Shown one piece after another: positions 1 to 64,000 of a DNA stretch of 64,000 bases (position 1 is the first letter of the stretch; the number at the start of each line of letters is the position of its first letter). The DNA is taken from the NCBI GenBank assembly GCA_945863115.1, contig CAMAYZ010000002.1:91237-155236 (forward strand), read 5' to 3'. Origin of the DNA: Bifidobacterium breve. GTDB taxonomy: Bacteria > Actinomycetota > Actinomycetes > Nanopelagicales > Nanopelagicaceae. The translations under genes were made by a program, and so were the position numbers. The notes below the pieces were generated by a model. The model was not told the origin of the DNA. It was given only the letters and a program-made list of their open reading frames with translations, and did no database searches.

Positions 1-545
1 TCGCCGTCGGAACACTGATTCTTCTCTTTATGTTTACTGGATCAATCATTCTTCCAATCAAAGCCGTGATTCTGAACTTGCTCTCACTATCTGCAACTTT
101 GGGTGCAATGACTTGGATCTTTATCGGTGGTAATTTAACTTGGCTAGTTGGTTCATTTACTAATACTGGAAGTATCGATACCTCTATCGTTATCTTGATT
201 GCAGTAGTCGCATTCGGTTTATCGATGGATTACGAAGTATTTTTACTCTCACGAATTAAAGAAGAGCATGATGCCGGTCATTCAAATATTGAATCCGTAG
301 CACTTGGGCTTCAAAAATCTGCCCGAATAATTACTGCAGCCGCGGTAATCCTTTCAGTGGTATTTGCGATCTTTATGACAAGCGGTGTTACATCAATTAA
401 GACCATGGGATTCGGTGTCGCCTTTGCGATTCTTCTCGATGCGACCTTGGTTCGAGCCTTGCTTGTTCCAGCACTTATGCGCTTATTCGGTGAACGTAAC
501 TGGTGGGCTCCTAAAGCGTTAAAGAGATTCACAATTAGCCATTAA
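1..545 (+). CDS. MMPL family transporter, C-terminal part (gene begins before the window)
   Basis: ORF open at the window start; GLSMDYEVFLLSRIKEEHD and the C-terminal TM pattern are typical of MMPL/RND-like transporters. Confidence 0.85.
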   Translation, partial: AVGTLILLFMFTGSIILPIKAVILNLLSLSATLGAMTWIFIGGNLTWLVGSFTNTGSIDTSIVILIAVVAFGLSMDYEVFLLSRIKEEHDAGHSNIESVALGLQKSARIITAAAVILSVVFAIFMTSGVTSIKTMGFGVAFAILLDATLVRALLVPALMRLFGERNWWAPKALKRFTISH

Positions 546-554
546 ACTTCTGCA

Positions 555-1391
555 ATGGATTTGATAGTAACCCTGCAATGCAAGGACCAGCCAGGCATCG
601 TGCATGCGATGACCACTGCGGTTCTTGCTGCGCGAGGAAACATAATTGAGAATCAACAGTTCACAGATCCCACAACCCAAGATTTTGTTATGCGCACCCG
701 GTTTGAAAGTGAAATCGAATTAGCAAAGGTCCGCGAAATTCTAGAGAGCGGTCTAGGTCAATTTAAGCCAAAACTTTCACTGCGTTCGGTTGCAAAGCAG
801 AAGAAGGCGTTAATCCTTGTTACAAAAGAATCACACTGTCTTCGCGATCTGCTTTATCTTCAAGAACTGGGCGAGCTTCCAATTGAAATTCCAGCAGTTG
901 TTTCTAATCACAGTGAATTGAAAACTTTAGTTGAATCACATGGCATTAAATTTATTGACCAGAGCAAATTAGACAAGTCAGCAGCAGAAGCAGAGATTGC
1001 AAAGCTAGTTACCGAACTTGAAATTGATCTCGTAGTTTTGGCCCGTTATATGCAGATTCTTACCAGAGAATTCTGCGAAAGAATGAGCGGTCGAATCATC
1101 AACATCCACCACTCGTTCTTGCCAGGATTTAAAGGTGCCAAGCCTTACCACCAGGCACATGCACGTGGTGTAAAAATAATTGGCGCAACTGCCCACTTTG
1201 TAACACCTGATTTAGATGAGGGCCCAATTATTGATCAAGATGTTGCGCATGTAACTCATGCTTCAACTCCTGAAGATTTAATTGCAACTGGTCGCGATAT
1301 CGAACGTCGAGTCTTATCTCGCGCAGTTCGCGATTTCGCCGAAGATAGAATCTTTATCGTTGGCGATAAAACAGTTGTATTTCATAATTAA
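555..1391 (+). CDS. purU: Formyltetrahydrofolate deformylase (ACT + formyltransferase domains)
   Basis: N-terminal ACT-like domain; NIHHSFLPGFKGAKPYHQAHARGVKIIGATAHFVT motif. Confidence 0.95.
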   Translation: MDLIVTLQCKDQPGIVHAMTTAVLAARGNIIENQQFTDPTTQDFVMRTRFESEIELAKVREILESGLGQFKPKLSLRSVAKQKKALILVTKESHCLRDLLYLQELGELPIEIPAVVSNHSELKTLVESHGIKFIDQSKLDKSAAEAEIAKLVTELEIDLVVLARYMQILTREFCERMSGRIINIHHSFLPGFKGAKPYHQAHARGVKIIGATAHFVTPDLDEGPIIDQDVAHVTHASTPEDLIATGRDIERRVLSRAVRDFAEDRIFIVGDKTVVFHN

Positions 1392-1402
1392 TATTTCTCT
1401 GG

Positions 1403-1475
1403 TGTCCTAGGCGGGAGTTGAACCTGCGACCTACCGCTTAGGAGGCGGTTGCTCTATCCACTGAGCTACTAGGAC
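1403..1475 (-). tRNA. tRNA-Arg (anticodon CCT)
   Basis: Reverse strand GTCCTAGTAGCTCAGTGGATAGAGCAACCGCCTCCTAAGCGGTAGGTCGCAGGTTCAACTCCCGCCTAGGACA folds as a cloverleaf. Confidence 0.95.
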
Positions 1476-1610
1476 CTGATTAATTCATTAATTAATTAGT
1501 TGGACTTTTATCGAAAGTAAGTTTACTTAACTTTAACGGGGTTTGCCTATCGCTTACCTGCTGGGCTAGGCTGGTAAAAATAAACAAATACTCGTTTGGA
1601 GTTGGTTTTA

Positions 1611-2840
1611 ATGAAGGCCCTAGTTTTAGGCGCCGGTGGAGTTGGTCGAGCAATAGCGAATATTGCTTCACGTCGTTCATTCATTACAGAACTAGTAATC
1701 GCAGATCGTAATTTATCTCGCGCTGAAGATGCCGTAAATCGCTTGAAGGATCCCCGCTTTTCCGCCGCACAAGTAAATGCAGCAGAACTCGAAGATATTC
1801 GCGAATTAATTCGTAAAGCAAACCCAGATATTGTCATCAACGCAGTTGATCCGCGTTTTGTGATGCCGATATTTCTTGCCTGTGAAATTGAAAATAGGAA
1901 TTATCTGGATATGGCGATGTCACTTTCTCGTCCGCATCCACATTATCCATATACCGAAACCGGTGTGAAATGTGGCGATGAGCAATTTGCACGTGACTGG
2001 AATTGGAGCGAACGCGGAATTTATGCCTTAATCGGTATGGGCGTTGAACCTGGTCTAAGTGATGTCTTTGCAAAGTATGCAAGTGATGAATTGTTTTCAC
2101 GTATCGATTCAATAACTGTTTTAGATGGATCAAACTTAGTTGTCGCTGGTTCAGAATTTGCGCCATCATTTTCAATTTGGACAACAATCGAAGAGTGTTT
2201 GAATCCGCCACTTGTTTGGGAAGATGGCCGTGGTTGGTATACAACCGAACCATTCTCGGAACTTGAAGTCTTTGATTTTCCTGATGGAATCGGGCCGGTT
2301 GAATGCGTGAATGTTGAGCACGAAGAAGTTGTCTTAATTCCGCAGAAGATCGAAGCTAAGAAAGTTAACTTCAAATATGGTCTTGGTGCGCAATTTATTT
2401 CAATCCTAAAAACCATTCATATGCTTGGTATGGATCGCACCGAGACTGTTGATGTCCAAGGAATTCAAGTTTCACCTCGCGATCTCTTAGCTGCTTCACT
2501 TCCTGATCCAGCAACACTTGGTTCAAGAATGACTGGAAAAACTTGTGCCGGTTGCCTTGTTAAAGGTTTAGATAAAAGTGGTGAACCAAAAGCTGTTTAT
2601 CTCTATAACGTAATTGATAACGCCTGGTCAATGGAAAATTATGGTGATCAAGCTGTTGTTTGGCAGACCGCGATAAATCCAGTTATTGCAATGGAACTTA
2701 TTCATGAAGGAGTCTGGAAACCAGAACCTGGAGTGAATGGTCCAGAATGGTTTGATTCAAAGCCATTCCTTGCAAAGCTTGAAGAGTATGGAACTTCATG
2801 GCACATCAGGGACGAATCAACAGCTGGGATAGTAAAGTAA
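1611..2840 (+). CDS. Saccharopine dehydrogenase-like / carboxynorspermidine synthase-like oxidoreductase
   Basis: N-terminal Rossmann MKALVLGAGGVGRAIANIA; INAVDPRFVMPIFLACEIENRNYLDM; ATG preferred over upstream TTG of the ORF track. Confidence 0.75.
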   Translation: MKALVLGAGGVGRAIANIASRRSFITELVIADRNLSRAEDAVNRLKDPRFSAAQVNAAELEDIRELIRKANPDIVINAVDPRFVMPIFLACEIENRNYLDMAMSLSRPHPHYPYTETGVKCGDEQFARDWNWSERGIYALIGMGVEPGLSDVFAKYASDELFSRIDSITVLDGSNLVVAGSEFAPSFSIWTTIEECLNPPLVWEDGRGWYTTEPFSELEVFDFPDGIGPVECVNVEHEEVVLIPQKIEAKKVNFKYGLGAQFISILKTIHMLGMDRTETVDVQGIQVSPRDLLAASLPDPATLGSRMTGKTCAGCLVKGLDKSGEPKAVYLYNVIDNAWSMENYGDQAVVWQTAINPVIAMELIHEGVWKPEPGVNGPEWFDSKPFLAKLEEYGTSWHIRDESTAGIVK

Positions 2841-2844
2841 TTAA

Positions 2845-3612
2845 ATGAGCACTGCGCTAGTAACGGGAGCCACCGCAGGTATTGGTGAATCCTTTACTAG
2901 ATTGCTCGCGGCAAATGGTTATGACTTAGTTCTTGTGGCTCGCGATAAAAAGCGGCTACAACAACGGGCAACTTCTCTTTCAAAAAAATATAAAATCGAT
3001 GTTGAAGTATTGCAGGCCGATCTCTCAGTTCCTGCGCAATTAGCCAGAGTTGAAAAGCGCCTTTCCAATCCAAAGAAACCTATTGAAGTATTGATTAATA
3101 ATGCTGGCTTCGGAATAAAAGATAGCTTTTTAAAGAGCGACATTAAAGCAGAGCTTGAGCTAATTGATGTGTTGGCCAGAGCCCCGATGCAATTGATGCA
3201 TGCGGTCTTACCTCAAATGCTGAGCCGTAATTCTGGAACGATAATTAATGTTTCAAGTGTTGCCAGTTTTATTGCAGGCGGAACATACAGCGCGGCAAAG
3301 TCTTATCTAACGGTTCACACCGAATCGCTTAACTCGGAACTTTCAAAGACCAACATCAATATTTCTGCACTCTGTCCTGGTTTTACACGTACTGAATTTC
3401 ATCAACGCGGAAAGATGAAAATGACAGGGCTGCCTAATTTCATGTGGTTGGATGCGGATCGAGTTGTCAGTGATTCTTGGCGAGCAGCGCTTAAAGGTAA
3501 GGCGATTTGTATTCCTGGGTGGCAATATAAAATTTTAAGCTCAATCGCAAGATTTGGGCCGAGACCCTTGGTTCGCAAGCTTGGAATCAAGGTCCGAGCG
3601 CGGCAACGTTAA
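2845..3612 (+). CDS. SDR family NAD(P)-dependent oxidoreductase
   Basis: TGATAGIG, NNAG, YSAAKSYL motifs. Confidence 0.9.
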   Translation: MSTALVTGATAGIGESFTRLLAANGYDLVLVARDKKRLQQRATSLSKKYKIDVEVLQADLSVPAQLARVEKRLSNPKKPIEVLINNAGFGIKDSFLKSDIKAELELIDVLARAPMQLMHAVLPQMLSRNSGTIINVSSVASFIAGGTYSAAKSYLTVHTESLNSELSKTNINISALCPGFTRTEFHQRGKMKMTGLPNFMWLDADRVVSDSWRAALKGKAICIPGWQYKILSSIARFGPRPLVRKLGIKVRARQR

Positions 3613-3747
3613 ATCAATCAAATATTCACAGTAATTTCACCGGCACAAAGAGATTTTCTCCCCGATATCTAGCAATCGAAAAGATAGAATCTCCTCATTG
3701 AAGTCACATAAATTTGTGGCTGTTGGGTAAATTTTGTGGAGGTTAAT

Positions 3748-4320
3748 GTGTCAAAGAAATTTTCAACGATATCTATCGCATTGCTAATAGTCGCGGGATC
3801 GATTGTTGGTGTCTCAAGTGCATCCGCAGCCACTGCTTACAAAGCGTGCAAGCCGGCAAATGCAAAGGCCACAATCGGAAAAATTTCATTTACCTGCACC
3901 AAGAACCCAGTATCTACATCAACGAAGTTAGTTTGGGTCTCTGCGCCATGTATTAATGCAAACAAGAGCTACTTAAGCGCAAAATCTTTAGCTGACTCGG
4001 TTGCAAGTTCATTCGAAGGCAGAATAAGCAGCACTACTCGTCTAAAGGCGACAAACGAAAGATTGATTGCAAGTGCTCAGAAGAATGTAGATACTTGGAG
4101 CAAGAACATGCTCTCTTATCCTAAGAATCCAACGGAAACCCAGAAGAAGCAGATAGCAACTGTTCAAGCTGGTATTGATCGCAATAAGCAACGCGTTATC
4201 GATGCGACTGCAAACATTGTAGAACTTGACGCTCAAATCAAAGAAGCAACTGATGGAAAAGCTAAAACCGCAGCTGATTTAGCAAGTGCGAAGACAAGCC
4301 TTTCCACCGCCTGTAAATAA
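3748..4320 (+). CDS. Secreted protein of unknown function, predicted coiled coil
   Basis: Signal peptide MSKKFSTISIALLIVAGSIVGVSSASAA; GGAGG Shine-Dalgarno 5 nt before GTG at 3748. Confidence 0.7.
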   Translation: MSKKFSTISIALLIVAGSIVGVSSASAATAYKACKPANAKATIGKISFTCTKNPVSTSTKLVWVSAPCINANKSYLSAKSLADSVASSFEGRISSTTRLKATNERLIASAQKNVDTWSKNMLSYPKNPTETQKKQIATVQAGIDRNKQRVIDATANIVELDAQIKEATDGKAKTAADLASAKTSLSTACK

Positions 4321-4348
4321 GCTTCACTTTTTACCCTACGCTCGCTAA

Positions 4349-5722
4349 ATGGCGAGAGTAGGAGTATTCCTCTTATTAATTAGCCACCTGATTATTCGGG
4401 TGGCTTTTAATTTGCCGTCAATCGTTCCAGATCTAATTATCTTTAATGCAATTGCATTTCTCGCAGCTCTGGTCGCTTGGCGATCTCCAAAGCTAAATGA
4501 TCGATTAGCAAAGCTTGCAATAACTTTCGCAATACTTTTTTGGGCACTCGGATCCACCTTTTCAACTTGGAATTCTTTTTATAGTTTTCAAATATCAGAG
4601 CATTTAATTGATGCTACCTATATTTCTTTTTATCCCTTGATGCTTCTCGGAATAATTCGCGCACTTGCCGTCACGAAGAAAATATCAGCTTTGGAAATCT
4701 TAGATACCGCAATTATTGCTCTGGGAACATCGAGCGTTATTTCAAGTTTGTTACTGCGACCAGCGCAGATGCGCTTTGAGGGGCGAAGCTATGAAGTATT
4801 TTTATCTGTTCTCTACCCGGTAGGCGACTTAGTTCTTGTCGCAACTTGTCTGTCTCTAATTATTCTCCAACACCGAAGTTTGCGCGGCCTAAGCTTCTTT
4901 CTCGGGATCTCAATCTTTGCAATAACAGACTTATTCTTCTTACTTCTTTCAGCAACCTCTGGCTATGAATTCGCAGCCCTAACAGATGATGGCTGGTTAT
5001 TAGGTTTAGCGCTGATTGCTAATGGGCTCTGGCTTCATGGTGGTGAAACTGAAATTGAAGATCGCCGCATCAATACCTGGGCTACAACATTTGCCTTAAT
5101 CATAAGTTCAAGCATTCTCGCTTACGGCGCATTGCGGGCAAATTACTTCCCCACATTTGTTCTTGCTCTCGCCTTCCTTACTATTTCACTCGCCTTCATC
5201 CGAATGGCACTTGCACTTCGTGATGCAAAAATAGTTAGTGAAGATCGTGAACATGCAAGAACTGATGAACTTACTGGGCTACCTAATCGAAGAAGATTCA
5301 TTGCCGAACTTGAATTACTTCGTAGAAGGACCGGAACTTTACTGTTGTTAGATTTAGATGGATTTAAAGCAGTAAACGATAACTATGGCCATGAAGTCGG
5401 CGATCAACTTTTGAAACAGATAACTTTAAGATTTAATCGAGTTCTTCCGAGTGATGTTCTTATTGCCAGACTTGGTGGCGATGAATTTGGTGTAGTTGTT
5501 TATGGAGAACGCAATATTGGAAATGATGTGGCCCTTGCACTTCGAGCTACTTGCACCTATCCATTTACGCTCTCGGTTGGAGATGTAAAGGTTGGAGTAA
5601 GTATTGGAAGTGTCACAACCGAAGGTCCAACAACAACTAAGGAAGCGTTATTGAAACGGGCTGATACGGCGATGTATGAAGCAAAACGAAACGGCACTGG
5701 TTATGTGCAATCCCAGAATTAA
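4349..5722 (+). CDS. Membrane-associated GGDEF-domain protein (probable diguanylate cyclase); start uncertain
   Basis: Multiple TM segments then DELTGLPNRRRF ... LDLDGFKAVNDNYGHEVGD ... RLGGDEFG. Confidence 0.9.
   Translation: MARVGVFLLLISHLIIRVAFNLPSIVPDLIIFNAIAFLAALVAWRSPKLNDRLAKLAITFAILFWALGSTFSTWNSFYSFQISEHLIDATYISFYPLMLLGIIRALAVTKKISALEILDTAIIALGTSSVISSLLLRPAQMRFEGRSYEVFLSVLYPVGDLVLVATCLSLIILQHRSLRGLSFFLGISIFAITDLFFLLLSATSGYEFAALTDDGWLLGLALIANGLWLHGGETEIEDRRINTWATTFALIISSSILAYGALRANYFPTFVLALAFLTISLAFIRMALALRDAKIVSEDREHARTDELTGLPNRRRFIAELELLRRRTGTLLLLDLDGFKAVNDNYGHEVGDQLLKQITLRFNRVLPSDVLIARLGGDEFGVVVYGERNIGNDVALALRATCTYPFTLSVGDVKVGVSIGSVTTEGPTTTKEALLKRADTAMYEAKRNGTGYVQSQN
4382..4403 (+). 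terminator. Rho-independent-like terminator
   Basis: AGCCACC-TGATTATTC-GGGTGGCT followed by TTTAATTT. Confidence 0.6.
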
Positions 5723-7083
5723 CTTGGCTTAATCTCTTCTAGCCTTGCAAGTGATTCCAGGCGCTCTGTCGCATGATTAACTATTCGCTCTGGATAACCT
5801 TTTGAATAACCATCTAGATATTCCCAAGGTTCATGAATTTCGTCGCTGCTTAAGTGAGCAAGTTCTGGAACATATTTGCGGATGTAATCTCCGTTTACAT
5901 CAAAACGTTTTCCTTGCTCGATTGGATTAAACACTCTGTAATACGGCGAAGCATCTGTGCCACATCCGGCAGTCCATTGCCAACCGTGTGCATTTGATGC
6001 AACGTCAAAATCAACTAAATGCTCCTGGAAGAAATCTGCGCCGAGCTGCCATTCCAAATGCAGATCTTTGACTAAAAAGGATGCAACAACCATTCGGGTT
6101 CGGTTATGCATCCAGCCTTCTTTAACAATCTGACGCATTGCGGCATCAACAAATGGATATCCGGTCTTGCCTTCACACCAAGCTTTGAATTTTTCGCCAG
6201 GTTCGTCGTAACGCATATTTGCAAATCTAGGAGCGTAATAATCTTTATCGGTATGCGGATTATTGAAAAGCACATCAGCATAAAATTCGCGCCACGCAAT
6301 CTCTTTGCGATAAACATCGTGTGCACTGCTTGTTCCAAGCTCTGCAAGAAGTGTCCGCGGATGAATCTCGCCCCACGTTAAATACTCACTCATCTTGCTT
6401 GTTCCATCGACACCGGCGTTATTTCGTTCTGTGTCATAACTTGCAAGTGCGTTAGATTTAAATTTCTTCCAGCGAGCAAGCGCTGCTGCTTCACCAGCTT
6501 TAGAAATTACAGATCCTGCGGGAACTTGCCAATCTGGAAAATTACGATCAGTCGCGGTTGGCGTAACTAAATTTAAATTCTTTGGCACAGTAACTGGTTT
6601 GCGCCAACCATGTAGGCACCAAGCTTTGTAAAACGGGGTGTATACCCGGTATGGAGTCGCATCGCTTGGCTTTAATACTCGGCCAGGTGCAACTGCATAA
6701 ATACTTCCGGTTCGAACTAATTTGATTCCACTTGCTTCTACTTTTGAGTCACGAGCAGCGCCATAGGGTTCATATTCCTGACTGATATGAACTTCATCTG
6801 CGCCATAACGCTTAATCATAGAATTCAATACTTCTATGGGATCGCCGGTCATTACATGCAATTTATTGTTAAGTGATTCATCAAGCGCACGAAGAGACTG
6901 TCCTAAATAGGCCAGACGTTTGCTTCCACTATCTTTTATTATTTTTTCATCGAGAATGAAAACTGCAATTAGCTCTTCACTGTTTTCAATTGCAGCAAGG
7001 AGCGCTGGATTATCAGCTAAGCGCAGATCTCTTCTAAACCAGAAGATATTGCGTTTAGTTGTGGAGTGAGTGGACTGACTCAT
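5719..7083 (-). CDS. phrB: Deoxyribodipyrimidine photo-lyase
   Basis: NIFWFRRDLRLADNPAL; WREFYADVL; DAAMRQIVKEGWMHNRTRMVVASFLVKDL. Confidence 0.95.
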   Translation of the reverse strand: MSQSTHSTTKRNIFWFRRDLRLADNPALLAAIENSEELIAVFILDEKIIKDSGSKRLAYLGQSLRALDESLNNKLHVMTGDPIEVLNSMIKRYGADEVHISQEYEPYGAARDSKVEASGIKLVRTGSIYAVAPGRVLKPSDATPYRVYTPFYKAWCLHGWRKPVTVPKNLNLVTPTATDRNFPDWQVPAGSVISKAGEAAALARWKKFKSNALASYDTERNNAGVDGTSKMSEYLTWGEIHPRTLLAELGTSSAHDVYRKEIAWREFYADVLFNNPHTDKDYYAPRFANMRYDEPGEKFKAWCEGKTGYPFVDAAMRQIVKEGWMHNRTRMVVASFLVKDLHLEWQLGADFFQEHLVDFDVASNAHGWQWTAGCGTDASPYYRVFNPIEQGKRFDVNGDYIRKYVPELAHLSSDEIHEPWEYLDGYSKGYPERIVNHATERLESLARLEEIKPS

Positions 7084-8182
7084 CCCAGCCCTTAACTTCG
7101 CTAACTTTACGAGGCGCTGGACCTACATATCTTGCAGATGGTCGAATAATTCTTCCGGTGCGCTTCTGTTCAAGAATGTGTGCTGACCAACCTGCGGTTC
7201 GTGCGGCGGTAAACATTGATGTGAACATATGTGCTGGGATTTGTGCAAAATCTAGAACTATTGCAGCCCAGAATTCAACGTTTGTTTCTAGCACGCGATC
7301 TGGTTGACGTTCGTGAAGTTCAGCGAGTGCAGCTTTTTCAAGTGCAAGTGCAACTTCATAACGTGGCGCATTTAGCTCTTTTGAAATTCGGCGAAGTGTG
7401 CGTGCGCGTGGATCTTCGGCACGATAAACGCGGTGACCGAATCCCATCAAGCGTTCTTTGCGATCTAAAATTCCCTTTACATATGCAGTTGCATCGCCAG
7501 TTTTTTCGACGCCTTCGATCATGCTGAGAACACGTGCGGGTGCACCACCGTGTAGCGGACCAGACATTGCGCCAATCGCACCAGAAATTGCTGCTGCAAC
7601 ATCTGCGCCGGTTGATGCAATTACGCGAGAAGTGAATGTCGAAGCATTCATTCCGTGTTCTGCTGCTGAAACAAAGTAAGCATCGACAGCGCGAACATGA
7701 AGTGGATCTGGTTCACCGCGCCAACGAATCATCATTCGCTCGACAACGGTGTGTGCTTTATCAACTTCTGATTGCGGCACCATCGGTGCGGAACCACGTG
7801 CAGCTTGTGCAACATATGAAAGAACCATTACCGATGTGCGAGCAAGTTGAATACGAGCTTCATCATCTGTTGTATCTAAAAGTGGTTTAAAACCCCAAGC
7901 TGGTGCAAGCATTGCAATTGCAGATTGCACATCTACGCGAATATCACCGGAGTGAACTGGGATTGGAAATGGTTCTGCTGCTGGAAGTCCTGGATTAAAT
8001 TCGTTATCTACTAACAAGCCCCAAACGTTTCCGAAAGTTACGCGACCAACAAGATCTTCGATGTCAACGCCGCGGTAACGAAGCGCGCTGCCTTCTTTAT
8101 CCGGTTCTGCAATTTCAGATTCAAATGCGATAACGCCTTCAAGACCGGGCTTAAAAACTTCTGACACGACGGGCTCCCTCAA
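7055..8182 (-). CDS. Citrate synthase (citrate synthase 2 type)
   Basis: GPLHGGAPARVLSMI, GFGHRVYRAEDPRA motifs. Confidence 0.93.
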   Translation of the reverse strand: MREPVVSEVFKPGLEGVIAFESEIAEPDKEGSALRYRGVDIEDLVGRVTFGNVWGLLVDNEFNPGLPAAEPFPIPVHSGDIRVDVQSAIAMLAPAWGFKPLLDTTDDEARIQLARTSVMVLSYVAQAARGSAPMVPQSEVDKAHTVVERMMIRWRGEPDPLHVRAVDAYFVSAAEHGMNASTFTSRVIASTGADVAAAISGAIGAMSGPLHGGAPARVLSMIEGVEKTGDATAYVKGILDRKERLMGFGHRVYRAEDPRARTLRRISKELNAPRYEVALALEKAALAELHERQPDRVLETNVEFWAAIVLDFAQIPAHMFTSMFTAARTAGWSAHILEQKRTGRIIRPSARYVGPAPRKVSEVKGWDESVHSLHN

Positions 8183-8284
8183 TTAGTTGTGCATATTCTC
8201 CACACTTTTACGGGTGAAGCCAAACTAGCAAAGCGGGTATTGCCGCAAGATGCACGCGGGGCAAAAGTGAAGTTAGATACAGCC

Positions 8285-8950
8285 ATGAGCGAAATCAATC
8301 GGGAGACCATCAGGGCGATGCGCCTTTCTTATGGCCAGGCCGGTTTGACCGAAGCCGACCTTGCGAGCGATCCAATCGAGCAATTCAAAAAGTGGCTCAG
8401 CGAGGCAACCGAAAACATTATGGTGGTTGAAGCAAATGCAATGGTACTTTCAACAATTACGGATGGCGCACCAGTGGGGCGATCAGTTTTATTGAAAGAT
8501 GTTTCATCCGACGGTTTCACTTTCTTCACAAATTACTTATCGCGCAAAGCTGATGCGATCTCAAATAATCCAAATGTGTCACTCGTATTCCCTTGGTATC
8601 CAATGGAACGTCAAGTAATAATTATTGGAAGTGCCGAAAAAGTTAGTCCGCAAGAGAGCGATGATTATTTTGCAGCTCGGCCATGGGGCAGCCAAATTGG
8701 TGCGACCGCAAGTGCGCAATCGACTGAATTAGATTCCAGAGAAACTCTTGAAACAAAGTATGCGCAGCTCGCAGAAAAATATCCGGAAGGGTCGGTTGTC
8801 CCACGACCAGATTATTGGGGTGGATATTTAGTTCGCCCAGTCAGCATCGAGTTTTGGCAGGGTCGCCATTCTAGATTGCATGATCGGTTGCGCTATATGC
8901 GTTCAGATTCACAGAAAACCGATTGGCAAGTTAAACGCCTGAACCCGTAG
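8285..8950 (+). CDS. pdxH: Pyridoxamine 5'-phosphate oxidase
   Basis: GRSVLLKDVSSDGFTFFTNYLSRKA; C-terminal FWQGRHSRLHDRLRY ... RLNP. Confidence 0.95.
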   Translation: MSEINRETIRAMRLSYGQAGLTEADLASDPIEQFKKWLSEATENIMVVEANAMVLSTITDGAPVGRSVLLKDVSSDGFTFFTNYLSRKADAISNNPNVSLVFPWYPMERQVIIIGSAEKVSPQESDDYFAARPWGSQIGATASAQSTELDSRETLETKYAQLAEKYPEGSVVPRPDYWGGYLVRPVSIEFWQGRHSRLHDRLRYMRSDSQKTDWQVKRLNP

Positions 8951-10081
<1,131 letters not shown>

Positions 10082-10085
10082 GTTC

Positions 10086-10166
10086 TTGAGCTATAAAACT
10101 CGAAGACTAATAACTCTTGGAGTTCTTTTTCTTGTTGTTCTAATTGTTGTACTAGTCGGGGATTAA
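10086..10166 (+). CDS. Short membrane peptide (26 aa)
   Basis: TTG start; translation LSYKTRRLITLGVLFLVVLIVVLVGD; fits between serC and the DUF2530-like gene; below the ORF-track length cutoff. Confidence 0.5.
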   Translation: MSYKTRRLITLGVLFLVVLIVVLVGD

Positions 10167-10169
10167 TTC

Positions 10170-10355
10170 ATGGTCCACTTGAGAAGTGCAATCACCGTAA
10201 TAATTATTGGTATCGCGCTCTGGTTTGCAGCTCTTATAGCTACCTTTGGCTTGGATGCCAGCACAAATGCAAAATGGATCTGCGTATTTGGAATCGGTTT
10301 AGGCGTTATTGGACTTCGTTACACAATTAGACGGGCAAAGCGCGAGAGTAATTAG
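10170..10355 (+). CDS. DUF2530-like small membrane protein
   Basis: 61 aa, two TM segments, RRAKR C-terminus, location after serC. Confidence 0.7.
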   Translation: MVHLRSAITVIIIGIALWFAALIATFGLDASTNAKWICVFGIGLGVIGLRYTIRRAKRESN

Positions 10356-10735
10356 CCCTCGAACTGTCCAGCAATACCGCGCAAAACTTTTGCTAAGCGC
10401 TCGGCATCTGGTCCAGATGGATGGCGGCCATGGCGTAAACCATTTCCGACTTTATCCAAAATCTTAATTGTGTCTTCAATCATTGTTGCAAGATCGTCAT
10501 GATTAATTCGATTATTTGCAACAACAGAAGCTGGTTCATCAATTAAACGAACCGTCATTGCCTGTGGGCCTTTCTTGCCTTCGATAACTCCGAATTCAAG
10601 TTTGGTTCCTGGCTTAACTGTTGCAACACCAGAAGGAAGAGCTGAAGATGCTAAATAAACATCAGCGCCTTCTTCGGATTCAATAAATCCAAAACCCTTT
10701 TCAAGGCTGTACCACTTCACGCGACCTAGAGGCAT
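10352..10735 (-). CDS. Cold-shock domain protein with C-terminal extension
   Basis: GRVKWYSLEKGFGFIESEEGADVYLASSAL. Confidence 0.92.
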   Translation of the reverse strand: MPLGRVKWYSLEKGFGFIESEEGADVYLASSALPSGVATVKPGTKLEFGVIEGKKGPQAMTVRLIDEPASVVANNRINHDDLATMIEDTIKILDKVGNGLRHGRHPSGPDAERLAKVLRGIAGQFEG

Positions 10736-10844
10736 TGGGGAACTCCTTTTTTCTTTAAATCTGTTTTACATGTTGTAATACAAGAGGGCTAGTTTAACTT
10801 ACGAATGCAAGGTGCTGTTGCCTGATTTCGCGCTTGATTAGCGG

Positions 10845-11549
10845 CTAATCGGTGACAACCAGCGCTTCGGAATGTGCGCCGCAGCCATGGTCGACCGAAA
10901 CAACGCGCGCGTCATCCGGCGCCAAAATATTTGCGCAAACTCCGAATGCGGATCGGAGTGATCCAGCAATTGGAATAAAGAAACCACAAGAGTTACATGG
11001 CTTTGGTGCTTGTTGTGAAATCGCATTATTTGGTCCAGCGTTTCCTGCATACCAACGTTGTGCTGCTAAATCGCGACCGGTAATAGAGAGGACACGGGCT
11101 CGACCCAAACCAAATTCAAATAGTTGTGTGAGATCTAATTCTTCATCATCTGGAAGCGCCGCAAAACCTGGCACTAAGCGCGCATCATCTGCTGATGTAG
11201 GAACGATATCTCCGGGACCAACATCGCCAGGAAGTAAGCGATCTTTATATGCAACCCACTCTGGTGCAAGCAATGACTCTGAACCAGGAAGAAGAACTAC
11301 ATCACAAATTGTTGGTGAACTTGAGTCATCTACTTTTGCAACTGTTACTGCCCAACGCCAACCAACATAACCTTTAATTGATGCTTCAAAGAGATATGTT
11401 GCAATTCGAGCATCACTTGAATCTTCGACTTCATCATAAGAAATTGAAACTAATTCCCCAACTTGATCTGGCGCTGGTGAATCTTCAAGTGCAGCAGCCC
11501 TTGCTAATTCAAGGGCGCTGAACTTGTCTTCAATTTTTGCTGAACTCAT
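10845..11549 (-). CDS. DUF3027 family protein
   Basis: Similar to actinobacterial DUF3027 (WRWAVTVAKVDDSSSPTICDVVLLPG; CNSCGFFIPIAGSLRSAFGVCANI). Confidence 0.8.
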   Translation of the reverse strand: MSSAKIEDKFSALELARAAALEDSPAPDQVGELVSISYDEVEDSSDARIATYLFEASIKGYVGWRWAVTVAKVDDSSSPTICDVVLLPGSESLLAPEWVAYKDRLLPGDVGPGDIVPTSADDARLVPGFAALPDDEELDLTQLFEFGLGRARVLSITGRDLAAQRWYAGNAGPNNAISQQAPKPCNSCGFFIPIAGSLRSAFGVCANILAPDDARVVSVDHGCGAHSEALVVTD

Positions 11550-11569
11550 CCGCGTATCTTATTACGGAT

Positions 11570-13210
<1,641 letters not shown>

Positions 13211-13217
13211 TTAACGA

Positions 13218-13244
13218 TTATCACTCTAACCTTCCGAGTGCTAA
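13218..13244 (-). promoter_or_regulatory. CIRCE element (HrcA operator) upstream of groEL
   Basis: TTATCACTC-N9-GAGTGCTAA; one mismatch from TTAGCACTC-N9-GAGTGCTAA; 29 nt upstream of the groEL start. Confidence 0.92.
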
Positions 13245-13285
13245 TGCCAAATCTAGAGCAGGGGCAAAGGGTGGGGCAAATCGAA

Positions 13286-13552
13286 CTAGAGCGAGCGGGC
13301 GTTTGTGCGGGCTTCGCGCAGACGGCGAAGTCGCTTTACGAGCATTGGTGCGTTCAGCACGGCATCATCGCGATCGATCAGGTTATTTAGAAGTTGGTAA
13401 TAAGCAGGAGGCGTCATGTCGAAGAGCTCTTTGATTGCGCTCTCTTTGGCGCCGGCAAACTTCCACCATTGACCCTCAAAATCCAAGATTTTAATTTCTA
13501 ATTCGGTTAGAGATGTCGCCTGATTTTGCGCGCTGATCTCTAAGTTTTCCAT
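13286..13552 (-). CDS. DUF3263 family protein
   Basis: LTELEIKILDFEGQWWKFAGAKESAIKELFDMTPPAYYQLLNNLID. Confidence 0.85.
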   Translation of the reverse strand: MENLEISAQNQATSLTELEIKILDFEGQWWKFAGAKESAIKELFDMTPPAYYQLLNNLIDRDDAVLNAPMLVKRLRRLREARTNARSL

Positions 13553-13601
13553 GCCTAAATTATAGGAGATAAGGGTGACAATTTCTGGGATTTAGCCGAA
13601 T

Positions 13602-15128
13602 TTAATTGGATTCTGCATAATCTTTTCGGTTAGCGCTACGAACTAAATTTGTCAGCATTCTAGGAAATATCAATACGTGAAATGGTGAAACTGCAAACCA
13701 ATAAAGATGGCCACCGAGACCTCTTGGTGAATAAGTTGCATCTTGTGAAATTCTTCGCATTTTCTTACCGGCGATTTCGAAATCTTCAATTTTAAATTCA
13801 AGCCAAGCTTTTCCAGGAAGAATCATTTCGGCATAAAGTTTTAATGAAACTCCGGATTCTAAATTCTCTACCCGCCAAAAATCGAGGCTGTCACCAATTC
13901 GCAAAGTATCTGGGCTGCGACGACCGCGACGAAGTCCAACTCCCCCGAATAAGCGATCTACTATCCCGCGCGCCCACCAGAGAAAATCTGCACCGTACCA
14001 ACCATTTTCGCCACCGATTTGTTCAATGCTTTTCCAGAGATTTGCTTGACTAGTTTCAACAATTTTCTCGCGGTGATCACGATAAATAGTTTCGCCTGCC
14101 CATGACGGATCGCTCTGGGCTTTCTGCCAAGGCGCGGTTGGTTGAGTTGCATCTGACCAACGTGATTCAACTTGGTTTTCAGTTGTTCTAGAGAGCGCTA
14201 ATTCAATTGCCTGATTGACCTGTAGCAAACCTTCAGGTGGTGGCGGAATTAGCCCAGCGATACTTTTATTTGGGTCGGCAACAACTTCACTAATTAAGGA
14301 ATGAACGAGTGGACGAGCCAGCGCAGTAGGAACTGGAGTTACCAAACCAATCCATAAACTTGAAAGTGCTGGTGATAAAACTGGAACTTTAATAATCCAG
14401 CGACGACGCAGACCAGAAATTTTTGCAAACATTTGCATCATGTCGGCATATGAAAGAACTGCAGGACCACCAATATCAAAAACACCACTGACTGGTGTCT
14501 TAAGTCCGGCCGCACTTGATAAATACCAGAGCACATCTCGAATTGCGATTGGCTGGGTGCGATTTGAAACCCACTTTGGAGTCGTCATAACAGGAAGGCG
14601 ATGGGTTAGATGGCGAAGCATTTCAAAAGATGCAGATCCAGAACCAATGATTATGCCGGCACGCATTTCAATGACCGGCACTTTTCCACTGGCTAGTTGG
14701 CGGCCAGTATTTGCACGGGACTCTAAGTGTTGGCTAATTTGTTTATCGTTTGCAATTCCACCTAAATAAATTATCTGGCTAACACCAGCTTCTTCTGCGG
14801 CAGTTGCGAAATTTCGTGCCATTGCAGCTTCGATTTCATCGAAATTAGAACCCAAATTAATTGAATGCAATAAGTAGAAGGCGGTATGAACTCCAGTTAA
14901 AGCAGACTTTACTGATGCGAAATCACTCGCATTTCCTTGTGCAATCTCAACTTTATCTATCCAAGCTTGACCAGAAATTTTATTTTTATCGCGGACCATC
15001 ACACGCACTGCAAAATCTTGACTCAATAACTGTCGGACAAGTCGACCACCAACATAACCAGATGCACCCGTAACGAGGATTTTGCGCCCAGGATTTACTG
15101 GAATTGGATTATTAGCAGGCATGCTCAC
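13602..15128 (-). CDS. NAD(P)H-binding protein with DUF2867 domain
   Basis: KILVTGASGYVGGRLVRQLL; C-terminal GKAWLEFKIED ... GLGGHLYWFAVSPFHVLIFPRM. Confidence 0.88.
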   Translation of the reverse strand: MSMPANNPIPVNPGRKILVTGASGYVGGRLVRQLLSQDFAVRVMVRDKNKISGQAWIDKVEIAQGNASDFASVKSALTGVHTAFYLLHSINLGSNFDEIEAAMARNFATAAEEAGVSQIIYLGGIANDKQISQHLESRANTGRQLASGKVPVIEMRAGIIIGSGSASFEMLRHLTHRLPVMTTPKWVSNRTQPIAIRDVLWYLSSAAGLKTPVSGVFDIGGPAVLSYADMMQMFAKISGLRRRWIIKVPVLSPALSSLWIGLVTPVPTALARPLVHSLISEVVADPNKSIAGLIPPPPEGLLQVNQAIELALSRTTENQVESRWSDATQPTAPWQKAQSDPSWAGETIYRDHREKIVETSQANLWKSIEQIGGENGWYGADFLWWARGIVDRLFGGVGLRRGRRSPDTLRIGDSLDFWRVENLESGVSLKLYAEMILPGKAWLEFKIEDFEIAGKKMRRISQDATYSPRGLGGHLYWFAVSPFHVLIFPRMLTNLVRSANRKDYAESN

Positions 15129-15201
15129 GGGTTAAACAGTAGACTGCAACCCTGATTTCCGAAACTTGAAATTTTATTATTACGAAGCGATAGAGGAAAC
15201 G

Positions 15202-16434
15202 ATGATAAAGTGCCACAAACCAAGAGTCGTAATTCTTGGTGGCGGTTTTGGCGGACTCGCGACAGCTAAAGCTCTCGGTGATAGCGCGGATATTACGGTT
15301 GTAGATCGTCACAATTATCAAACATTTCTGCCCTTGCTCTATCAGGTGTCAACTGCCGGACTTGCTGCCGACCATGTTGCATATCCAATCCGCGGTGCGC
15401 TTCGCTCCTTCAATGGAAAATTTCGAATGGGTAGCCCAATCTCTGTCGATCATAAAAACAAGACGGTCAAATTAGATAGCAGCGAAGTTTTGCCATTCGA
15501 TCATTTAGTTGTTGCGGTTGGTTCTGTTACTGCAGATTTTGGGACTCCAGGTGTTAGTGAATACGCACTTGGCATGAAGTCAGTTCATGAAGCTTTAACA
15601 ATTCGCGCCGAAGTTATGCGCCGCTTCGAAGATCTCTGTCGCTTCGAAGATGACACCAGACTTTCTATTGTTGTAGTCGGTGGCGGACCAACTGGGGTTG
15701 AAATGGCAGGAGCACTTGCTGAACTAGTTCGCGGCCCATTATTGAATGATCAAAAACATGCTGCACTACATATCGATGTCTCACTAATTGAAGCAGGACC
15801 AAGATTGCTTCCAAGTTTTTCACCAAGCCTCTCTGAAAAAACTAAACAGGCTCTAGAAAAATTAGGCGTGAAAGTTTTGGTTAATCATGCAGTTAAATCT
15901 GTAAAGCGCACCGAAATTAATTTAAAGAGCGGTGAAAAAATTCCTGCTGAGATTACGATTTGGGCGGCTGGCGTTAAAGGCGAACCGGTTGTTTCAAATC
16001 TATCGCTTCCATTAGATGGCAATCGATTAAGTGTTTACCCAACGCTTGCAGTTTCAAATTATCCAAATATCTGGGGCGTCGGAGATGTTTGCGGCGCAAA
16101 ATCTAAAGATGGACGTTTTCTCCCAATGGTCGCACCGGTTGCAATGCAGCAAGGCCGCTTTGTTGCAGAACAAATCTTGCGTAGAGAAAAAGGAATTGAA
16201 CTTAAGGATTTTAAATATAAAGATAAAGGATCCATGGCAACCATCGGGCGGCATAAAGCCGTAGTCGAAGTGAACAAGATTAGATTCTCTGGTTATCCAG
16301 CTTGGGCAGCTTGGTTGTTCTTACACCTCTTTTACCTCATGGGCGGCAGAAATCGGATTGGCACAATTGTCGATTGGTGCTGGAATTACTTCACGTTCGA
16401 CCGCGGAAATCGCCACATTATGGATTCGGTTTAA
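15202..16434 (+). CDS. ndh: Type II NADH dehydrogenase / FAD-dependent oxidoreductase
   Basis: RVVILGGGFGGLATAKAL; NYQTFLPLLYQVSTAGL; IWGVGDVCG. Confidence 0.9.
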   Translation: MIKCHKPRVVILGGGFGGLATAKALGDSADITVVDRHNYQTFLPLLYQVSTAGLAADHVAYPIRGALRSFNGKFRMGSPISVDHKNKTVKLDSSEVLPFDHLVVAVGSVTADFGTPGVSEYALGMKSVHEALTIRAEVMRRFEDLCRFEDDTRLSIVVVGGGPTGVEMAGALAELVRGPLLNDQKHAALHIDVSLIEAGPRLLPSFSPSLSEKTKQALEKLGVKVLVNHAVKSVKRTEINLKSGEKIPAEITIWAAGVKGEPVVSNLSLPLDGNRLSVYPTLAVSNYPNIWGVGDVCGAKSKDGRFLPMVAPVAMQQGRFVAEQILRREKGIELKDFKYKDKGSMATIGRHKAVVEVNKIRFSGYPAWAAWLFLHLFYLMGGRNRIGTIVDWCWNYFTFDRGNRHIMDSV

Positions 16435-16437
16435 TTC

Positions 16438-17256
16438 ATGTTGAAGTTAAAGCGCGGCTACTTAGATTTACGTGGTCATCAAATCTGGTCTGCGCAAGGA
16501 AAAACTTTCGGCAAAAAATCTGATCCCGTGTTACTAATGCACGGTGGTTTAAGTTCAACTGAAAGTTGGGACTACACAGTTATCCCTGCAGTCCAAAGAA
16601 CCCATAGCGTTTTTGCTTACGATCGAAGTGCGCATGGTCGCACAGCAAGTCGCGAAGGTTTCTACCACTTTGATTTCCAAACCGATGAAGCGATTGCATA
16701 TATCGAAGATGTGATTAAGGGCCCAACGCATTTAATTGGCTGGAGTGATGGTGGAATTATCTCTTTGATGGTTGCGCTAAAGCGGCCAGATCTTGTTAAA
16801 TCGATTGTTGCAATTGGAACTAATTTTCATTACGACAGTGGTCTTACCTTGGTTGAAAGTGATCCAGAAATAGTAATTAGTGAAGATGATGCTGCGAAAT
16901 TTGCTCTGCGATCTCCAGACCCAGCACATATGCAGGAAGTAATAATTCGAAAGGCATATGAAGTTTGGAACTCTGAACCAACTATGACAACGTCTCAATT
17001 ATCGAAAATAAGTTGTCCGGTTCTTGTTTTAACTGGCGATGACGAACCCTTCTCAAACCAACATACGATTGAACTTTATGAAGCTATTCCAAATGCTCGG
17101 CTTGCAATAGTTCCTGGAACTTCACACTTCGTCGTTAAAGAGAAGCCAAGGTTAGTCCAGCAGCTGATAAGTGATTTTTACCGCAATCTTGAATACCCAA
17201 TTACAACTTGGCCTCGGCTACGTAAAGAGCAGACCGAAAAGTTAAACAACTCTTAA
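16438..17256 (+). CDS. Alpha/beta hydrolase
   Basis: VLLMHGGLSSTESWDY; LIGWSDGGIISLMVAL; GTSHFVVKE. Confidence 0.9.
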   Translation: MLKLKRGYLDLRGHQIWSAQGKTFGKKSDPVLLMHGGLSSTESWDYTVIPAVQRTHSVFAYDRSAHGRTASREGFYHFDFQTDEAIAYIEDVIKGPTHLIGWSDGGIISLMVALKRPDLVKSIVAIGTNFHYDSGLTLVESDPEIVISEDDAAKFALRSPDPAHMQEVIIRKAYEVWNSEPTMTTSQLSKISCPVLVLTGDDEPFSNQHTIELYEAIPNARLAIVPGTSHFVVKEKPRLVQQLISDFYRNLEYPITTWPRLRKEQTEKLNNS

Positions 17257-18915
17257 CTCTCCCACTGCTCCCATTGGGACAACTGGGTTGCTTGGAAATT
17301 CCATAGCTACTTTTTTATATGGATGACCTTGTATCGGCCGAGAATCTATCCCGCCCTTGTTCGGCCACATCGAAATCGCCCGCTCTGCTTGTGCCGTAAT
17401 TGTTAGCGAAGGATTAACACCAAGATTTGCAGTAACACTTGAACCATCAACAATATGCAAAGTTGGATAGTTCCAAACTCGGTGATACGGATCTAAAACT
17501 CCCGAATCAACACTGTCTCCGATCACGCAACCACCAACAAAGTGCGCAGTAAACGGTGCACCAATCAAGTCTCCGATATGTCCGCCGGCAATTCCACCAT
17601 TTTTTTCGGCAATTCTGCGGACAACTTCATTTGCAGCTGGAATATAGGTTGCATTTGGAGTTGCGCTGTCATTCTTCGAAGTTAATCGCTTTCCAAAAAT
17701 AGATTTCTTTATTGAGACCGTTACCGCAGAATCAACATTCTGCATCACAAGTGCGATAACTGTTCTCTGGCTCCACCTTCGAACATTTAGAACTCTAGCC
17801 AACATTGATGGATGTCTTAAAACCGTAGTAAGCCATTGTTTTCGTCGTGCCGATGCGCTGTGACCATCGGTCATAATTGTTTGCAGTAAACCCATTGCAT
17901 TACTTCCAACCCCATATCGAACTGGTTCTACATGTGTGTGTTCGTCCGGGAAAAATGATGAGGTGATGGCAGAGCCTTTGCTGTAATCAACTTTGTCATC
18001 CTGCATAAGTGCCCCGGTGAGAGCCTCGCTATTTGTCCGAGATAACTTTCCAAGAGCGTTTGAAATCTTTGGTAAAAAGCCATCGCTCTTCATGCGGTGC
18101 AGCAATTTCTGAGTGTTGTATGTCCCTGCTGCAACAATCACTTGATTAGCAGTGAAAATTCGCTTTCGCCCAATCCAGGATGAACTTTTGCGGGCGTAAA
18201 TTTTCCAGCTTCCATTAGGCAATTGTTTAATTTTTGTAACGGTATGTTCCGCAAAGACCTTGGCGCCAGCTCCTTCAGCCAGCCCTAAGTAATTCTTAGG
18301 CAAAGTATTTTTTGCATTAAATCTACAACCAGTCATACAAGCACCACATTGCATGCAACCGTTTCTTGTCGGACCTTTGCCGCCAAAAAATGGATCGGCA
18401 CTTAATGCGCCAGGTCCGTCACCAAAATAAACTCCAAGCGGTGCCATTCTAAAAGTATGTCCAACTCCCATTTCAATTGCGGCTTCTTTCATTGCAGCAT
18501 CCGAAGGTGAGAAATATGGATTATCTGCAACGCCAAGCATTCGAGACGCTTGGTCATACCAAGGAAGTAATTCTGACTTCCAGTCTGTTATGTGTTTCCA
18601 TTGTTTATCGTTGAAGTAAGTATCTGGTGGGATATATAAAGTATTTGCATAAACAAGTGAGCCACCACCAACACCAGCGCCGGCTAAAACTAGAACGTCG
18701 GGAAGTGCATGAATTCGTTGAATGCCTCGTAGCCCCAAACGTGGTGCGTATAAGAATTTAGTTAACCGCCACGAAGTTTTAGGGAAATCTTTATCTTGAA
18801 ATCTTCGACCAGCTTCTAAAACTGCAACTTGATAATTCTTTTCAGTTAATCGCAGTGCACTTACCGATCCGCCAAAACCAGAACCAATAATTACAACGTC
18901 GAAGTCGCGTTCCAT
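17242..18915 (-). CDS. GMC-type / cholesterol oxidase-like oxidoreductase with ferredoxin-like CxxCxxCxxxC segment
   Basis: FDVVIIGSGFGGSVSALRL; NGCMQCGACMTGCRFNAKNTLPKNYLGLAE; VDGSSVTANLGVNPSLTITAQAERA. Confidence 0.88.
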   Translation of the reverse strand: MERDFDVVIIGSGFGGSVSALRLTEKNYQVAVLEAGRRFQDKDFPKTSWRLTKFLYAPRLGLRGIQRIHALPDVLVLAGAGVGGGSLVYANTLYIPPDTYFNDKQWKHITDWKSELLPWYDQASRMLGVADNPYFSPSDAAMKEAAIEMGVGHTFRMAPLGVYFGDGPGALSADPFFGGKGPTRNGCMQCGACMTGCRFNAKNTLPKNYLGLAEGAGAKVFAEHTVTKIKQLPNGSWKIYARKSSSWIGRKRIFTANQVIVAAGTYNTQKLLHRMKSDGFLPKISNALGKLSRTNSEALTGALMQDDKVDYSKGSAITSSFFPDEHTHVEPVRYGVGSNAMGLLQTIMTDGHSASARRKQWLTTVLRHPSMLARVLNVRRWSQRTVIALVMQNVDSAVTVSIKKSIFGKRLTSKNDSATPNATYIPAANEVVRRIAEKNGGIAGGHIGDLIGAPFTAHFVGGCVIGDSVDSGVLDPYHRVWNYPTLHIVDGSSVTANLGVNPSLTITAQAERAISMWPNKGGIDSRPIQGHPYKKVAMEFPSNPVVPMGAVGELRVV

Positions 18916-18955
18916 GGCTTATTCATACCAAAGTATTTTAATTCGAAGTAACTTA

Positions 18956-19030
18956 TGGAGCCCCCCGTCAGGATTGAACTGACGACCTACGCATTACAAG
19001 TGCGTTGCTCTACCACTGAGCTAGGGAGGC
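18956..19030 (-). tRNA. tRNA-Thr (anticodon TGT), CCA encoded
   Basis: Reverse strand GCCTCCCTAGCTCAGTGGTAGAGCAACGCACTTGTAATGCGTAGGTCGTCAGTTCAATCCTGACGGGGGGCTCCA. Confidence 0.95.
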
Positions 19031-19114
19031 GTGTTGCAGGGGTAATTATGACACGCAAAAACCAGTGCTCTGAACCTGTCAATTGCCACCGTGAATTGCG
19101 AGTATCTTCGGCAA

Positions 19115-20032
19115 ATGCGCCTTGGAGTCTTAGATGTGGGATCAAATACCATCCATCTCCAGGTAGTCGATACACATCCAGGTGCTCGTCCAAATCCAAC
19201 TTTTAATCACAAAGTCGAGCTTCGGTTAACCGAGTATTTAACTGATGAGAACAACATTTCAGCTGAAGGAATAGCAGAGCTTCGGCTTGCGATTAAGAAT
19301 GCAATTGCCCATTCTAAGAGTGTAAAAACTGAGGAGCTTCTACCTTTCGCAACCTCTGCACTTCGGGAAGCAAGTAATGGTGCAGAAATTATCGCGGCGA
19401 TTAATAAGGATTTTGAAATTGATTTACAGGTTTTAACTGGCGAAGAAGAAGCTAGATTAACTTTTCTTGCAGCACGCCGTTGGTTTGGTTGGTCAAGTGG
19501 TCGATTGCTAGTAATCGATATTGGTGGTGGCTCTCTTGAAATTGCATCTGGGATTGATGAAGCCCCAGAAGTTGCTGTAACTCTCCCACTAGGCGCATCT
19601 CGTCTAACAAAAAGTCATTTGCAAGGTGACCCATTTACTGCCAAGAGCGTGCGTTCACTTAGGGATTACATTGAAACTCAATTGGAATCTGTTCTTCCAA
19701 CTTTGGTTCGCCACGAGGATTCAGATCGTGCAATTGCAACAAGTAAGACCTTGCGAACTCTCGCTCGTCTTTGTGGTGACTGGTATGGCGGTAATGGAAA
19801 AAACATTACAATCGATGCAATTCGAAAAATCTCGACACGTTTAGCAGAGATGGATTCGGAAGAGCGAACAAAGTTGCCGGGAGTTTCGGCAAACCGAGCC
19901 CGTCAAATAGTTGCAGGGGCTTTCGTTACTGAAAGTGTTATGCGAAACCTAGATCTCGATAACTTAGAAATTTGCCCGTGGGCCCTGCGCGAAGGAATTG
20001 TTCTTAAATATTTAGACTGGACCGAGCACTAA
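19115..20032 (+). CDS. Ppx/GppA family phosphatase
   Basis: LGVLDVGSNTIHLQVVD; LLVIDIGGGSLEIASG. Confidence 0.92.
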   Translation: MRLGVLDVGSNTIHLQVVDTHPGARPNPTFNHKVELRLTEYLTDENNISAEGIAELRLAIKNAIAHSKSVKTEELLPFATSALREASNGAEIIAAINKDFEIDLQVLTGEEEARLTFLAARRWFGWSSGRLLVIDIGGGSLEIASGIDEAPEVAVTLPLGASRLTKSHLQGDPFTAKSVRSLRDYIETQLESVLPTLVRHEDSDRAIATSKTLRTLARLCGDWYGGNGKNITIDAIRKISTRLAEMDSEERTKLPGVSANRARQIVAGAFVTESVMRNLDLDNLEICPWALREGIVLKYLDWTEH

Positions 20033-20136
20033 ACAATAGGCGCTGGAACAACATCAATCTGTAAGCACTTCTTCTTACCCAGAAACACCACCCAGGCATC
20101 TCCTGGTTTCAACTTATTCTCTGGCAAATCAATATC

Positions 20137-20949
20137 TTATTTCTTAGTTATCCGTTCCAGCATTCTTGGTAGAACTGGATTGTGGCTGCAGAGAAGAATA
20201 GTTTCACCTGAAGTTCGACTATTTTCTGCAAGCTCTAACGCATAATCTAAAGACTTATCTTTATTTTTCTCAAAAGTGTATTCACTCAATTTACTTGTGA
20301 TTACTGGTTCAATTTTCAAGGTATGTGTTAATCCAATTACTGTGTCATAACAACGAACCGCATCAGAGGTATGAATCTGCGAGATTCCATAAACTTGGTA
20401 AACCGCGTGCATTCGCTTTGCCTGAAGTTGACCCAAGTTATCTAGCGGCCGATCTTCATCCCCACTCTGCCATTCACTGCGAGCCAAAGCTTTAGCGTGA
20501 CGCAACAAAATTAGCTTTGCAGCTTTATAAGGTGAATTAACAAAAACTTCCAGTATTTCTCTATCGCTATCACGGGTTAACTTTTTGCGGGCAGATTCAA
20601 AACTATGCCATTCAAGTAAATCAACTTCGATATTGGCGTGGAAATCTTTTGAAGTTTCAAGTGCCTTTGCTGACCAATATGAAACTCTTTTGACTCCCTC
20701 AATCGCTTCATATTCGACCTCGCCCAGAAAGGGCCCAAGTTCGATATCTAAACCAGTCTCTTCCAAGATTTCGCGGTATGCGCAGGAAATAAGTTCTTCC
20801 CCGGTATCTAATTTTCCTTTTGGAAAAGTCCAGTCGTCATACTTTGGTCTATGAATAATGGCTAATTCTATTTTTGAATCGCTTCTTTCTCGCCAAACAA
20901 CGCCGCCGGCTGCAATTATCAAATCACTTATCCTCTGGCTCGATACCAA
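20137..20949 (-). CDS. NUDIX hydrolase with C-terminal SixA-like histidine phosphatase (MutT1-like); truncated by TAA
   Basis: FPKGKLDTGEELISCAYREILEETGLDIELG Nudix box; LILLRHAKA phosphatase motif. Confidence 0.9.
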   Translation of the reverse strand: MVSSQRISDLIIAAGGVVWRERSDSKIELAIIHRPKYDDWTFPKGKLDTGEELISCAYREILEETGLDIELGPFLGEVEYEAIEGVKRVSYWSAKALETSKDFHANIEVDLLEWHSFESARKKLTRDSDREILEVFVNSPYKAAKLILLRHAKALARSEWQSGDEDRPLDNLGQLQAKRMHAVYQVYGISQIHTSDAVRCYDTVIGLTHTLKIEPVITSKLSEYTFEKNKDKSLDYALELAENSRTSGETILLCSHNPVLPRMLERITKK

Positions 20950-23036
20950 TTAATAACTTGCTGATGCAAGTCAACTAAATCCTCACCGTTCGATCCCTTA
21001 GTAACTCGATCCCAAGTGCCTGCTTTATTCATACTCCAGTGCGCAGTGGTTGGCGAAAGATAACTATCAAGAGCTCGTAGCAACATCCGCTTATGATCTG
21101 TCTGAGTAATCATGACCATGCTTTCTACACGACGATCAAGATTGCGATGCATCAAGTCAGCGCTTCCAATCCATAATTCATTCTCGCCACCATTTGCAAA
21201 GTGGAAAATTCTGGAATGCTCGAGAAAGCGACCGAGGATTGAAATGACCCGGATATTCTCTGACAATCCAGGAACGCCACCTCTGATTGCGCAAATTCCT
21301 CGAATTACGAGTTCTACTTCCACTCCTGCAGCTGATGCTTTATAAAGTAAGTCAATAAATTCTTCATCTAAAATCGAATTCAATTTCATTCGAATCAGAG
21401 CTGGTTTTCCAGCTTTTTTATTGTCGATCTCTCTTTGAATACGTTCCAATAAACCAGAACGTAAAGTTCTAGGTGCCACCAATAATCTTTCAAAAGATGT
21501 TTGCGGTGCAAACCCAGAAAGTTGGTTGAAGAGCTTGTTTACATCGTCGCCAAGAATTGGATCAGAACTTAAGATCCCAAAATCCTCATACATTCGAGCA
21601 GTCTTCGGATTGTAATTACCGGTTCCCATGTGAACATAACGTCTGATTGTTCCTGACTCTTGTCTTACGACAAGAGATAACTTCGCATGCGTCTTAAAGC
21701 CCACAAGGCCGTAAACCACGTGCACGCCGGCATCTTCAAGCTTGCGTGCCCAACGGACGTTTGCTTGTTCATCAAAGCGAGCACGAATTTCAATTACTGC
21801 TAGCACCTGCTTGCCTGCTTCTGCAGCTTCAATGAGCGCTTCGACGATTGGAGAATCACCGGATGTCCGATACAAAGTTTGTTTGATTGCAAGAACTTGA
21901 GGATCAGTCGCTGCCGACTCAATAAATCGAACTACCGAAGAGTTGAAAGATTCATAAGGGTGGTGAAGGATGATTTCACGTCGTTTTAACGCTTCAAAGA
22001 AGGCATCGGTTGATTCTGGTTCAACATCACGCAAATCCCAGGCAACTTGATTTCTAAAAGCTTCAAACTTTAAATCTGGACGGTCAATATCTGCAATTTG
22101 ATTTAGCCCAGTCAAATCTAGTGGTTCTGGATATTTACTAATGTCCTCATCTTTAATTTTCAACTCTTCTTTTAAGGTCTCTAAGAGTTCCTCATCCATA
22201 CCAAGTCCAACTTCAAGTCGAACGGGCGGTCCAAATTTTCTACGTAGCAGCTCTTGTTCCATACTTGCTAATAAATCTTCAGACTCTTCTTCTTCGAGTT
22301 CTAGATCGGCATTTCGAGTGATTCGAAATGTATAAACATTTAAAACTTCCATTCCTGGGAATAGCTCCGCAATATTTGCAGTAATAACTTGTTCAAGCGG
22401 TATGTATCTACGATCATCATCTGTTGACGTCACTACAAATCTCGCCAAGTTTGATGGCACTTTAACTCTCGCAAAGAGTTCAATACCGGTATCTGGATTT
22501 TTAACAATGACTGCAAGATTTAGCGATAGCCCGGAGATATATGGAAATGGATGTGAAGGATCAATCGCTAGTGGAGTTAATACTGGATAAATCTGTTTAT
22601 GAAAAATCTCGGTAGCTAATTCTCGCTCTTTCGAATTCAACTCATCCCATCGGACAATATTTATTCCCTCTTTAGAAAGTTTGAGATGAACATCATCATG
22701 AAAACATTTACTCTTTCGAGAAATCAATTCTTCAGTCTTAATTGAAAGTTCTTTCATTAATTCAATCGGAGTAAATCCTGCGGTATTTGCTTTTGAAAAA
22801 CCGGTTTCCAATTTATTTTTTAACGAAGCAACTCGAATCATGTAAAAGTCATCTAAGTTAGAGGAGAAGATTGCCAGAAACCGGCACCGCTCCAATAGTG
22901 GAGTTGATTTATCTTCAGCTAATTCAAGAACTCTCTGGTTAAAAGCCAGCCAACTAAGTTCACGATCTACCAACGTCTCTCTCGGATTATTGACATCACT
23001 TTGGTGGACCTGGGAAGACATATCAATATTCTCCAC
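20928..23036 (-). CDS. ppk1: Polyphosphate kinase 1
   Basis: RELSWLAFNQRVLELAED; LAIKQTLYRTSGDSPIVEALIEAAEAGKQVLAVIEIRARFDEQANVRWARKLE. Confidence 0.97.
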   Translation of the reverse strand: MENIDMSSQVHQSDVNNPRETLVDRELSWLAFNQRVLELAEDKSTPLLERCRFLAIFSSNLDDFYMIRVASLKNKLETGFSKANTAGFTPIELMKELSIKTEELISRKSKCFHDDVHLKLSKEGINIVRWDELNSKERELATEIFHKQIYPVLTPLAIDPSHPFPYISGLSLNLAVIVKNPDTGIELFARVKVPSNLARFVVTSTDDDRRYIPLEQVITANIAELFPGMEVLNVYTFRITRNADLELEEEESEDLLASMEQELLRRKFGPPVRLEVGLGMDEELLETLKEELKIKDEDISKYPEPLDLTGLNQIADIDRPDLKFEAFRNQVAWDLRDVEPESTDAFFEALKRREIILHHPYESFNSSVVRFIESAATDPQVLAIKQTLYRTSGDSPIVEALIEAAEAGKQVLAVIEIRARFDEQANVRWARKLEDAGVHVVYGLVGFKTHAKLSLVVRQESGTIRRYVHMGTGNYNPKTARMYEDFGILSSDPILGDDVNKLFNQLSGFAPQTSFERLLVAPRTLRSGLLERIQREIDNKKAGKPALIRMKLNSILDEEFIDLLYKASAAGVEVELVIRGICAIRGGVPGLSENIRVISILGRFLEHSRIFHFANGGENELWIGSADLMHRNLDRRVESMVMITQTDHKRMLLRALDSYLSPTTAHWSMNKAGTWDRVTKGSNGEDLVDLHQQVINWYRARG

Positions 23037-23038
23037 TA

Positions 23039-23071
23039 GGTATGTGAACGGCAGGTAATCGGGAGGTAATC
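23039..23071 (-). promoter_or_regulatory. Putative PHO box: three tandem 11-nt repeats upstream of ppk1
   Basis: Minus strand GATTACCTCCC-GATTACCTGCC-GTTCACATACC. Confidence 0.6.
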
Positions 23072-23193
23072 AGAGCGCGAACCATCGGTCCTAAAGCCAC
23101 CCCAATATTCACCCAACATCGTCTATACGTAACTTAACGAGAGTTCTATATTGAGTCTCCCCTAGATACGCAGTTGATGGCGAGGTTTGATAA

Positions 23194-24213
23194 ATGCGAA
23201 ATCCATTTGGTCGCAATCTCGCCATTGACATAGGCACTGCAAACACAGTTATCTACCAATCAAATAACGGGATCGTTCTAAATGAACCAAGCATTGTTTG
23301 TATAAATACTGATACCGGGGAAATTCTTTCTGTTGGCCATGAAGCCAGAAAAATGGTTGGCCGCACACCTGCTCACATTGTTTCCGTTAAACCACTAAAA
23401 GATGGTGTTGTTGCGGATTTTGAAACTGCACAGAAAATGTTGCGAATGTTTATGGCACAAGTTGGAATGCGAAAGTTTATTACAAAACCAATTGTTGTTG
23501 TTGCAGTTCCACCAGTTGTTACTTCGGTCGAACATCGAGCAATTAAGGATGCCGCATATGCTGCGGGTGCGAAAAAAGTTTACATAATTGAAGAGCCGAT
23601 GGCTGCTGCGATTGGCGCCGGCCTCCCGATTCAAGAACCAATAGGATCAATGATTGTTGATATTGGTGGTGGCACAACAGATGTCGCAGTAATTTCACTT
23701 GGTGGAATCGTCACATCAAGATCGGTCCGAGTAGGTGGCGATGCATTCGATGCTGCGATAGTTAATTACATTAAGAGCACATACAACTTATTGATTGGCG
23801 AGCGAACAGCTGAAGAAGTAAAAATGGCAATTGGTTCAGCGGCAAGATTAAGCGGTGAAAGTGATGCGAGAATTCGCGGCCGGGATTTAGTTTCAGGTCT
23901 TCCAAAAGATCTCATGGTATCGCCGAAAGAAATCCGCGATGCAATAGAGGACCAATTGTTAAAAATAATTGGCGCAGTTAAAGCTACGCTAGATGAAACT
24001 CCGCCAGATCTTGTTGCCGATTTATCACGCACTGGAATAGTGCTTGCAGGTGGCGGCGCTTTACTTAAAGGATTGTCCGAACGCTTAACCAAAGAGACAG
24101 GAATGCCGGTCCGGGTTGCAGATGATCCGCTCTACTCAGTAGTTACTGGTGCCGGTAAATGCGTCGAAAATATTGGAATGCTGCAACAAATCTTGGCGCC
24201 TGAAAAGCGCTAA
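23194..24213 (+). CDS. mreB: MreB/Mbl-like rod shape-determining protein
   Basis: LAIDIGTANTVIY; PLKDGVVADFE; MIVDIGGGTTDVAVISLGGIV. Confidence 0.93.
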   Translation: MRNPFGRNLAIDIGTANTVIYQSNNGIVLNEPSIVCINTDTGEILSVGHEARKMVGRTPAHIVSVKPLKDGVVADFETAQKMLRMFMAQVGMRKFITKPIVVVAVPPVVTSVEHRAIKDAAYAAGAKKVYIIEEPMAAAIGAGLPIQEPIGSMIVDIGGGTTDVAVISLGGIVTSRSVRVGGDAFDAAIVNYIKSTYNLLIGERTAEEVKMAIGSAARLSGESDARIRGRDLVSGLPKDLMVSPKEIRDAIEDQLLKIIGAVKATLDETPPDLVADLSRTGIVLAGGGALLKGLSERLTKETGMPVRVADDPLYSVVTGAGKCVENIGMLQQILAPEKR

Positions 24214-24219
24214 AACCAC

Positions 24220-24996
24220 CTAATTCCAGTTAATTGGTCTCTCATATTTCGCACGCCTGCCATCTCCAGAAGAGCGGCCACGGACTCGGCGCCAGATCCA
24301 AGGAATTACAAAGGCGATAATCCAAAGTAAATTCTCGCTCTGCTTTCGTAACTTCGATTTTTCGACAGCCGGTGCAAGAGGAATTTTCCAGGCCGGATCA
24401 AAATCTTTCCCGAGCTTCTCTAAAACGGCTTGCGATAATCGCCAATGACCATCGGAATTTAAATGCAGTCGATCCTTGGCTAAGAAACGTAAATCCGCCA
24501 TCCACTTAGCGCCATCCGCTTCGATGATTGTTGCACCGTATTTATTCGCTACTTCACGAACATTCACATTGAATGCACTAAATCTTTCATGCCAAAGTTG
24601 GGCAGTCTTACCTTTTCCTTCGACTCGATCTATAACTGTAAAAACAATTACTGTGGCGCCAGTCTTGGCTAAATCACTAATTCCTTTTTCATACTTAGCG
24701 AAGGCGACATCTGCCTGATAATTTGGCCGCAAAACATCGTTTGCACCAGCATGGAATGAAACTAGAGTTTCTGGTCCTGTTATAAATTTAGCTGCTGCTG
24801 GAATTTGGTCATCAATAACTTGATGTAACAATTTTCCTCGGATTGCTAGATTTGCGTAAGAGAAATTCGGATTCGATTTAGAAAGCGTATCTGCTACTCG
24901 ATCTGCCCAGCCCCGATAATTACCATCAATAATTTCATCACACATGCCCTCGGTCATCGAATCTCCGAGTGCGATGAATCTTGTGAAAACTGTCAT
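24220..24996 (-). CDS. SGNH/GDSL hydrolase
   Basis: FIALGDSMTEGMCDE; FHAGANDVLRP; DRLHLNSDGHWRLSQAVL. Confidence 0.9.
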   Translation of the reverse strand: MTVFTRFIALGDSMTEGMCDEIIDGNYRGWADRVADTLSKSNPNFSYANLAIRGKLLHQVIDDQIPAAAKFITGPETLVSFHAGANDVLRPNYQADVAFAKYEKGISDLAKTGATVIVFTVIDRVEGKGKTAQLWHERFSAFNVNVREVANKYGATIIEADGAKWMADLRFLAKDRLHLNSDGHWRLSQAVLEKLGKDFDPAWKIPLAPAVEKSKLRKQSENLLWIIAFVIPWIWRRVRGRSSGDGRRAKYERPINWN

Positions 24997-24998
24997 GA

Positions 24999-25823
24999 TT
25001 ATTTTGCTCGCTTCTCGGCAATCCAATACATAACAATCGCAGTAGCAACACTCGCATTTAAAGATTCAACATCAGATTGCATTGGAATTGAAAGAATTAA
25101 ATCGCACTTCTCTTTCACTAATCGAGATAGCCCTTTACCTTCACTGCCAACAATTAAGTAAACCGATTCAGTCGCTAGTGAAAATCCGGGAAGTGATTCT
25201 TGACCTTCAGCATCAAGACCAACTACAAAGAAACCAGCCTTTTTCGCATCTTCGATTGATCGAACCATATTTGTTACTTGTGAAATTGGGAGTCTCGCAG
25301 CAGCGCCAGCAGATGATTTCCAAGCTGATCCAGTCATTGCAGCATTACGGCGTTCTGGAATTACAACACCATGTGCACCAAATGCAGCAGCGCTTCGAAC
25401 AATCGCACCAAGATTATGTGGATCAGTAATACCGTCCAAACCAATAATCAGACCAGGTTTGGTTGCACTTAGTAAAACTGCTTCAAAATCTTTATATTGA
25501 AACGGCTTGATAATCAGTGCAATACCCTGATGATTTGTTGTTCCAGTAACTCCATCTAATTGGCCACGTGGAACTTCTTTAATTCCTAAATCTTGATTCT
25601 TCGCCAATCGAAGTGCTTCGGTCATACGCTCATCAATTTCAGCACGTTCGGCGATTAGCAATTCCTTTGCAGGAATTTTTGCGCGAAGTGCTTCGACAAC
25701 ACTGTTGCGGCCAGCAACTGCGTCACTGTTTGCTCGAGTCTCTAACCGGGATTCTGGTTTGCGATTTGTTGGTCTGCGAGATGGTGCGACTGCAGCTTCA
25801 CGACGTTTTTTTCCGGGGCGCAT
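24999..25823 (-). CDS. rlmB: 23S rRNA (guanosine-2'-O-)-methyltransferase RlmB-like
   Basis: AGRNSVVEALRAKIPAKELLIA; LDGITDPHNLGAIVRSAAAFGAHGVVIPERR; LIVGSEGKGLSRLVKEKCD. Confidence 0.94.
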   Translation of the reverse strand: MRPGKKRREAAVAPSRRPTNRKPESRLETRANSDAVAGRNSVVEALRAKIPAKELLIAERAEIDERMTEALRLAKNQDLGIKEVPRGQLDGVTGTTNHQGIALIIKPFQYKDFEAVLLSATKPGLIIGLDGITDPHNLGAIVRSAAAFGAHGVVIPERRNAAMTGSAWKSSAGAAARLPISQVTNMVRSIEDAKKAGFFVVGLDAEGQESLPGFSLATESVYLIVGSEGKGLSRLVKEKCDLILSIPMQSDVESLNASVATAIVMYWIAEKRAK

Positions 25824-25843
25824 TTTGTTTTTCGATTCTCTTC

Positions 25844-27247
25844 TTAGTTCACGGTCCAGCGCGAGCCGGTTGGGGTATCTTCGATGGTAATTCCAAGTGC
25901 AGTGAGTGAATCTCTGATTGCATCACTGGCTGCAAAATCTTTACGTTCGCGGGCAGCGCTTCGTTGTTCCAAGGCAAGTGAAATCAGGCCATCTAGGATT
26001 TCACTCTTTGAATTACTTGAATCTGCGAATATTGGATCGAATGGATCGCAGCCCAGAATTTCTAATGCGCCTCGAACTTCGCTAGCACTTTTTGCAAGTG
26101 TAGTTAAATCATTATCCGTGATAGCGGTATTGCCGATTCGCACAAGTTCTGAAATATCGGCAAGCGCCTGTGGAACTGCTAAATCATTGTTCATTGCAGC
26201 GGTAAATTGTGCGGAAATACTTGGTTGGATATCGCTCTTCAATAAGCCCTTTGCCCGTTGCAAAAAGCCTTCAATTCTGCGGAAATTAACGGAAGATTCC
26301 TCTAGCGCCTCAAATGAAAACTCCAACATTGATCTGTAATGCGCGCTTCCTAAATACCAACGTAATTCAATTCCACGAACCTTCTTTAAAATTTCCATAA
26401 CTTGAAGCGAGTTTCCAAGGGATTTACTCATCTTCTCACCCGATGTTGTTACCCAGGCATTATGCATCCAAATTTTTGCAAAGTCCCAACCGGCAGATTC
26501 AGATTGTGCAATTTCATTTTCGTGGTGCGGGAAAATTAAATCTAAGCCGCCACCATGAATATCAAAAGCTTCACCTAAATAAGCATGTGCCATTGCCGAG
26601 CATTCCAAGTGCCAACCAGGTCGGCCATCGCCCCAAGGTGTTGGCCAAGATGGATCGCCAGGTTTTGCTGCTTTCCAAAGTGCAAAGTCGCGAGGATCTT
26701 TCTTGTAAGTTAAATCCGCATCATCCGCAGACAGCAAGTCATCTAGCTTTTGATTCGAAAGAGTTAAATAAGACTTTAACTTTCTAACTTCAAGATAAAC
26801 ATCGCCATTGCCTGGAGCATAAGCACTTCCATTAGCAATCAATTTCTCCATAAGTTGAATCATCTGCGTAATGTGTCCGGTTGCTCTTGGTTCGTAAGTT
26901 GGGGGCGCTACATTTAAAGCTGCGTAAGCATCGCTGAATGCTCGTTCATATTTCATCGCAACTGCCCACCAGGGAATCTCTTCATGAACTGCTTTATGCA
27001 AAATTTTGTCATCAATATCGGTTACGTTTCGAACAAAAGTTACGTCATAACCAATTGCAGTAAGCCAGCGACGCAAAATATCAAAGTTAACACCAGATCT
27101 GATGTGTCCGATATGAGGTGGTGCTTGAACTGTAGCTCCGCACAAATAGATGCCGACTTTTCCAGGGTTAAGTGGAATAAATTTAGAGACTGCACGATCC
27201 GCAGTGTTATATAAATTTAGATCGCTAGTTATCTTGGACATCGTCAA
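25844..27247 (-). CDS. cysS: Cysteine--tRNA ligase
   Basis: YLCGATVQAPPHIGHIRSGVNFDILRRWL; WHLECSAMAHAYLGEAFDIHGGGLDLIFPHHENEIAQSE; KMSKSLGN. Confidence 0.97.
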   Translation of the reverse strand: MTMSKITSDLNLYNTADRAVSKFIPLNPGKVGIYLCGATVQAPPHIGHIRSGVNFDILRRWLTAIGYDVTFVRNVTDIDDKILHKAVHEEIPWWAVAMKYERAFSDAYAALNVAPPTYEPRATGHITQMIQLMEKLIANGSAYAPGNGDVYLEVRKLKSYLTLSNQKLDDLLSADDADLTYKKDPRDFALWKAAKPGDPSWPTPWGDGRPGWHLECSAMAHAYLGEAFDIHGGGLDLIFPHHENEIAQSESAGWDFAKIWMHNAWVTTSGEKMSKSLGNSLQVMEILKKVRGIELRWYLGSAHYRSMLEFSFEALEESSVNFRRIEGFLQRAKGLLKSDIQPSISAQFTAAMNNDLAVPQALADISELVRIGNTAITDNDLTTLAKSASEVRGALEILGCDPFDPIFADSSNSKSEILDGLISLALEQRSAARERKDFAASDAIRDSLTALGITIEDTPTGSRWTVN

Positions 27248-27250
27248 ATT

Positions 27251-28408
27251 CTAGCTTCCACTACGAACTATTAACGCAGTCGCAATTGCGCCAATGCCTT
27301 TACCTTCGCCGGTTAAGCCAAGTCCATCGGTTGTAGTCGCCGAAACCGAGACTTGTGCGCCACCGAGTGCCTGTGAAATTTTCGTAATTGCATCTATCCG
27401 GCGAGGACCAATCTTTGGACGATTGCCGACAATTTGCACCGCAACATTTTGAATTTCAAAGCCAGCTGCGCGCACTAACTTAAATGCTTCGCTCAATAAT
27501 CTTTCACCTGAAGCTCCGGCATATTCTGGTTTCGAAGTTCCAAAGTTAGATCCAAGGTCGCCAAGGTTTGCCGCTGCAAATAGCGCATCACAAATTGCAT
27601 GTGCTGCAACATCGCCATCTGAATGCCCATCAACACCGATTTCATTTTCCCAGTGCAATCCAGCGAGCCAAAGTTCGCGCTTTGGATCGGCAGAAAATGC
27701 ATGCGCATCGACGCCCACACCAGTGCGAATATCACTTGCACTTGCTGGAATTAAATTTTTCAAAGCAGATGCCAAATCTTCTGGATTTGTAATTTTGAGT
27801 GCGCGAATTTCGCCCTCAATTAACTTTACTTTTCCGCGCATAGCTTCAACTAAAGCACCATCGTCGGTCGCTTCAATATTCTGCATATGTGCTTTTACTA
27901 GCGTTTCACGCGCAAATCCTTGTGGTGTTTGCACGGCACGCAGGCGTTCACGGTTTGGCGTCGAGACAACATAGTTCGCAGCATCAACTTCTTTAATTGT
28001 GTCGGCAACGTTTAGCGCAGGTATTACTGCAACATCGCCAGCTGCGAGCGCAGCAATAACTCGTTTCCCAAGTTCACCAGATGCAAGTGGTCTTGCGGCA
28101 TCATGGACAAGAACAAATTCAATTTCTGAATCAATACTTTCAAGTGCAATCTTGACGCTCTTAGTTCGAGTCGAACCACCAGTAACAACAGTTACGGCAT
28201 CGCCCAAAATTTCCCGAAACTTTTCTTCGTATCCAGCAGGGGCCGCAACAATTATTTGTGACGCAATTGGACCAAGATTTAAAAGTGCATGTTCAATCAA
28301 AGTTCGCCCATTTAATTGGACAAGTGCTTTTGGAATTGGTGCGCCAAATCTTTCACCGCTGCCAGCAGCAGGGATCAGTAAAGCGACTTTAGGAAGCAAG
28401 GACCTCAT
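27251..28408 (-). CDS. ispDF: Bifunctional IspD/IspF
   Basis: Isp[35 protein letters not shown]; Isp[14 protein letters not shown]...[32 protein letters not shown]. Confidence 0.96.
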
Positions 28409-28871
28409 CTAGCATCACGCCGGCCTTCTCTTCATCTGTGCGCTCAGCAAGTGCGAGCTCAGATACCAAAATTTGCTTAGCCTTTGAAAGCATGCGCTTC
28501 TCGCCAGCAGATAGGCCACGGTCTAGATCGCGGCGGTAAAGATCGCGAACTACTTCTGCAACCTTGATTACATCGCCTGATGCCAGCTTTTCAACGTTTG
28601 CCTTGTAACGACGGGACCAGTTTGTTGGCTCTTCGGTATATGGCTGACGCAGAACATTAAATACTCGATCAAGACCAGCTGAATCAACCACATCGCGAAC
28701 GCCAACTAAATCAACGTTTTCTGCTGGGACTCGAACTGTTAGGTCACCTTGTGCAACCTTTAGAACCAAATAGATTTTCTCTTCGCCTTTAATGGTCCGG
28801 GTCTCAATTGCTTCAATGAGAGCCGCTCCGTGATGGGGATAAACAACGGTTTCGCCGACCTTAAAAGTCAT
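28389..28871 (-). CDS. carD: CarD family transcriptional regulator
   Basis: [39 protein letters not shown]. Confidence 0.95.
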
Positions 28872-28912
28872 TAATTTGGCCTTTCGATAGACGCCAAGGA
28901 TACCATTCACTC

Positions 28913-29395
28913 ATGCTTAAGAAAAACCTGAAATCAGCCATATCCGCCCTCTTTGGAGCCCTTTTAATAGTTGGTTTAGCGGGTTGTAGCGCCTCTGGCC
29001 CAAATGCTGAGACTCGCAATATAAGACAAGTGACCGATGGTGTCGAAGGAACTTCAGGTGCAATCAAAGCTTTAAATGTTCTTCTAGTTACACAAGAAGA
29101 TGGTTCTGCAGTTTTAGTTGGGACTTTTGTTAACACTTCTGAAGACAGAGATGCAATAACTGCAATTACTGCGAATGGAATTGTTGGTGAAATTTCAGTT
29201 TCAACTTTAGATCAATATTCTGGTCCAGCTATTTTTGCGGGCGATTCTGCAAACTCAACAGCGAAATTTCCGGGGCTAAATGCTAAACCCAGCGACCTCG
29301 TGGAATTAGAGATTTCTTTTGGAACCGCTGCTCCAATGAAACTCACCGCCTTGGTTCGGGCGAAGGCTGAGGAATATGCAAGCGTTGGAAACTAG
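28913..29395 (+). CDS. Predicted lipoprotein, unknown function
   Basis: Lipobox LIVGLAGCSASG after a short charged N-terminus. Confidence 0.75.
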   Translation: MLKKNLKSAISALFGALLIVGLAGCSASGPNAETRNIRQVTDGVEGTSGAIKALNVLLVTQEDGSAVLVGTFVNTSEDRDAITAITANGIVGEISVSTLDQYSGPAIFAGDSANSTAKFPGLNAKPSDLVELEISFGTAAPMKLTALVRAKAEEYASVGN

Positions 29396-29398
29396 TTT

Positions 29399-30079
29399 TT
29401 AGTTTTCGAACTTATATCCAAGCCCGCGCACAGTCTGAATAAATATTGGATTTGCCGGATCAGCTTCAATTTTTGCGCGCAAACGCTTGATATGAACATC
29501 TAAAGTTTTGGTGTCACCAAAATAATCGCTGCCCCATACTCGATCAATCAATTGGGAACGAGTAAGAACTCGGCCGGAATTTCTAACTAAGAATTCAAGC
29601 AATTCAAATTCTTTAAGCGGGAATGCAGCATCGCTGCCATTGATACTTACTTTATGTCGCTCTACATCCATGCGCACTGGACCGGCTTCAAGAATTCCAT
29701 CTACTACTGAATCTTCATCACCTTGGCGACGAAGCACTGCGCGAACGCGAGCAATTAATTCACGTGATGAATAAGGCTTAGTTACATAATCATCCGCGCC
29801 AAGTTCTAGCCCAACAACTTTATCTACTTCGCCATCTTTCGCGGTTAACATAATGATTGGAACGTTAGAACGAGTGCGAAGTTGGCGGCAAACTTCAGTT
29901 CCAGATAGACCTGGAAGCATTAAATCCAGAAGAACTAAGTCCGCGCCGTGGCGATCAAATTGTTCAATTGCACCAGGGCCGGTGTCAGCGACAATTACCT
30001 CGAAGCCCTCTTTGCCAAGCAAATATGCAAGTGCATCAGAGAATGAAGCTTCATCTTCGACTACAAGGATCTTTGTCAT
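29399..30079 (-). CDS. OmpR-family response regulator, RegX3/PhoP-like
   Basis: KILVVEDEASFSDAL; DLVLLDLMLPGLSGTEVCRQLR; winged-helix TLDVHIKRLRAKIE. Confidence 0.93.
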   Translation of the reverse strand: MTKILVVEDEASFSDALAYLLGKEGFEVIVADTGPGAIEQFDRHGADLVLLDLMLPGLSGTEVCRQLRTRSNVPIIMLTAKDGEVDKVVGLELGADDYVTKPYSSRELIARVRAVLRRQGDEDSVVDGILEAGPVRMDVERHKVSINGSDAAFPLKEFELLEFLVRNSGRVLTRSQLIDRVWGSDYFGDTKTLDVHIKRLRAKIEADPANPIFIQTVRGLGYKFEN

Positions 30080-31197
30080 TTGATTGCCTCCACGGCAGGG
30101 TTTGAGAGATTGTTTATGTCATGTGCCAGCGGTAATCGAATTGTGAAAGTGCTTCCGGCACCTTCAACGCTCCATACTGAAATATCGCCACCGTGATTAG
30201 TGACGACATGTTTAACTATTGAAAGACCCAAGCCAGTGCCACCAGTAATTCGGGAACGTGCAGCATCAACGCGATAAAACCGTTCAAAGATTCGCTCTAA
30301 ATCTTTCTCTGGAATTCCAATTCCCTGATCTGAAATTGAAATTTCGCAAATTCCATCAGCTTCAACCACTCCAATTGCAACTCGGGTTGAATCTGGGCTG
30401 TAGTTAATCGCATTTTCAACAAGGTTATGAATTGCCATTGTTACTTGGTCGCGATCACCATTAATTATTGCGTGATCACTATTATTGTAAACAATCTCAA
30501 CTTTCCGCGCTTCAGCATTCAATCTTGATTGATCAATTGCTTCTTTAATAGTTTCACTAATTGAAAATGGTTGTGCCCGCTTAAGAGGATCATCATCCTG
30601 AAGCCGCGACAGATTTATAATTTCTTGAACAAGATCTGAAAGTCTTGATGCTTCTGATTGCATTCGATTTGCGAATCTTGTAATCGCTTCCGGATCATCG
30701 CTAGCGCCAAGAACGGCTTCACTAAGAATTGAAAGAGCGCCGATTGGAGTTTTTAGCTCGTGTGAAATATTGGCAACAAAGTCTCGCCGAATCGCATCTA
30801 GCCTTCTCATTTCACTATCATCAAATATTAAGATCACAATTAGACCATCATCACCGAGAAGTGAAACCCGAACTAACAAATCATGAGTTCCAGCACCGAT
30901 TGGACCACGCGGTAATTCCATTGTGACTTCTTGGGCTTTACCTGATCTGCGAGTTGCTCGGACTAGGCGGAGCATAAATTCATTATTTAAATATTGGTCA
31001 CGAAGGATATTTAAAGTTGCTACGCCAGCTGAATGTTCAAGAACAACATCGCCATTACCTAAAACAATATTCTCGGCATCAAATAATTTAAGTAAATCTA
31101 GGAGTGATTTTGGGAGTAGTCCGGAACTATTAATTTGCTCGCCACTATCAATTTGCTTGGCGTTCTTTTTGTTGCTAGCTCCAAAGATCCAGGACAT
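30076..31197 (-). CDS. Sensor histidine kinase, SenX3-like
   Basis: DFVANISHELKTPIGAL; HNLVENAINYSPD; GTGLGLSIVKHV. Confidence 0.93.
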   Translation of the reverse strand: MSWIFGASNKKNAKQIDSGEQINSSGLLPKSLLDLLKLFDAENIVLGNGDVVLEHSAGVATLNILRDQYLNNEFMLRLVRATRRSGKAQEVTMELPRGPIGAGTHDLLVRVSLLGDDGLIVILIFDDSEMRRLDAIRRDFVANISHELKTPIGALSILSEAVLGASDDPEAITRFANRMQSEASRLSDLVQEIINLSRLQDDDPLKRAQPFSISETIKEAIDQSRLNAEARKVEIVYNNSDHAIINGDRDQVTMAIHNLVENAINYSPDSTRVAIGVVEADGICEISISDQGIGIPEKDLERIFERFYRVDAARSRITGGTGLGLSIVKHVVTNHGGDISVWSVEGAGSTFTIRLPLAHDINNLSNPAVEAIK

Positions 31198-31279
31198 GTT
31201 CTAATCGTAGAAGAGTTGGTCTAATCACCCATACCAAACCCCCCTATACCCAGCAGATAAATCCAATTCTTAACCTTTA

Positions 31280-31301
31280 GTTCAAGGCGCGTTCACATCG
31301 C
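31280..31301 (+). promoter_or_regulatory. Putative PHO box between senX3-like and phoU
   Basis: GTTCAAGGCGC-GTTCACATCGC, 11-nt direct repeat, 38 nt before the phoU ATG. Confidence 0.55.
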
Positions 31302-31339
31302 TACCGCTCTTGGAAGGCTGCCCCCACTATTCTTAGCCA

Positions 31340-31987
31340 ATGCGCAACGCTTTTCACGATGAACTAGATGGCATCGGGCTAACCCTGTTACAAATGGCCG
31401 GGCTAGTTAAGGTCGCCATGAACGATGCAACCTCCGCGCTTCTTACAGTCGATTTAAATAGCGCCGAAAAAGTCATTGCAGCTGACGATGTAATCGATGA
31501 GATTCAACACGAACTTGATGCGCGCACAATAAATTTGATGGCACGCCAACAACCAGTTGCATCCGATCTCAGAACTTTAGTTACTTCACTTCGCATGAGC
31601 GCAGATTTAGAGCGCATGGGAGATCTTGCACATCACGTTGCTAAGCAGGCCCGTATGCGTTATCCAAATAGTGCAGTCCCAGCAGAATTAGTTCCAACTA
31701 TTACTGCAATGGGATTAGTTGCAGATAAATTGATCGACAAGCTTTCTTCGGTCATGGAACACCGCGACACTGTGCGCGCTCTTGAAATTGAAACTGATGA
31801 TGACGAGATGGATAAATTACATCGTGATCTAATCGGCATTTTGCTTGATGATGGCTGGCCACACGGAATTGAAACTGCAATTGATATGACACTTCTAGGT
31901 CGTTATTACGAGCGCTTTGCAGATCATGCCGTATCTATTTCACGTCGTGTTTATTTCTTAGTTACTGGCGAATACTCAACTAACTAA
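31340..31987 (+). CDS. phoU: Phosphate signalling complex protein PhoU
   Basis: RNAFHDELDGIGLTLLQMAGLV; SADLERMGDLAHHVAKQARMR; ERFADHAVSISRRV. Confidence 0.94.
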   Translation: MRNAFHDELDGIGLTLLQMAGLVKVAMNDATSALLTVDLNSAEKVIAADDVIDEIQHELDARTINLMARQQPVASDLRTLVTSLRMSADLERMGDLAHHVAKQARMRYPNSAVPAELVPTITAMGLVADKLIDKLSSVMEHRDTVRALEIETDDDEMDKLHRDLIGILLDDGWPHGIETAIDMTLLGRYYERFADHAVSISRRVYFLVTGEYSTN

Positions 31988-32761
31988 TTTCTCGCGAATA
32001 ATTCTAAAGATTTCAATAACTGAGAGAATCAAGACCGCAGGAAGTAAATCAACACTTCGCTTCAAAAACCACGGAACTCCATTTACTAATAACCATCTGA
32101 ATTGAATAGATTTTTCCTTAACAGTTAATTCGCCCTCTTCGGGCATCGTCAAAGACCAACCACGCTTTTGTAATTGAGTGGCAACTTCTCGGGCCAACTT
32201 CTTATGTCCAAGTTCTCCGGGGTGCATGCGGTCAATATGCCAATTTCGCAAATTATGAACATCTGGAATCTCTCGAGTCTTAATCAGAACAATTCCAAGC
32301 TCCTCAGCAATTGCTCGATAGACCACATTCACCGATTCAACACGCTTACGTAAAATGCGTTTCACTAACTTAGGAATTCTTAACAACTGATTTGGATCAT
32401 GCAGTTCAACCATGATTACTTCACTGCCTTGCTCCATAAGTTCTCTACAAGTGCGCAGAAGGTTTTGATGTAATTTTTGTGGGCTAAATCCATTTCGCAA
32501 TAAATCATTTCCGCCAGCAACGACGCCACAAATATCTGGTGAAAGCGCTTTTGCATTACTTAATTGAATTCCTGATACTTCATCTGATTTTGCACCAGGT
32601 CTGGCAAGGTTTACATAATTAACCTCATCACGAAAACTCTTTGCTAAATAATATGCCCAACCTCTAAAGGTGCCATCTGGTGCTTCATCACCTGTACCAA
32701 ATGCGGCGCTGTCTCCGATCACCGCAAAGGTTAGATTTGGCGCAACCTGTACGGTGCTCAT
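31976..32761 (-). CDS. SGNH/GDSL hydrolase
   Basis: FAVIGDSAAFGTGDE; GVVAGGNDLL; DRMHPGELGHKKLA. Confidence 0.88.
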   Translation of the reverse strand: MSTVQVAPNLTFAVIGDSAAFGTGDEAPDGTFRGWAYYLAKSFRDEVNYVNLARPGAKSDEVSGIQLSNAKALSPDICGVVAGGNDLLRNGFSPQKLHQNLLRTCRELMEQGSEVIMVELHDPNQLLRIPKLVKRILRKRVESVNVVYRAIAEELGIVLIKTREIPDVHNLRNWHIDRMHPGELGHKKLAREVATQLQKRGWSLTMPEEGELTVKEKSIQFRWLLVNGVPWFLKRSVDLLPAVLILSVIEIFRIIREKLVS

Positions 32762-33916
32762 TTAACTTGCCTTCGGTAACGCTGGAATATTTGTTTTACT
32801 TGGTATCCCGTGCACTTCCAACATCCGGTTCACGGTATTTTCCCAAGGCATCTCTTCAGCAACGGCGCGGGCCCGAAGTCTAATTTTTTTCTTTCTAATA
32901 ACTCTTTCAATCGCATCTGCAATCGAATCGTAATTATCATGCGCTGTTGCACCGGCATGGGAGTTCGAATCTTGAATTAAGAATTCGCCCACCGCATTTG
33001 AATTTGAAGTTACAACCGGTGTGCCAGAGGCCAAAGATTCAAGAGCAGCTAGACAGAAAGTTTCTAGCGGGCCGGGCGCAAGTGAAACATCTGCACTTGC
33101 CAGAATCGCAGCCACTTTATTTCGATCAGCGATATATCCCAAAGTATCTATCGGATGACCTTTAGCCATTGTGCGAAGTTCTTTCCACATTGGACCCATG
33201 CCGACAACTACTAATCTGGCATCGAGTCCACGAGAACGTAATTCAATAAGCGCTTCGATGCTGCGCTGAGGTTCCTTCTCTTTTGATAACCGACCACAAT
33301 GAACCAAGAGAATTTCAGAACCTTTCAATAATTCCGTGCGCAGTTCCTCTGATCTGTTGCTTGGATTGAAAACCTTCAAATCCACGCCGAGAGGCACCTT
33401 CGTTAAATTCTTAGTCTTAAGCGAGATGAATTCGCGCGCCGCAAAATTAGTAGTTGCAATGATTTGATTGAAGTTTCTAGCAAACTTCTTATTATGAAAA
33501 CTAACTAAAGTTCTGCGAATTATCTCTGGGAGTGGCACAAACCGTTTTGCTAATCCTTCTAAAGTTTCATGACTAAATGCCACGGTAGGAACATTCATTC
33601 GTTTTGCCCAACGACCAATGCAGTGCAAAGTAAATCGATCAGAAACTTCAATTCGATCTGGTTGTAGCTTTGCAATTAATCTAACCAAAGCTCGATTGTT
33701 ACGTATTAATTGATAACCGCAACTGCCAGGCAAAATTATGCTTGGCACTGTAATTTTCTTTCCAAAGATTGTCTCTTCGGTAAATAGGCGAGTTCCTGGC
33801 ACAATAAATATAAATTCATGCCCCTGGGCCAAATACCCACGGCCCAGTTCGTGCATAGTGGTTTTTATTCCACCAGAGTTTGGTCCATAAAAGTTAGCTA
33901 CATGCACAATTCTCAT
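32762..33916 (-). CDS. Glycosyltransferase family 4
   Basis: IVHVANFYGPNSGGIKTTMHELGRGY; LVHCGRLSKEKEPQRSIEAL; GPLETFCLAALESLASGTPVV. Confidence 0.92.
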   Translation of the reverse strand: MRIVHVANFYGPNSGGIKTTMHELGRGYLAQGHEFIFIVPGTRLFTEETIFGKKITVPSIILPGSCGYQLIRNNRALVRLIAKLQPDRIEVSDRFTLHCIGRWAKRMNVPTVAFSHETLEGLAKRFVPLPEIIRRTLVSFHNKKFARNFNQIIATTNFAAREFISLKTKNLTKVPLGVDLKVFNPSNRSEELRTELLKGSEILLVHCGRLSKEKEPQRSIEALIELRSRGLDARLVVVGMGPMWKELRTMAKGHPIDTLGYIADRNKVAAILASADVSLAPGPLETFCLAALESLASGTPVVTSNSNAVGEFLIQDSNSHAGATAHDNYDSIADAIERVIRKKKIRLRARAVAEEMPWENTVNRMLEVHGIPSKTNIPALPKAS

Positions 33917-35061
33917 GCCACGCTCCCATCTACATAGTTTCTGCGGTTAACAAGAATTTCTTCATAGTGATTCATAAGCTGAGCATTGATAGTTGCCCAA
34001 GTTCTATTCAATACAGATTGCCGTGCCTGAAGCACCATATTTGCTCGATCATTACGTAATTTGAAATGAATAACGGCTGATTCAAGTTCATCTGGTCTAT
34101 GTATGTTTATTACATAACCAGTTTTTCCGTGACTAACTAAATCTGCTGGCCCGCCAGTCATTGGGACTATGCAAGGCGTTCCTGACGAAAGTGCTTCTTG
34201 CACCGCTTGGCAGAATGTTTCATTTGGACCTGGATGAATAAACAAATCTAAACTTGCGAAGATTTCAGCAAGATCATTTCCATTCTTATGCCCCATAAAT
34301 ATTGCATTAGGTAATTCCCTCATCAACTTTTCCTTCGCTGGTCCATCGCCAGTAATAATTAGGAGATTACTTGGGTCTCGATCTAAATACTTAAGATCGC
34401 TAATTCTCTTCTCTTTCGCCAAACGACCTACATAGCCAATGATTGTTCGCTTTCCTGTTGGATCCCAATACTTGCGCAACGATTCGCTTCTCGCCTTTGG
34501 ATTAAATAGTTCAAGATTTACACCTCGTTGCCATAAATAAACTTCAGGCACACCCTGGGATTTCAATTCAAGACAAGCTGATCTAGAAGGCGCAAGTGTG
34601 CGATCTGTTTGTGAATGAATTCTTCCAACAAATTTTCTAAGAGAAGTATGTGCAATTTCAAAACCGTAGTGACTTGCAAAACCAGCCATATCTGTCTGAT
34701 AAACCGAGAGCGTTGGAATCTCTAGTTTCTTTGCAATCTTTGCAGCTTGCATTCCAAGAAGCATCGGAGATGCCAAGTGAATTACATCTGGTGAAAATCC
34801 ATCAATCAAATGCTCAAGTCTGCGATTTGGTAATCCGATCGGCATTCCAATTGGAATCACGCTTTGAATTGGTAGCGCCGGAATTGTTTTTACTTTATGA
34901 CCTGCATATTCCTTTGGCGTCCCAGCACTCTCTGGAACTATCACCAAAGCTTCGTGGCCACCCGCACCAAGACTTTCGAGGATACGAAGGACTGAATTAG
35001 TTACGCCATTAATCTGTGGCAAGAATGACTCTGTAACTATCGCTACCTTCATGGGTAACAA
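33913..35061 (-). CDS. Glycosyltransferase family 4 (MgtA-like)
   Basis: VAIVTESFLPQINGVTNSVLRILE; YVGRLAKEKRISDL; HPGPNETFCQAVQEALSSGTP. Confidence 0.92.
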   Translation of the reverse strand: MLPMKVAIVTESFLPQINGVTNSVLRILESLGAGGHEALVIVPESAGTPKEYAGHKVKTIPALPIQSVIPIGMPIGLPNRRLEHLIDGFSPDVIHLASPMLLGMQAAKIAKKLEIPTLSVYQTDMAGFASHYGFEIAHTSLRKFVGRIHSQTDRTLAPSRSACLELKSQGVPEVYLWQRGVNLELFNPKARSESLRKYWDPTGKRTIIGYVGRLAKEKRISDLKYLDRDPSNLLIITGDGPAKEKLMRELPNAIFMGHKNGNDLAEIFASLDLFIHPGPNETFCQAVQEALSSGTPCIVPMTGGPADLVSHGKTGYVINIHRPDELESAVIHFKLRNDRANMVLQARQSVLNRTWATINAQLMNHYEEILVNRRNYVDGSVA

Positions 35062-35134
35062 TATGAGGTTTAAAGCAATCTACAGCGGGTTCCAATGGTT
35101 AAATGTCGCTGAACCTAAGGTTAACTATTGTTTA

Positions 35135-35881
35135 CTACTTCTTTCCCTGATTCGCTACCGCTTCGATAGCAGCCTTCGCTGCATCTGGATCTAAATACTC
35201 GCCACCCTTTTTAATTGGCTTAAAGTTATCGTCGAACTCATAAAGCAACGGGATTCCGGTTGGGATATTCACGCCAGCGATATCAGCGTCTGAAATCCCA
35301 TCGATATGTTTAACCATCGCACGAATTGAATTTCCGTGCGCAGTTACCAGAACAGTTTTGCCAGAATTTAAATCAGCAGCTAATTCGCCATCTAAATACG
35401 GAATCATGCGATTAACAACATCTTTAAGACATTCAGTCTTTGGCACGCTTGAACCTAAATCTGCATAACGGGCATCACCGAATTGTGAATACTTATCGTT
35501 GTCATCAATCGGTGGAGGTGGCACATCAAATGAGCGACGCCACAATTGAAATTGCTCTTCGCCATATTGCGCCAAAGTTTCTTTCTTATCTTTTCCTTGA
35601 AGCGCACCGTAATGGCGTTCATTCAATCGCCAGCTGCGGTTAACCGGAATCCAATGACGATCGGCCTCATCTAACGCAAGTTGCGAAGTATGAATCGCGC
35701 GACGTAGCAATGAAGTGTGAACTACATCGGGCAGCAAACCACGTTCCTTAAGTAATTGACCACCGCGCTTGGCTTCACCGATTCCTTTTTCGGACAAGCG
35801 AACATCTACCCAACCAGTAAATAAATTGAGGGCATTCCATTCGCTCTCGCCATGTCGCAGCAAAATCAATTTCTTTGTCAT
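35135..35881 (-). CDS. gpmA: 2,3-bisphosphoglycerate-dependent phosphoglycerate mutase
   Basis: [61 protein letters not shown]. Confidence 0.97.
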
Positions 35882-35900
35882 AGTTGAATCCTATTTCGCC

Positions 35901-36377
35901 TTAGATTAAATGTTCAAATGCTTTTAGATTTGAAAGCGATTCACCGCGTGAAACTCGCCAAGCCCATTCGCGGCGGATAGATGAAGCAAATCCAAGTTCA
36001 AGCAAGGTATTAAAAGAAGAATCTGAATACTGCAATACCGCACCAAGAATGCGATCGATCTCAACATCAGTTACTGCTGGCAGTGGCAGGCGACCAACAA
36101 GAAAAACATCGCCCAGTTCATTTATCGCATAAGTAACGGCATACATCGAAGCATTCTTTGTTAAAAGCCATTCGTGCACTTGGTCAGCATTCTCATCTGG
36201 TTTGCGAATAACAAATGCGTTGATACTTAAAGAATTATCGCCAACAATTAGCGCGCAATGTGTCTGCAGTTTCTTCTCGCCTGGCAGCGTTACTAAGAAG
36301 GTATTTGCACTACTTTTTTCGAAATCTAAATCATGTGATTCTAGAAACTCTTCAATGATTACGCGCGGATCAATCAT
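35901..36377 (-). CDS. YbjN domain-containing protein
   Basis: Size, position between gpm and mshA, and pattern LLTKNASMYAVTYAINELGDVFLVGRLPL. Confidence 0.75.
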   Translation of the reverse strand: MIDPRVIIEEFLESHDLDFEKSSANTFLVTLPGEKKLQTHCALIVGDNSLSINAFVIRKPDENADQVHEWLLTKNASMYAVTYAINELGDVFLVGRLPLPAVTDVEIDRILGAVLQYSDSSFNTLLELGFASSIRREWAWRVSRGESLSNLKAFEHLI

Positions 36378-36379
36378 TT

Positions 36380-37648
36380 CTATTTAGCAACCCATAATGG
36401 ATTAGATTTTGGCTTTGATAAGACCCAGTCATAAACATCCAAAGTTTGGCGAGCCGTATTTTCCCAACCAAATTTCTTTGCGTGATCAAGTGCGCCCATA
36501 GATAACAGGATTCGTCGTTGTGGTTCGGCAATTAGACGTGAAACAACCGAGGCCCAAGCTTTTGAATCGTGACCATCAACCAAAATTCCAGAAATTCCAT
36601 CTGACACTGCGGTGCGAAGTCCACCCACAGCACTTGCAATCACCGGTGTTCCGCATGCTTGTGCTTCTAGTGCAACTAAACCAAAGCTTTCAGAGTATGA
36701 AGGAACGCAGACTAAATCTGATGCGCGATACCAATCAGCAAGTTCACTTCTAGATACTGGCTCTTTAAAATGAATTAAATCTGCAACTCCCAAGAAGGTC
36801 GCAAGCTTTGCTAAGCGATCTGGTTCGTTGATACCAGTACCGGATGCGCCACCCATAATCACAAGGGCAAGGTTCGATCGCAGATGCGGAGCATGTGCCA
36901 CTAATTCTGCAACTGCACGCACCAAAACTTCTGGACCTTTGTGTGGCTGTATTCGACCAACAAACATCAACATGATTGCATCTGGTGCGATATCCAAAAT
37001 GTTTCGGGCGCTAGCTTTTCCGTGTCCGGGTGTAAAGCGTTGCAAGTCAACGCCAGGTGTAACAACCTTTACACGATCGGTATCGGCGCCATAAAGTGAG
37101 ACCAAGCTTGCGGCTTCGGCATCAGTGTTTGCGATTAAAGCTTTTGCGTTTTGAACAATTTGTTCTTCACCAAGCGCGCGAATCAATGGTTCTGGGATAT
37201 CACCTTCGGCAAGTGCTTGATTCTTTACCTTTGCCATCGTGTGCATTGTGTGAACAAGTGGAACACCTGTGCGCTCTGAAATCATCCAACCAAGTTGTCC
37301 GCTAATCCAATAATGCGAATGAATAATGTCGTAATAATCATTTGGCTTTGCACTTTGATGTTCCATAAATGCATGTGTCAGCGCACTTATCTGTGTTGGT
37401 AATTCCTCTTTAGTCAGCGCACCAATTGGTCCAGCTTCTAAATGATGAACCGTTACACCGTTTGCGATTTGAACTGCATCAGCTAAACCAGATTTATCTG
37501 CGCGAGTAAAAATATCTACTTCAACACCGGCATTTGCCATCTTGATTGAATTTTCGATTACATAAACATTCATTCCACCGGCATCGCCCATGCCTGCTTG
37601 TTCCAGTGGAGATGTATGAACCATTAGCGTTGCAATGCGACTCTTCAT
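36380..37648 (-). CDS. mshA: D-inositol-3-phosphate glycosyltransferase
   Basis: MVHTSPLEQAGMGDAGGMNVYVIE; DIIHSHYWISGQLG; PSYSESFGLVALEAQACGTPV. Confidence 0.93.
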   Translation of the reverse strand: MKSRIATLMVHTSPLEQAGMGDAGGMNVYVIENSIKMANAGVEVDIFTRADKSGLADAVQIANGVTVHHLEAGPIGALTKEELPTQISALTHAFMEHQSAKPNDYYDIIHSHYWISGQLGWMISERTGVPLVHTMHTMAKVKNQALAEGDIPEPLIRALGEEQIVQNAKALIANTDAEAASLVSLYGADTDRVKVVTPGVDLQRFTPGHGKASARNILDIAPDAIMLMFVGRIQPHKGPEVLVRAVAELVAHAPHLRSNLALVIMGGASGTGINEPDRLAKLATFLGVADLIHFKEPVSRSELADWYRASDLVCVPSYSESFGLVALEAQACGTPVIASAVGGLRTAVSDGISGILVDGHDSKAWASVVSRLIAEPQRRILLSMGALDHAKKFGWENTARQTLDVYDWVLSKPKSNPLWVAK

Positions 37649-38581
37649 CTACAACACCGCCCGCATTCCGCCAACAATATTCGTGCCACCATAAACATTC
37701 AACGCTTCTTCAGTTGTAGTAATTCCCCATTCCAAAAGCGCAGCATGCATAATCGCGCCAAATGCCCGCCAAGAACCATCACTAATCTTGAAAACTAAAG
37801 TGCGCCCATCCGTCATTGAAGCAACTTCAACTGCTTCAGCGCCTTCCTTCATAAACAACCCAGAAACAGATTGCATTGTCCGAGTTGTTAAACGTCCATC
37901 GCCAGCAACCATTTCAGGAAATGCCCGAGCTGCGTTCATAACTTCAACATGCACTGGATCATTTGAAATTGTTATGTTGCGAATTGCATTCGCTAATTCC
38001 CGAGTGCTCAACGCAAATAACGGTGCTCCGCAACCATCGAAAGTCTTATTCGCAACCTTCGCACCAGCCAAGCTTTCAATCTCGGCTAAAACCGCCACTT
38101 GCAGCGGATGATCTGCATTTAAATAAGTTTTAGTATCCCAACCATTCACAACACATGTTGCAAGCATCCCGGCATGTTTTCCAGAACAATTCATTGCAAG
38201 TCTGGTTGCTGGTTTGTCTCCCCACGCAATTCGTTCGGCATCACCAAGTGGTTTATCAAATGAACATTGCAGATCACTTTCTTGCAGACCCGCGCCTTTC
38301 AAAATTTCTAATACTGCCTCTTGATGCATCGCTGCACCAGAATGGCTTGCTTCAACAAGTGCCAATAGCCTTGGTTCAAGTTTCAAACCGCTTCGAACCA
38401 TCGCACTTGCTTGCATGCACTTAACTGAAGACCTTGGAAAAATAGGTAGATCCACATTTCCTTTAGTTTTATGAACCGTGCCATCAGCATTCAACATAAT
38501 TAAATGTCCGTTGTGAATCGATTCAACCAAACCGTTACGAGTGAGTTCGGCTAAAACTTCACCTTGAAAATTATCATTCAC
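37649..38581 (-). CDS. L-asparaginase II family protein
   Basis: LTRNGLVESIHNGHLIMLNADG; FPRSSVKCMQASAMV; NCSGKHAGMLATC. Confidence 0.9.
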   Translation of the reverse strand: MNDNFQGEVLAELTRNGLVESIHNGHLIMLNADGTVHKTKGNVDLPIFPRSSVKCMQASAMVRSGLKLEPRLLALVEASHSGAAMHQEAVLEILKGAGLQESDLQCSFDKPLGDAERIAWGDKPATRLAMNCSGKHAGMLATCVVNGWDTKTYLNADHPLQVAVLAEIESLAGAKVANKTFDGCGAPLFALSTRELANAIRNITISNDPVHVEVMNAARAFPEMVAGDGRLTTRTMQSVSGLFMKEGAEAVEVASMTDGRTLVFKISDGSWRAFGAIMHAALLEWGITTTEEALNVYGGTNIVGGMRAVL

Positions 38582-38583
38582 TT

Positions 38584-39087
38584 TTATTCGCCAGCTTGTC
38601 TTTCCATGCTCGACCAGATGTGTGCCTGCAAAGTTTGACCTTCTGCTGCCATGTCATAAGCAAAAAATAATTGACCTTCAACTAAGCCATAAAGACGTTG
38701 TCCGGCTGTAACAATCTTTGCTGATGGCGCTGAATATCCTTGATCCATCGCTAATTGAATCTTCGGTCCATCATGAACTCCGACCCAACCTTCAGAAATT
38801 CCAGTGCTGTGGGCCAATACAACTTCTAAAGTTTTATTCTCCTTTGGGCGCCAGAATCCAACTTCGGAACCAGCGGGGCGCAAAATTTCATTCTTGTTAT
38901 TAATAATCCAAGAACGAGAAAAATAATTTAGGAATGGCCGACCATCGTGATTAAAAGTAACTTCTTGCGCAAATTGAAAGGGTTCGATTCCAGGATATTC
39001 ACCAGAACCTTTTCCACGCCAAGTTCCGATTAACCAGGCAAGTGGATAACAATCCGGATGCACGCCTTCAGGAATTTCAAATACCAT
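38584..39087 (-). CDS. FABP/nitrobindin family protein
   Basis: LAWLIGTWRGKGSGEYPGIEPFQFAQEVTFNHDGRPFLNYFSRSW. Confidence 0.9.
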   Translation of the reverse strand: MVFEIPEGVHPDCYPLAWLIGTWRGKGSGEYPGIEPFQFAQEVTFNHDGRPFLNYFSRSWIINNKNEILRPAGSEVGFWRPKENKTLEVVLAHSTGISEGWVGVHDGPKIQLAMDQGYSAPSAKIVTAGQRLYGLVEGQLFFAYDMAAEGQTLQAHIWSSMERQAGE

Positions 39088-39199
39088 CGGTCGACTCGCC
39101 TTTCCAAGACTTAATAGCGCCGCGGATTCCCTTTAAGAATAAAAATAATCCGACTAGCAACGTGACCGCAATTAATAAAACGGTGGTCACTGTTTCCAT
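39077..39199 (-). CDS. Small single-pass membrane protein (40 aa)
   Basis: METVTTVLLIAVTLLVGLFLFLKGIRGAIKSWKGESTDGI; stop overlaps the start of the FABP gene; absent from the ORF track. Confidence 0.6.
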   Translation of the reverse strand: METVTTVLLIAVTLLVGLFLFLKGIRGAIKSWKGESTDGI

Positions 39200-39238
39200 T
39201 GTCTAAGGGTAATGCCCTCAGCGAGTAGAGTCTCGCCC

Positions 39239-39604
39239 ATGAAAAGTTCAAAGTTAGTCGTGAAAGTAATGGCCGGAGCGAATGATCCCGAGCGCTGCGC
39301 ACAAGCATTTACCGTTGCATCAACTGCACTTGCTAGTGGCGCCGAAGTTTCACTCTGGCTTACTGGTGAGGCCGCATGGTTTGCCGTCCCAGGAAAATGT
39401 GAAGAATTCGAATTACCGCACTCTGCAAAATTAGCTGATCTGCGCGATGCAATTCTGGCTGCTGGAAAAATAACTCTTTGCACGCAATGTGCAGTTCGAC
39501 GTGGAATTAATGAAGGCGATCAAATCCCTGGAATTGTTATTGCTGGTGCTGCAAGTTTTGTTGAAGAAATTATGCAAGCCGGCGTGCAAGCACTTGTTTA
39601 CTAA
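39239..39604 (+). CDS. DsrE family protein
   Basis: KLVVKVMAGANDPERCAQAFTVASTALASGAEVSLWLTGEA; LCTQCAVRRGI. Confidence 0.85.
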   Translation: MKSSKLVVKVMAGANDPERCAQAFTVASTALASGAEVSLWLTGEAAWFAVPGKCEEFELPHSAKLADLRDAILAAGKITLCTQCAVRRGINEGDQIPGIVIAGAASFVEEIMQAGVQALVY

Positions 39605-40503
39605 TTTTTAATTAACTCTTGCGTTGCAGGTACGCCTGCAGAAATTACAGTTGCATCTAACGGCACATTGCGTTTTAAAACTGCAAGAGCAATTGGTCCA
39701 AGTTCATAATGTCGTGCAACAGTTCCTACAAATCCAATCTCTTTACCATCAAATTCAACTTTTGCGCCATTCTCCGGCATCGCAACCATCGAACCATCTA
39801 GATGCAGCAGAGTTAAGCGACGTGGTGGTTGGCCCAAGTTAAATACTTTCGCGACAGTTTCCTGCCCGGGATAGCAGCCCTTCTTCATATGCACTGCGTT
39901 ATTTAGAAAGCCCAATTCATTTGGAATTGATTTGTGATCTGTTTCAAAAAGTATTCGCGCCCGTCCAGCAGCAACTCGTTCGGCATCAAGTGCCCAGGTT
40001 CCTACTTGCAAATAATTCTGGCTAAACGCTGATTTCATATCATCGAGTTCATCGTATGTAACAAGCGCGTATGGCCCACCTATTGCATCTGCAGTTCCCG
40101 GTGCCCGAAGAACGGCGTGATCATTTGAGCGATCTGCAATTTCAACTCGCAACATAAATTTCATTTTCTCTAAATACGCAACCAGTTCCGCAGTTTTCGA
40201 ATTCTCGGTATGTATCCAAGTCGTTGTTCCATCATCAACTAAATAGAAGTGATGTGTGATTCGACCATTTGCATCAAGAATTAATGAGCTGACCCAAATT
40301 CCAGGGGATAACTTCTCAACATCCTGTGTTGTTATTGAATGCAACCAACTTAAGCGATCTGGTCCGCTTACTGAAACAACACCGCGATGTGAAAGATCTG
40401 CCCATGCTGTTCCTGCTGCAAGTGCACGTTGTTCTTGATTTGGTTCACCGAAATGCCAAATTGCCCCAGCATCTGGGCCAGCTTCAACGATTACAGCAGT
40501 CAT
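39601..40503 (-). CDS. ygfZ: Folate-binding YgfZ/GcvT-like protein
   Basis: KKGCYPGQETVAKVFNLGQPPRRLTLL; start placed at MTAVIVEAGPDAG. Confidence 0.9.
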   Translation of the reverse strand: MTAVIVEAGPDAGAIWHFGEPNQEQRALAAGTAWADLSHRGVVSVSGPDRLSWLHSITTQDVEKLSPGIWVSSLILDANGRITHHFYLVDDGTTTWIHTENSKTAELVAYLEKMKFMLRVEIADRSNDHAVLRAPGTADAIGGPYALVTYDELDDMKSAFSQNYLQVGTWALDAERVAAGRARILFETDHKSIPNELGFLNNAVHMKKGCYPGQETVAKVFNLGQPPRRLTLLHLDGSMVAMPENGAKVEFDGKEIGFVGTVARHYELGPIALAVLKRNVPLDATVISAGVPATQELIKN

Positions 40504-40516
40504 AGTGACTACGAGT

Positions 40517-40930
40517 TTAGGGCTTGTTAAAGCAAGTTTCGCAACGCCCTGCAATAGCCAAGTGTGCAAGGTCGGTGTGGAAGCCATATCCATCGAGAAG
40601 TGATTGCGTAAATGATGCAGTCGCATCGATCGGAACCTCGATGATTGTTCCGCAAGATTCGCAATTCAAGTGTGCATGAATTTCTTCAGTTGATGCGTGA
40701 TAGCGAACGCCACCATGCCCAAGGTGTGAATGTTGAACTAAGCCAACATTTTCCAAAGTTTCTAAGTTGCGATAAACCGTCGAAAGATTAATTCCAGGAT
40801 GCGTTAACTTAACTTTTTCTGCAACTTCTTCTGGTGTCGCATGTTCAAGTGCGCGCACAGCAGCTAAAACTAATTCGCGTTGTGGTGTTAGGCGAAGTCC
40901 GACATCGCGTAACTCGTGTTTATCAGCCAT
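40517..40930 (-). CDS. Fur family transcriptional regulator
   Basis: LRLTPQRELVLAAVRALEHATPEEVAEKV; LSTVYRNLETLENVGLV; HAHLNCESCGTIIEV. Confidence 0.95.
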   Translation of the reverse strand: MADKHELRDVGLRLTPQRELVLAAVRALEHATPEEVAEKVKLTHPGINLSTVYRNLETLENVGLVQHSHLGHGGVRYHASTEEIHAHLNCESCGTIIEVPIDATASFTQSLLDGYGFHTDLAHLAIAGRCETCFNKP

Positions 40931-40959
40931 GGTTAATTCTAACTTGGATAGTAAAGAAA

Positions 40960-41406
40960 TTACTTAACTGCACGGAGGCCAAGGAGATAAATCTCGCAGC
41001 CCAAGCAGAAATTGAACGCTGCATTTAGAAACGCTGCGAAGAGAGCAAAACCAACGGCCACTGTGAAGAGGACTGGAATTGATAGAAGTGAACCAGCAAG
41101 TGCAACCACTGCAAAAATTAGCCCAACGCTCTGAGCAAATTGTGGTGGACGTGCATCTTCAGTAATGACTTCGCCCTTAAGTCTTGGCTTCACAAACTTC
41201 TTAAACAAAAATGCATAAGGTGTCTTTGCAGGACCAGCGAATGCACCAATCGCGAAGACTGCCAACTGAATTGCAATTAACGCAGCTGATTGAGTTACCA
41301 ACGCTGCTGCCAGAACTAAAGTTGTGATTACTGCCGAGAACCGTGGTCCACGAGCATCAATTAGATTTGCTTTTGATTTAACACTTGCTTCATTTAGAAC
41401 TGCCAT
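40960..41406 (-). CDS. DUF4395 family membrane protein
   Basis: IDARGPRFSAVITTLVLAAAL; GPAKTPYAFLFKKFVKPRL; FCLGCEIYLL. Confidence 0.88.
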   Translation of the reverse strand: MAVLNEASVKSKANLIDARGPRFSAVITTLVLAAALVTQSAALIAIQLAVFAIGAFAGPAKTPYAFLFKKFVKPRLKGEVITEDARPPQFAQSVGLIFAVVALAGSLLSIPVLFTVAVGFALFAAFLNAAFNFCLGCEIYLLGLRAVK

Positions 41407-41426
41407 TTTTAATTCCTCTGTTAGTT

Positions 41427-41484
41427 GTCGAATAATTTGTAAAACTAAAACTTCTTGTTGCGTTTTTAGTTAATTACATTCGAC
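41427..41484 (-). promoter_or_regulatory. Long interrupted stem-loop overlapping the end of a leader ORF, upstream of DUF4395
   Basis: Paired arms GTCGAAT/ATTCGAC, GTAA/TTAC and AACTAAAA/TTTTAGTT. Confidence 0.6.
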
Positions 41485-41557
41485 AGAGTGAACCGACAAG
41501 GCGGCCAAAATCAATATGGCGACGCTTTGTTAAAAAGACTGGTTCAAATTTGAGCAC
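41474..41557 (-). CDS. Putative actinobacterial leader peptide (27 aa)
   Basis: GTG start; MLKFEPVFLTKRRHIDFGRLVGSLCRM; matches the LTxRRHVDL-x-R-x-CR pattern of actinobacterial leader peptides found near thiol/sulfur genes; absent from the ORF track. Confidence 0.75.
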   Translation of the reverse strand: MLKFEPVFLTKRRHIDFGRLVGSLCRM

Positions 41558-41610
41558 GGGATAAGTGTAAGTAAGCAATAAGCAATGTGCCACTTGCGAA
41601 AGATTTGCAC

Positions 41611-42024
41611 TTAGTGAATTGCGTTTACCGCTGCCAAAACTTGCGAGCGCTTCGGTGTTCCCATCGCACGCCCGACTTCGACACCTGCCGCATTCAAAAA
41701 GAGCGTTGTTGGCGTTGATCGGATATCTAGCTGACGCACTAATTCCAGGTGGGATTCGGCATCGATATGGGCATATCGAACATCCGGCATTGTCTTCACC
41801 ATGTCCTCTAGCAGTGCCTTAGTGGCTCGACATGGCGAGCAGAAGGCCGAGGAGAACTGCACCATAGTGACGCGAGAGCCAAGTTCAACCCCGATTACCG
41901 AGGCATCTAGCTTCGGTCCATTGACCGTCTTTTTCCTACGAAACTCACCTCTGCTGCGGGTATACCAAACACCAAATGCGATGGCCAAGGCCAGCACAAC
42001 AACGAGTGGAGTCAATGATTTCAC
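41611..42024 (-). CDS. Membrane-anchored thioredoxin family protein
   Basis: N-terminal [32 protein letters not shown]. Confidence 0.92.
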
Positions 42025-42045
42025 CTGAGTATTCTTACACCTCTT

Positions 42046-42759
42046 ATGGCAAGAATTCTCCTCCTGACAAACACACTCGGCGCAAGTGCTGAAGTGCTTC
42101 CAAGTCTTGCCTTGCTACAACACCAAGTTCGCATCCTTCCGGCCGAAGCATCAATCCTGGTTGATGTTCCCGAAGTTGATTGCATTCTTCTAGATGCACG
42201 TCGCGATCTACCAAGTGCAAAAGCGTTAAACAAATTATTGCAATCCACCGGTGTTGCTTGTCCGATAATCACAATCGCAACTGAAGGTTCGCTTTCTGCA
42301 ATGAACGCAGATTGGGGATTCGATGATGTAATCCTTGATACCGCTGGTCCTGCCGAAATCGAAGCTCGTGTTCGTATTGCAGTCGGACGTATCGAAGCAA
42401 ATAACTTTGCAAATGATCCAGCGTCACGTGAAATTCGCACTGGTGAAGTTGTTATCGATGAAAATTCTTACACTGCAAAGATAAAAGGGCGCTCGCTAGA
42501 TTTAACATTTAAAGAGTTTGAATTAATTAAATTCCTGGCCCAACATCCTGGCCGCGTCTTTACTCGTGCCCAACTTCTGCAAGAAATTTGGGGCTACGAC
42601 TACTTCGGTGGAACCAGAACTGTCGATGTTCACATCCGTCGCCTGCGTTCCAAACTTGGTCCAGAACATGAAGCAATTGTTGGCACCGTCCGAAATGTTG
42701 GTTACCGCTTCACACTTCCAAGTGCTGGCAAAGAGGCGCCCGTTAACGAACGTATTTAA
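42046..42759 (+). CDS. Winged-helix response regulator, GlnR-like
   Basis: C-terminal w[57 protein letters not shown]; next to mshD-like gene. Confidence 0.88.
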
Positions 42760-42763
42760 TTAA

Positions 42764-43237
42764 ATGCGCCATATTCTTAAGTTGCATCGTTCGCTATTAG
42801 ATCCAATCCCACAAACATCAAATAACATTGAGATTTCAACTTTCTTGCCCTCATTACATAAAGAAGAGTGGCTTGCATTAAATAATAAAATCTTCGAAAA
42901 GCACCCAGACCAAGGCAATTGGGGAATGGCTGATCTGGAAAATCGGATGGCTGAAAGTTGGTTTGATCCAGAGGGATTCTTTATTGCACTACATAACAAA
43001 AAAATTATTGGCTTCTGTTGGATGAAAATTCACCACGATTTTGTAAACCAAGATCCAATCGGCGAAATTTATGTAATCGGTGTTGATCCAGAGAACAAAC
43101 AGACCGGTCTCGGTAAAGCCCTTGCAATAACTGGTTTGAACTACTTAACTTCAAAATCCCTGAAGCAAGCAATGCTTTATGTTGATGCCGATAACGCACC
43201 AGCCCTTGCAATGTATCAAGGCCTAGGCTTTAACTAA
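42764..43237 (+). CDS. mshD: Mycothiol synthase-like GNAT acetyltransferase (single domain)
   Basis: FEKHPDQGNWGMADLENRMAESWFDPEGFFIAL; GEIYVIGVDPENKQTGLGKALAITGLNYL; LYVDADNAPALAMYQGLGF. Confidence 0.8.
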   Translation: MRHILKLHRSLLDPIPQTSNNIEISTFLPSLHKEEWLALNNKIFEKHPDQGNWGMADLENRMAESWFDPEGFFIALHNKKIIGFCWMKIHHDFVNQDPIGEIYVIGVDPENKQTGLGKALAITGLNYLTSKSLKQAMLYVDADNAPALAMYQGLGFN

Positions 43238-44581
43238 TTCCGCGCACATCTTTCGAAATGCCACGGTATGCGCATCAACATCGGCATCAGAAGTCTCTGG
43301 CGACATCAAAGCCATATTGTGGAATGGGGTAATCAAGAAGCCATCGTTGAGCATGCGCAGATGAATGTATTGCTCTAATTCAAAGTCGCCAGCATCAGCA
43401 GCTTCTTTACCGGTATTTGGCGCAGTTGCCTGAAACAAATATTCACCGCGTGCCCCAAGTCTTGAGCAATACCAAGGTAATTCAAATTCTTTAATCGATG
43501 CATCAACACCATCAGACCATTTGGTTCCAAGTGCAACCATCTTTTCAAATGCAGCTGGAGTTAAAACTTTTGTAAGCGTTGCACGCATCGCTGCAAGGCT
43601 CAACGAATTTCCGGCCAAGGTTGAACCAATTCCACCAGTATCAATAATTTCTCGAGACGTTTTCTCTTTGATTCGCTGCGCAACGTCATGAGTCATTCCA
43701 AATGTTCCAGTAGGAATACCACCAGCAATTGCTTTTCCAATTGTCAAAATATCTGGCTTTAAACCAAGCTGCGCAGTCATTCCACCAGGGCCAACAGAAA
43801 TAGTGTGGGTCTCATCGATAATCCAGATTGCGCCATACTTCTTTGCAAGTTCGCCAACTGCTTGTAAATATCCATCATCTGGCAGAACGATTCCGATATT
43901 TGTCATCGCTGGTTCCATCAAAATTGCAGCAACATCGCCCTTTGCAAGCGCTGCTTCCATCCCTGCTAAATCATTAAATTCCACAACTCTTGTTGTTTGA
44001 TCCAAATCAACTGGCGCACCCAAATTGCCTTCGCGCTTTATCGTGTTTCCATCTTTATCCAACGTTGCAAAAGTTTCATCCACACTTCCGTGATAACACT
44101 TATCAATCACAATTATCTTTGACTTGCCAGTTATCAATCGGCAGTAACGAATTGTGTGACGATTTGCGTCAGTGGCTGTAACGGTGAATTGCCAAAGCGG
44201 TAATCCAAAACGGTCAGCAAGCTCTTGCGAAACAATTACGGCATCTTCAGTGGGAAGCATCGACGTGAATCCATGTTTCATCTGTTCAGTAATCGCTGCC
44301 ACCGTGGCGGCTGGTGAATGCCCAGTCATCGAACCGGTATCGCCCAAACAAAAATCAATATATTTATTGCCATCAACATCTGTGAAGTGTGATCCCGCGG
44401 CGCTTTCAACAAATATCGGATAAGCCCCCGGCCATTTCGCCATCCATGACATTGGGACTCCGCCAGGCATTACACCTTTTGCTTTTTCAAATAACGCACC
44501 AGATTTTGGATGTAAATCTAGAAAGCGCTTCTCTTCAATTGCATTTAACTTCTTTAGGTGTTCGCGATTTATGTTGTTCAC
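43223..44581 (-). CDS. Class III aminotransferase, glutamate-1-semialdehyde aminomutase-like
   Basis: MPGGVPMSWM; CYHGSVDETFATL; IIDETHTISVGPGGM; LTIGKAIAGGIPTGTFGM. Confidence 0.9.
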   Translation of the reverse strand: MNNINREHLKKLNAIEEKRFLDLHPKSGALFEKAKGVMPGGVPMSWMAKWPGAYPIFVESAAGSHFTDVDGNKYIDFCLGDTGSMTGHSPAATVAAITEQMKHGFTSMLPTEDAVIVSQELADRFGLPLWQFTVTATDANRHTIRYCRLITGKSKIIVIDKCYHGSVDETFATLDKDGNTIKREGNLGAPVDLDQTTRVVEFNDLAGMEAALAKGDVAAILMEPAMTNIGIVLPDDGYLQAVGELAKKYGAIWIIDETHTISVGPGGMTAQLGLKPDILTIGKAIAGGIPTGTFGMTHDVAQRIKEKTSREIIDTGGIGSTLAGNSLSLAAMRATLTKVLTPAAFEKMVALGTKWSDGVDASIKEFELPWYCSRLGARGEYLFQATAPNTGKEAADAGDFELEQYIHLRMLNDGFLITPFHNMALMSPETSDADVDAHTVAFRKMCAELVKA

Positions 44582-44653
44582 AGGCGCTATGTTTCCACAA
44601 TTCTAAATTGTTGCAACTACTTAAAAACTTTTTAAGTCTAATTTTCACCTGCT

Positions 44654-44727
44654 ACCTAAGTAGCTCAGTGGATAGAGCACACTTCTAACTAAAGTTGAGG
44701 TCGTGGGTTCGATTCCCACCTTAGGTG
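44654..44727 (+). tRNA. tRNA-like gene with abnormal anticodon arm (identity unclear)
   Basis: ACCTAAG/CTTAGGT acceptor, GCTC/GAGC D-arm and GTGGG-TTCGATT-CCCAC T-arm are good; the anticodon arm CACTTCTAACTAAAGTTG is not canonical. Confidence 0.6.
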
Positions 44728-44737
44728 GCAATTAAAA

Positions 44738-44766
44738 AAGGACCTGGATTAGTTACCCAGGTCCTT
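44738..44766. terminator. Strong hairpin terminator after the tRNA-like gene
   Basis: AAGGACCTGG-ATTAGTTAC-CCAGGTCCTT, perfect 10-bp stem, A-run before and T-rich after. Confidence 0.8.
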
Positions 44767-44825
44767 CTTCATTGCACACTTCTAACTGGCGAAACCATAA
44801 CACTTAATGGTGTTACCCAGAGTAA

Positions 44826-45593
44826 TTAATCTTCGCTAAATGTGAATAGTGCTTCTAAATAATGATCGCCGGCAATTCCTAAGTTGGCTGCATCAGGTGG
44901 TGCAGTCTGCGGCTCGATGCAAACGCCCTCGGTGTCTTCGGTATAAACAATCCAAGTTGGTGCATCGGATTCAATATCCAATCGCGCTGCACCTTCCCAA
45001 ATAACTGATGGCGTTCCAATAACTTCTGTAAACGCATCATCCCAAGGTTCTGGCTTTGGCTTAACTAACTTTCCAGTTGGTAATCCGTCTTCTTCACTGC
45101 GTTCAAACATTTTTGCAGCCGAGAAATTAACTACCGCTTCTCCGCCCCGTGCAAGTTCGCGCGGAAACCACGGATGAAATCCCAACCACGCTGGCAATTC
45201 ACAACCATTAGCTTCGTATTCCAAAATCCAACGAATCGCATCATCCAAAACTTCGATGCTCTGCGTAACAACCGCGTTGTTATATGGCGCAGGCAATTCC
45301 AAACGCGCACGACCAGAACCGGTTTCTTCCCACGATGAAACAAATCCATATCCGTGTATCGCATGTGGTGGCAACCAATTTGTTGGCAGCGTGTGTTCAA
45401 CATCGTTTCCATCTTTCATCAAACCGTCACGAACACGTCCTGCCCAAGGCGCCATTGCGTACCAACCCCAAGAAAGCGGCGTGCCACGAAACGGAACAAC
45501 AAATTGCAAATCGCGCCATTGCAACGATGCAATTCTTGCGCCTTGATCTAAATCAATTCCGACCGAAATTTCTGCGCCATCTATATGTTGCAT
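44826..45593 (-). CDS. Aldose 1-epimerase family protein
   Basis: LPTNWLPPHAIHGYGF; GWYAMAPWAGRVRDG; CIEPQTAPPDAANLG. Confidence 0.85.
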   Translation of the reverse strand: MQHIDGAEISVGIDLDQGARIASLQWRDLQFVVPFRGTPLSWGWYAMAPWAGRVRDGLMKDGNDVEHTLPTNWLPPHAIHGYGFVSSWEETGSGRARLELPAPYNNAVVTQSIEVLDDAIRWILEYEANGCELPAWLGFHPWFPRELARGGEAVVNFSAAKMFERSEEDGLPTGKLVKPKPEPWDDAFTEVIGTPSVIWEGAARLDIESDAPTWIVYTEDTEGVCIEPQTAPPDAANLGIAGDHYLEALFTFSED

Positions 45594-46504
45594 TATTTCT
45601 CTTCAATCTCGGCGCGACTTGGTGGATTAGCGCCAGCACGTGAACAAGTTATCGATGCTGCCTTTGCTGCGCGCGTTAAAACTTCGCGCAAAACTTCACC
45701 ATACAAAGAAGATAACCCACGTTCGACAATCGCTTCGACAACAATTGCCCCAACAGTGTCGCCGGCACCAACAGTGTCCGCAACTTCAACTTTCACACCA
45801 GGCACAGTTACTGAACCTTCTTTGGTGATTCCAATCAGGCCATAACTTCCCTTTGTAATAATCACTAAAGCCGCACCCTCGTTAAGCCATTGCGCTGCAA
45901 TATCTGTGTGCTCGCGATCTGGATACAACCAAGCCAGATCATCTTCACTGACCTTTATCACTGCAGAAATCGCGGTCCATCTGGCAACCGCTGCTTGGTA
46001 TTTAGTGCGATCACTAACAACTGATGATCGAACATTTGGATCAAAAACTATTGGTGCAACTGTTGAAACTTTTCGAGCCCATTCCAACAAGATTGTTGCA
46101 GCTGGTTCAACAATTGTTGCAAGCGTTCCAATCTGCAGAACAGCTGGTTTTATTTCTAGCGGATCAGGCAACCAATCGTGCGCAAAATCAAATGTTGCCG
46201 ATCCTTCGATTGCAAAAACATAAGAAGCAACACCTGCGGCATCGAGTGAAACATCTGCGGTGCAAGTTGGCTTATCAGTGAAGTGCGCATACTTTAAATT
46301 CACACCGGCATATAACAATTCTGCTTTTGCTTTTTCGCCATAAGCGTCACTTGAAATTCCATCAATAAAATAAGAATCAAAACCCAGCAACGCAAGCGCT
46401 TTAGCAGTGTTTGCCGGTCCGCCACCAACAATTGCAATCTTCTTCTCGCCCCGCGGAATCAAATCGATTAAAACTTCTCCGCAGACCCAAATCTCTTTAC
46501 TCAA
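45593..46504 (-). CDS. PfkB family carbohydrate kinase
   Basis: GEVLIDLIPRGEKKIAIVGGGPANTAKALALLG; VEVADTVGAGDTVGAIV. Confidence 0.93.
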   Translation of the reverse strand: MSKEIWVCGEVLIDLIPRGEKKIAIVGGGPANTAKALALLGFDSYFIDGISSDAYGEKAKAELLYAGVNLKYAHFTDKPTCTADVSLDAAGVASYVFAIEGSATFDFAHDWLPDPLEIKPAVLQIGTLATIVEPAATILLEWARKVSTVAPIVFDPNVRSSVVSDRTKYQAAVARWTAISAVIKVSEDDLAWLYPDREHTDIAAQWLNEGAALVIITKGSYGLIGITKEGSVTVPGVKVEVADTVGAGDTVGAIVVEAIVERGLSSLYGEVLREVLTRAAKAASITCSRAGANPPSRAEIEEK

Positions 46505-47013
46505 GCCATCTCACCTTTGCGCGCTAGATATTCAGTCAAAACTTCAACACCGAGCAAATGATCCTGAACTTGAGGCAATCCACTAATCAACAAAATTCCT
46601 GCTAAACCTTTACCTGCAACATTAATTGGCAATCCGCCACCATGAATCGCATATTGCTCTTCCTCAACACCATGCTTTGCAAACCAATCAATATTTGTTT
46701 CTTCTGCCAAAACTCGTTCGTGCATGGATGAATGCCCGGTCAGTAAGACAACTCGCGCTTTACGCCCCATCCACCAATCATTCGTCGTATCTGTCCCAGG
46801 CAATGAAGCATGAAAAACAATCCACTCACTAATTCGAACTTCGATTGCTGGATTAATTCCACGACTTGTCGCAAGCTCATACGCAATCTTCCCAATTTCA
46901 AGCGCCGCAGCAATATCAAATGCCGGCAGAACTAAAGCGTTCTCTTCGGCCTTTAAACCAGCGCTGGTAAATCCGCCAGTTGTTCCATTGATTTTGTCAT
47001 TCTCATCGGCCAT
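46501..47013 (-). CDS. UPF0303 / heme-degrading domain-like protein
   Basis: FDIAAALEIGKIAYELA; WMGRKARVVLLTGHSSMHERV; YAIHGGGLPINVAGKGLAGILLISGLPQVQDH. Confidence 0.85.
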   Translation of the reverse strand: MADENDKINGTTGGFTSAGLKAEENALVLPAFDIAAALEIGKIAYELATSRGINPAIEVRISEWIVFHASLPGTDTTNDWWMGRKARVVLLTGHSSMHERVLAEETNIDWFAKHGVEEEQYAIHGGGLPINVAGKGLAGILLISGLPQVQDHLLGVEVLTEYLARKGEMA

Positions 47014-47086
47014 GCCCCAAGCCTACCGACCACAAAACAGTTGATTGCCCCCAAGAATTCAAGCGTATTGATGCGCCATTTAAGCC

Positions 47087-47224
47087 TTACTTCTCATTCA
47101 CCCAGTCAAAAAGCGCCTTAACAATCACGGCGGTCACTGTGGTGTGTTGAATCTTTGCCTTAGTTTTGGCTTTCTTCCATAAAACATCAGGGATACGCAC
47201 TGATCTTGGTGGGGTGATTGCCAT
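47087..47224 (-). CDS. Ribbon-helix-helix-like small protein (45 aa)
   Basis: MAITPPRSVRIPDVLWKKAKTKAKIQHTTVTAVIVKALFDWVNEK; absent from the ORF track. Confidence 0.65.
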   Translation of the reverse strand: MAITPPRSVRIPDVLWKKAKTKAKIQHTTVTAVIVKALFDWVNEK

Positions 47225-47321
47225 GAGATTCACCCTACGCCTTTATTAAATTAAATGCGAGGGGCAAAGTCCAATAAACCGCAATTATATAGTTCACATT
47301 ACGAAATCTATACATGGGCAA

Positions 47322-47630
47322 GTGAAGTCCAAGGCGGGAATGCTATCGGTTCCACATGTTTCAGAGTTCAAGGTATTTCCTAAGACGCCGAAGGCTTTAC
47401 GGCGTGAACTTGCTGAACATGGAGCTCACATTCACAGCCTTCGGCACACATATGCCTATCTTCTAAAAACTTCGGGGGTGCATGTGACAACGGCACAAAA
47501 GTTGATGGGGCATGCTGATCCTGGTGTGACATTGGGGATTTATACCCGCTTCCGAGACGAGGAAATCGATCATGCGGGGGCGGCGATTATGGATTCACTG
47601 CGTGGGAAGAGTGATTATTTATTGTTTTAG
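47322..47630 (+). pseudogene. Tyrosine recombinase/integrase C-terminal remnant
   Basis: HIHSLRHTYAYLLKTSGVHVTTAQKLMGHADPGVTLGIYTRF keeps HxLRH ... GH ... Y; N-terminal and core-binding domains missing. Confidence 0.85.
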
Positions 47631-47703
47631 GGAACTTGCTCTCGTTTGGCGAGTCAATGAAATCTATTTACTATATAGAAAGAACTTCTATTATCCTCGC
47701 CTT

Positions 47704-48540
47704 ATGAAAAAAATCTTGAGAATGATTTTAAAGACTTTTGGCATAGTGGTTATAAAGCACGAAAATATGAAAATTCTTTCAAATGAATTAGACATCTATA
47801 GAAACTTAAAAAATTCACTGGAACTAGTCACTAAAGTTCCCATCAGTCAGCAAAATATCTTCCAAGATTTATTCTTTAAAAATTTCCAGTACTCTCGCGC
47901 GCAAATTTTGCAAGATGTCTTTGTACTCGCCGTTCTCGGATCAAAAGAAAATGGATATTTTGTTGAGGCGGGTGCCTCTGACGGGTTGGATTGCTCAAAT
48001 ACATACTTACTGGAAAAGAAATTTGGCTGGAATGGACTACTCATTGAGCCCTCGAAGATGAGTTTTGAAAGCATTCAAACGAATAGAAGTGCTAACGCCC
48101 TTAATTTAGCTTTATTTTCAACGTCAGGATTGTCTATGCAATTTAGAGAAACCACATCCCTAGGTTTATCTTCTCTTGCTGATTTCTCAAATAACGACTA
48201 CATGTCAGGTGAACGTATCAACCAACAACTTTATCAAGTAGAGACAATCACATTGCAGGATGCTTTAAATAAAGCCCATGCGCCAACTATGATTGATTTT
48301 CTATCGCTAGATACTGAAGGTAGCGAATTCGAAATTCTTAAAAATTTTGATTTTAATACTTATGAAATATCAGTCATATGTTGTGAGCATAATTATTCGG
48401 AGCAACGCGATTTTATCTATCAGCTTTTGGTAAAAAATGGGTTTAATAGGGTATTAACTGAGATATCTGGATATGACGACTGGTATATCAATACTGAGAT
48501 ACAGGATAAATGCCGCAATAGGGGCCTTAATTTCGATTAA
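47704..48540 (+). CDS. FkbM family methyltransferase
   Basis: YFVEAGASDGLDCSNTYLLEKKFGWNGLLIEPS; IDFLSLDTEGSEFEILKNF. Confidence 0.9.
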   Translation: MKKILRMILKTFGIVVIKHENMKILSNELDIYRNLKNSLELVTKVPISQQNIFQDLFFKNFQYSRAQILQDVFVLAVLGSKENGYFVEAGASDGLDCSNTYLLEKKFGWNGLLIEPSKMSFESIQTNRSANALNLALFSTSGLSMQFRETTSLGLSSLADFSNNDYMSGERINQQLYQVETITLQDALNKAHAPTMIDFLSLDTEGSEFEILKNFDFNTYEISVICCEHNYSEQRDFIYQLLVKNGFNRVLTEISGYDDWYINTEIQDKCRNRGLNFD

Positions 48541-48558
48541 AAGTTGTATATTTCCCCA

Positions 48559-49791
48559 ATGAAAATTGCCGTAATTGGGCTGGGCAAATTAGGCCTCCCG
48601 TTAGCTTTATTGCTTTCCAAAAGAGACCATGATGTCCTTGGAATAGACACTAATAAATCGAGAATCACCTCGATTGAAGAGGGGGTCGTGGAAAACGAGC
48701 CTGGATTGTCTGCCCTATTAAAAGAAGTAGAACGCAAAAATTTTGAAGTGACGAATAAATTTGATACAAAGATTACAGAGTGCGATTTAATTTTTCTTAT
48801 TCTTCCTACACCTTCAAAAATAGATCACAAATTCTCTTCCGAATTAATAAAGGATTCCATTTTAGAAATCGTTTCAATGAAGTTCAAAACGAGTTTAGTA
48901 GATATTTGCATAGTTTCAACAGTTAATCCTGGGGATTCTAGGGAAATTGAAAAAATTATCGCAAAAAGTTCTGCAAAATCGGAGACTAAGTTTAACCTCT
49001 ATTATTCTCCCGAATTTATTGCTTTAGGAACGATTATTAAGAACATGGAGAATCCTGACAGCATACTTCTTGGTGAGCATAAAGTGAATTCTATCGGTGG
49101 GGATAAAATTGTGAATGTGCTAAAAACTTTGGCTCTAAACGAGCCAAAAATATGCAGAATGTCACTAACCTCAGCAGAAATAACAAAAATTGCAATCAAT
49201 TCTTATGTAACAACTAAAATTAGTTTTGCTAATTTTATCGGTGAACTAGCCGATAAATTTCAAGAAGCCGATAAATTTTCAATCTTGCAATCCATAGGAT
49301 CAGATTCAAGAATTGGTGAAAAATATTTAAGGCCAGGGCTTGGCTTTGGAGGTCCTTGTTTCCCCAGAGATAACCGAGCAATTGCGGCCATGGCTAAGGA
49401 GGTTGGCGTTTCTGCAGACATAGCAATTGCAACAGATAAAGTAAATATTAGACAACCAGAAATCAGGGCAAACGAGATTTCTGAACGTTTTAATTTTCAG
49501 CCCAACAAGAATATTCTTCTTCTCGGACTTTCGTATAAGTCTGGAAGTTATGTGGTTGAAGAGTCTCAAGCGATTATGCTAGCCAACGAGCTAAATTCAA
49601 GAGGTTTCAAAATCAGCGTTTTCGATCCAATTTCCATAGATTTTGCAATTGATAAATTAGATAAAAATATTGAAACTTACAAAATTGACGAAGGTGTTGA
49701 GAAATTTGATTTAATCATTAACGCAGTAGCGTCCACTGATTTCGAAAGTATAACTTCTCTCATACCGCAGGAAAAATATCTCCGACTGTGA
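48559..49791 (+). CDS. UDP-glucose/GDP-mannose dehydrogenase family protein
   Basis: MKIAVIGLGKLGLPLALLLSKRDHDVLGID; RPGLGFGGPCFPRDNRAIAAMA. Confidence 0.92.
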   Translation: MKIAVIGLGKLGLPLALLLSKRDHDVLGIDTNKSRITSIEEGVVENEPGLSALLKEVERKNFEVTNKFDTKITECDLIFLILPTPSKIDHKFSSELIKDSILEIVSMKFKTSLVDICIVSTVNPGDSREIEKIIAKSSAKSETKFNLYYSPEFIALGTIIKNMENPDSILLGEHKVNSIGGDKIVNVLKTLALNEPKICRMSLTSAEITKIAINSYVTTKISFANFIGELADKFQEADKFSILQSIGSDSRIGEKYLRPGLGFGGPCFPRDNRAIAAMAKEVGVSADIAIATDKVNIRQPEIRANEISERFNFQPNKNILLLGLSYKSGSYVVEESQAIMLANELNSRGFKISVFDPISIDFAIDKLDKNIETYKIDEGVEKFDLIINAVASTDFESITSLIPQEKYLRL

Positions 49792-50727
49792 TTAATCGAT
49801 AAATTCAGATTTAAAGTTCAAGCTATCTACAAACGAGGATTCAGAAACCTTTAAGCCAGGATATTCGAATGCATCCCCAGTTTCTGTGGTCCAGTTTTTG
49901 AACCACGGCTTTGGAATATAGCCGATTCCTCCGTTCGACATAGCAAGCATGGCCCCCCACCAAGAGAACGTGCTGTTTGCGGCAACCACAACATCTGCCA
50001 AGCTCATTAGTTTGAAGCATTCCAATTCATTTAACTCATTTGGACCTATTAACCTGTCAATTTCAACATTTTTCATTAATTCTTGTGAACCAATTAAATC
50101 ATCCGTGATTGCTATGACAAAAATACTTTGAGGGACTGACCTGCGTATTTCGTCCAGAATTTTTTTATAGTATGACTCACCGAGAATTCCCATAGTTGAA
50201 TGACTTCTCGCTAAATCACCAATTCTGAAATGAAGAACTATAAGTTTGGTTTTATCGGCAAAAAAGTCATTAGTAAAAAGGGGAAGGTCAATTTTTTTTA
50301 AACTCTGATTCATTTCATCACTAATCTCCATCCAGATAGGCTCTAGATAGCGCCAATTCTGAAAATATCCAGAAACAAGAAAATCTCTTTTCTTCTTCTT
50401 AATTCTTTTCATAAAAGTGAATTCGGTTCTTTCTAAAACCAAGAAAAATTCAACGAAACTCGCAATTCTTCTAGAAAGTATTTTTTTGCCTCTAATTCTT
50501 CTTAAGAATCGAAAAATTATTTTGTGGTGGTTTTTACTTACTTTATCCTTGACTATTTCTAAGTGAGGGCAGAATTTAACGACTTCTCCTAGTAGTAGCG
50601 GACGATCAGCTCTTGGTTTAGGGTCAGGAAACAAATAAACCTTCTCTTCTCCAAGTGATCTAACATAGTGAGCAAAAGCGAACTGGAAAAGCTGATTTCC
50701 AAAACCACCATCTAGCCAAATACGCAT
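49792..50727 (-). CDS. Glycosyltransferase family 11 (alpha-1,2-fucosyltransferase-like)
   Basis: DGGFGNQLFQFAFAHYV; LHFRIGDLA; DVVVAANSTFSWWGAML. Confidence 0.9.
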   Translation of the reverse strand: MRIWLDGGFGNQLFQFAFAHYVRSLGEEKVYLFPDPKPRADRPLLLGEVVKFCPHLEIVKDKVSKNHHKIIFRFLRRIRGKKILSRRIASFVEFFLVLERTEFTFMKRIKKKKRDFLVSGYFQNWRYLEPIWMEISDEMNQSLKKIDLPLFTNDFFADKTKLIVLHFRIGDLARSHSTMGILGESYYKKILDEIRRSVPQSIFVIAITDDLIGSQELMKNVEIDRLIGPNELNELECFKLMSLADVVVAANSTFSWWGAMLAMSNGGIGYIPKPWFKNWTTETGDAFEYPGLKVSESSFVDSLNFKSEFID

Positions 50728-50781
50728 TCGAAACCCCTATGTCAAAATGGATAAATTGAACCTTTGGGCTATATTACAGAT

Positions 50782-51525
50782 ATGTATCAGAGGTTCAAAC
50801 TAATTGCAAAAGTCTTTCTATTTAGAGTTGGTCTCACTGTTCGTTTTTCCAAACATATGCCGACAACATCGAAATTCCTTGATACTTTTAAAGACAAGGT
50901 TGACTTGGTTTTATATGTAGGGGCTAACAGAGGCCAAATGGTTAATACATATTTGAACTTATTTCCAGGTATCCCAATTGTCTTATATGAGCCTGATAAG
51001 AAGCTCGCCTTAGAATTGAAAGAGCTATTTCATTCGGTTGAAAATGTTTCGGTTAAGCCATGTGCGGTTGGTGATAGAAACGAAATGAAATCTTTCTATA
51101 TCTCAAGCGGAACTGACGGGCAATCTTCGTCATTGCTCAAAATGGGTCAAAGACATTTAGACTGGTCGCCCGAATCAAAACAAGATAGAGAAGAAAATGT
51201 AAAAGTTGTAAGGCTCGAAGATGAAGGGTATGGTCAATACAAAAATATATTCCTGAAAATTGACGTCCAAGGTTACGAAATGGCTGCCATGGCTGGTTTA
51301 GGTGCACTATTTAACAATTTAATTGCAATAGACAGTGAAGTCTCCTTTGAATCACTTTATGAAGAGGATTCTGATTGGATAGAGATCTGCAAGTTAATTG
51401 AAAGCAAGGGATTTAGAACATACCAAATTGATCCATGGTTTCATGACCACACAAATAAAAATGAATTGATGCAAGCAGATATTAGATTCGTAAGAAAAAA
51501 TTTAATTAGTAGAAATAATGATTGA
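50782..51525 (+). CDS. FkbM family methyltransferase
   Basis: VDLVLYVGANRGQMVNTYLNLFPGIPIVLYEPD; IFLKIDVQGYEMAAMAG. Confidence 0.9.
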   Translation: MYQRFKLIAKVFLFRVGLTVRFSKHMPTTSKFLDTFKDKVDLVLYVGANRGQMVNTYLNLFPGIPIVLYEPDKKLALELKELFHSVENVSVKPCAVGDRNEMKSFYISSGTDGQSSSLLKMGQRHLDWSPESKQDREENVKVVRLEDEGYGQYKNIFLKIDVQGYEMAAMAGLGALFNNLIAIDSEVSFESLYEEDSDWIEICKLIESKGFRTYQIDPWFHDHTNKNELMQADIRFVRKNLISRNND

Positions 51526-52308
51526 TCCTAAATCAAATTTTAGCCTGCTGTGCTCACCGGTTGATACAGGCGTATCATCTTGTATCGCGTAACTAAGGGT
51601 AGTTCTGGCAATTAATATATTCCTAGCCACAGAAAGAACTATCAAAGAAAGATCCGCCCCCATAAGTGTGGGCTTATTATAATTTAGTAAGACTGATGCG
51701 GCTTTTCTATTAATCAAGTAACAGTGCGTCCCTGCTTCAAATCCCTCAACTAACGGCGAGGATAAACCCAGAATTTGCTCATTTAACATGAACATTTCCA
51801 GAATTCTTTCCGATCGATTTAATCTAACCTTGAGTTTATTAAATACATCTGAACTACTGGCTACTTCAATAAGTAAAGTAACCAAAAGTCTCTTGAACTT
51901 CATCTTCGTTCGAAAAATCTTGTCCTGTTGTCCCGAATCTAATTTTCCTTTTGTAGTTAGATACCCAAATTGTAAAATATCAATTCCGGAAACGGAGGAT
52001 TTTATGACTTTATTTAAAAATTCAACACCTTTGTTTACGAATAGAACATCATCTTCGAGGACCACACAGTATTCATCACCTGATTCTAGAAAAAGATCCA
52101 AAACTTTCATATGAGAGTGCCAATTTGCTACGTTGTTCGCCGGAGCAAAAATTGGGCCCCCCAATTTTTTCACTTCTCTTCCAGTCACGGCTGATACGCG
52201 AATAATCTCAGTCTCTAAACCACAAGTGCGACTCATGACATTGGCTAACCTGTCAGGGCGACTATCCATGTTAATCAAATATACTTGACACCTATTCACT
52301 TTAGACAT
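51502..52308 (-). CDS. Glycosyltransferase family 25
   Basis: VYLINMDSRPDRLANV; NWHSHMKVLDLFLESGDEYCVVLEDDVLF. Confidence 0.85.
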   Translation of the reverse strand: MSKVNRCQVYLINMDSRPDRLANVMSRTCGLETEIIRVSAVTGREVKKLGGPIFAPANNVANWHSHMKVLDLFLESGDEYCVVLEDDVLFVNKGVEFLNKVIKSSVSGIDILQFGYLTTKGKLDSGQQDKIFRTKMKFKRLLVTLLIEVASSSDVFNKLKVRLNRSERILEMFMLNEQILGLSSPLVEGFEAGTHCYLINRKAASVLLNYNKPTLMGADLSLIVLSVARNILIARTTLSYAIQDDTPVSTGEHSRLKFDLGSIIISTN

Positions 52309-53134
52309 TGGTTCGCAAACTTATAGAGGAAATAGATTTTGCTTGGCTACACATAGATTTGCTGGTCCGTAAAATTTTAAAATTCTTCCCTCGAGCAACA
52401 CCCATGAAACATAAATCTGCGGGCAAAAATACCGGGCTATTGAAAGTGCTCATAACTGAAGCAAGTTCGCGGCTAATAACATAAGCATGAGCTCCGGCTT
52501 CAAATGAATGATAAACCAAAGGATATTTAACCTGCAATTGAGTTCTAATTCTTCTCTCGTTAGAAAAATAATTATTAAACTTGTTAAGTTTATTCCTTAA
52601 TTCGGAATTCAAGCCTATTTCGATTTTTGATACCGCAGAAAGAAACACAAGGAGAAAGGAACGAGAAAATCTAATCCAATTCCTGTAAACTATGTCAATT
52701 CTAGCCAGCGCGTAACCAATGCATTTTCCGAGATTAAGTAAGTTAAATGGTGCGGGATCGAATTCCACGTGATGTAAGGAAATTCTTTTTGATTTAAGAT
52801 ACCCAATTTGAAATAAGTCTATCCCTCTAAAATTAGAAGAGGTAATTCCTTCTAACCACTCTAAGACTTCCCTTGTTATTAGTGCATCATCTTCAAAAAC
52901 TACAGCATGTGAATTCTGAGATTCAATCAATAACTTATACACTTTTTGATGTGACCTCCAGCAGGCAATTACCTCAGCAGGCGCAGAAATATTTGATCCA
53001 ACCTCGGAACCACTAACCGCTGCTACTCTCTCAATTGATAAATCAGATTCTTGGAATTGACCAACAAATGATTCAAGCCGGTCTTTCCTTTTCTCTAAAT
53101 TTATAAAATATATACCTACTCCTGATAGTTCCAT
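52301..53134 (-). CDS. Glycosyltransferase family 25
   Basis: IYFINLEKRKDRLESFVGQF; CWRSHQKVYKLLIESQNSHAVVFEDDALI. Confidence 0.85.
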   Translation of the reverse strand: MELSGVGIYFINLEKRKDRLESFVGQFQESDLSIERVAAVSGSEVGSNISAPAEVIACWRSHQKVYKLLIESQNSHAVVFEDDALITREVLEWLEGITSSNFRGIDLFQIGYLKSKRISLHHVEFDPAPFNLLNLGKCIGYALARIDIVYRNWIRFSRSFLLVFLSAVSKIEIGLNSELRNKLNKFNNYFSNERRIRTQLQVKYPLVYHSFEAGAHAYVISRELASVMSTFNSPVFLPADLCFMGVARGKNFKILRTSKSMCSQAKSISSISLRTNV

Positions 53135-53145
53135 ATTCGAAATAA

Positions 53146-54075
53146 TTATTTACTTTTAGCTAATAAATTAATCTTAATTAATTCATTTTTCAAGTAATCG
53201 TTTAAGTGCACAGTTGGTTCCCAGCCAAGAACTTTTTTCGCCTTGCTTATATTGGCTTTTGTTTCCTTAGCTTCGCCGATTCTGTCGGGAACATAAACGG
53301 TATGGCTAGAAATCATTTGCGCAATTTCATTAATTGAGTAGTTGCTTCCTGTTCCAATATTGATAGTGGTTCCAAATTTATAGTCCTCTAATTCGTCTCG
53401 GCACGCCAAAAGGTTCGCCCTCACAACGTCTTCAACATTCGTGAAATCTCGTTTTTTCGTTCCATCGCCAACTATTGTTAGTGGTTCGCCAGAAAGAAAC
53501 TGCCTTAAGAAAATTCCAATGACTGGCGCATATACTCCCTTTAATGGCTGATTCTTTCCGTACACATTAAAGTATCTAAAAACTACAGTCTCTAAGCCGA
53601 ACAATTCCGAATACATCGCACATAGTTTTTCACCGGCTATTTTTGAAACTGAATACGGATTTAGGCAATCATCTGCCTGATCCTCTGAATTGGGAGTTAG
53701 ATTTTTGCCATACCCGGAAGAACTAGAAGAATAAATTACTCGAGACACCTTGGCTTCTCTGCTGCATTGTAAAACAGTCGCAGTTCCCAATACGTTAGAT
53801 TTAACAGCTAACAATGGATTAATAATTGCTGGTTGAATTCTAGCTTCAGCAGCAGTGTGAATTACAAAATCAGTATTTTCGTACAATTCTCTTGTTTTTT
53901 CATAATCAGTAACGTCTAGATGGTAATTCTGCGCCTCTTTATTCCAAAAAAATTCTTCGTGGGCATCAGAACTCTCATTGTCAATAACGGAAACTTTTGC
54001 GCCCTGCTCAAGCAAACTGTTTACTATGTTGGAACCTATAAATCCCGCACCACCCGTTACCAAGAACTTTTTCAT
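53146..54075 (-). CDS. NAD-dependent epimerase/dehydratase
   Basis: FLVTGGAGFIGSNIVNSLL; NPYSVSKIAGEKLC; RYFNVYGKNQ. Confidence 0.93.
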   Translation of the reverse strand: MKKFLVTGGAGFIGSNIVNSLLEQGAKVSVIDNESSDAHEEFFWNKEAQNYHLDVTDYEKTRELYENTDFVIHTAAEARIQPAIINPLLAVKSNVLGTATVLQCSREAKVSRVIYSSSSSGYGKNLTPNSEDQADDCLNPYSVSKIAGEKLCAMYSELFGLETVVFRYFNVYGKNQPLKGVYAPVIGIFLRQFLSGEPLTIVGDGTKKRDFTNVEDVVRANLLACRDELEDYKFGTTINIGTGSNYSINEIAQMISSHTVYVPDRIGEAKETKANISKAKKVLGWEPTVHLNDYLKNELIKINLLAKSK

Positions 54076-54138
54076 AATTGGATTGTATTATCTATCACTC
54101 GATTTTTCAGTATTTTAGTGTAAAGTAGAAGCATTCTT

Positions 54139-55161
54139 GTGAATGGGGGCTTGGATTTGAAATCAGCATTAGTGCTTGGCGCAGGTGGCTTTATTGGTAA
54201 CCACATGGTCATCAGACTTAAATCTGAGGGATATTTTGTTCGGGGTGTTGATATTAAGAGCCCTGAATATTCAAATTCGAGTGCGGACGAGTTTATTGTC
54301 GGTGATTTAAGAGAAATCGAAGTCGTAAAAAAATCGCTTGATCTTTCCGAGAGTTTTGATGAAATCTATCAGTTTGCGGCAGACATGGGCGGCGCTGGGT
54401 TTGTATTCACCGGTGAAAACGATGCCGACATTATGCATAATTCAGCAACTATAAATTTAAATGTCCTTGAAGAATTGCACAAAAGAAACGCTAGCCATAA
54501 GGAAAATAAAACTAAGGTTTTTTATAGTAGTAGTGCATGCATGTACCCAGAACACAATCAATTAGATCCAAATAATCCTATTTGTTCTGAAGATTCGGCT
54601 TACCCAGCCAATCCCGATAGCGAGTATGGGTGGGAGAAGCTTTTCAGTGAAAGACTTTTCTTGGCATATAACCGAAACCACAAGATTCCTGTGGCGATTG
54701 CTAGGTATCACAACATTTATGGGCCTCTTGGAACTTGGGAAGGTGGAAGAGAGAAAGCTCCTGCAGCAATATGTAGAAAAATTGCAAAGGTCTCGGCCGA
54801 TGAGGGCGAGATAGAGGTTTGGGGAGATGGCGAGCAGACTCGGTCATTTCTTTATGTTGATGAATGTATAGAGGCAACGAGAAGATTGATGGCTTCAAAT
54901 TTTCAAGGACCGGTAAATATTGGATCTGAAGAGATGGTCACAATAAATCAAATGGTCCAAATAATTGCAAGAATTTCTGGAAAGAACATTAAGACTGCTC
55001 ACAAACTAGATGCGCCTACTGGAGTTCGGGGAAGAAATTCAGATAATAGGTTAATTCGTGAAAAACTTGGCTGGGATTTCTCTATGACACTTGAAGAAGG
55101 ACTAACTAAGACATTTATATGGATAAATGAACAAAACCAATTAGCCAGTTTGAAAATATAG
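54139..55161 (+). CDS. NAD-dependent epimerase, GDP-mannose 3,5-epimerase-like
   Basis: ALVLGAGGFIGNHMVIRLK; FAADMGGAGFVFTGENDADIMHNSATINLNVLE; YSSSACMYPEHNQ; YHNIYGPLGTWEGGREKAPAAICRK. Confidence 0.85.
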   Translation: MNGGLDLKSALVLGAGGFIGNHMVIRLKSEGYFVRGVDIKSPEYSNSSADEFIVGDLREIEVVKKSLDLSESFDEIYQFAADMGGAGFVFTGENDADIMHNSATINLNVLEELHKRNASHKENKTKVFYSSSACMYPEHNQLDPNNPICSEDSAYPANPDSEYGWEKLFSERLFLAYNRNHKIPVAIARYHNIYGPLGTWEGGREKAPAAICRKIAKVSADEGEIEVWGDGEQTRSFLYVDECIEATRRLMASNFQGPVNIGSEEMVTINQMVQIIARISGKNIKTAHKLDAPTGVRGRNSDNRLIREKLGWDFSMTLEEGLTKTFIWINEQNQLASLKI

Positions 55162-55184
55162 CAGCCAAATTCGGGATAAAGATT

Positions 55185-56057
55185 ATGGAATCCCAACTTC
55201 TTACAGCAATTATTCCAGTTGGGCCGGCTCACCTGTTAAAAAATAGGTTGAAAAATTGGGTAGTTGAAGCTAATAGATTTTCAGAAGAACTCAAGTTGAT
55301 CATTGTCTTGGATTCAGAGGATTCAGGAGTAATGCAACAGGTAGATTTTAGTGGGTTTAATAACGCAGACATTGTCCAGGGCAATTTTGGTTCCCCAGGC
55401 AGTGCAAGGAACGCAGGGCTAAGAAACATAAATTCGCACTGGATATGTTTCTGGGATTGCGACGATGATCCTAGAATTGAAAGTTTTATTAAAATGGTAA
55501 AGGTAGCCGAATCGAATAAATGTGAGGTTGCTATAGGAAATTTTAGAACATTGGACGGTGATAATTTAGCAAAATCAAAAGTTTCTTACCAAAATGGGAG
55601 TTTAGGTGTAGTTGCGGATAATCCGGGTATCTGGAGGATGGCTTTCTCGCAAGATGTTAGCAGTGGTAAGGCATTTGAAAACCTAAGAATGGCAGAAGAT
55701 CAAATTTACATCTTAGATTTACAGTTACCAACAAGAAAGATTCATTTCGAAGAAGAAGCAGTTTATTCATATTTGAACTATGAAGTAGGACAACTAACCA
55801 AGAGCAAAGAAGCATTGGACCGAATCCCTGAAGCAATCAAATCAATTAAAACTCGAATAAATGTGGGGAAGATACCTATTAATGAATTTAACATCAAAAT
55901 CCTAGCCAGAATTTATCTAACAGCTATAAAAAAGGGATCTTTGCTTACCAAAATTTCAATTGCTCTTGACTATATAAAATATGTTATGACTCAAGATAAA
56001 GTGGGAATGCCATTAATAAATGCGTCGATTAAGGTCATATCTTCTAAATACAATTAG
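55185..56057 (+). CDS. Glycosyltransferase family 2
   Basis: LTAIIPVGPAHLLKNRLKNWV; GSPGSARNAGLRNINSHWICFWDCDDDP. Confidence 0.85.
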   Translation: MESQLLTAIIPVGPAHLLKNRLKNWVVEANRFSEELKLIIVLDSEDSGVMQQVDFSGFNNADIVQGNFGSPGSARNAGLRNINSHWICFWDCDDDPRIESFIKMVKVAESNKCEVAIGNFRTLDGDNLAKSKVSYQNGSLGVVADNPGIWRMAFSQDVSSGKAFENLRMAEDQIYILDLQLPTRKIHFEEEAVYSYLNYEVGQLTKSKEALDRIPEAIKSIKTRINVGKIPINEFNIKILARIYLTAIKKGSLLTKISIALDYIKYVMTQDKVGMPLINASIKVISSKYN

Positions 56058-56077
56058 CTTTAATATATGATTAATCC

Positions 56078-56959
56078 GTGCAGAAGGTTCTGATTACAGG
56101 TTCTGAAGGTTTCATTGGGAAGGCGCTTGCGCGTGGCCTTAATTCTGCGGGATATGACGTAGTAACTATAGATAATTCTGAGAGTAGCAAAAGCACCTAT
56201 AAGAGTGATATCAAAGATCGGAAAATACTAGAGATTTTCTCCAAGGAAAAGCCAGATCTTGTTATTCATCTTGCGGCACAAATCGATGTAATGCAGAGTT
56301 TCAAAGATCCAATTGAAGATCTTGGAATCAACGGGATTGGGACTTTGAATATCCTGCAAGCCGCAATCGCTTCTAAGGTTTCACATTTTATTTATATCAA
56401 TAGCGGTGGAGCAATTTATGATCCATTGTCAGAACTACCAATCGTGGAAAGTGCCGGAATCAGACCTTTATCCCCGTATGGTATTTCTAAGTTTATTGGG
56501 GAGAGCTACGTGAGAATTCTTTGTGAAGAAAATGGCATTCGGTGGAGTTCCTTAGGGCTGTCCAACTGTTACGGACCAATAAGCGAGAATAGGAAAGGTG
56601 TCATCTACAAATTTGTAGAAGGTTTGTCTAGGAAGGAATCTCCAGTCATTTATGGCGAGGATATGACTCGTGACTTCATTTATATTGACGATGTGATTGA
56701 TGCCATCACGAAGACATTTGACCGACCTAGTAATTGCAGAATTAATATCTCGTCTGGCCTTGAAACCAATATTCTGCAATTATTCCTAAAGATACGAGAA
56801 TTACTTGGAAGTAAAATTGAACCAATCATTGCTAAACCTAGATTTGGAGAAATTCAGAGAAATTCACTTTCTAATTCTCTAGCTTTAGAAATTATTGGTT
56901 GGAGACCAATTACTTCGTTGGACGAAGGTCTGATTAAAGCTCTAGAGTTGGAATCTTAA
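56078..56959 (+). CDS. NAD-dependent epimerase/dehydratase
   Basis: VLITGSEGFIGKALARGL; LVIHLAAQIDVMQS; SPYGISKFIGESYV. Confidence 0.93.
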   Translation: MQKVLITGSEGFIGKALARGLNSAGYDVVTIDNSESSKSTYKSDIKDRKILEIFSKEKPDLVIHLAAQIDVMQSFKDPIEDLGINGIGTLNILQAAIASKVSHFIYINSGGAIYDPLSELPIVESAGIRPLSPYGISKFIGESYVRILCEENGIRWSSLGLSNCYGPISENRKGVIYKFVEGLSRKESPVIYGEDMTRDFIYIDDVIDAITKTFDRPSNCRINISSGLETNILQLFLKIRELLGSKIEPIIAKPRFGEIQRNSLSNSLALEIIGWRPITSLDEGLIKALELES

Positions 56960-56960
56960 A

Positions 56961-58793
56961 GTGAAGATTCCAAATAGTTTTCGTTATACAAATTTATCAA
57001 GATCTTTATCTTTACTTAAGCCAGACCAACGTCAGAAAATTTTGATTATTGTCCTGATTCAAATTTCCCTTAGCGCATTAGATCTAGTTGGGGTTGCACT
57101 TTTTGGTATTCTGGCCGCGCTGGCTATAAACGGCGTTGGGTCGAAACCTCAGGGAAATACAGTCAGCGCAGTCCTTGATTTTCTTAATTTAAACAGTTTT
57201 TCAATCCAGCAACAGGCGATGGCAATCGGATTGATCGCAGGTGTTGTCTTAGTAATGAAAACCATATCTTCGATCTATTTCACTCGTAGAACACTTTACT
57301 TTTTGAGTCGACGAGGTGCCAGCATCTCAGCAGAACTAATCTCTAAAGTATTGTCCCAACCTTTGATAAGAATTAATGAGAAGTCATCACAGGAAATACT
57401 TTTTGCAGTTACTGGAGGAGTTCAGGCAATAACACTAAATGTCATTGGACTATCTGCAATAGTCGTGACAGATGTAGCACTCTTAATTTTTATGGCTGCC
57501 GGGCTACTTATAGTCGATCCAATAGTCGCACTTTCTACTTTTCTTATCTTCTTCATTACCGGATTTACCTTGTTTAAACTAATGCACAAGAGGGCTTCAA
57601 AGCTGGGACGTGTAAGTACCGAATTTAACATTGAAAGCAATCAAAAGATTCTTGAAATTCTTGGTTCCTATAGAGAATCGGTTGTGAAGAATCGAAGAAG
57701 TTATTATGCAAGCGAGATTGGTAAAACGAGAATCAAACTAGCAGATACGCTTGCCGAATTAGCATTCATGCCGAATATTAGTAAGTATGTAATTGAAGGA
57801 ACCGTTTTACTTGGTTCACTCTTTATCTCAGGTGTCCAATTTGCCCTAAAAGATGCGGTTCATGCAATAGGAACCCTCGCAATTTTTCTTGCCGCTGGAA
57901 GTCGTGTGGCACCTGCGGTTCTGCGAATACAACAAAGCTTAGTGACTATTTCAGCAAATTTAGGAACTTCAATTTCAACTTTAGATTTAGTTGATTCAAT
58001 TAATAATAATTCAAGTTTAAATGACGACATTCCTTTGTTCTCAAATAATCACGATGGGTTCATCGCAAAAATTGATGTAGCTAAAATTGAGTTTAGTTAC
58101 CCCAACGCTGGAACAATAAATATTCAGGACTTGGATTTGCAAATCAAGCCTGGACAAATAATCGCAATAGTTGGACCATCGGGGGCCGGTAAAACTACAT
58201 TTATTGATCTACTACTTGGAATTCTGCAGCCGAACAAGGGTCAAATAATCGTATCTGGCGCTACTCCGCTGAAGGCAATCGAAACATGGCCTGGTGCCAT
58301 TGCTTATGTTCCCCAAGATGTAATGATCGCTGATGGAACAATAAGAGAAAATGTTGCGCTGGGATTTCCTAGCGCAACTGTTAGCGATGAGCTGGTTTGG
58401 GAAGCTCTTAAAGTTGCATCGCTAGATAAATTCGTTCGAGATCTTCCTGGTGGAATCGATTCAATGGTTGGAGAGCGGGGCTCAAAGTTAAGTGGCGGAC
58501 AGAGACAAAGACTTGGTATTGCCAGAGCGATGATTACTAAACCTTCCTTGCTCGTATTGGATGAGGCCACCAGCGCTTTAGACAGCCAAATTGAAAATGA
58601 AATTTCGGAGTCTTTGAGTGTTTTAAAGGGTTCTACGACAATCATTATCGTTGCCCACCGCCTGTCTACGGTAAAAGATGCCGATAAGGTGGTTTATCTT
58701 GAATCTGGAAAGAAAATTGCAGAAGGAACCTTTAGTGAAGTTAGATCAAAAGTGACAAATTTTGATTCGCAAGCAAAACTTAATGGTTTCTAA
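56961..58793 (+). CDS. ABC transporter with fused TMD-NBD (PglK/MsbA-like flippase)
   Basis: IAIVGPSGAGKTTFIDLLLGIL; GSKLSGGQRQRLGIARAMITKPSLLVLDEATSALD. Confidence 0.93.
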   Translation: MKIPNSFRYTNLSRSLSLLKPDQRQKILIIVLIQISLSALDLVGVALFGILAALAINGVGSKPQGNTVSAVLDFLNLNSFSIQQQAMAIGLIAGVVLVMKTISSIYFTRRTLYFLSRRGASISAELISKVLSQPLIRINEKSSQEILFAVTGGVQAITLNVIGLSAIVVTDVALLIFMAAGLLIVDPIVALSTFLIFFITGFTLFKLMHKRASKLGRVSTEFNIESNQKILEILGSYRESVVKNRRSYYASEIGKTRIKLADTLAELAFMPNISKYVIEGTVLLGSLFISGVQFALKDAVHAIGTLAIFLAAGSRVAPAVLRIQQSLVTISANLGTSISTLDLVDSINNNSSLNDDIPLFSNNHDGFIAKIDVAKIEFSYPNAGTINIQDLDLQIKPGQIIAIVGPSGAGKTTFIDLLLGILQPNKGQIIVSGATPLKAIETWPGAIAYVPQDVMIADGTIRENVALGFPSATVSDELVWEALKVASLDKFVRDLPGGIDSMVGERGSKLSGGQRQRLGIARAMITKPSLLVLDEATSALDSQIENEISESLSVLKGSTTIIIVAHRLSTVKDADKVVYLESGKKIAEGTFSEVRSKVTNFDSQAKLNGF

Positions 58794-59871
58794 TAACTGA
58801 ATTATAGATTGATTCATGTTCAGAGATAAATCTTTCCATGGAGAAATTTTTCTCCGAACTTTCTGAAGAACTAGCACCCAATTTCTGCTTTTTCACCAAA
58901 TCTTCTTGTAATTCTACAATCGCATTCAGTCTTTCTCCAAAATTACTAACTAGATAGCCATTCACGCCTGGATGCACTATTTCGCTAACTGATCCGACAC
59001 TTTCAGCCACTATCGGTATCCCACACAAAGCTGCTTCGATAAGCGCTGTTGGCATACCCTCGTTATCGGATGTCAAAAGCGCCACATCACAAATTGGCCA
59101 AAAATCAAATGGATTTACCCAACCGACGAGTCTTACGTTTGAAGGGAGATTACGTTCTAAGGTTTCCTTCAATTCGCCTTGACCGCCGATTAGGAATGAA
59201 ATTTTAGGTAAGGCATTCGCTAATTGCAAAACCCTGTCCGGTCGTTTAATTTGAGTTAATCGGCCCAACCAGCCGACAACGAATTCTGAATCTTTGACTT
59301 CCAATTTTTGACGCAATGAATGAGCATTCGAATTAGGCTCTTTCTTAACAGCAGGGGCGATGCCGAACATCTTCTCAGATTTAGTAACTCCCGCACCAAC
59401 TAGCTCAACTTTGGTTTTCTGACCAACGGCAATTAGCGAATCACTAATTAGTGCTAAAAGTTTTTCTATAACAATTATTAGCTTTGTTTTAAGTGGTGAG
59501 AAATATCCATACAAAAGATGTCCATGGAAGGTATGAACGACTTTTGTCTCAAGGCCAATTGCAGCAATTCTTCCAATTGCACCAGCTTTGGCGGTATGTG
59601 TATTAATCAAATCTGGCTTCTCGGACTTGATTAAACTTCTAATTTTCAAGATAGATTTTAAATCTCCCAAGAGAGATACGGATCTGCCTAATCCTTCAAT
59701 GCGCACCCCATCCAATTTTATGAATATTGGATCTTCAATTTCATTCGATTCGACATTGCCTGAAAGCAAAACAACAGTATGTCCGTTCTGCCTTAATCCT
59801 AGAACAAGATTCTCAATCCATCGAGAGGTTCCACCTTGATTCATTCTCGCGATGATTTGAATAACTTTCAT
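58780..59871 (-). CDS. Glycosyltransferase family 4
   Basis: VIQIIARMNQGGTSRWIENLVLGL; DLINTHTAKAGAIGRI; LTSDNEGMPTALIEAALCGIPIV. Confidence 0.92.
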   Translation of the reverse strand: MKVIQIIARMNQGGTSRWIENLVLGLRQNGHTVVLLSGNVESNEIEDPIFIKLDGVRIEGLGRSVSLLGDLKSILKIRSLIKSEKPDLINTHTAKAGAIGRIAAIGLETKVVHTFHGHLLYGYFSPLKTKLIIVIEKLLALISDSLIAVGQKTKVELVGAGVTKSEKMFGIAPAVKKEPNSNAHSLRQKLEVKDSEFVVGWLGRLTQIKRPDRVLQLANALPKISFLIGGQGELKETLERNLPSNVRLVGWVNPFDFWPICDVALLTSDNEGMPTALIEAALCGIPIVAESVGSVSEIVHPGVNGYLVSNFGERLNAIVELQEDLVKKQKLGASSSESSEKNFSMERFISEHESIYNSVIRNH

Positions 59872-59912
59872 GGCAAACATTCTATTGGTTAATACTGTTG
59901 TATTGTTTGCTT

Positions 59913-60869
59913 ATGAACGTTCTTATTACAGGTGGTGCTGGATTTATTGGGTCCCATTTGGTTGAACATTTTCTGGCCAATGGCGACTCGGTAACAGCTC
60001 TCGACAATTTTTCAACAGGAAATGGTCTGAATTTAAAGGACTCTGGCTTGGATGCAATTTCAGGTGATATCCGCGACCAAAAGTTAGTTGAGAAATTAAC
60101 TATTGAGTCTGATCTGGTTTTACACATGGCTGCTGCTTTAGGTGTTTCAAATATTATGAATAAAACTTTGGAGTCGATGTCAATCAACATCGCTGGCAGC
60201 GAAATTGTATTGAATGCTGCCGCAAAATTTAACAAACGAATAATAATCGCAAGCACCTCAGAGATTTATGGGAAGAATCCAAAACAGCCACTAAATGAGA
60301 ATGACGATCGTGTAATTGGGAATCCCCAGAAGATTCGTTGGTCTTATTCTGACGCTAAGGCAATTGAAGAGGCGATGGCTACTTCACTGTTTCTTGAGAA
60401 GAAACTAAGAGTTACAACAATTCGTTTCTTCAATACTGTAGGACCGCGACAAACTGGTCAATATGGCATGGTGCTTCCACGTTTTATCAAAGCGGCAATC
60501 AGCAATGAAGATCTGCATGTCCATGGCGATGGCAGTCAGTCTCGCGTTTTCTGCCATGTTAAGGATGCTGTAAGCGGTCTAGTTTCCCTTGTTGGTGACA
60601 ACGATACATTTGGCGAGGTCTATAACGTTGGTGGAGTTGGCGAGACTTCAATTCTTGAGCTTGCGAAAAAAGTTATAGAACGAACTGAATCAAAATCCAA
60701 AATTAGATTAATTCCATACGATGAGGTTTATGGGGCAGGCTTTGAAGATATGCAGCGCAGAGTCCCAGACACATCAAAAATAGCGGCTAAAACAGGCTGG
60801 AAGGCCTCAAAAACGCTAGATGACATCATCGATGATGTTAGAGAATATTTTATTTCACTAGCTGGTTAA
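59913..60869 (+). CDS. NAD-dependent epimerase (UDP-glucose 4-epimerase/UXS-like)
   Basis: VLITGGAGFIGSHLVEHFL; STSEIYGKNP; FFNTVGPRQTGQYGMVLPRFIKAA. Confidence 0.92.
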   Translation: MNVLITGGAGFIGSHLVEHFLANGDSVTALDNFSTGNGLNLKDSGLDAISGDIRDQKLVEKLTIESDLVLHMAAALGVSNIMNKTLESMSINIAGSEIVLNAAAKFNKRIIIASTSEIYGKNPKQPLNENDDRVIGNPQKIRWSYSDAKAIEEAMATSLFLEKKLRVTTIRFFNTVGPRQTGQYGMVLPRFIKAAISNEDLHVHGDGSQSRVFCHVKDAVSGLVSLVGDNDTFGEVYNVGGVGETSILELAKKVIERTESKSKIRLIPYDEVYGAGFEDMQRRVPDTSKIAAKTGWKASKTLDDIIDDVREYFISLAG

Positions 60870-62074
60870 AAGTTAACTGCGCCATGTAGTTTGCCAGTGC
60901 AATCAATCAAATATTTTGAAGCACTTTTCATGTCATTGACTTTCATCGCATCATGGATGATTGCCACTACCCCGATTTCGTACATATCTGGGCCTAGTGC
61001 GCAAGATTCTTCACCATCCCAATTTTGAAATAATGGATCGTGCCAAGAAACCAAGGCGCCTTCTTCCCTTAATAAAGATATGAGGGCCAAGGATGGAGAC
61101 TCTCGATAATCCGAAATATTTGGTTTGTAGGCAATGCCATAGACAACAATTTTTTTACCATTGAGTTTGTCTCCATTATCTTGCTTAATTCTCTTTATCA
61201 GTTCTCTTGGCATGGAGAGATTTACTTCATTCGCCATCTCAATAAATCTAGCTTCTGCACCAACTTTCTTTGCTGCAAACGCAAGGTAAGTAGGGTCCAC
61301 TGGAATGCAATGTCCACCCACGCCGATACCGGGCGTGAATTTCATAAAGCCATAAGGTTTGCTACTTGCTGCTTCAAGAACTTCATGGGCACTGATCCCT
61401 AGCTTGTTACAGATTAGAGATAATTCATTCACGAGGGCGATGTTTACCTGGCGGAAAGTATTTTCAAAAAGTTTTGCAGATTCTGCGACTTCTGGAGATG
61501 AAACTTCAATAATTTCATCACAAAAACTAGAATAAAACTCTTCTGTTCTTCTTCCTGCTTCTGGGGTCATTCCAGCAAATAACCGAGGAGTATTTCTAAT
61601 TCCCCATTTAGCATTTCCTGGATCAACTCTTTCTGGTGAAATTGCAAAAAGGTGATCAAGTTTTGAATTGCGCTGAACGATTGGGGCTATCACGGTGCGC
61701 AAAGTGCCTGGGTAAGATGTGGATTCATTGATTATCAATGCTGCTTTATTCAAGTGTTTTCCAAGGATTTCAGATGCTGATTCAACAAAGGTCAAATCTG
61801 GCAGGCGATCCTCGCTTAGCGGTGTAGGAACTGCAATTATTGCAATATCGACGTCTTCTAACTTCTTAGGATCGGAACTTGCAAGATACCTTCCAGAACT
61901 TATTCCAATAGATAAATCATTGTCAGAAATATCCTCAACATGAGATTCGCCATTGTTCAGCGATGTAACTACCTCGGTGTTTAAGTCAAATCCAATTACT
62001 TCATGTCCGGCAGCTGATATCGCCATAGACAATGGCAGGCCAACATATCCCTGGCCAATAATTGCTACGCGCAT
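60866..62074 (-). CDS. Nucleotide sugar dehydrogenase (WecC/UDP-N-acetylmannosaminuronate dehydrogenase-like)
   Basis: VAIIGQGYVGLPLSMAISAAGHEVIGFDLN; ESTSYPGTL; GIGVGGHCIPVDPTYLAFAA. Confidence 0.93.
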   Translation of the reverse strand: MRVAIIGQGYVGLPLSMAISAAGHEVIGFDLNTEVVTSLNNGESHVEDISDNDLSIGISSGRYLASSDPKKLEDVDIAIIAVPTPLSEDRLPDLTFVESASEILGKHLNKAALIINESTSYPGTLRTVIAPIVQRNSKLDHLFAISPERVDPGNAKWGIRNTPRLFAGMTPEAGRRTEEFYSSFCDEIIEVSSPEVAESAKLFENTFRQVNIALVNELSLICNKLGISAHEVLEAASSKPYGFMKFTPGIGVGGHCIPVDPTYLAFAAKKVGAEARFIEMANEVNLSMPRELIKRIKQDNGDKLNGKKIVVYGIAYKPNISDYRESPSLALISLLREEGALVSWHDPLFQNWDGEESCALGPDMYEIGVVAIIHDAMKVNDMKSASKYLIDCTGKLHGAVNF

Positions 62075-63750
62075 TACGCGATTGGTGCTTTTGGATTAAG
62101 GTATTTCAATTTACTTTTTGCCTTTTCCCATTCAACAGTATTAGGCAGAGTTATTCTGTATTTAAGCTCCCAGGCACCAAAACTTCTTGGATTCTTTTTT
62201 ATTATGTGATCCAATAATTCATTGGCTTGCGGGATTAACGAATTGCTAGCAAGCGCCGACGCAATTTGTAAAGTTCTGTTCAAGTCCTCTGGTTGCGCAA
62301 GTGCGGCAGCAATTGCCTTATTGGCATCTTGTGACTTCAATCCCGTTCTGAAGTTGGCATCTGCCATAAAAACTTGACCTGCAACTACCGAGCCAATAAC
62401 TAGGCCTGTTACAGCGCCAACAGTTACTGAAATCGATGATTGTTTAATTTGCTTCCTTTTCATAGATTGCTTCTCATTTGGATTGTCTGGGGCTTCTCTC
62501 GTCAGGTATTCAAACCCAATAAGTGAACCCATCAATATCCAACCCCAAACACCTAACCCCAATTGATTAATGCTAATTATCGCCTGAGCTTGATATGCAA
62601 CCCAGGCGCTAAGTAGACCAGCAAACACCCAGTTGAATTCTGTTTGTCTGCGAAAAATTCTAATAATCGCTAATAATGTCAGAGCGGATAAAAGAATATT
62701 TATTGTGAAAAGAGGGAAGCCACCGCCGGCGCCTAAATCCAAAAACACATTATGTGCCGAGTTTGATTGTACTAATGGTGTTAGGGAGGCAGCATTCGCC
62801 GATCTTTCTGCGAAATACCAATCGCCATATGAATCTAGGCCTACTCCGAAAATCGGATGCGACAGCATCATCTCTCTTGCTGCCCGCCAGTAAAATCCAC
62901 GCTGTCTAACAGACAGTTTGTAAATATAGTCGGCTAGTGGTCCGAGTTTTAAGGTTGCAAAGAATACCAAGGTTCCAAAGGTGCCTGCGAGTGCTACATA
63001 AGGAAACAGAATCGCTCTCTTAGAGAAAATTTTATGTTTACTTAGATAAACAAAGAAAACGATTGCAATTCCAGAAGCGAGTACCAATACGCCCTGCTGT
63101 GAATCAGACCTCAGTGTCAGAAACAAGATAAGTGCGATTTGTAGTGTGAGAAGCAAGGAAAGAATTCGATTTTTAAGGGATCCAAGTAAGCAGGCAAAAG
63201 TAACAATTCCACAAATACCAAGGAAGCTAGATGCAAAGTTTGGATTGCCAAGGAAGGTTATTACGGCGTTATATGGGTTATTCCATTTTACGGGGTCGTT
63301 ACCTGACGTCTGCAACAGTCCATATACAGTTGAAACTGAACCCATAATTACTAAACTTAAAGCGATTCGATTCAATGTAATTGCGTTCGCGACCAGACTT
63401 GCTCCAAGTGCTACAGCAATTAGTGAAAAATATGCCAAGAACCCAGTATTCCGACCAAAAGCACCGTAAAACTGTTGATTAAATGGTGCGCCAGAAAATA
63501 ATAGAACCGCGAGCATCTGAAGCAAAAATAAAGATAGAAGTATTACAAACTTCTTATTCAATAACTTCCAATACGCTCCTATTTTGGCGGCGATAAGTCC
63601 AATTATGATTGATGCACAAACTATCAGAACACATAACTTTGGAATATTGATTGGGTCATTGGATATGGCCGGTGAAATTACCAATCCGGTAAATACTCCG
63701 GTGAAAATTATCAGGCCTGCCAGGAATTTTTTTTCAGATGCTGAAATCAC
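62074..63750 (-). CDS. O-antigen ligase / Wzy / PglL-like membrane protein with C-terminal helical extension
   Basis: Multi-TM; FGVGLDSYGDWYFAERSA ... SAHNVFLDLGAGGGF; TPR-like C-terminal region. Confidence 0.85.
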   Translation of the reverse strand: MISASEKKFLAGLIIFTGVFTGLVISPAISNDPINIPKLCVLIVCASIIIGLIAAKIGAYWKLLNKKFVILLSLFLLQMLAVLLFSGAPFNQQFYGAFGRNTGFLAYFSLIAVALGASLVANAITLNRIALSLVIMGSVSTVYGLLQTSGNDPVKWNNPYNAVITFLGNPNFASSFLGICGIVTFACLLGSLKNRILSLLLTLQIALILFLTLRSDSQQGVLVLASGIAIVFFVYLSKHKIFSKRAILFPYVALAGTFGTLVFFATLKLGPLADYIYKLSVRQRGFYWRAAREMMLSHPIFGVGLDSYGDWYFAERSANAASLTPLVQSNSAHNVFLDLGAGGGFPLFTINILLSALTLLAIIRIFRRQTEFNWVFAGLLSAWVAYQAQAIISINQLGLGVWGWILMGSLIGFEYLTREAPDNPNEKQSMKRKQIKQSSISVTVGAVTGLVIGSVVAGQVFMADANFRTGLKSQDANKAIAAALAQPEDLNRTLQIASALASNSLIPQANELLDHIIKKNPRSFGAWELKYRITLPNTVEWEKAKSKLKYLNPKAPIA

Positions 63751-63817
63751 AACCGAATACTACTTTCTTCGCCTAAATTTGTTGGCATTTCAACCGGCAG
63801 TCGTTCGGCAAAGCCAG

Positions 63818-63850
63818 AAGCCCGGCTCCCCTTTCGAGGGGCCGGGCTTC
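63818..63850 (-). terminator. Strong terminator hairpin for the minus-strand gene entering from the right
   Basis: GAAGCCCGGC TCCCC TTTCGA GGG GCCGGGCTTC, long GC-rich stem. Confidence 0.8.
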
Positions 63851-63892
63851 CGTAGTGCTTAGATCAACTCCGAAGAGTTAATTAGGCCCTAT

Positions 63893-64000
63893 TTACTTCT
63901 TTAGCTTTGCAACTGCTGCAGTTAGCTTCTTAACGCTTGCGATAAGAGACTTAACTTGAGCAGCTAGTGCTGTAACAGCAGCTAGTGCATCTGATGCAGC
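63893..64000 (-). CDS. C-terminal end of an Ala/Lys/Leu-rich coiled-coil protein (gene continues beyond the window)
   Basis: AASDALAAVTALAAQVKSLIASVKKLTAAVAKLKK* with heptad-like spacing, followed by a terminator. Confidence 0.6.
   Translation of the reverse strand, partial: AASDALAAVTALAAQVKSLIASVKKLTAAVAKLKK

Follow-up and report, generated by a model that had tools for sequence, protein, structure and literature searches.

The short upstream open reading frame (uORF) between a thioredoxin-fold gene and a DUF4395 gene on the minus strand is, near certainly, a genuine conserved leader peptide, and we propose, with a probability of about 0.62, that the element it belongs to is a cysteine-responsive translational attenuator of DUF4395 (Table 1). 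By computation, the uORF is conserved in relatives and its peptide is under selection, the promoter before it keeps its spacing, the hairpin at its end is kept across clades, and a ribosome at the leader Cys codon is predicted to open the DUF4395 ribosome-binding site (RBS). Cysteine is likely to be the signal; that it acts through Cys-tRNA, and in the direction given below, we infer, and DUF4395 presumably has a role in sulfur or persulfide handling. The odds that opening of the RBS is the output step as described are somewhat better than even. Throughout, the window is the whole 64,000-nt stretch of DNA that was analysed.

In the proposed mechanism, transcription would start at or beside the leader GTG and ribosomes would consequently load straight onto the uORF. 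With ample Cys-tRNA, they would complete the uORF and depart, and the Leu-Cys-Arg-Met-stop codons would then pair with RNA immediately 5' of the DUF4395 Shine-Dalgarno sequence and with part of that sequence itself, keeping translation low. When Cys-tRNA is scarce, a ribosome would pause as the Cys codon occupies its A site and would cover the 5' arm of the hairpin with its footprint; the hairpin would open, and DUF4395 would be translated.

Table 1 Features of the leader locus and its surroundings in the window.
Feature	Position	Strand	Basis
Operator-like inverted repeat TGCAAATCTTTCGCAA	41594..41609	(-)	sequence; full repeat in relatives
-10 box TACACT, 6 nt before leader GTG	41564..41569	(-)	sequence; homologue spacing
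Leader uORF, 27 codons + TAA, MLKFEPVFLTKRRHIDFGRLVGSLCRM; GTG start at 41557-41555, TAA at 41476-41474	41474..41557	(-)	ORF present as written
Single Cys codon TGT, third codon from end of leader	41483..41485	(-)	sequence
Hairpin 5' arm: Leu-Cys-Arg-Met-stop codons + AACTAAAA	41464..41488	(-)	folding, arm comparison
Hairpin 3' arm TTTTAGTTTTACAAATTATTCGAC	41427..41450	(-)	sequence, folding
Shine-Dalgarno region ACAGAGGAA, with ACAGAG complementary to Leu-Cys CTCTGT	41413..41421	(-)	sequence, pairing
DUF4395 membrane protein, proposed controlled gene	40960..41406	(-)	PF14340 E=2e-41
Thioredoxin-fold protein with CxxC, upstream gene	41611..42024	(-)	PF00085 E=2e-10
Fur-family regulator; own -10 TAGAAT at 40936-40941	40517..40930	(-)	PF01475

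A leader peptide of the cysteine type under purifying selection

The preliminary description of this locus had reported a minus-strand GTG ORF with a Cys codon and had assigned it to the actinobacterial Cys-type leader peptides. We indeed found the ORF and its TGT codon, and judged by its sequence it is a leader of that type. The peptide gave a full-length, 19-position match to the NCBIfam model NF042934 'putative leader peptide' (cis_reg_atten; E 4.9e-5) and a match to NF042933 Ms5788A (E 1.7e-4), and it carries near its C-terminus the RRxxDxxR...C motif by which we tested for the actinobacterial Cys leader peptides of these models. Among representative leaders of the order, 24 of 26 matched NF042933 at E<=0.1. 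The window peptide scored below the curated NCBIfam cutoffs (22.8 bits vs 27 for NF042934 and 21.2 vs 45 for NF042933), and the run of Cys codons that is a feature of the Ms5788A type is absent from it, there being one Cys; for these two reasons we regard it as a variant of the mycobacterial leader type. An Rfam search of the window returned three tRNAs only, with no match to a riboswitch or leader family.

Of the 90 DUF4395 loci that we read from relatives within the order, 69 had a matching uORF upstream of the gene (a few further loci were truncated), mostly at a distance of 44-68 nt from it. The named relatives of the DUF4395 gene come from Candidatus Nanopelagicales and Planktophila genomes, which makes that order the most likely origin of the window. 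All 69 leaders share RR, D, R and the last Cys of the core without exception; this Cys is encoded by TGT in 65 of them and by TGC in four, and the leader core holds one Cys in 54 and two in 15. Over these leaders pN/pS was 0.275 in the leader frame, compared with 1.12 and 3.12 when this DNA was read in the two shifted frames, and because the ratio is low only in the leader frame, the peptide itself is under purifying selection. An alignment of relatives, which the preliminary description had proposed as a check, thus upholds the peptide frame (pN/pS rounding to 0.28). The leader also extends beyond these loci. Searched with a profile of these leaders, 195 of 296 genomes of the order gave a match at E<=0.05, and at E<=0.01 so did 263 of 395 genomes sampled from the class. 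Loci L126 and L127, from a different family of that class, likewise have a leader of this kind before DUF4395, which is followed there by a sulfurtransferase-like gene.

Conservation of the peptide block raises the question of why more than the Cys codon alone is kept. One answer would be nascent-peptide arrest, in which TKRRxxD[FY]xR acts in the exit tunnel and the ribosome arrests at the C-terminal Cys or at the stop codon; such arrest, modulated by cysteine, thiol or release, would open the hairpin, and the sensor would be more than just the Cys codon. Selection on the residues that lie 6-15 codons before the Cys, where RR, D and R are invariant and synonymous codons are free, points in this direction, as do the recurrence of the block in the rhodanese and cysK leaders described below and the fact that a single Cys suffices in 54 of the 69 leaders. 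However, the block is also found in the mycobacterial Cys-leader models, where cysteine codons have been reported to be likely essential (PMC9094748), and we consider arrest by the peptide an unlikely explanation. A single Cys codon is, for its part, a weak sensor beside runs of Cys codons, which counts against the cysteine-responsive attenuator. Nascent-chain arrest and codon-specific attenuation might also be combined in a peptide-assisted one-codon cysteine sensor, with TKRRxxDxxR making the ribosome arrest-prone, a possibility that we hold only tentatively and at low odds.

A predicted hairpin from the Cys codon to the DUF4395 Shine-Dalgarno sequence

In the predicted hairpin, TGTCGAATGTAA..AACTAAAA pairs with TTTTAGTTTTAC..ATTCGAC. 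It starts at the leader Cys codon and ends at 41427, which leaves 20 nt to the DUF4395 ATG (41406), in agreement with the long stem-loop, entered by the last codons of the ORF, that had been described before. In addition, CTCTGT (the Leu codon plus TGT, 41488-41483) is complementary to ACAGAG (41421-41416), and as ACAGAG overlaps the Shine-Dalgarno sequence AGAGGA, the DUF4395 RBS is predicted to be closed as well. Compared with dinucleotide shuffles of itself, the predicted transcript (41557-41374) has the more stable fold (z -2.22, 3/200). When the RNA is cut back to 41472 onward, so that the leader end is missing, the Shine-Dalgarno core is left free and folding does not exceed random expectation. 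Across 66 distinct loci, the stretch between the Leu codon and the start of the gene had a mean z of -1.80, and the shuffle p was <0.05 in 45% of them.

The RBS hairpin is conserved clade by clade and starts exactly at the Cys codon; the sequences of its arms vary by clade (GTCGAATG/CATTCGAC, ACTAAAACT/AGTTTTAGT, TAGTTG/CAACTA and others). Own arms gave a mean duplex energy of -11.74 kcal/mol, whereas permuting the arms over 15 clusters gave -7.26 (sd 0.56), and 0 of 20,000 permutations were as good as own arms. Clusterings into 17 and 15 clusters were used, and a coarser 4-cluster version gave p 0.04; because the clusters are in part related by descent, these permutation p values serve as a guide and not as exact probabilities. 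The preliminary description had also looked to relatives for conservation and compensatory changes in the stem. This expectation was borne out across clades, where the stem is kept and the arms fit their own partner, but not within the close g12 leaders, where pair counts showed no excess of covariation over the shuffle control.

A hairpin at this position could in principle act on transcription, if it, or Rho sites unmasked 3' of the uORF, halted RNA polymerase unless a ribosome stood at the uORF end. An inner hairpin like AACTAAAAAC/GTTTTTAGTTTT also follows some cysK leaders, and Rho-dependent control has been proposed for mycobacterial cys leaders (PMC1262725), both of which favour such transcription attenuation. 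However, no U-tract follows the hairpin consistently across clades, no terminator-like site was found at the window hairpin, terminator-like hairpins are few at gene ends in the window, and in most clades the pairing bears on the RBS, which together make this output quite improbable. A classical terminator attenuator, with a terminator hairpin carrying a U-tract and an exclusive anti-terminator, was considered separately and rejected, as this arrangement was not found.

Predicted opening of the RBS by a ribosome at the Cys codon

We modelled a ribosome paused at the Cys codon by removing the RNA already covered, and the mean cost of opening the DUF4395 region from -22 to +6 was 4.0 kcal/mol, compared with 9.5 kcal/mol in free RNA; the cost dropped by >1 kcal/mol in 60 of 68 loci. 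The earlier proposal that a ribosome at the Cys codon governs the stem and with it DUF4395 expression thus gains support from folding. When the leading edge was moved codon by codon, the cost stayed at ~9-10 until about the Leu codon, fell over the Leu-Cys codons and reached its floor two to three codons past the Cys codon. With 16 nt covered, counted from the Leu codon on, 3.84 kcal/mol was released vs 0.56 in shuffled hairpin regions, and a 28-nt footprint mask used in place of truncation gave a similar fall, from about 9.4 to 5.5. With the ribosome paused at the RR codons, the DUF4395 RBS stays closed in the model, and a ribosome within ~three codons of the Cys, or at the stop codon, opens it equally, so that the model fits a pause at either codon. 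As judged by folding, the element thus has the feature of the Ms5788A type that a ribosome at the Cys codon prevents the RBS-closing structure.

A predicted leaderless promoter before the uORF and its retention in leader-less loci

A sigma-70 consensus scan found no promoter, and a test for leaderless -10 boxes was used instead. TANNNT was present 6-7 nt before the uORF start in 68 of 69 homologues, whereas among all A/GTG of these loci the share is 5.6%, and from this spacing the leader uORF is predicted to be leaderless, another feature of the Ms5788A type.

The leader is absent from a number of related DUF4395 loci, which counts against the regulatory reading. Constitutive translational coupling, in which the uORF merely delivers ribosomes and the hairpin shortens the distance with no cysteine regulation, draws on that short uORF-gene distance (44-68 nt in most loci) and on the direct leaderless promoter often kept by leader-less DUF4395 loci, but it is very improbable, since the invariant Cys at a fixed position and the strong peptide conservation are left unexplained.

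As a separate observation, nine leader-less loci (L012, L017, L018, L032, L034, L069, L072, L086 and L091) have a leaderless -10 box directly before DUF4395 and mostly keep the operator-like inverted repeat described below, a pattern of leader loss or gain with the promoter retained.

Relation to known cysteine leaders

In mycobacteria, leaderless polycysteine sORFs attenuate the downstream gene, with an elongation speed that depends on cysteine (PMC9031893; also PMC9094748); mycobacterial Cys leaders had been noticed in PMC4633059 and predicted in PMC1262725. The mycobacterial polycysteine sORFs Ms5788A and Ms4527A (Canestrari et al. 2020, doi 10.1111/mmi.14498) are reported to have, like the present element, a leaderless uORF, the RRxxDxxR block, a Cys codon adjoining the stop, sulfur target genes and a proposed pause-dependent attenuation of the downstream gene; unlike those sORFs, the leaders studied here have one Cys codon in 54 of 69 cases, with no run, and DUF4395 as the target. 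Judged by its anatomy, then, the window element would work like the mycobacterial polycysteine sORFs. It likewise resembles the Cys leaders before cys operons (PMC1262725, 2005), which are also short upstream ORFs of Actinobacteria with Cys codons close to their stop; that study reported runs of Cys and no hairpin that was conserved, whereas here a hairpin kept across clades overlaps the Cys codon. The attenuator would widen the range of cysteine-leader control beyond mycobacteria, to freshwater actinobacteria with small genomes (probably Nanopelagicales), and would give DUF4395, on which there is almost no literature, a regulatory link to cysteine and sulfur metabolism.

Related leaders and an operator-like repeat at sulfur genes

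A second Cys leader is present in the same genome (locus L096, G000:C6:62552-62614; MILIKRRVIDYCRITSTSC and stop), with Cys as the last codon. It precedes an exported rhodanese, and by eye a YeeE/YedE-like coding sequence adjoins; a Pfam search of the YeeE/YedE-like fragment tested gave no match. In several sister genera, Cys leaders whose one to three Cys codons lie close to the stop stand before cysK-cysE (loci L137-L143). That these leaders sit in front of cysteine and sulfur genes speaks for cysteine as the signal. RBS closure comparable to that at DUF4395 was looked for in the rhodanese and cysK leaders and was not found, which suggests that the sensor is common and that the output step differs.

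Upstream of the uORF promoter, at a near-fixed distance, the inverted repeat TGCRA-N5-TYGCAA occurs in 60 of 68 leader loci, and it is kept in most leader-less loci that retain the direct promoter. In the genome of the window it has few sites (reversed control 0), including that in the window and those at G000:C1:68266, G000:C6:62399 and G000:C6:62505; two sites lie at the rhodanese leader and another between moeZ and a FasR-like TetR regulator. In relatives the repeat is also found upstream of cysK; the reversed control reaches up to 5 in several of them, so that single repeat sites there are unreliable. It is possible that the repeat sites mark a sulfur regulon with a putative regulator. By eye, loci L264, L268 and L269 also have a repeat ~120-130 nt upstream of actinorhodopsin-like genes, which may be chance.

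Neighbouring genes

The preliminary description had allowed for control of the downstream fur gene by the leader, and this part of it is not upheld. TANNNT was present 5-8 nt before all 68 fur starts found in related loci (5-6 nt in the rows inspected), a leaderless spacing which suggests that fur is served by a leaderless promoter of its own. Partial co-transcription of fur may occur; nothing ties fur to the leader. The thiol and sulfur neighbourhood noted earlier was recovered, with thioredoxin, mshA, mshD, YgfZ and DsrE genes. Near the leader locus in the window are the mycothiol genes mshA (36380-37648, minus strand) and mshD (C-terminal part, 42764-43237, plus strand), and a DsrE-family gene lies at 39212-39604 on the plus strand.
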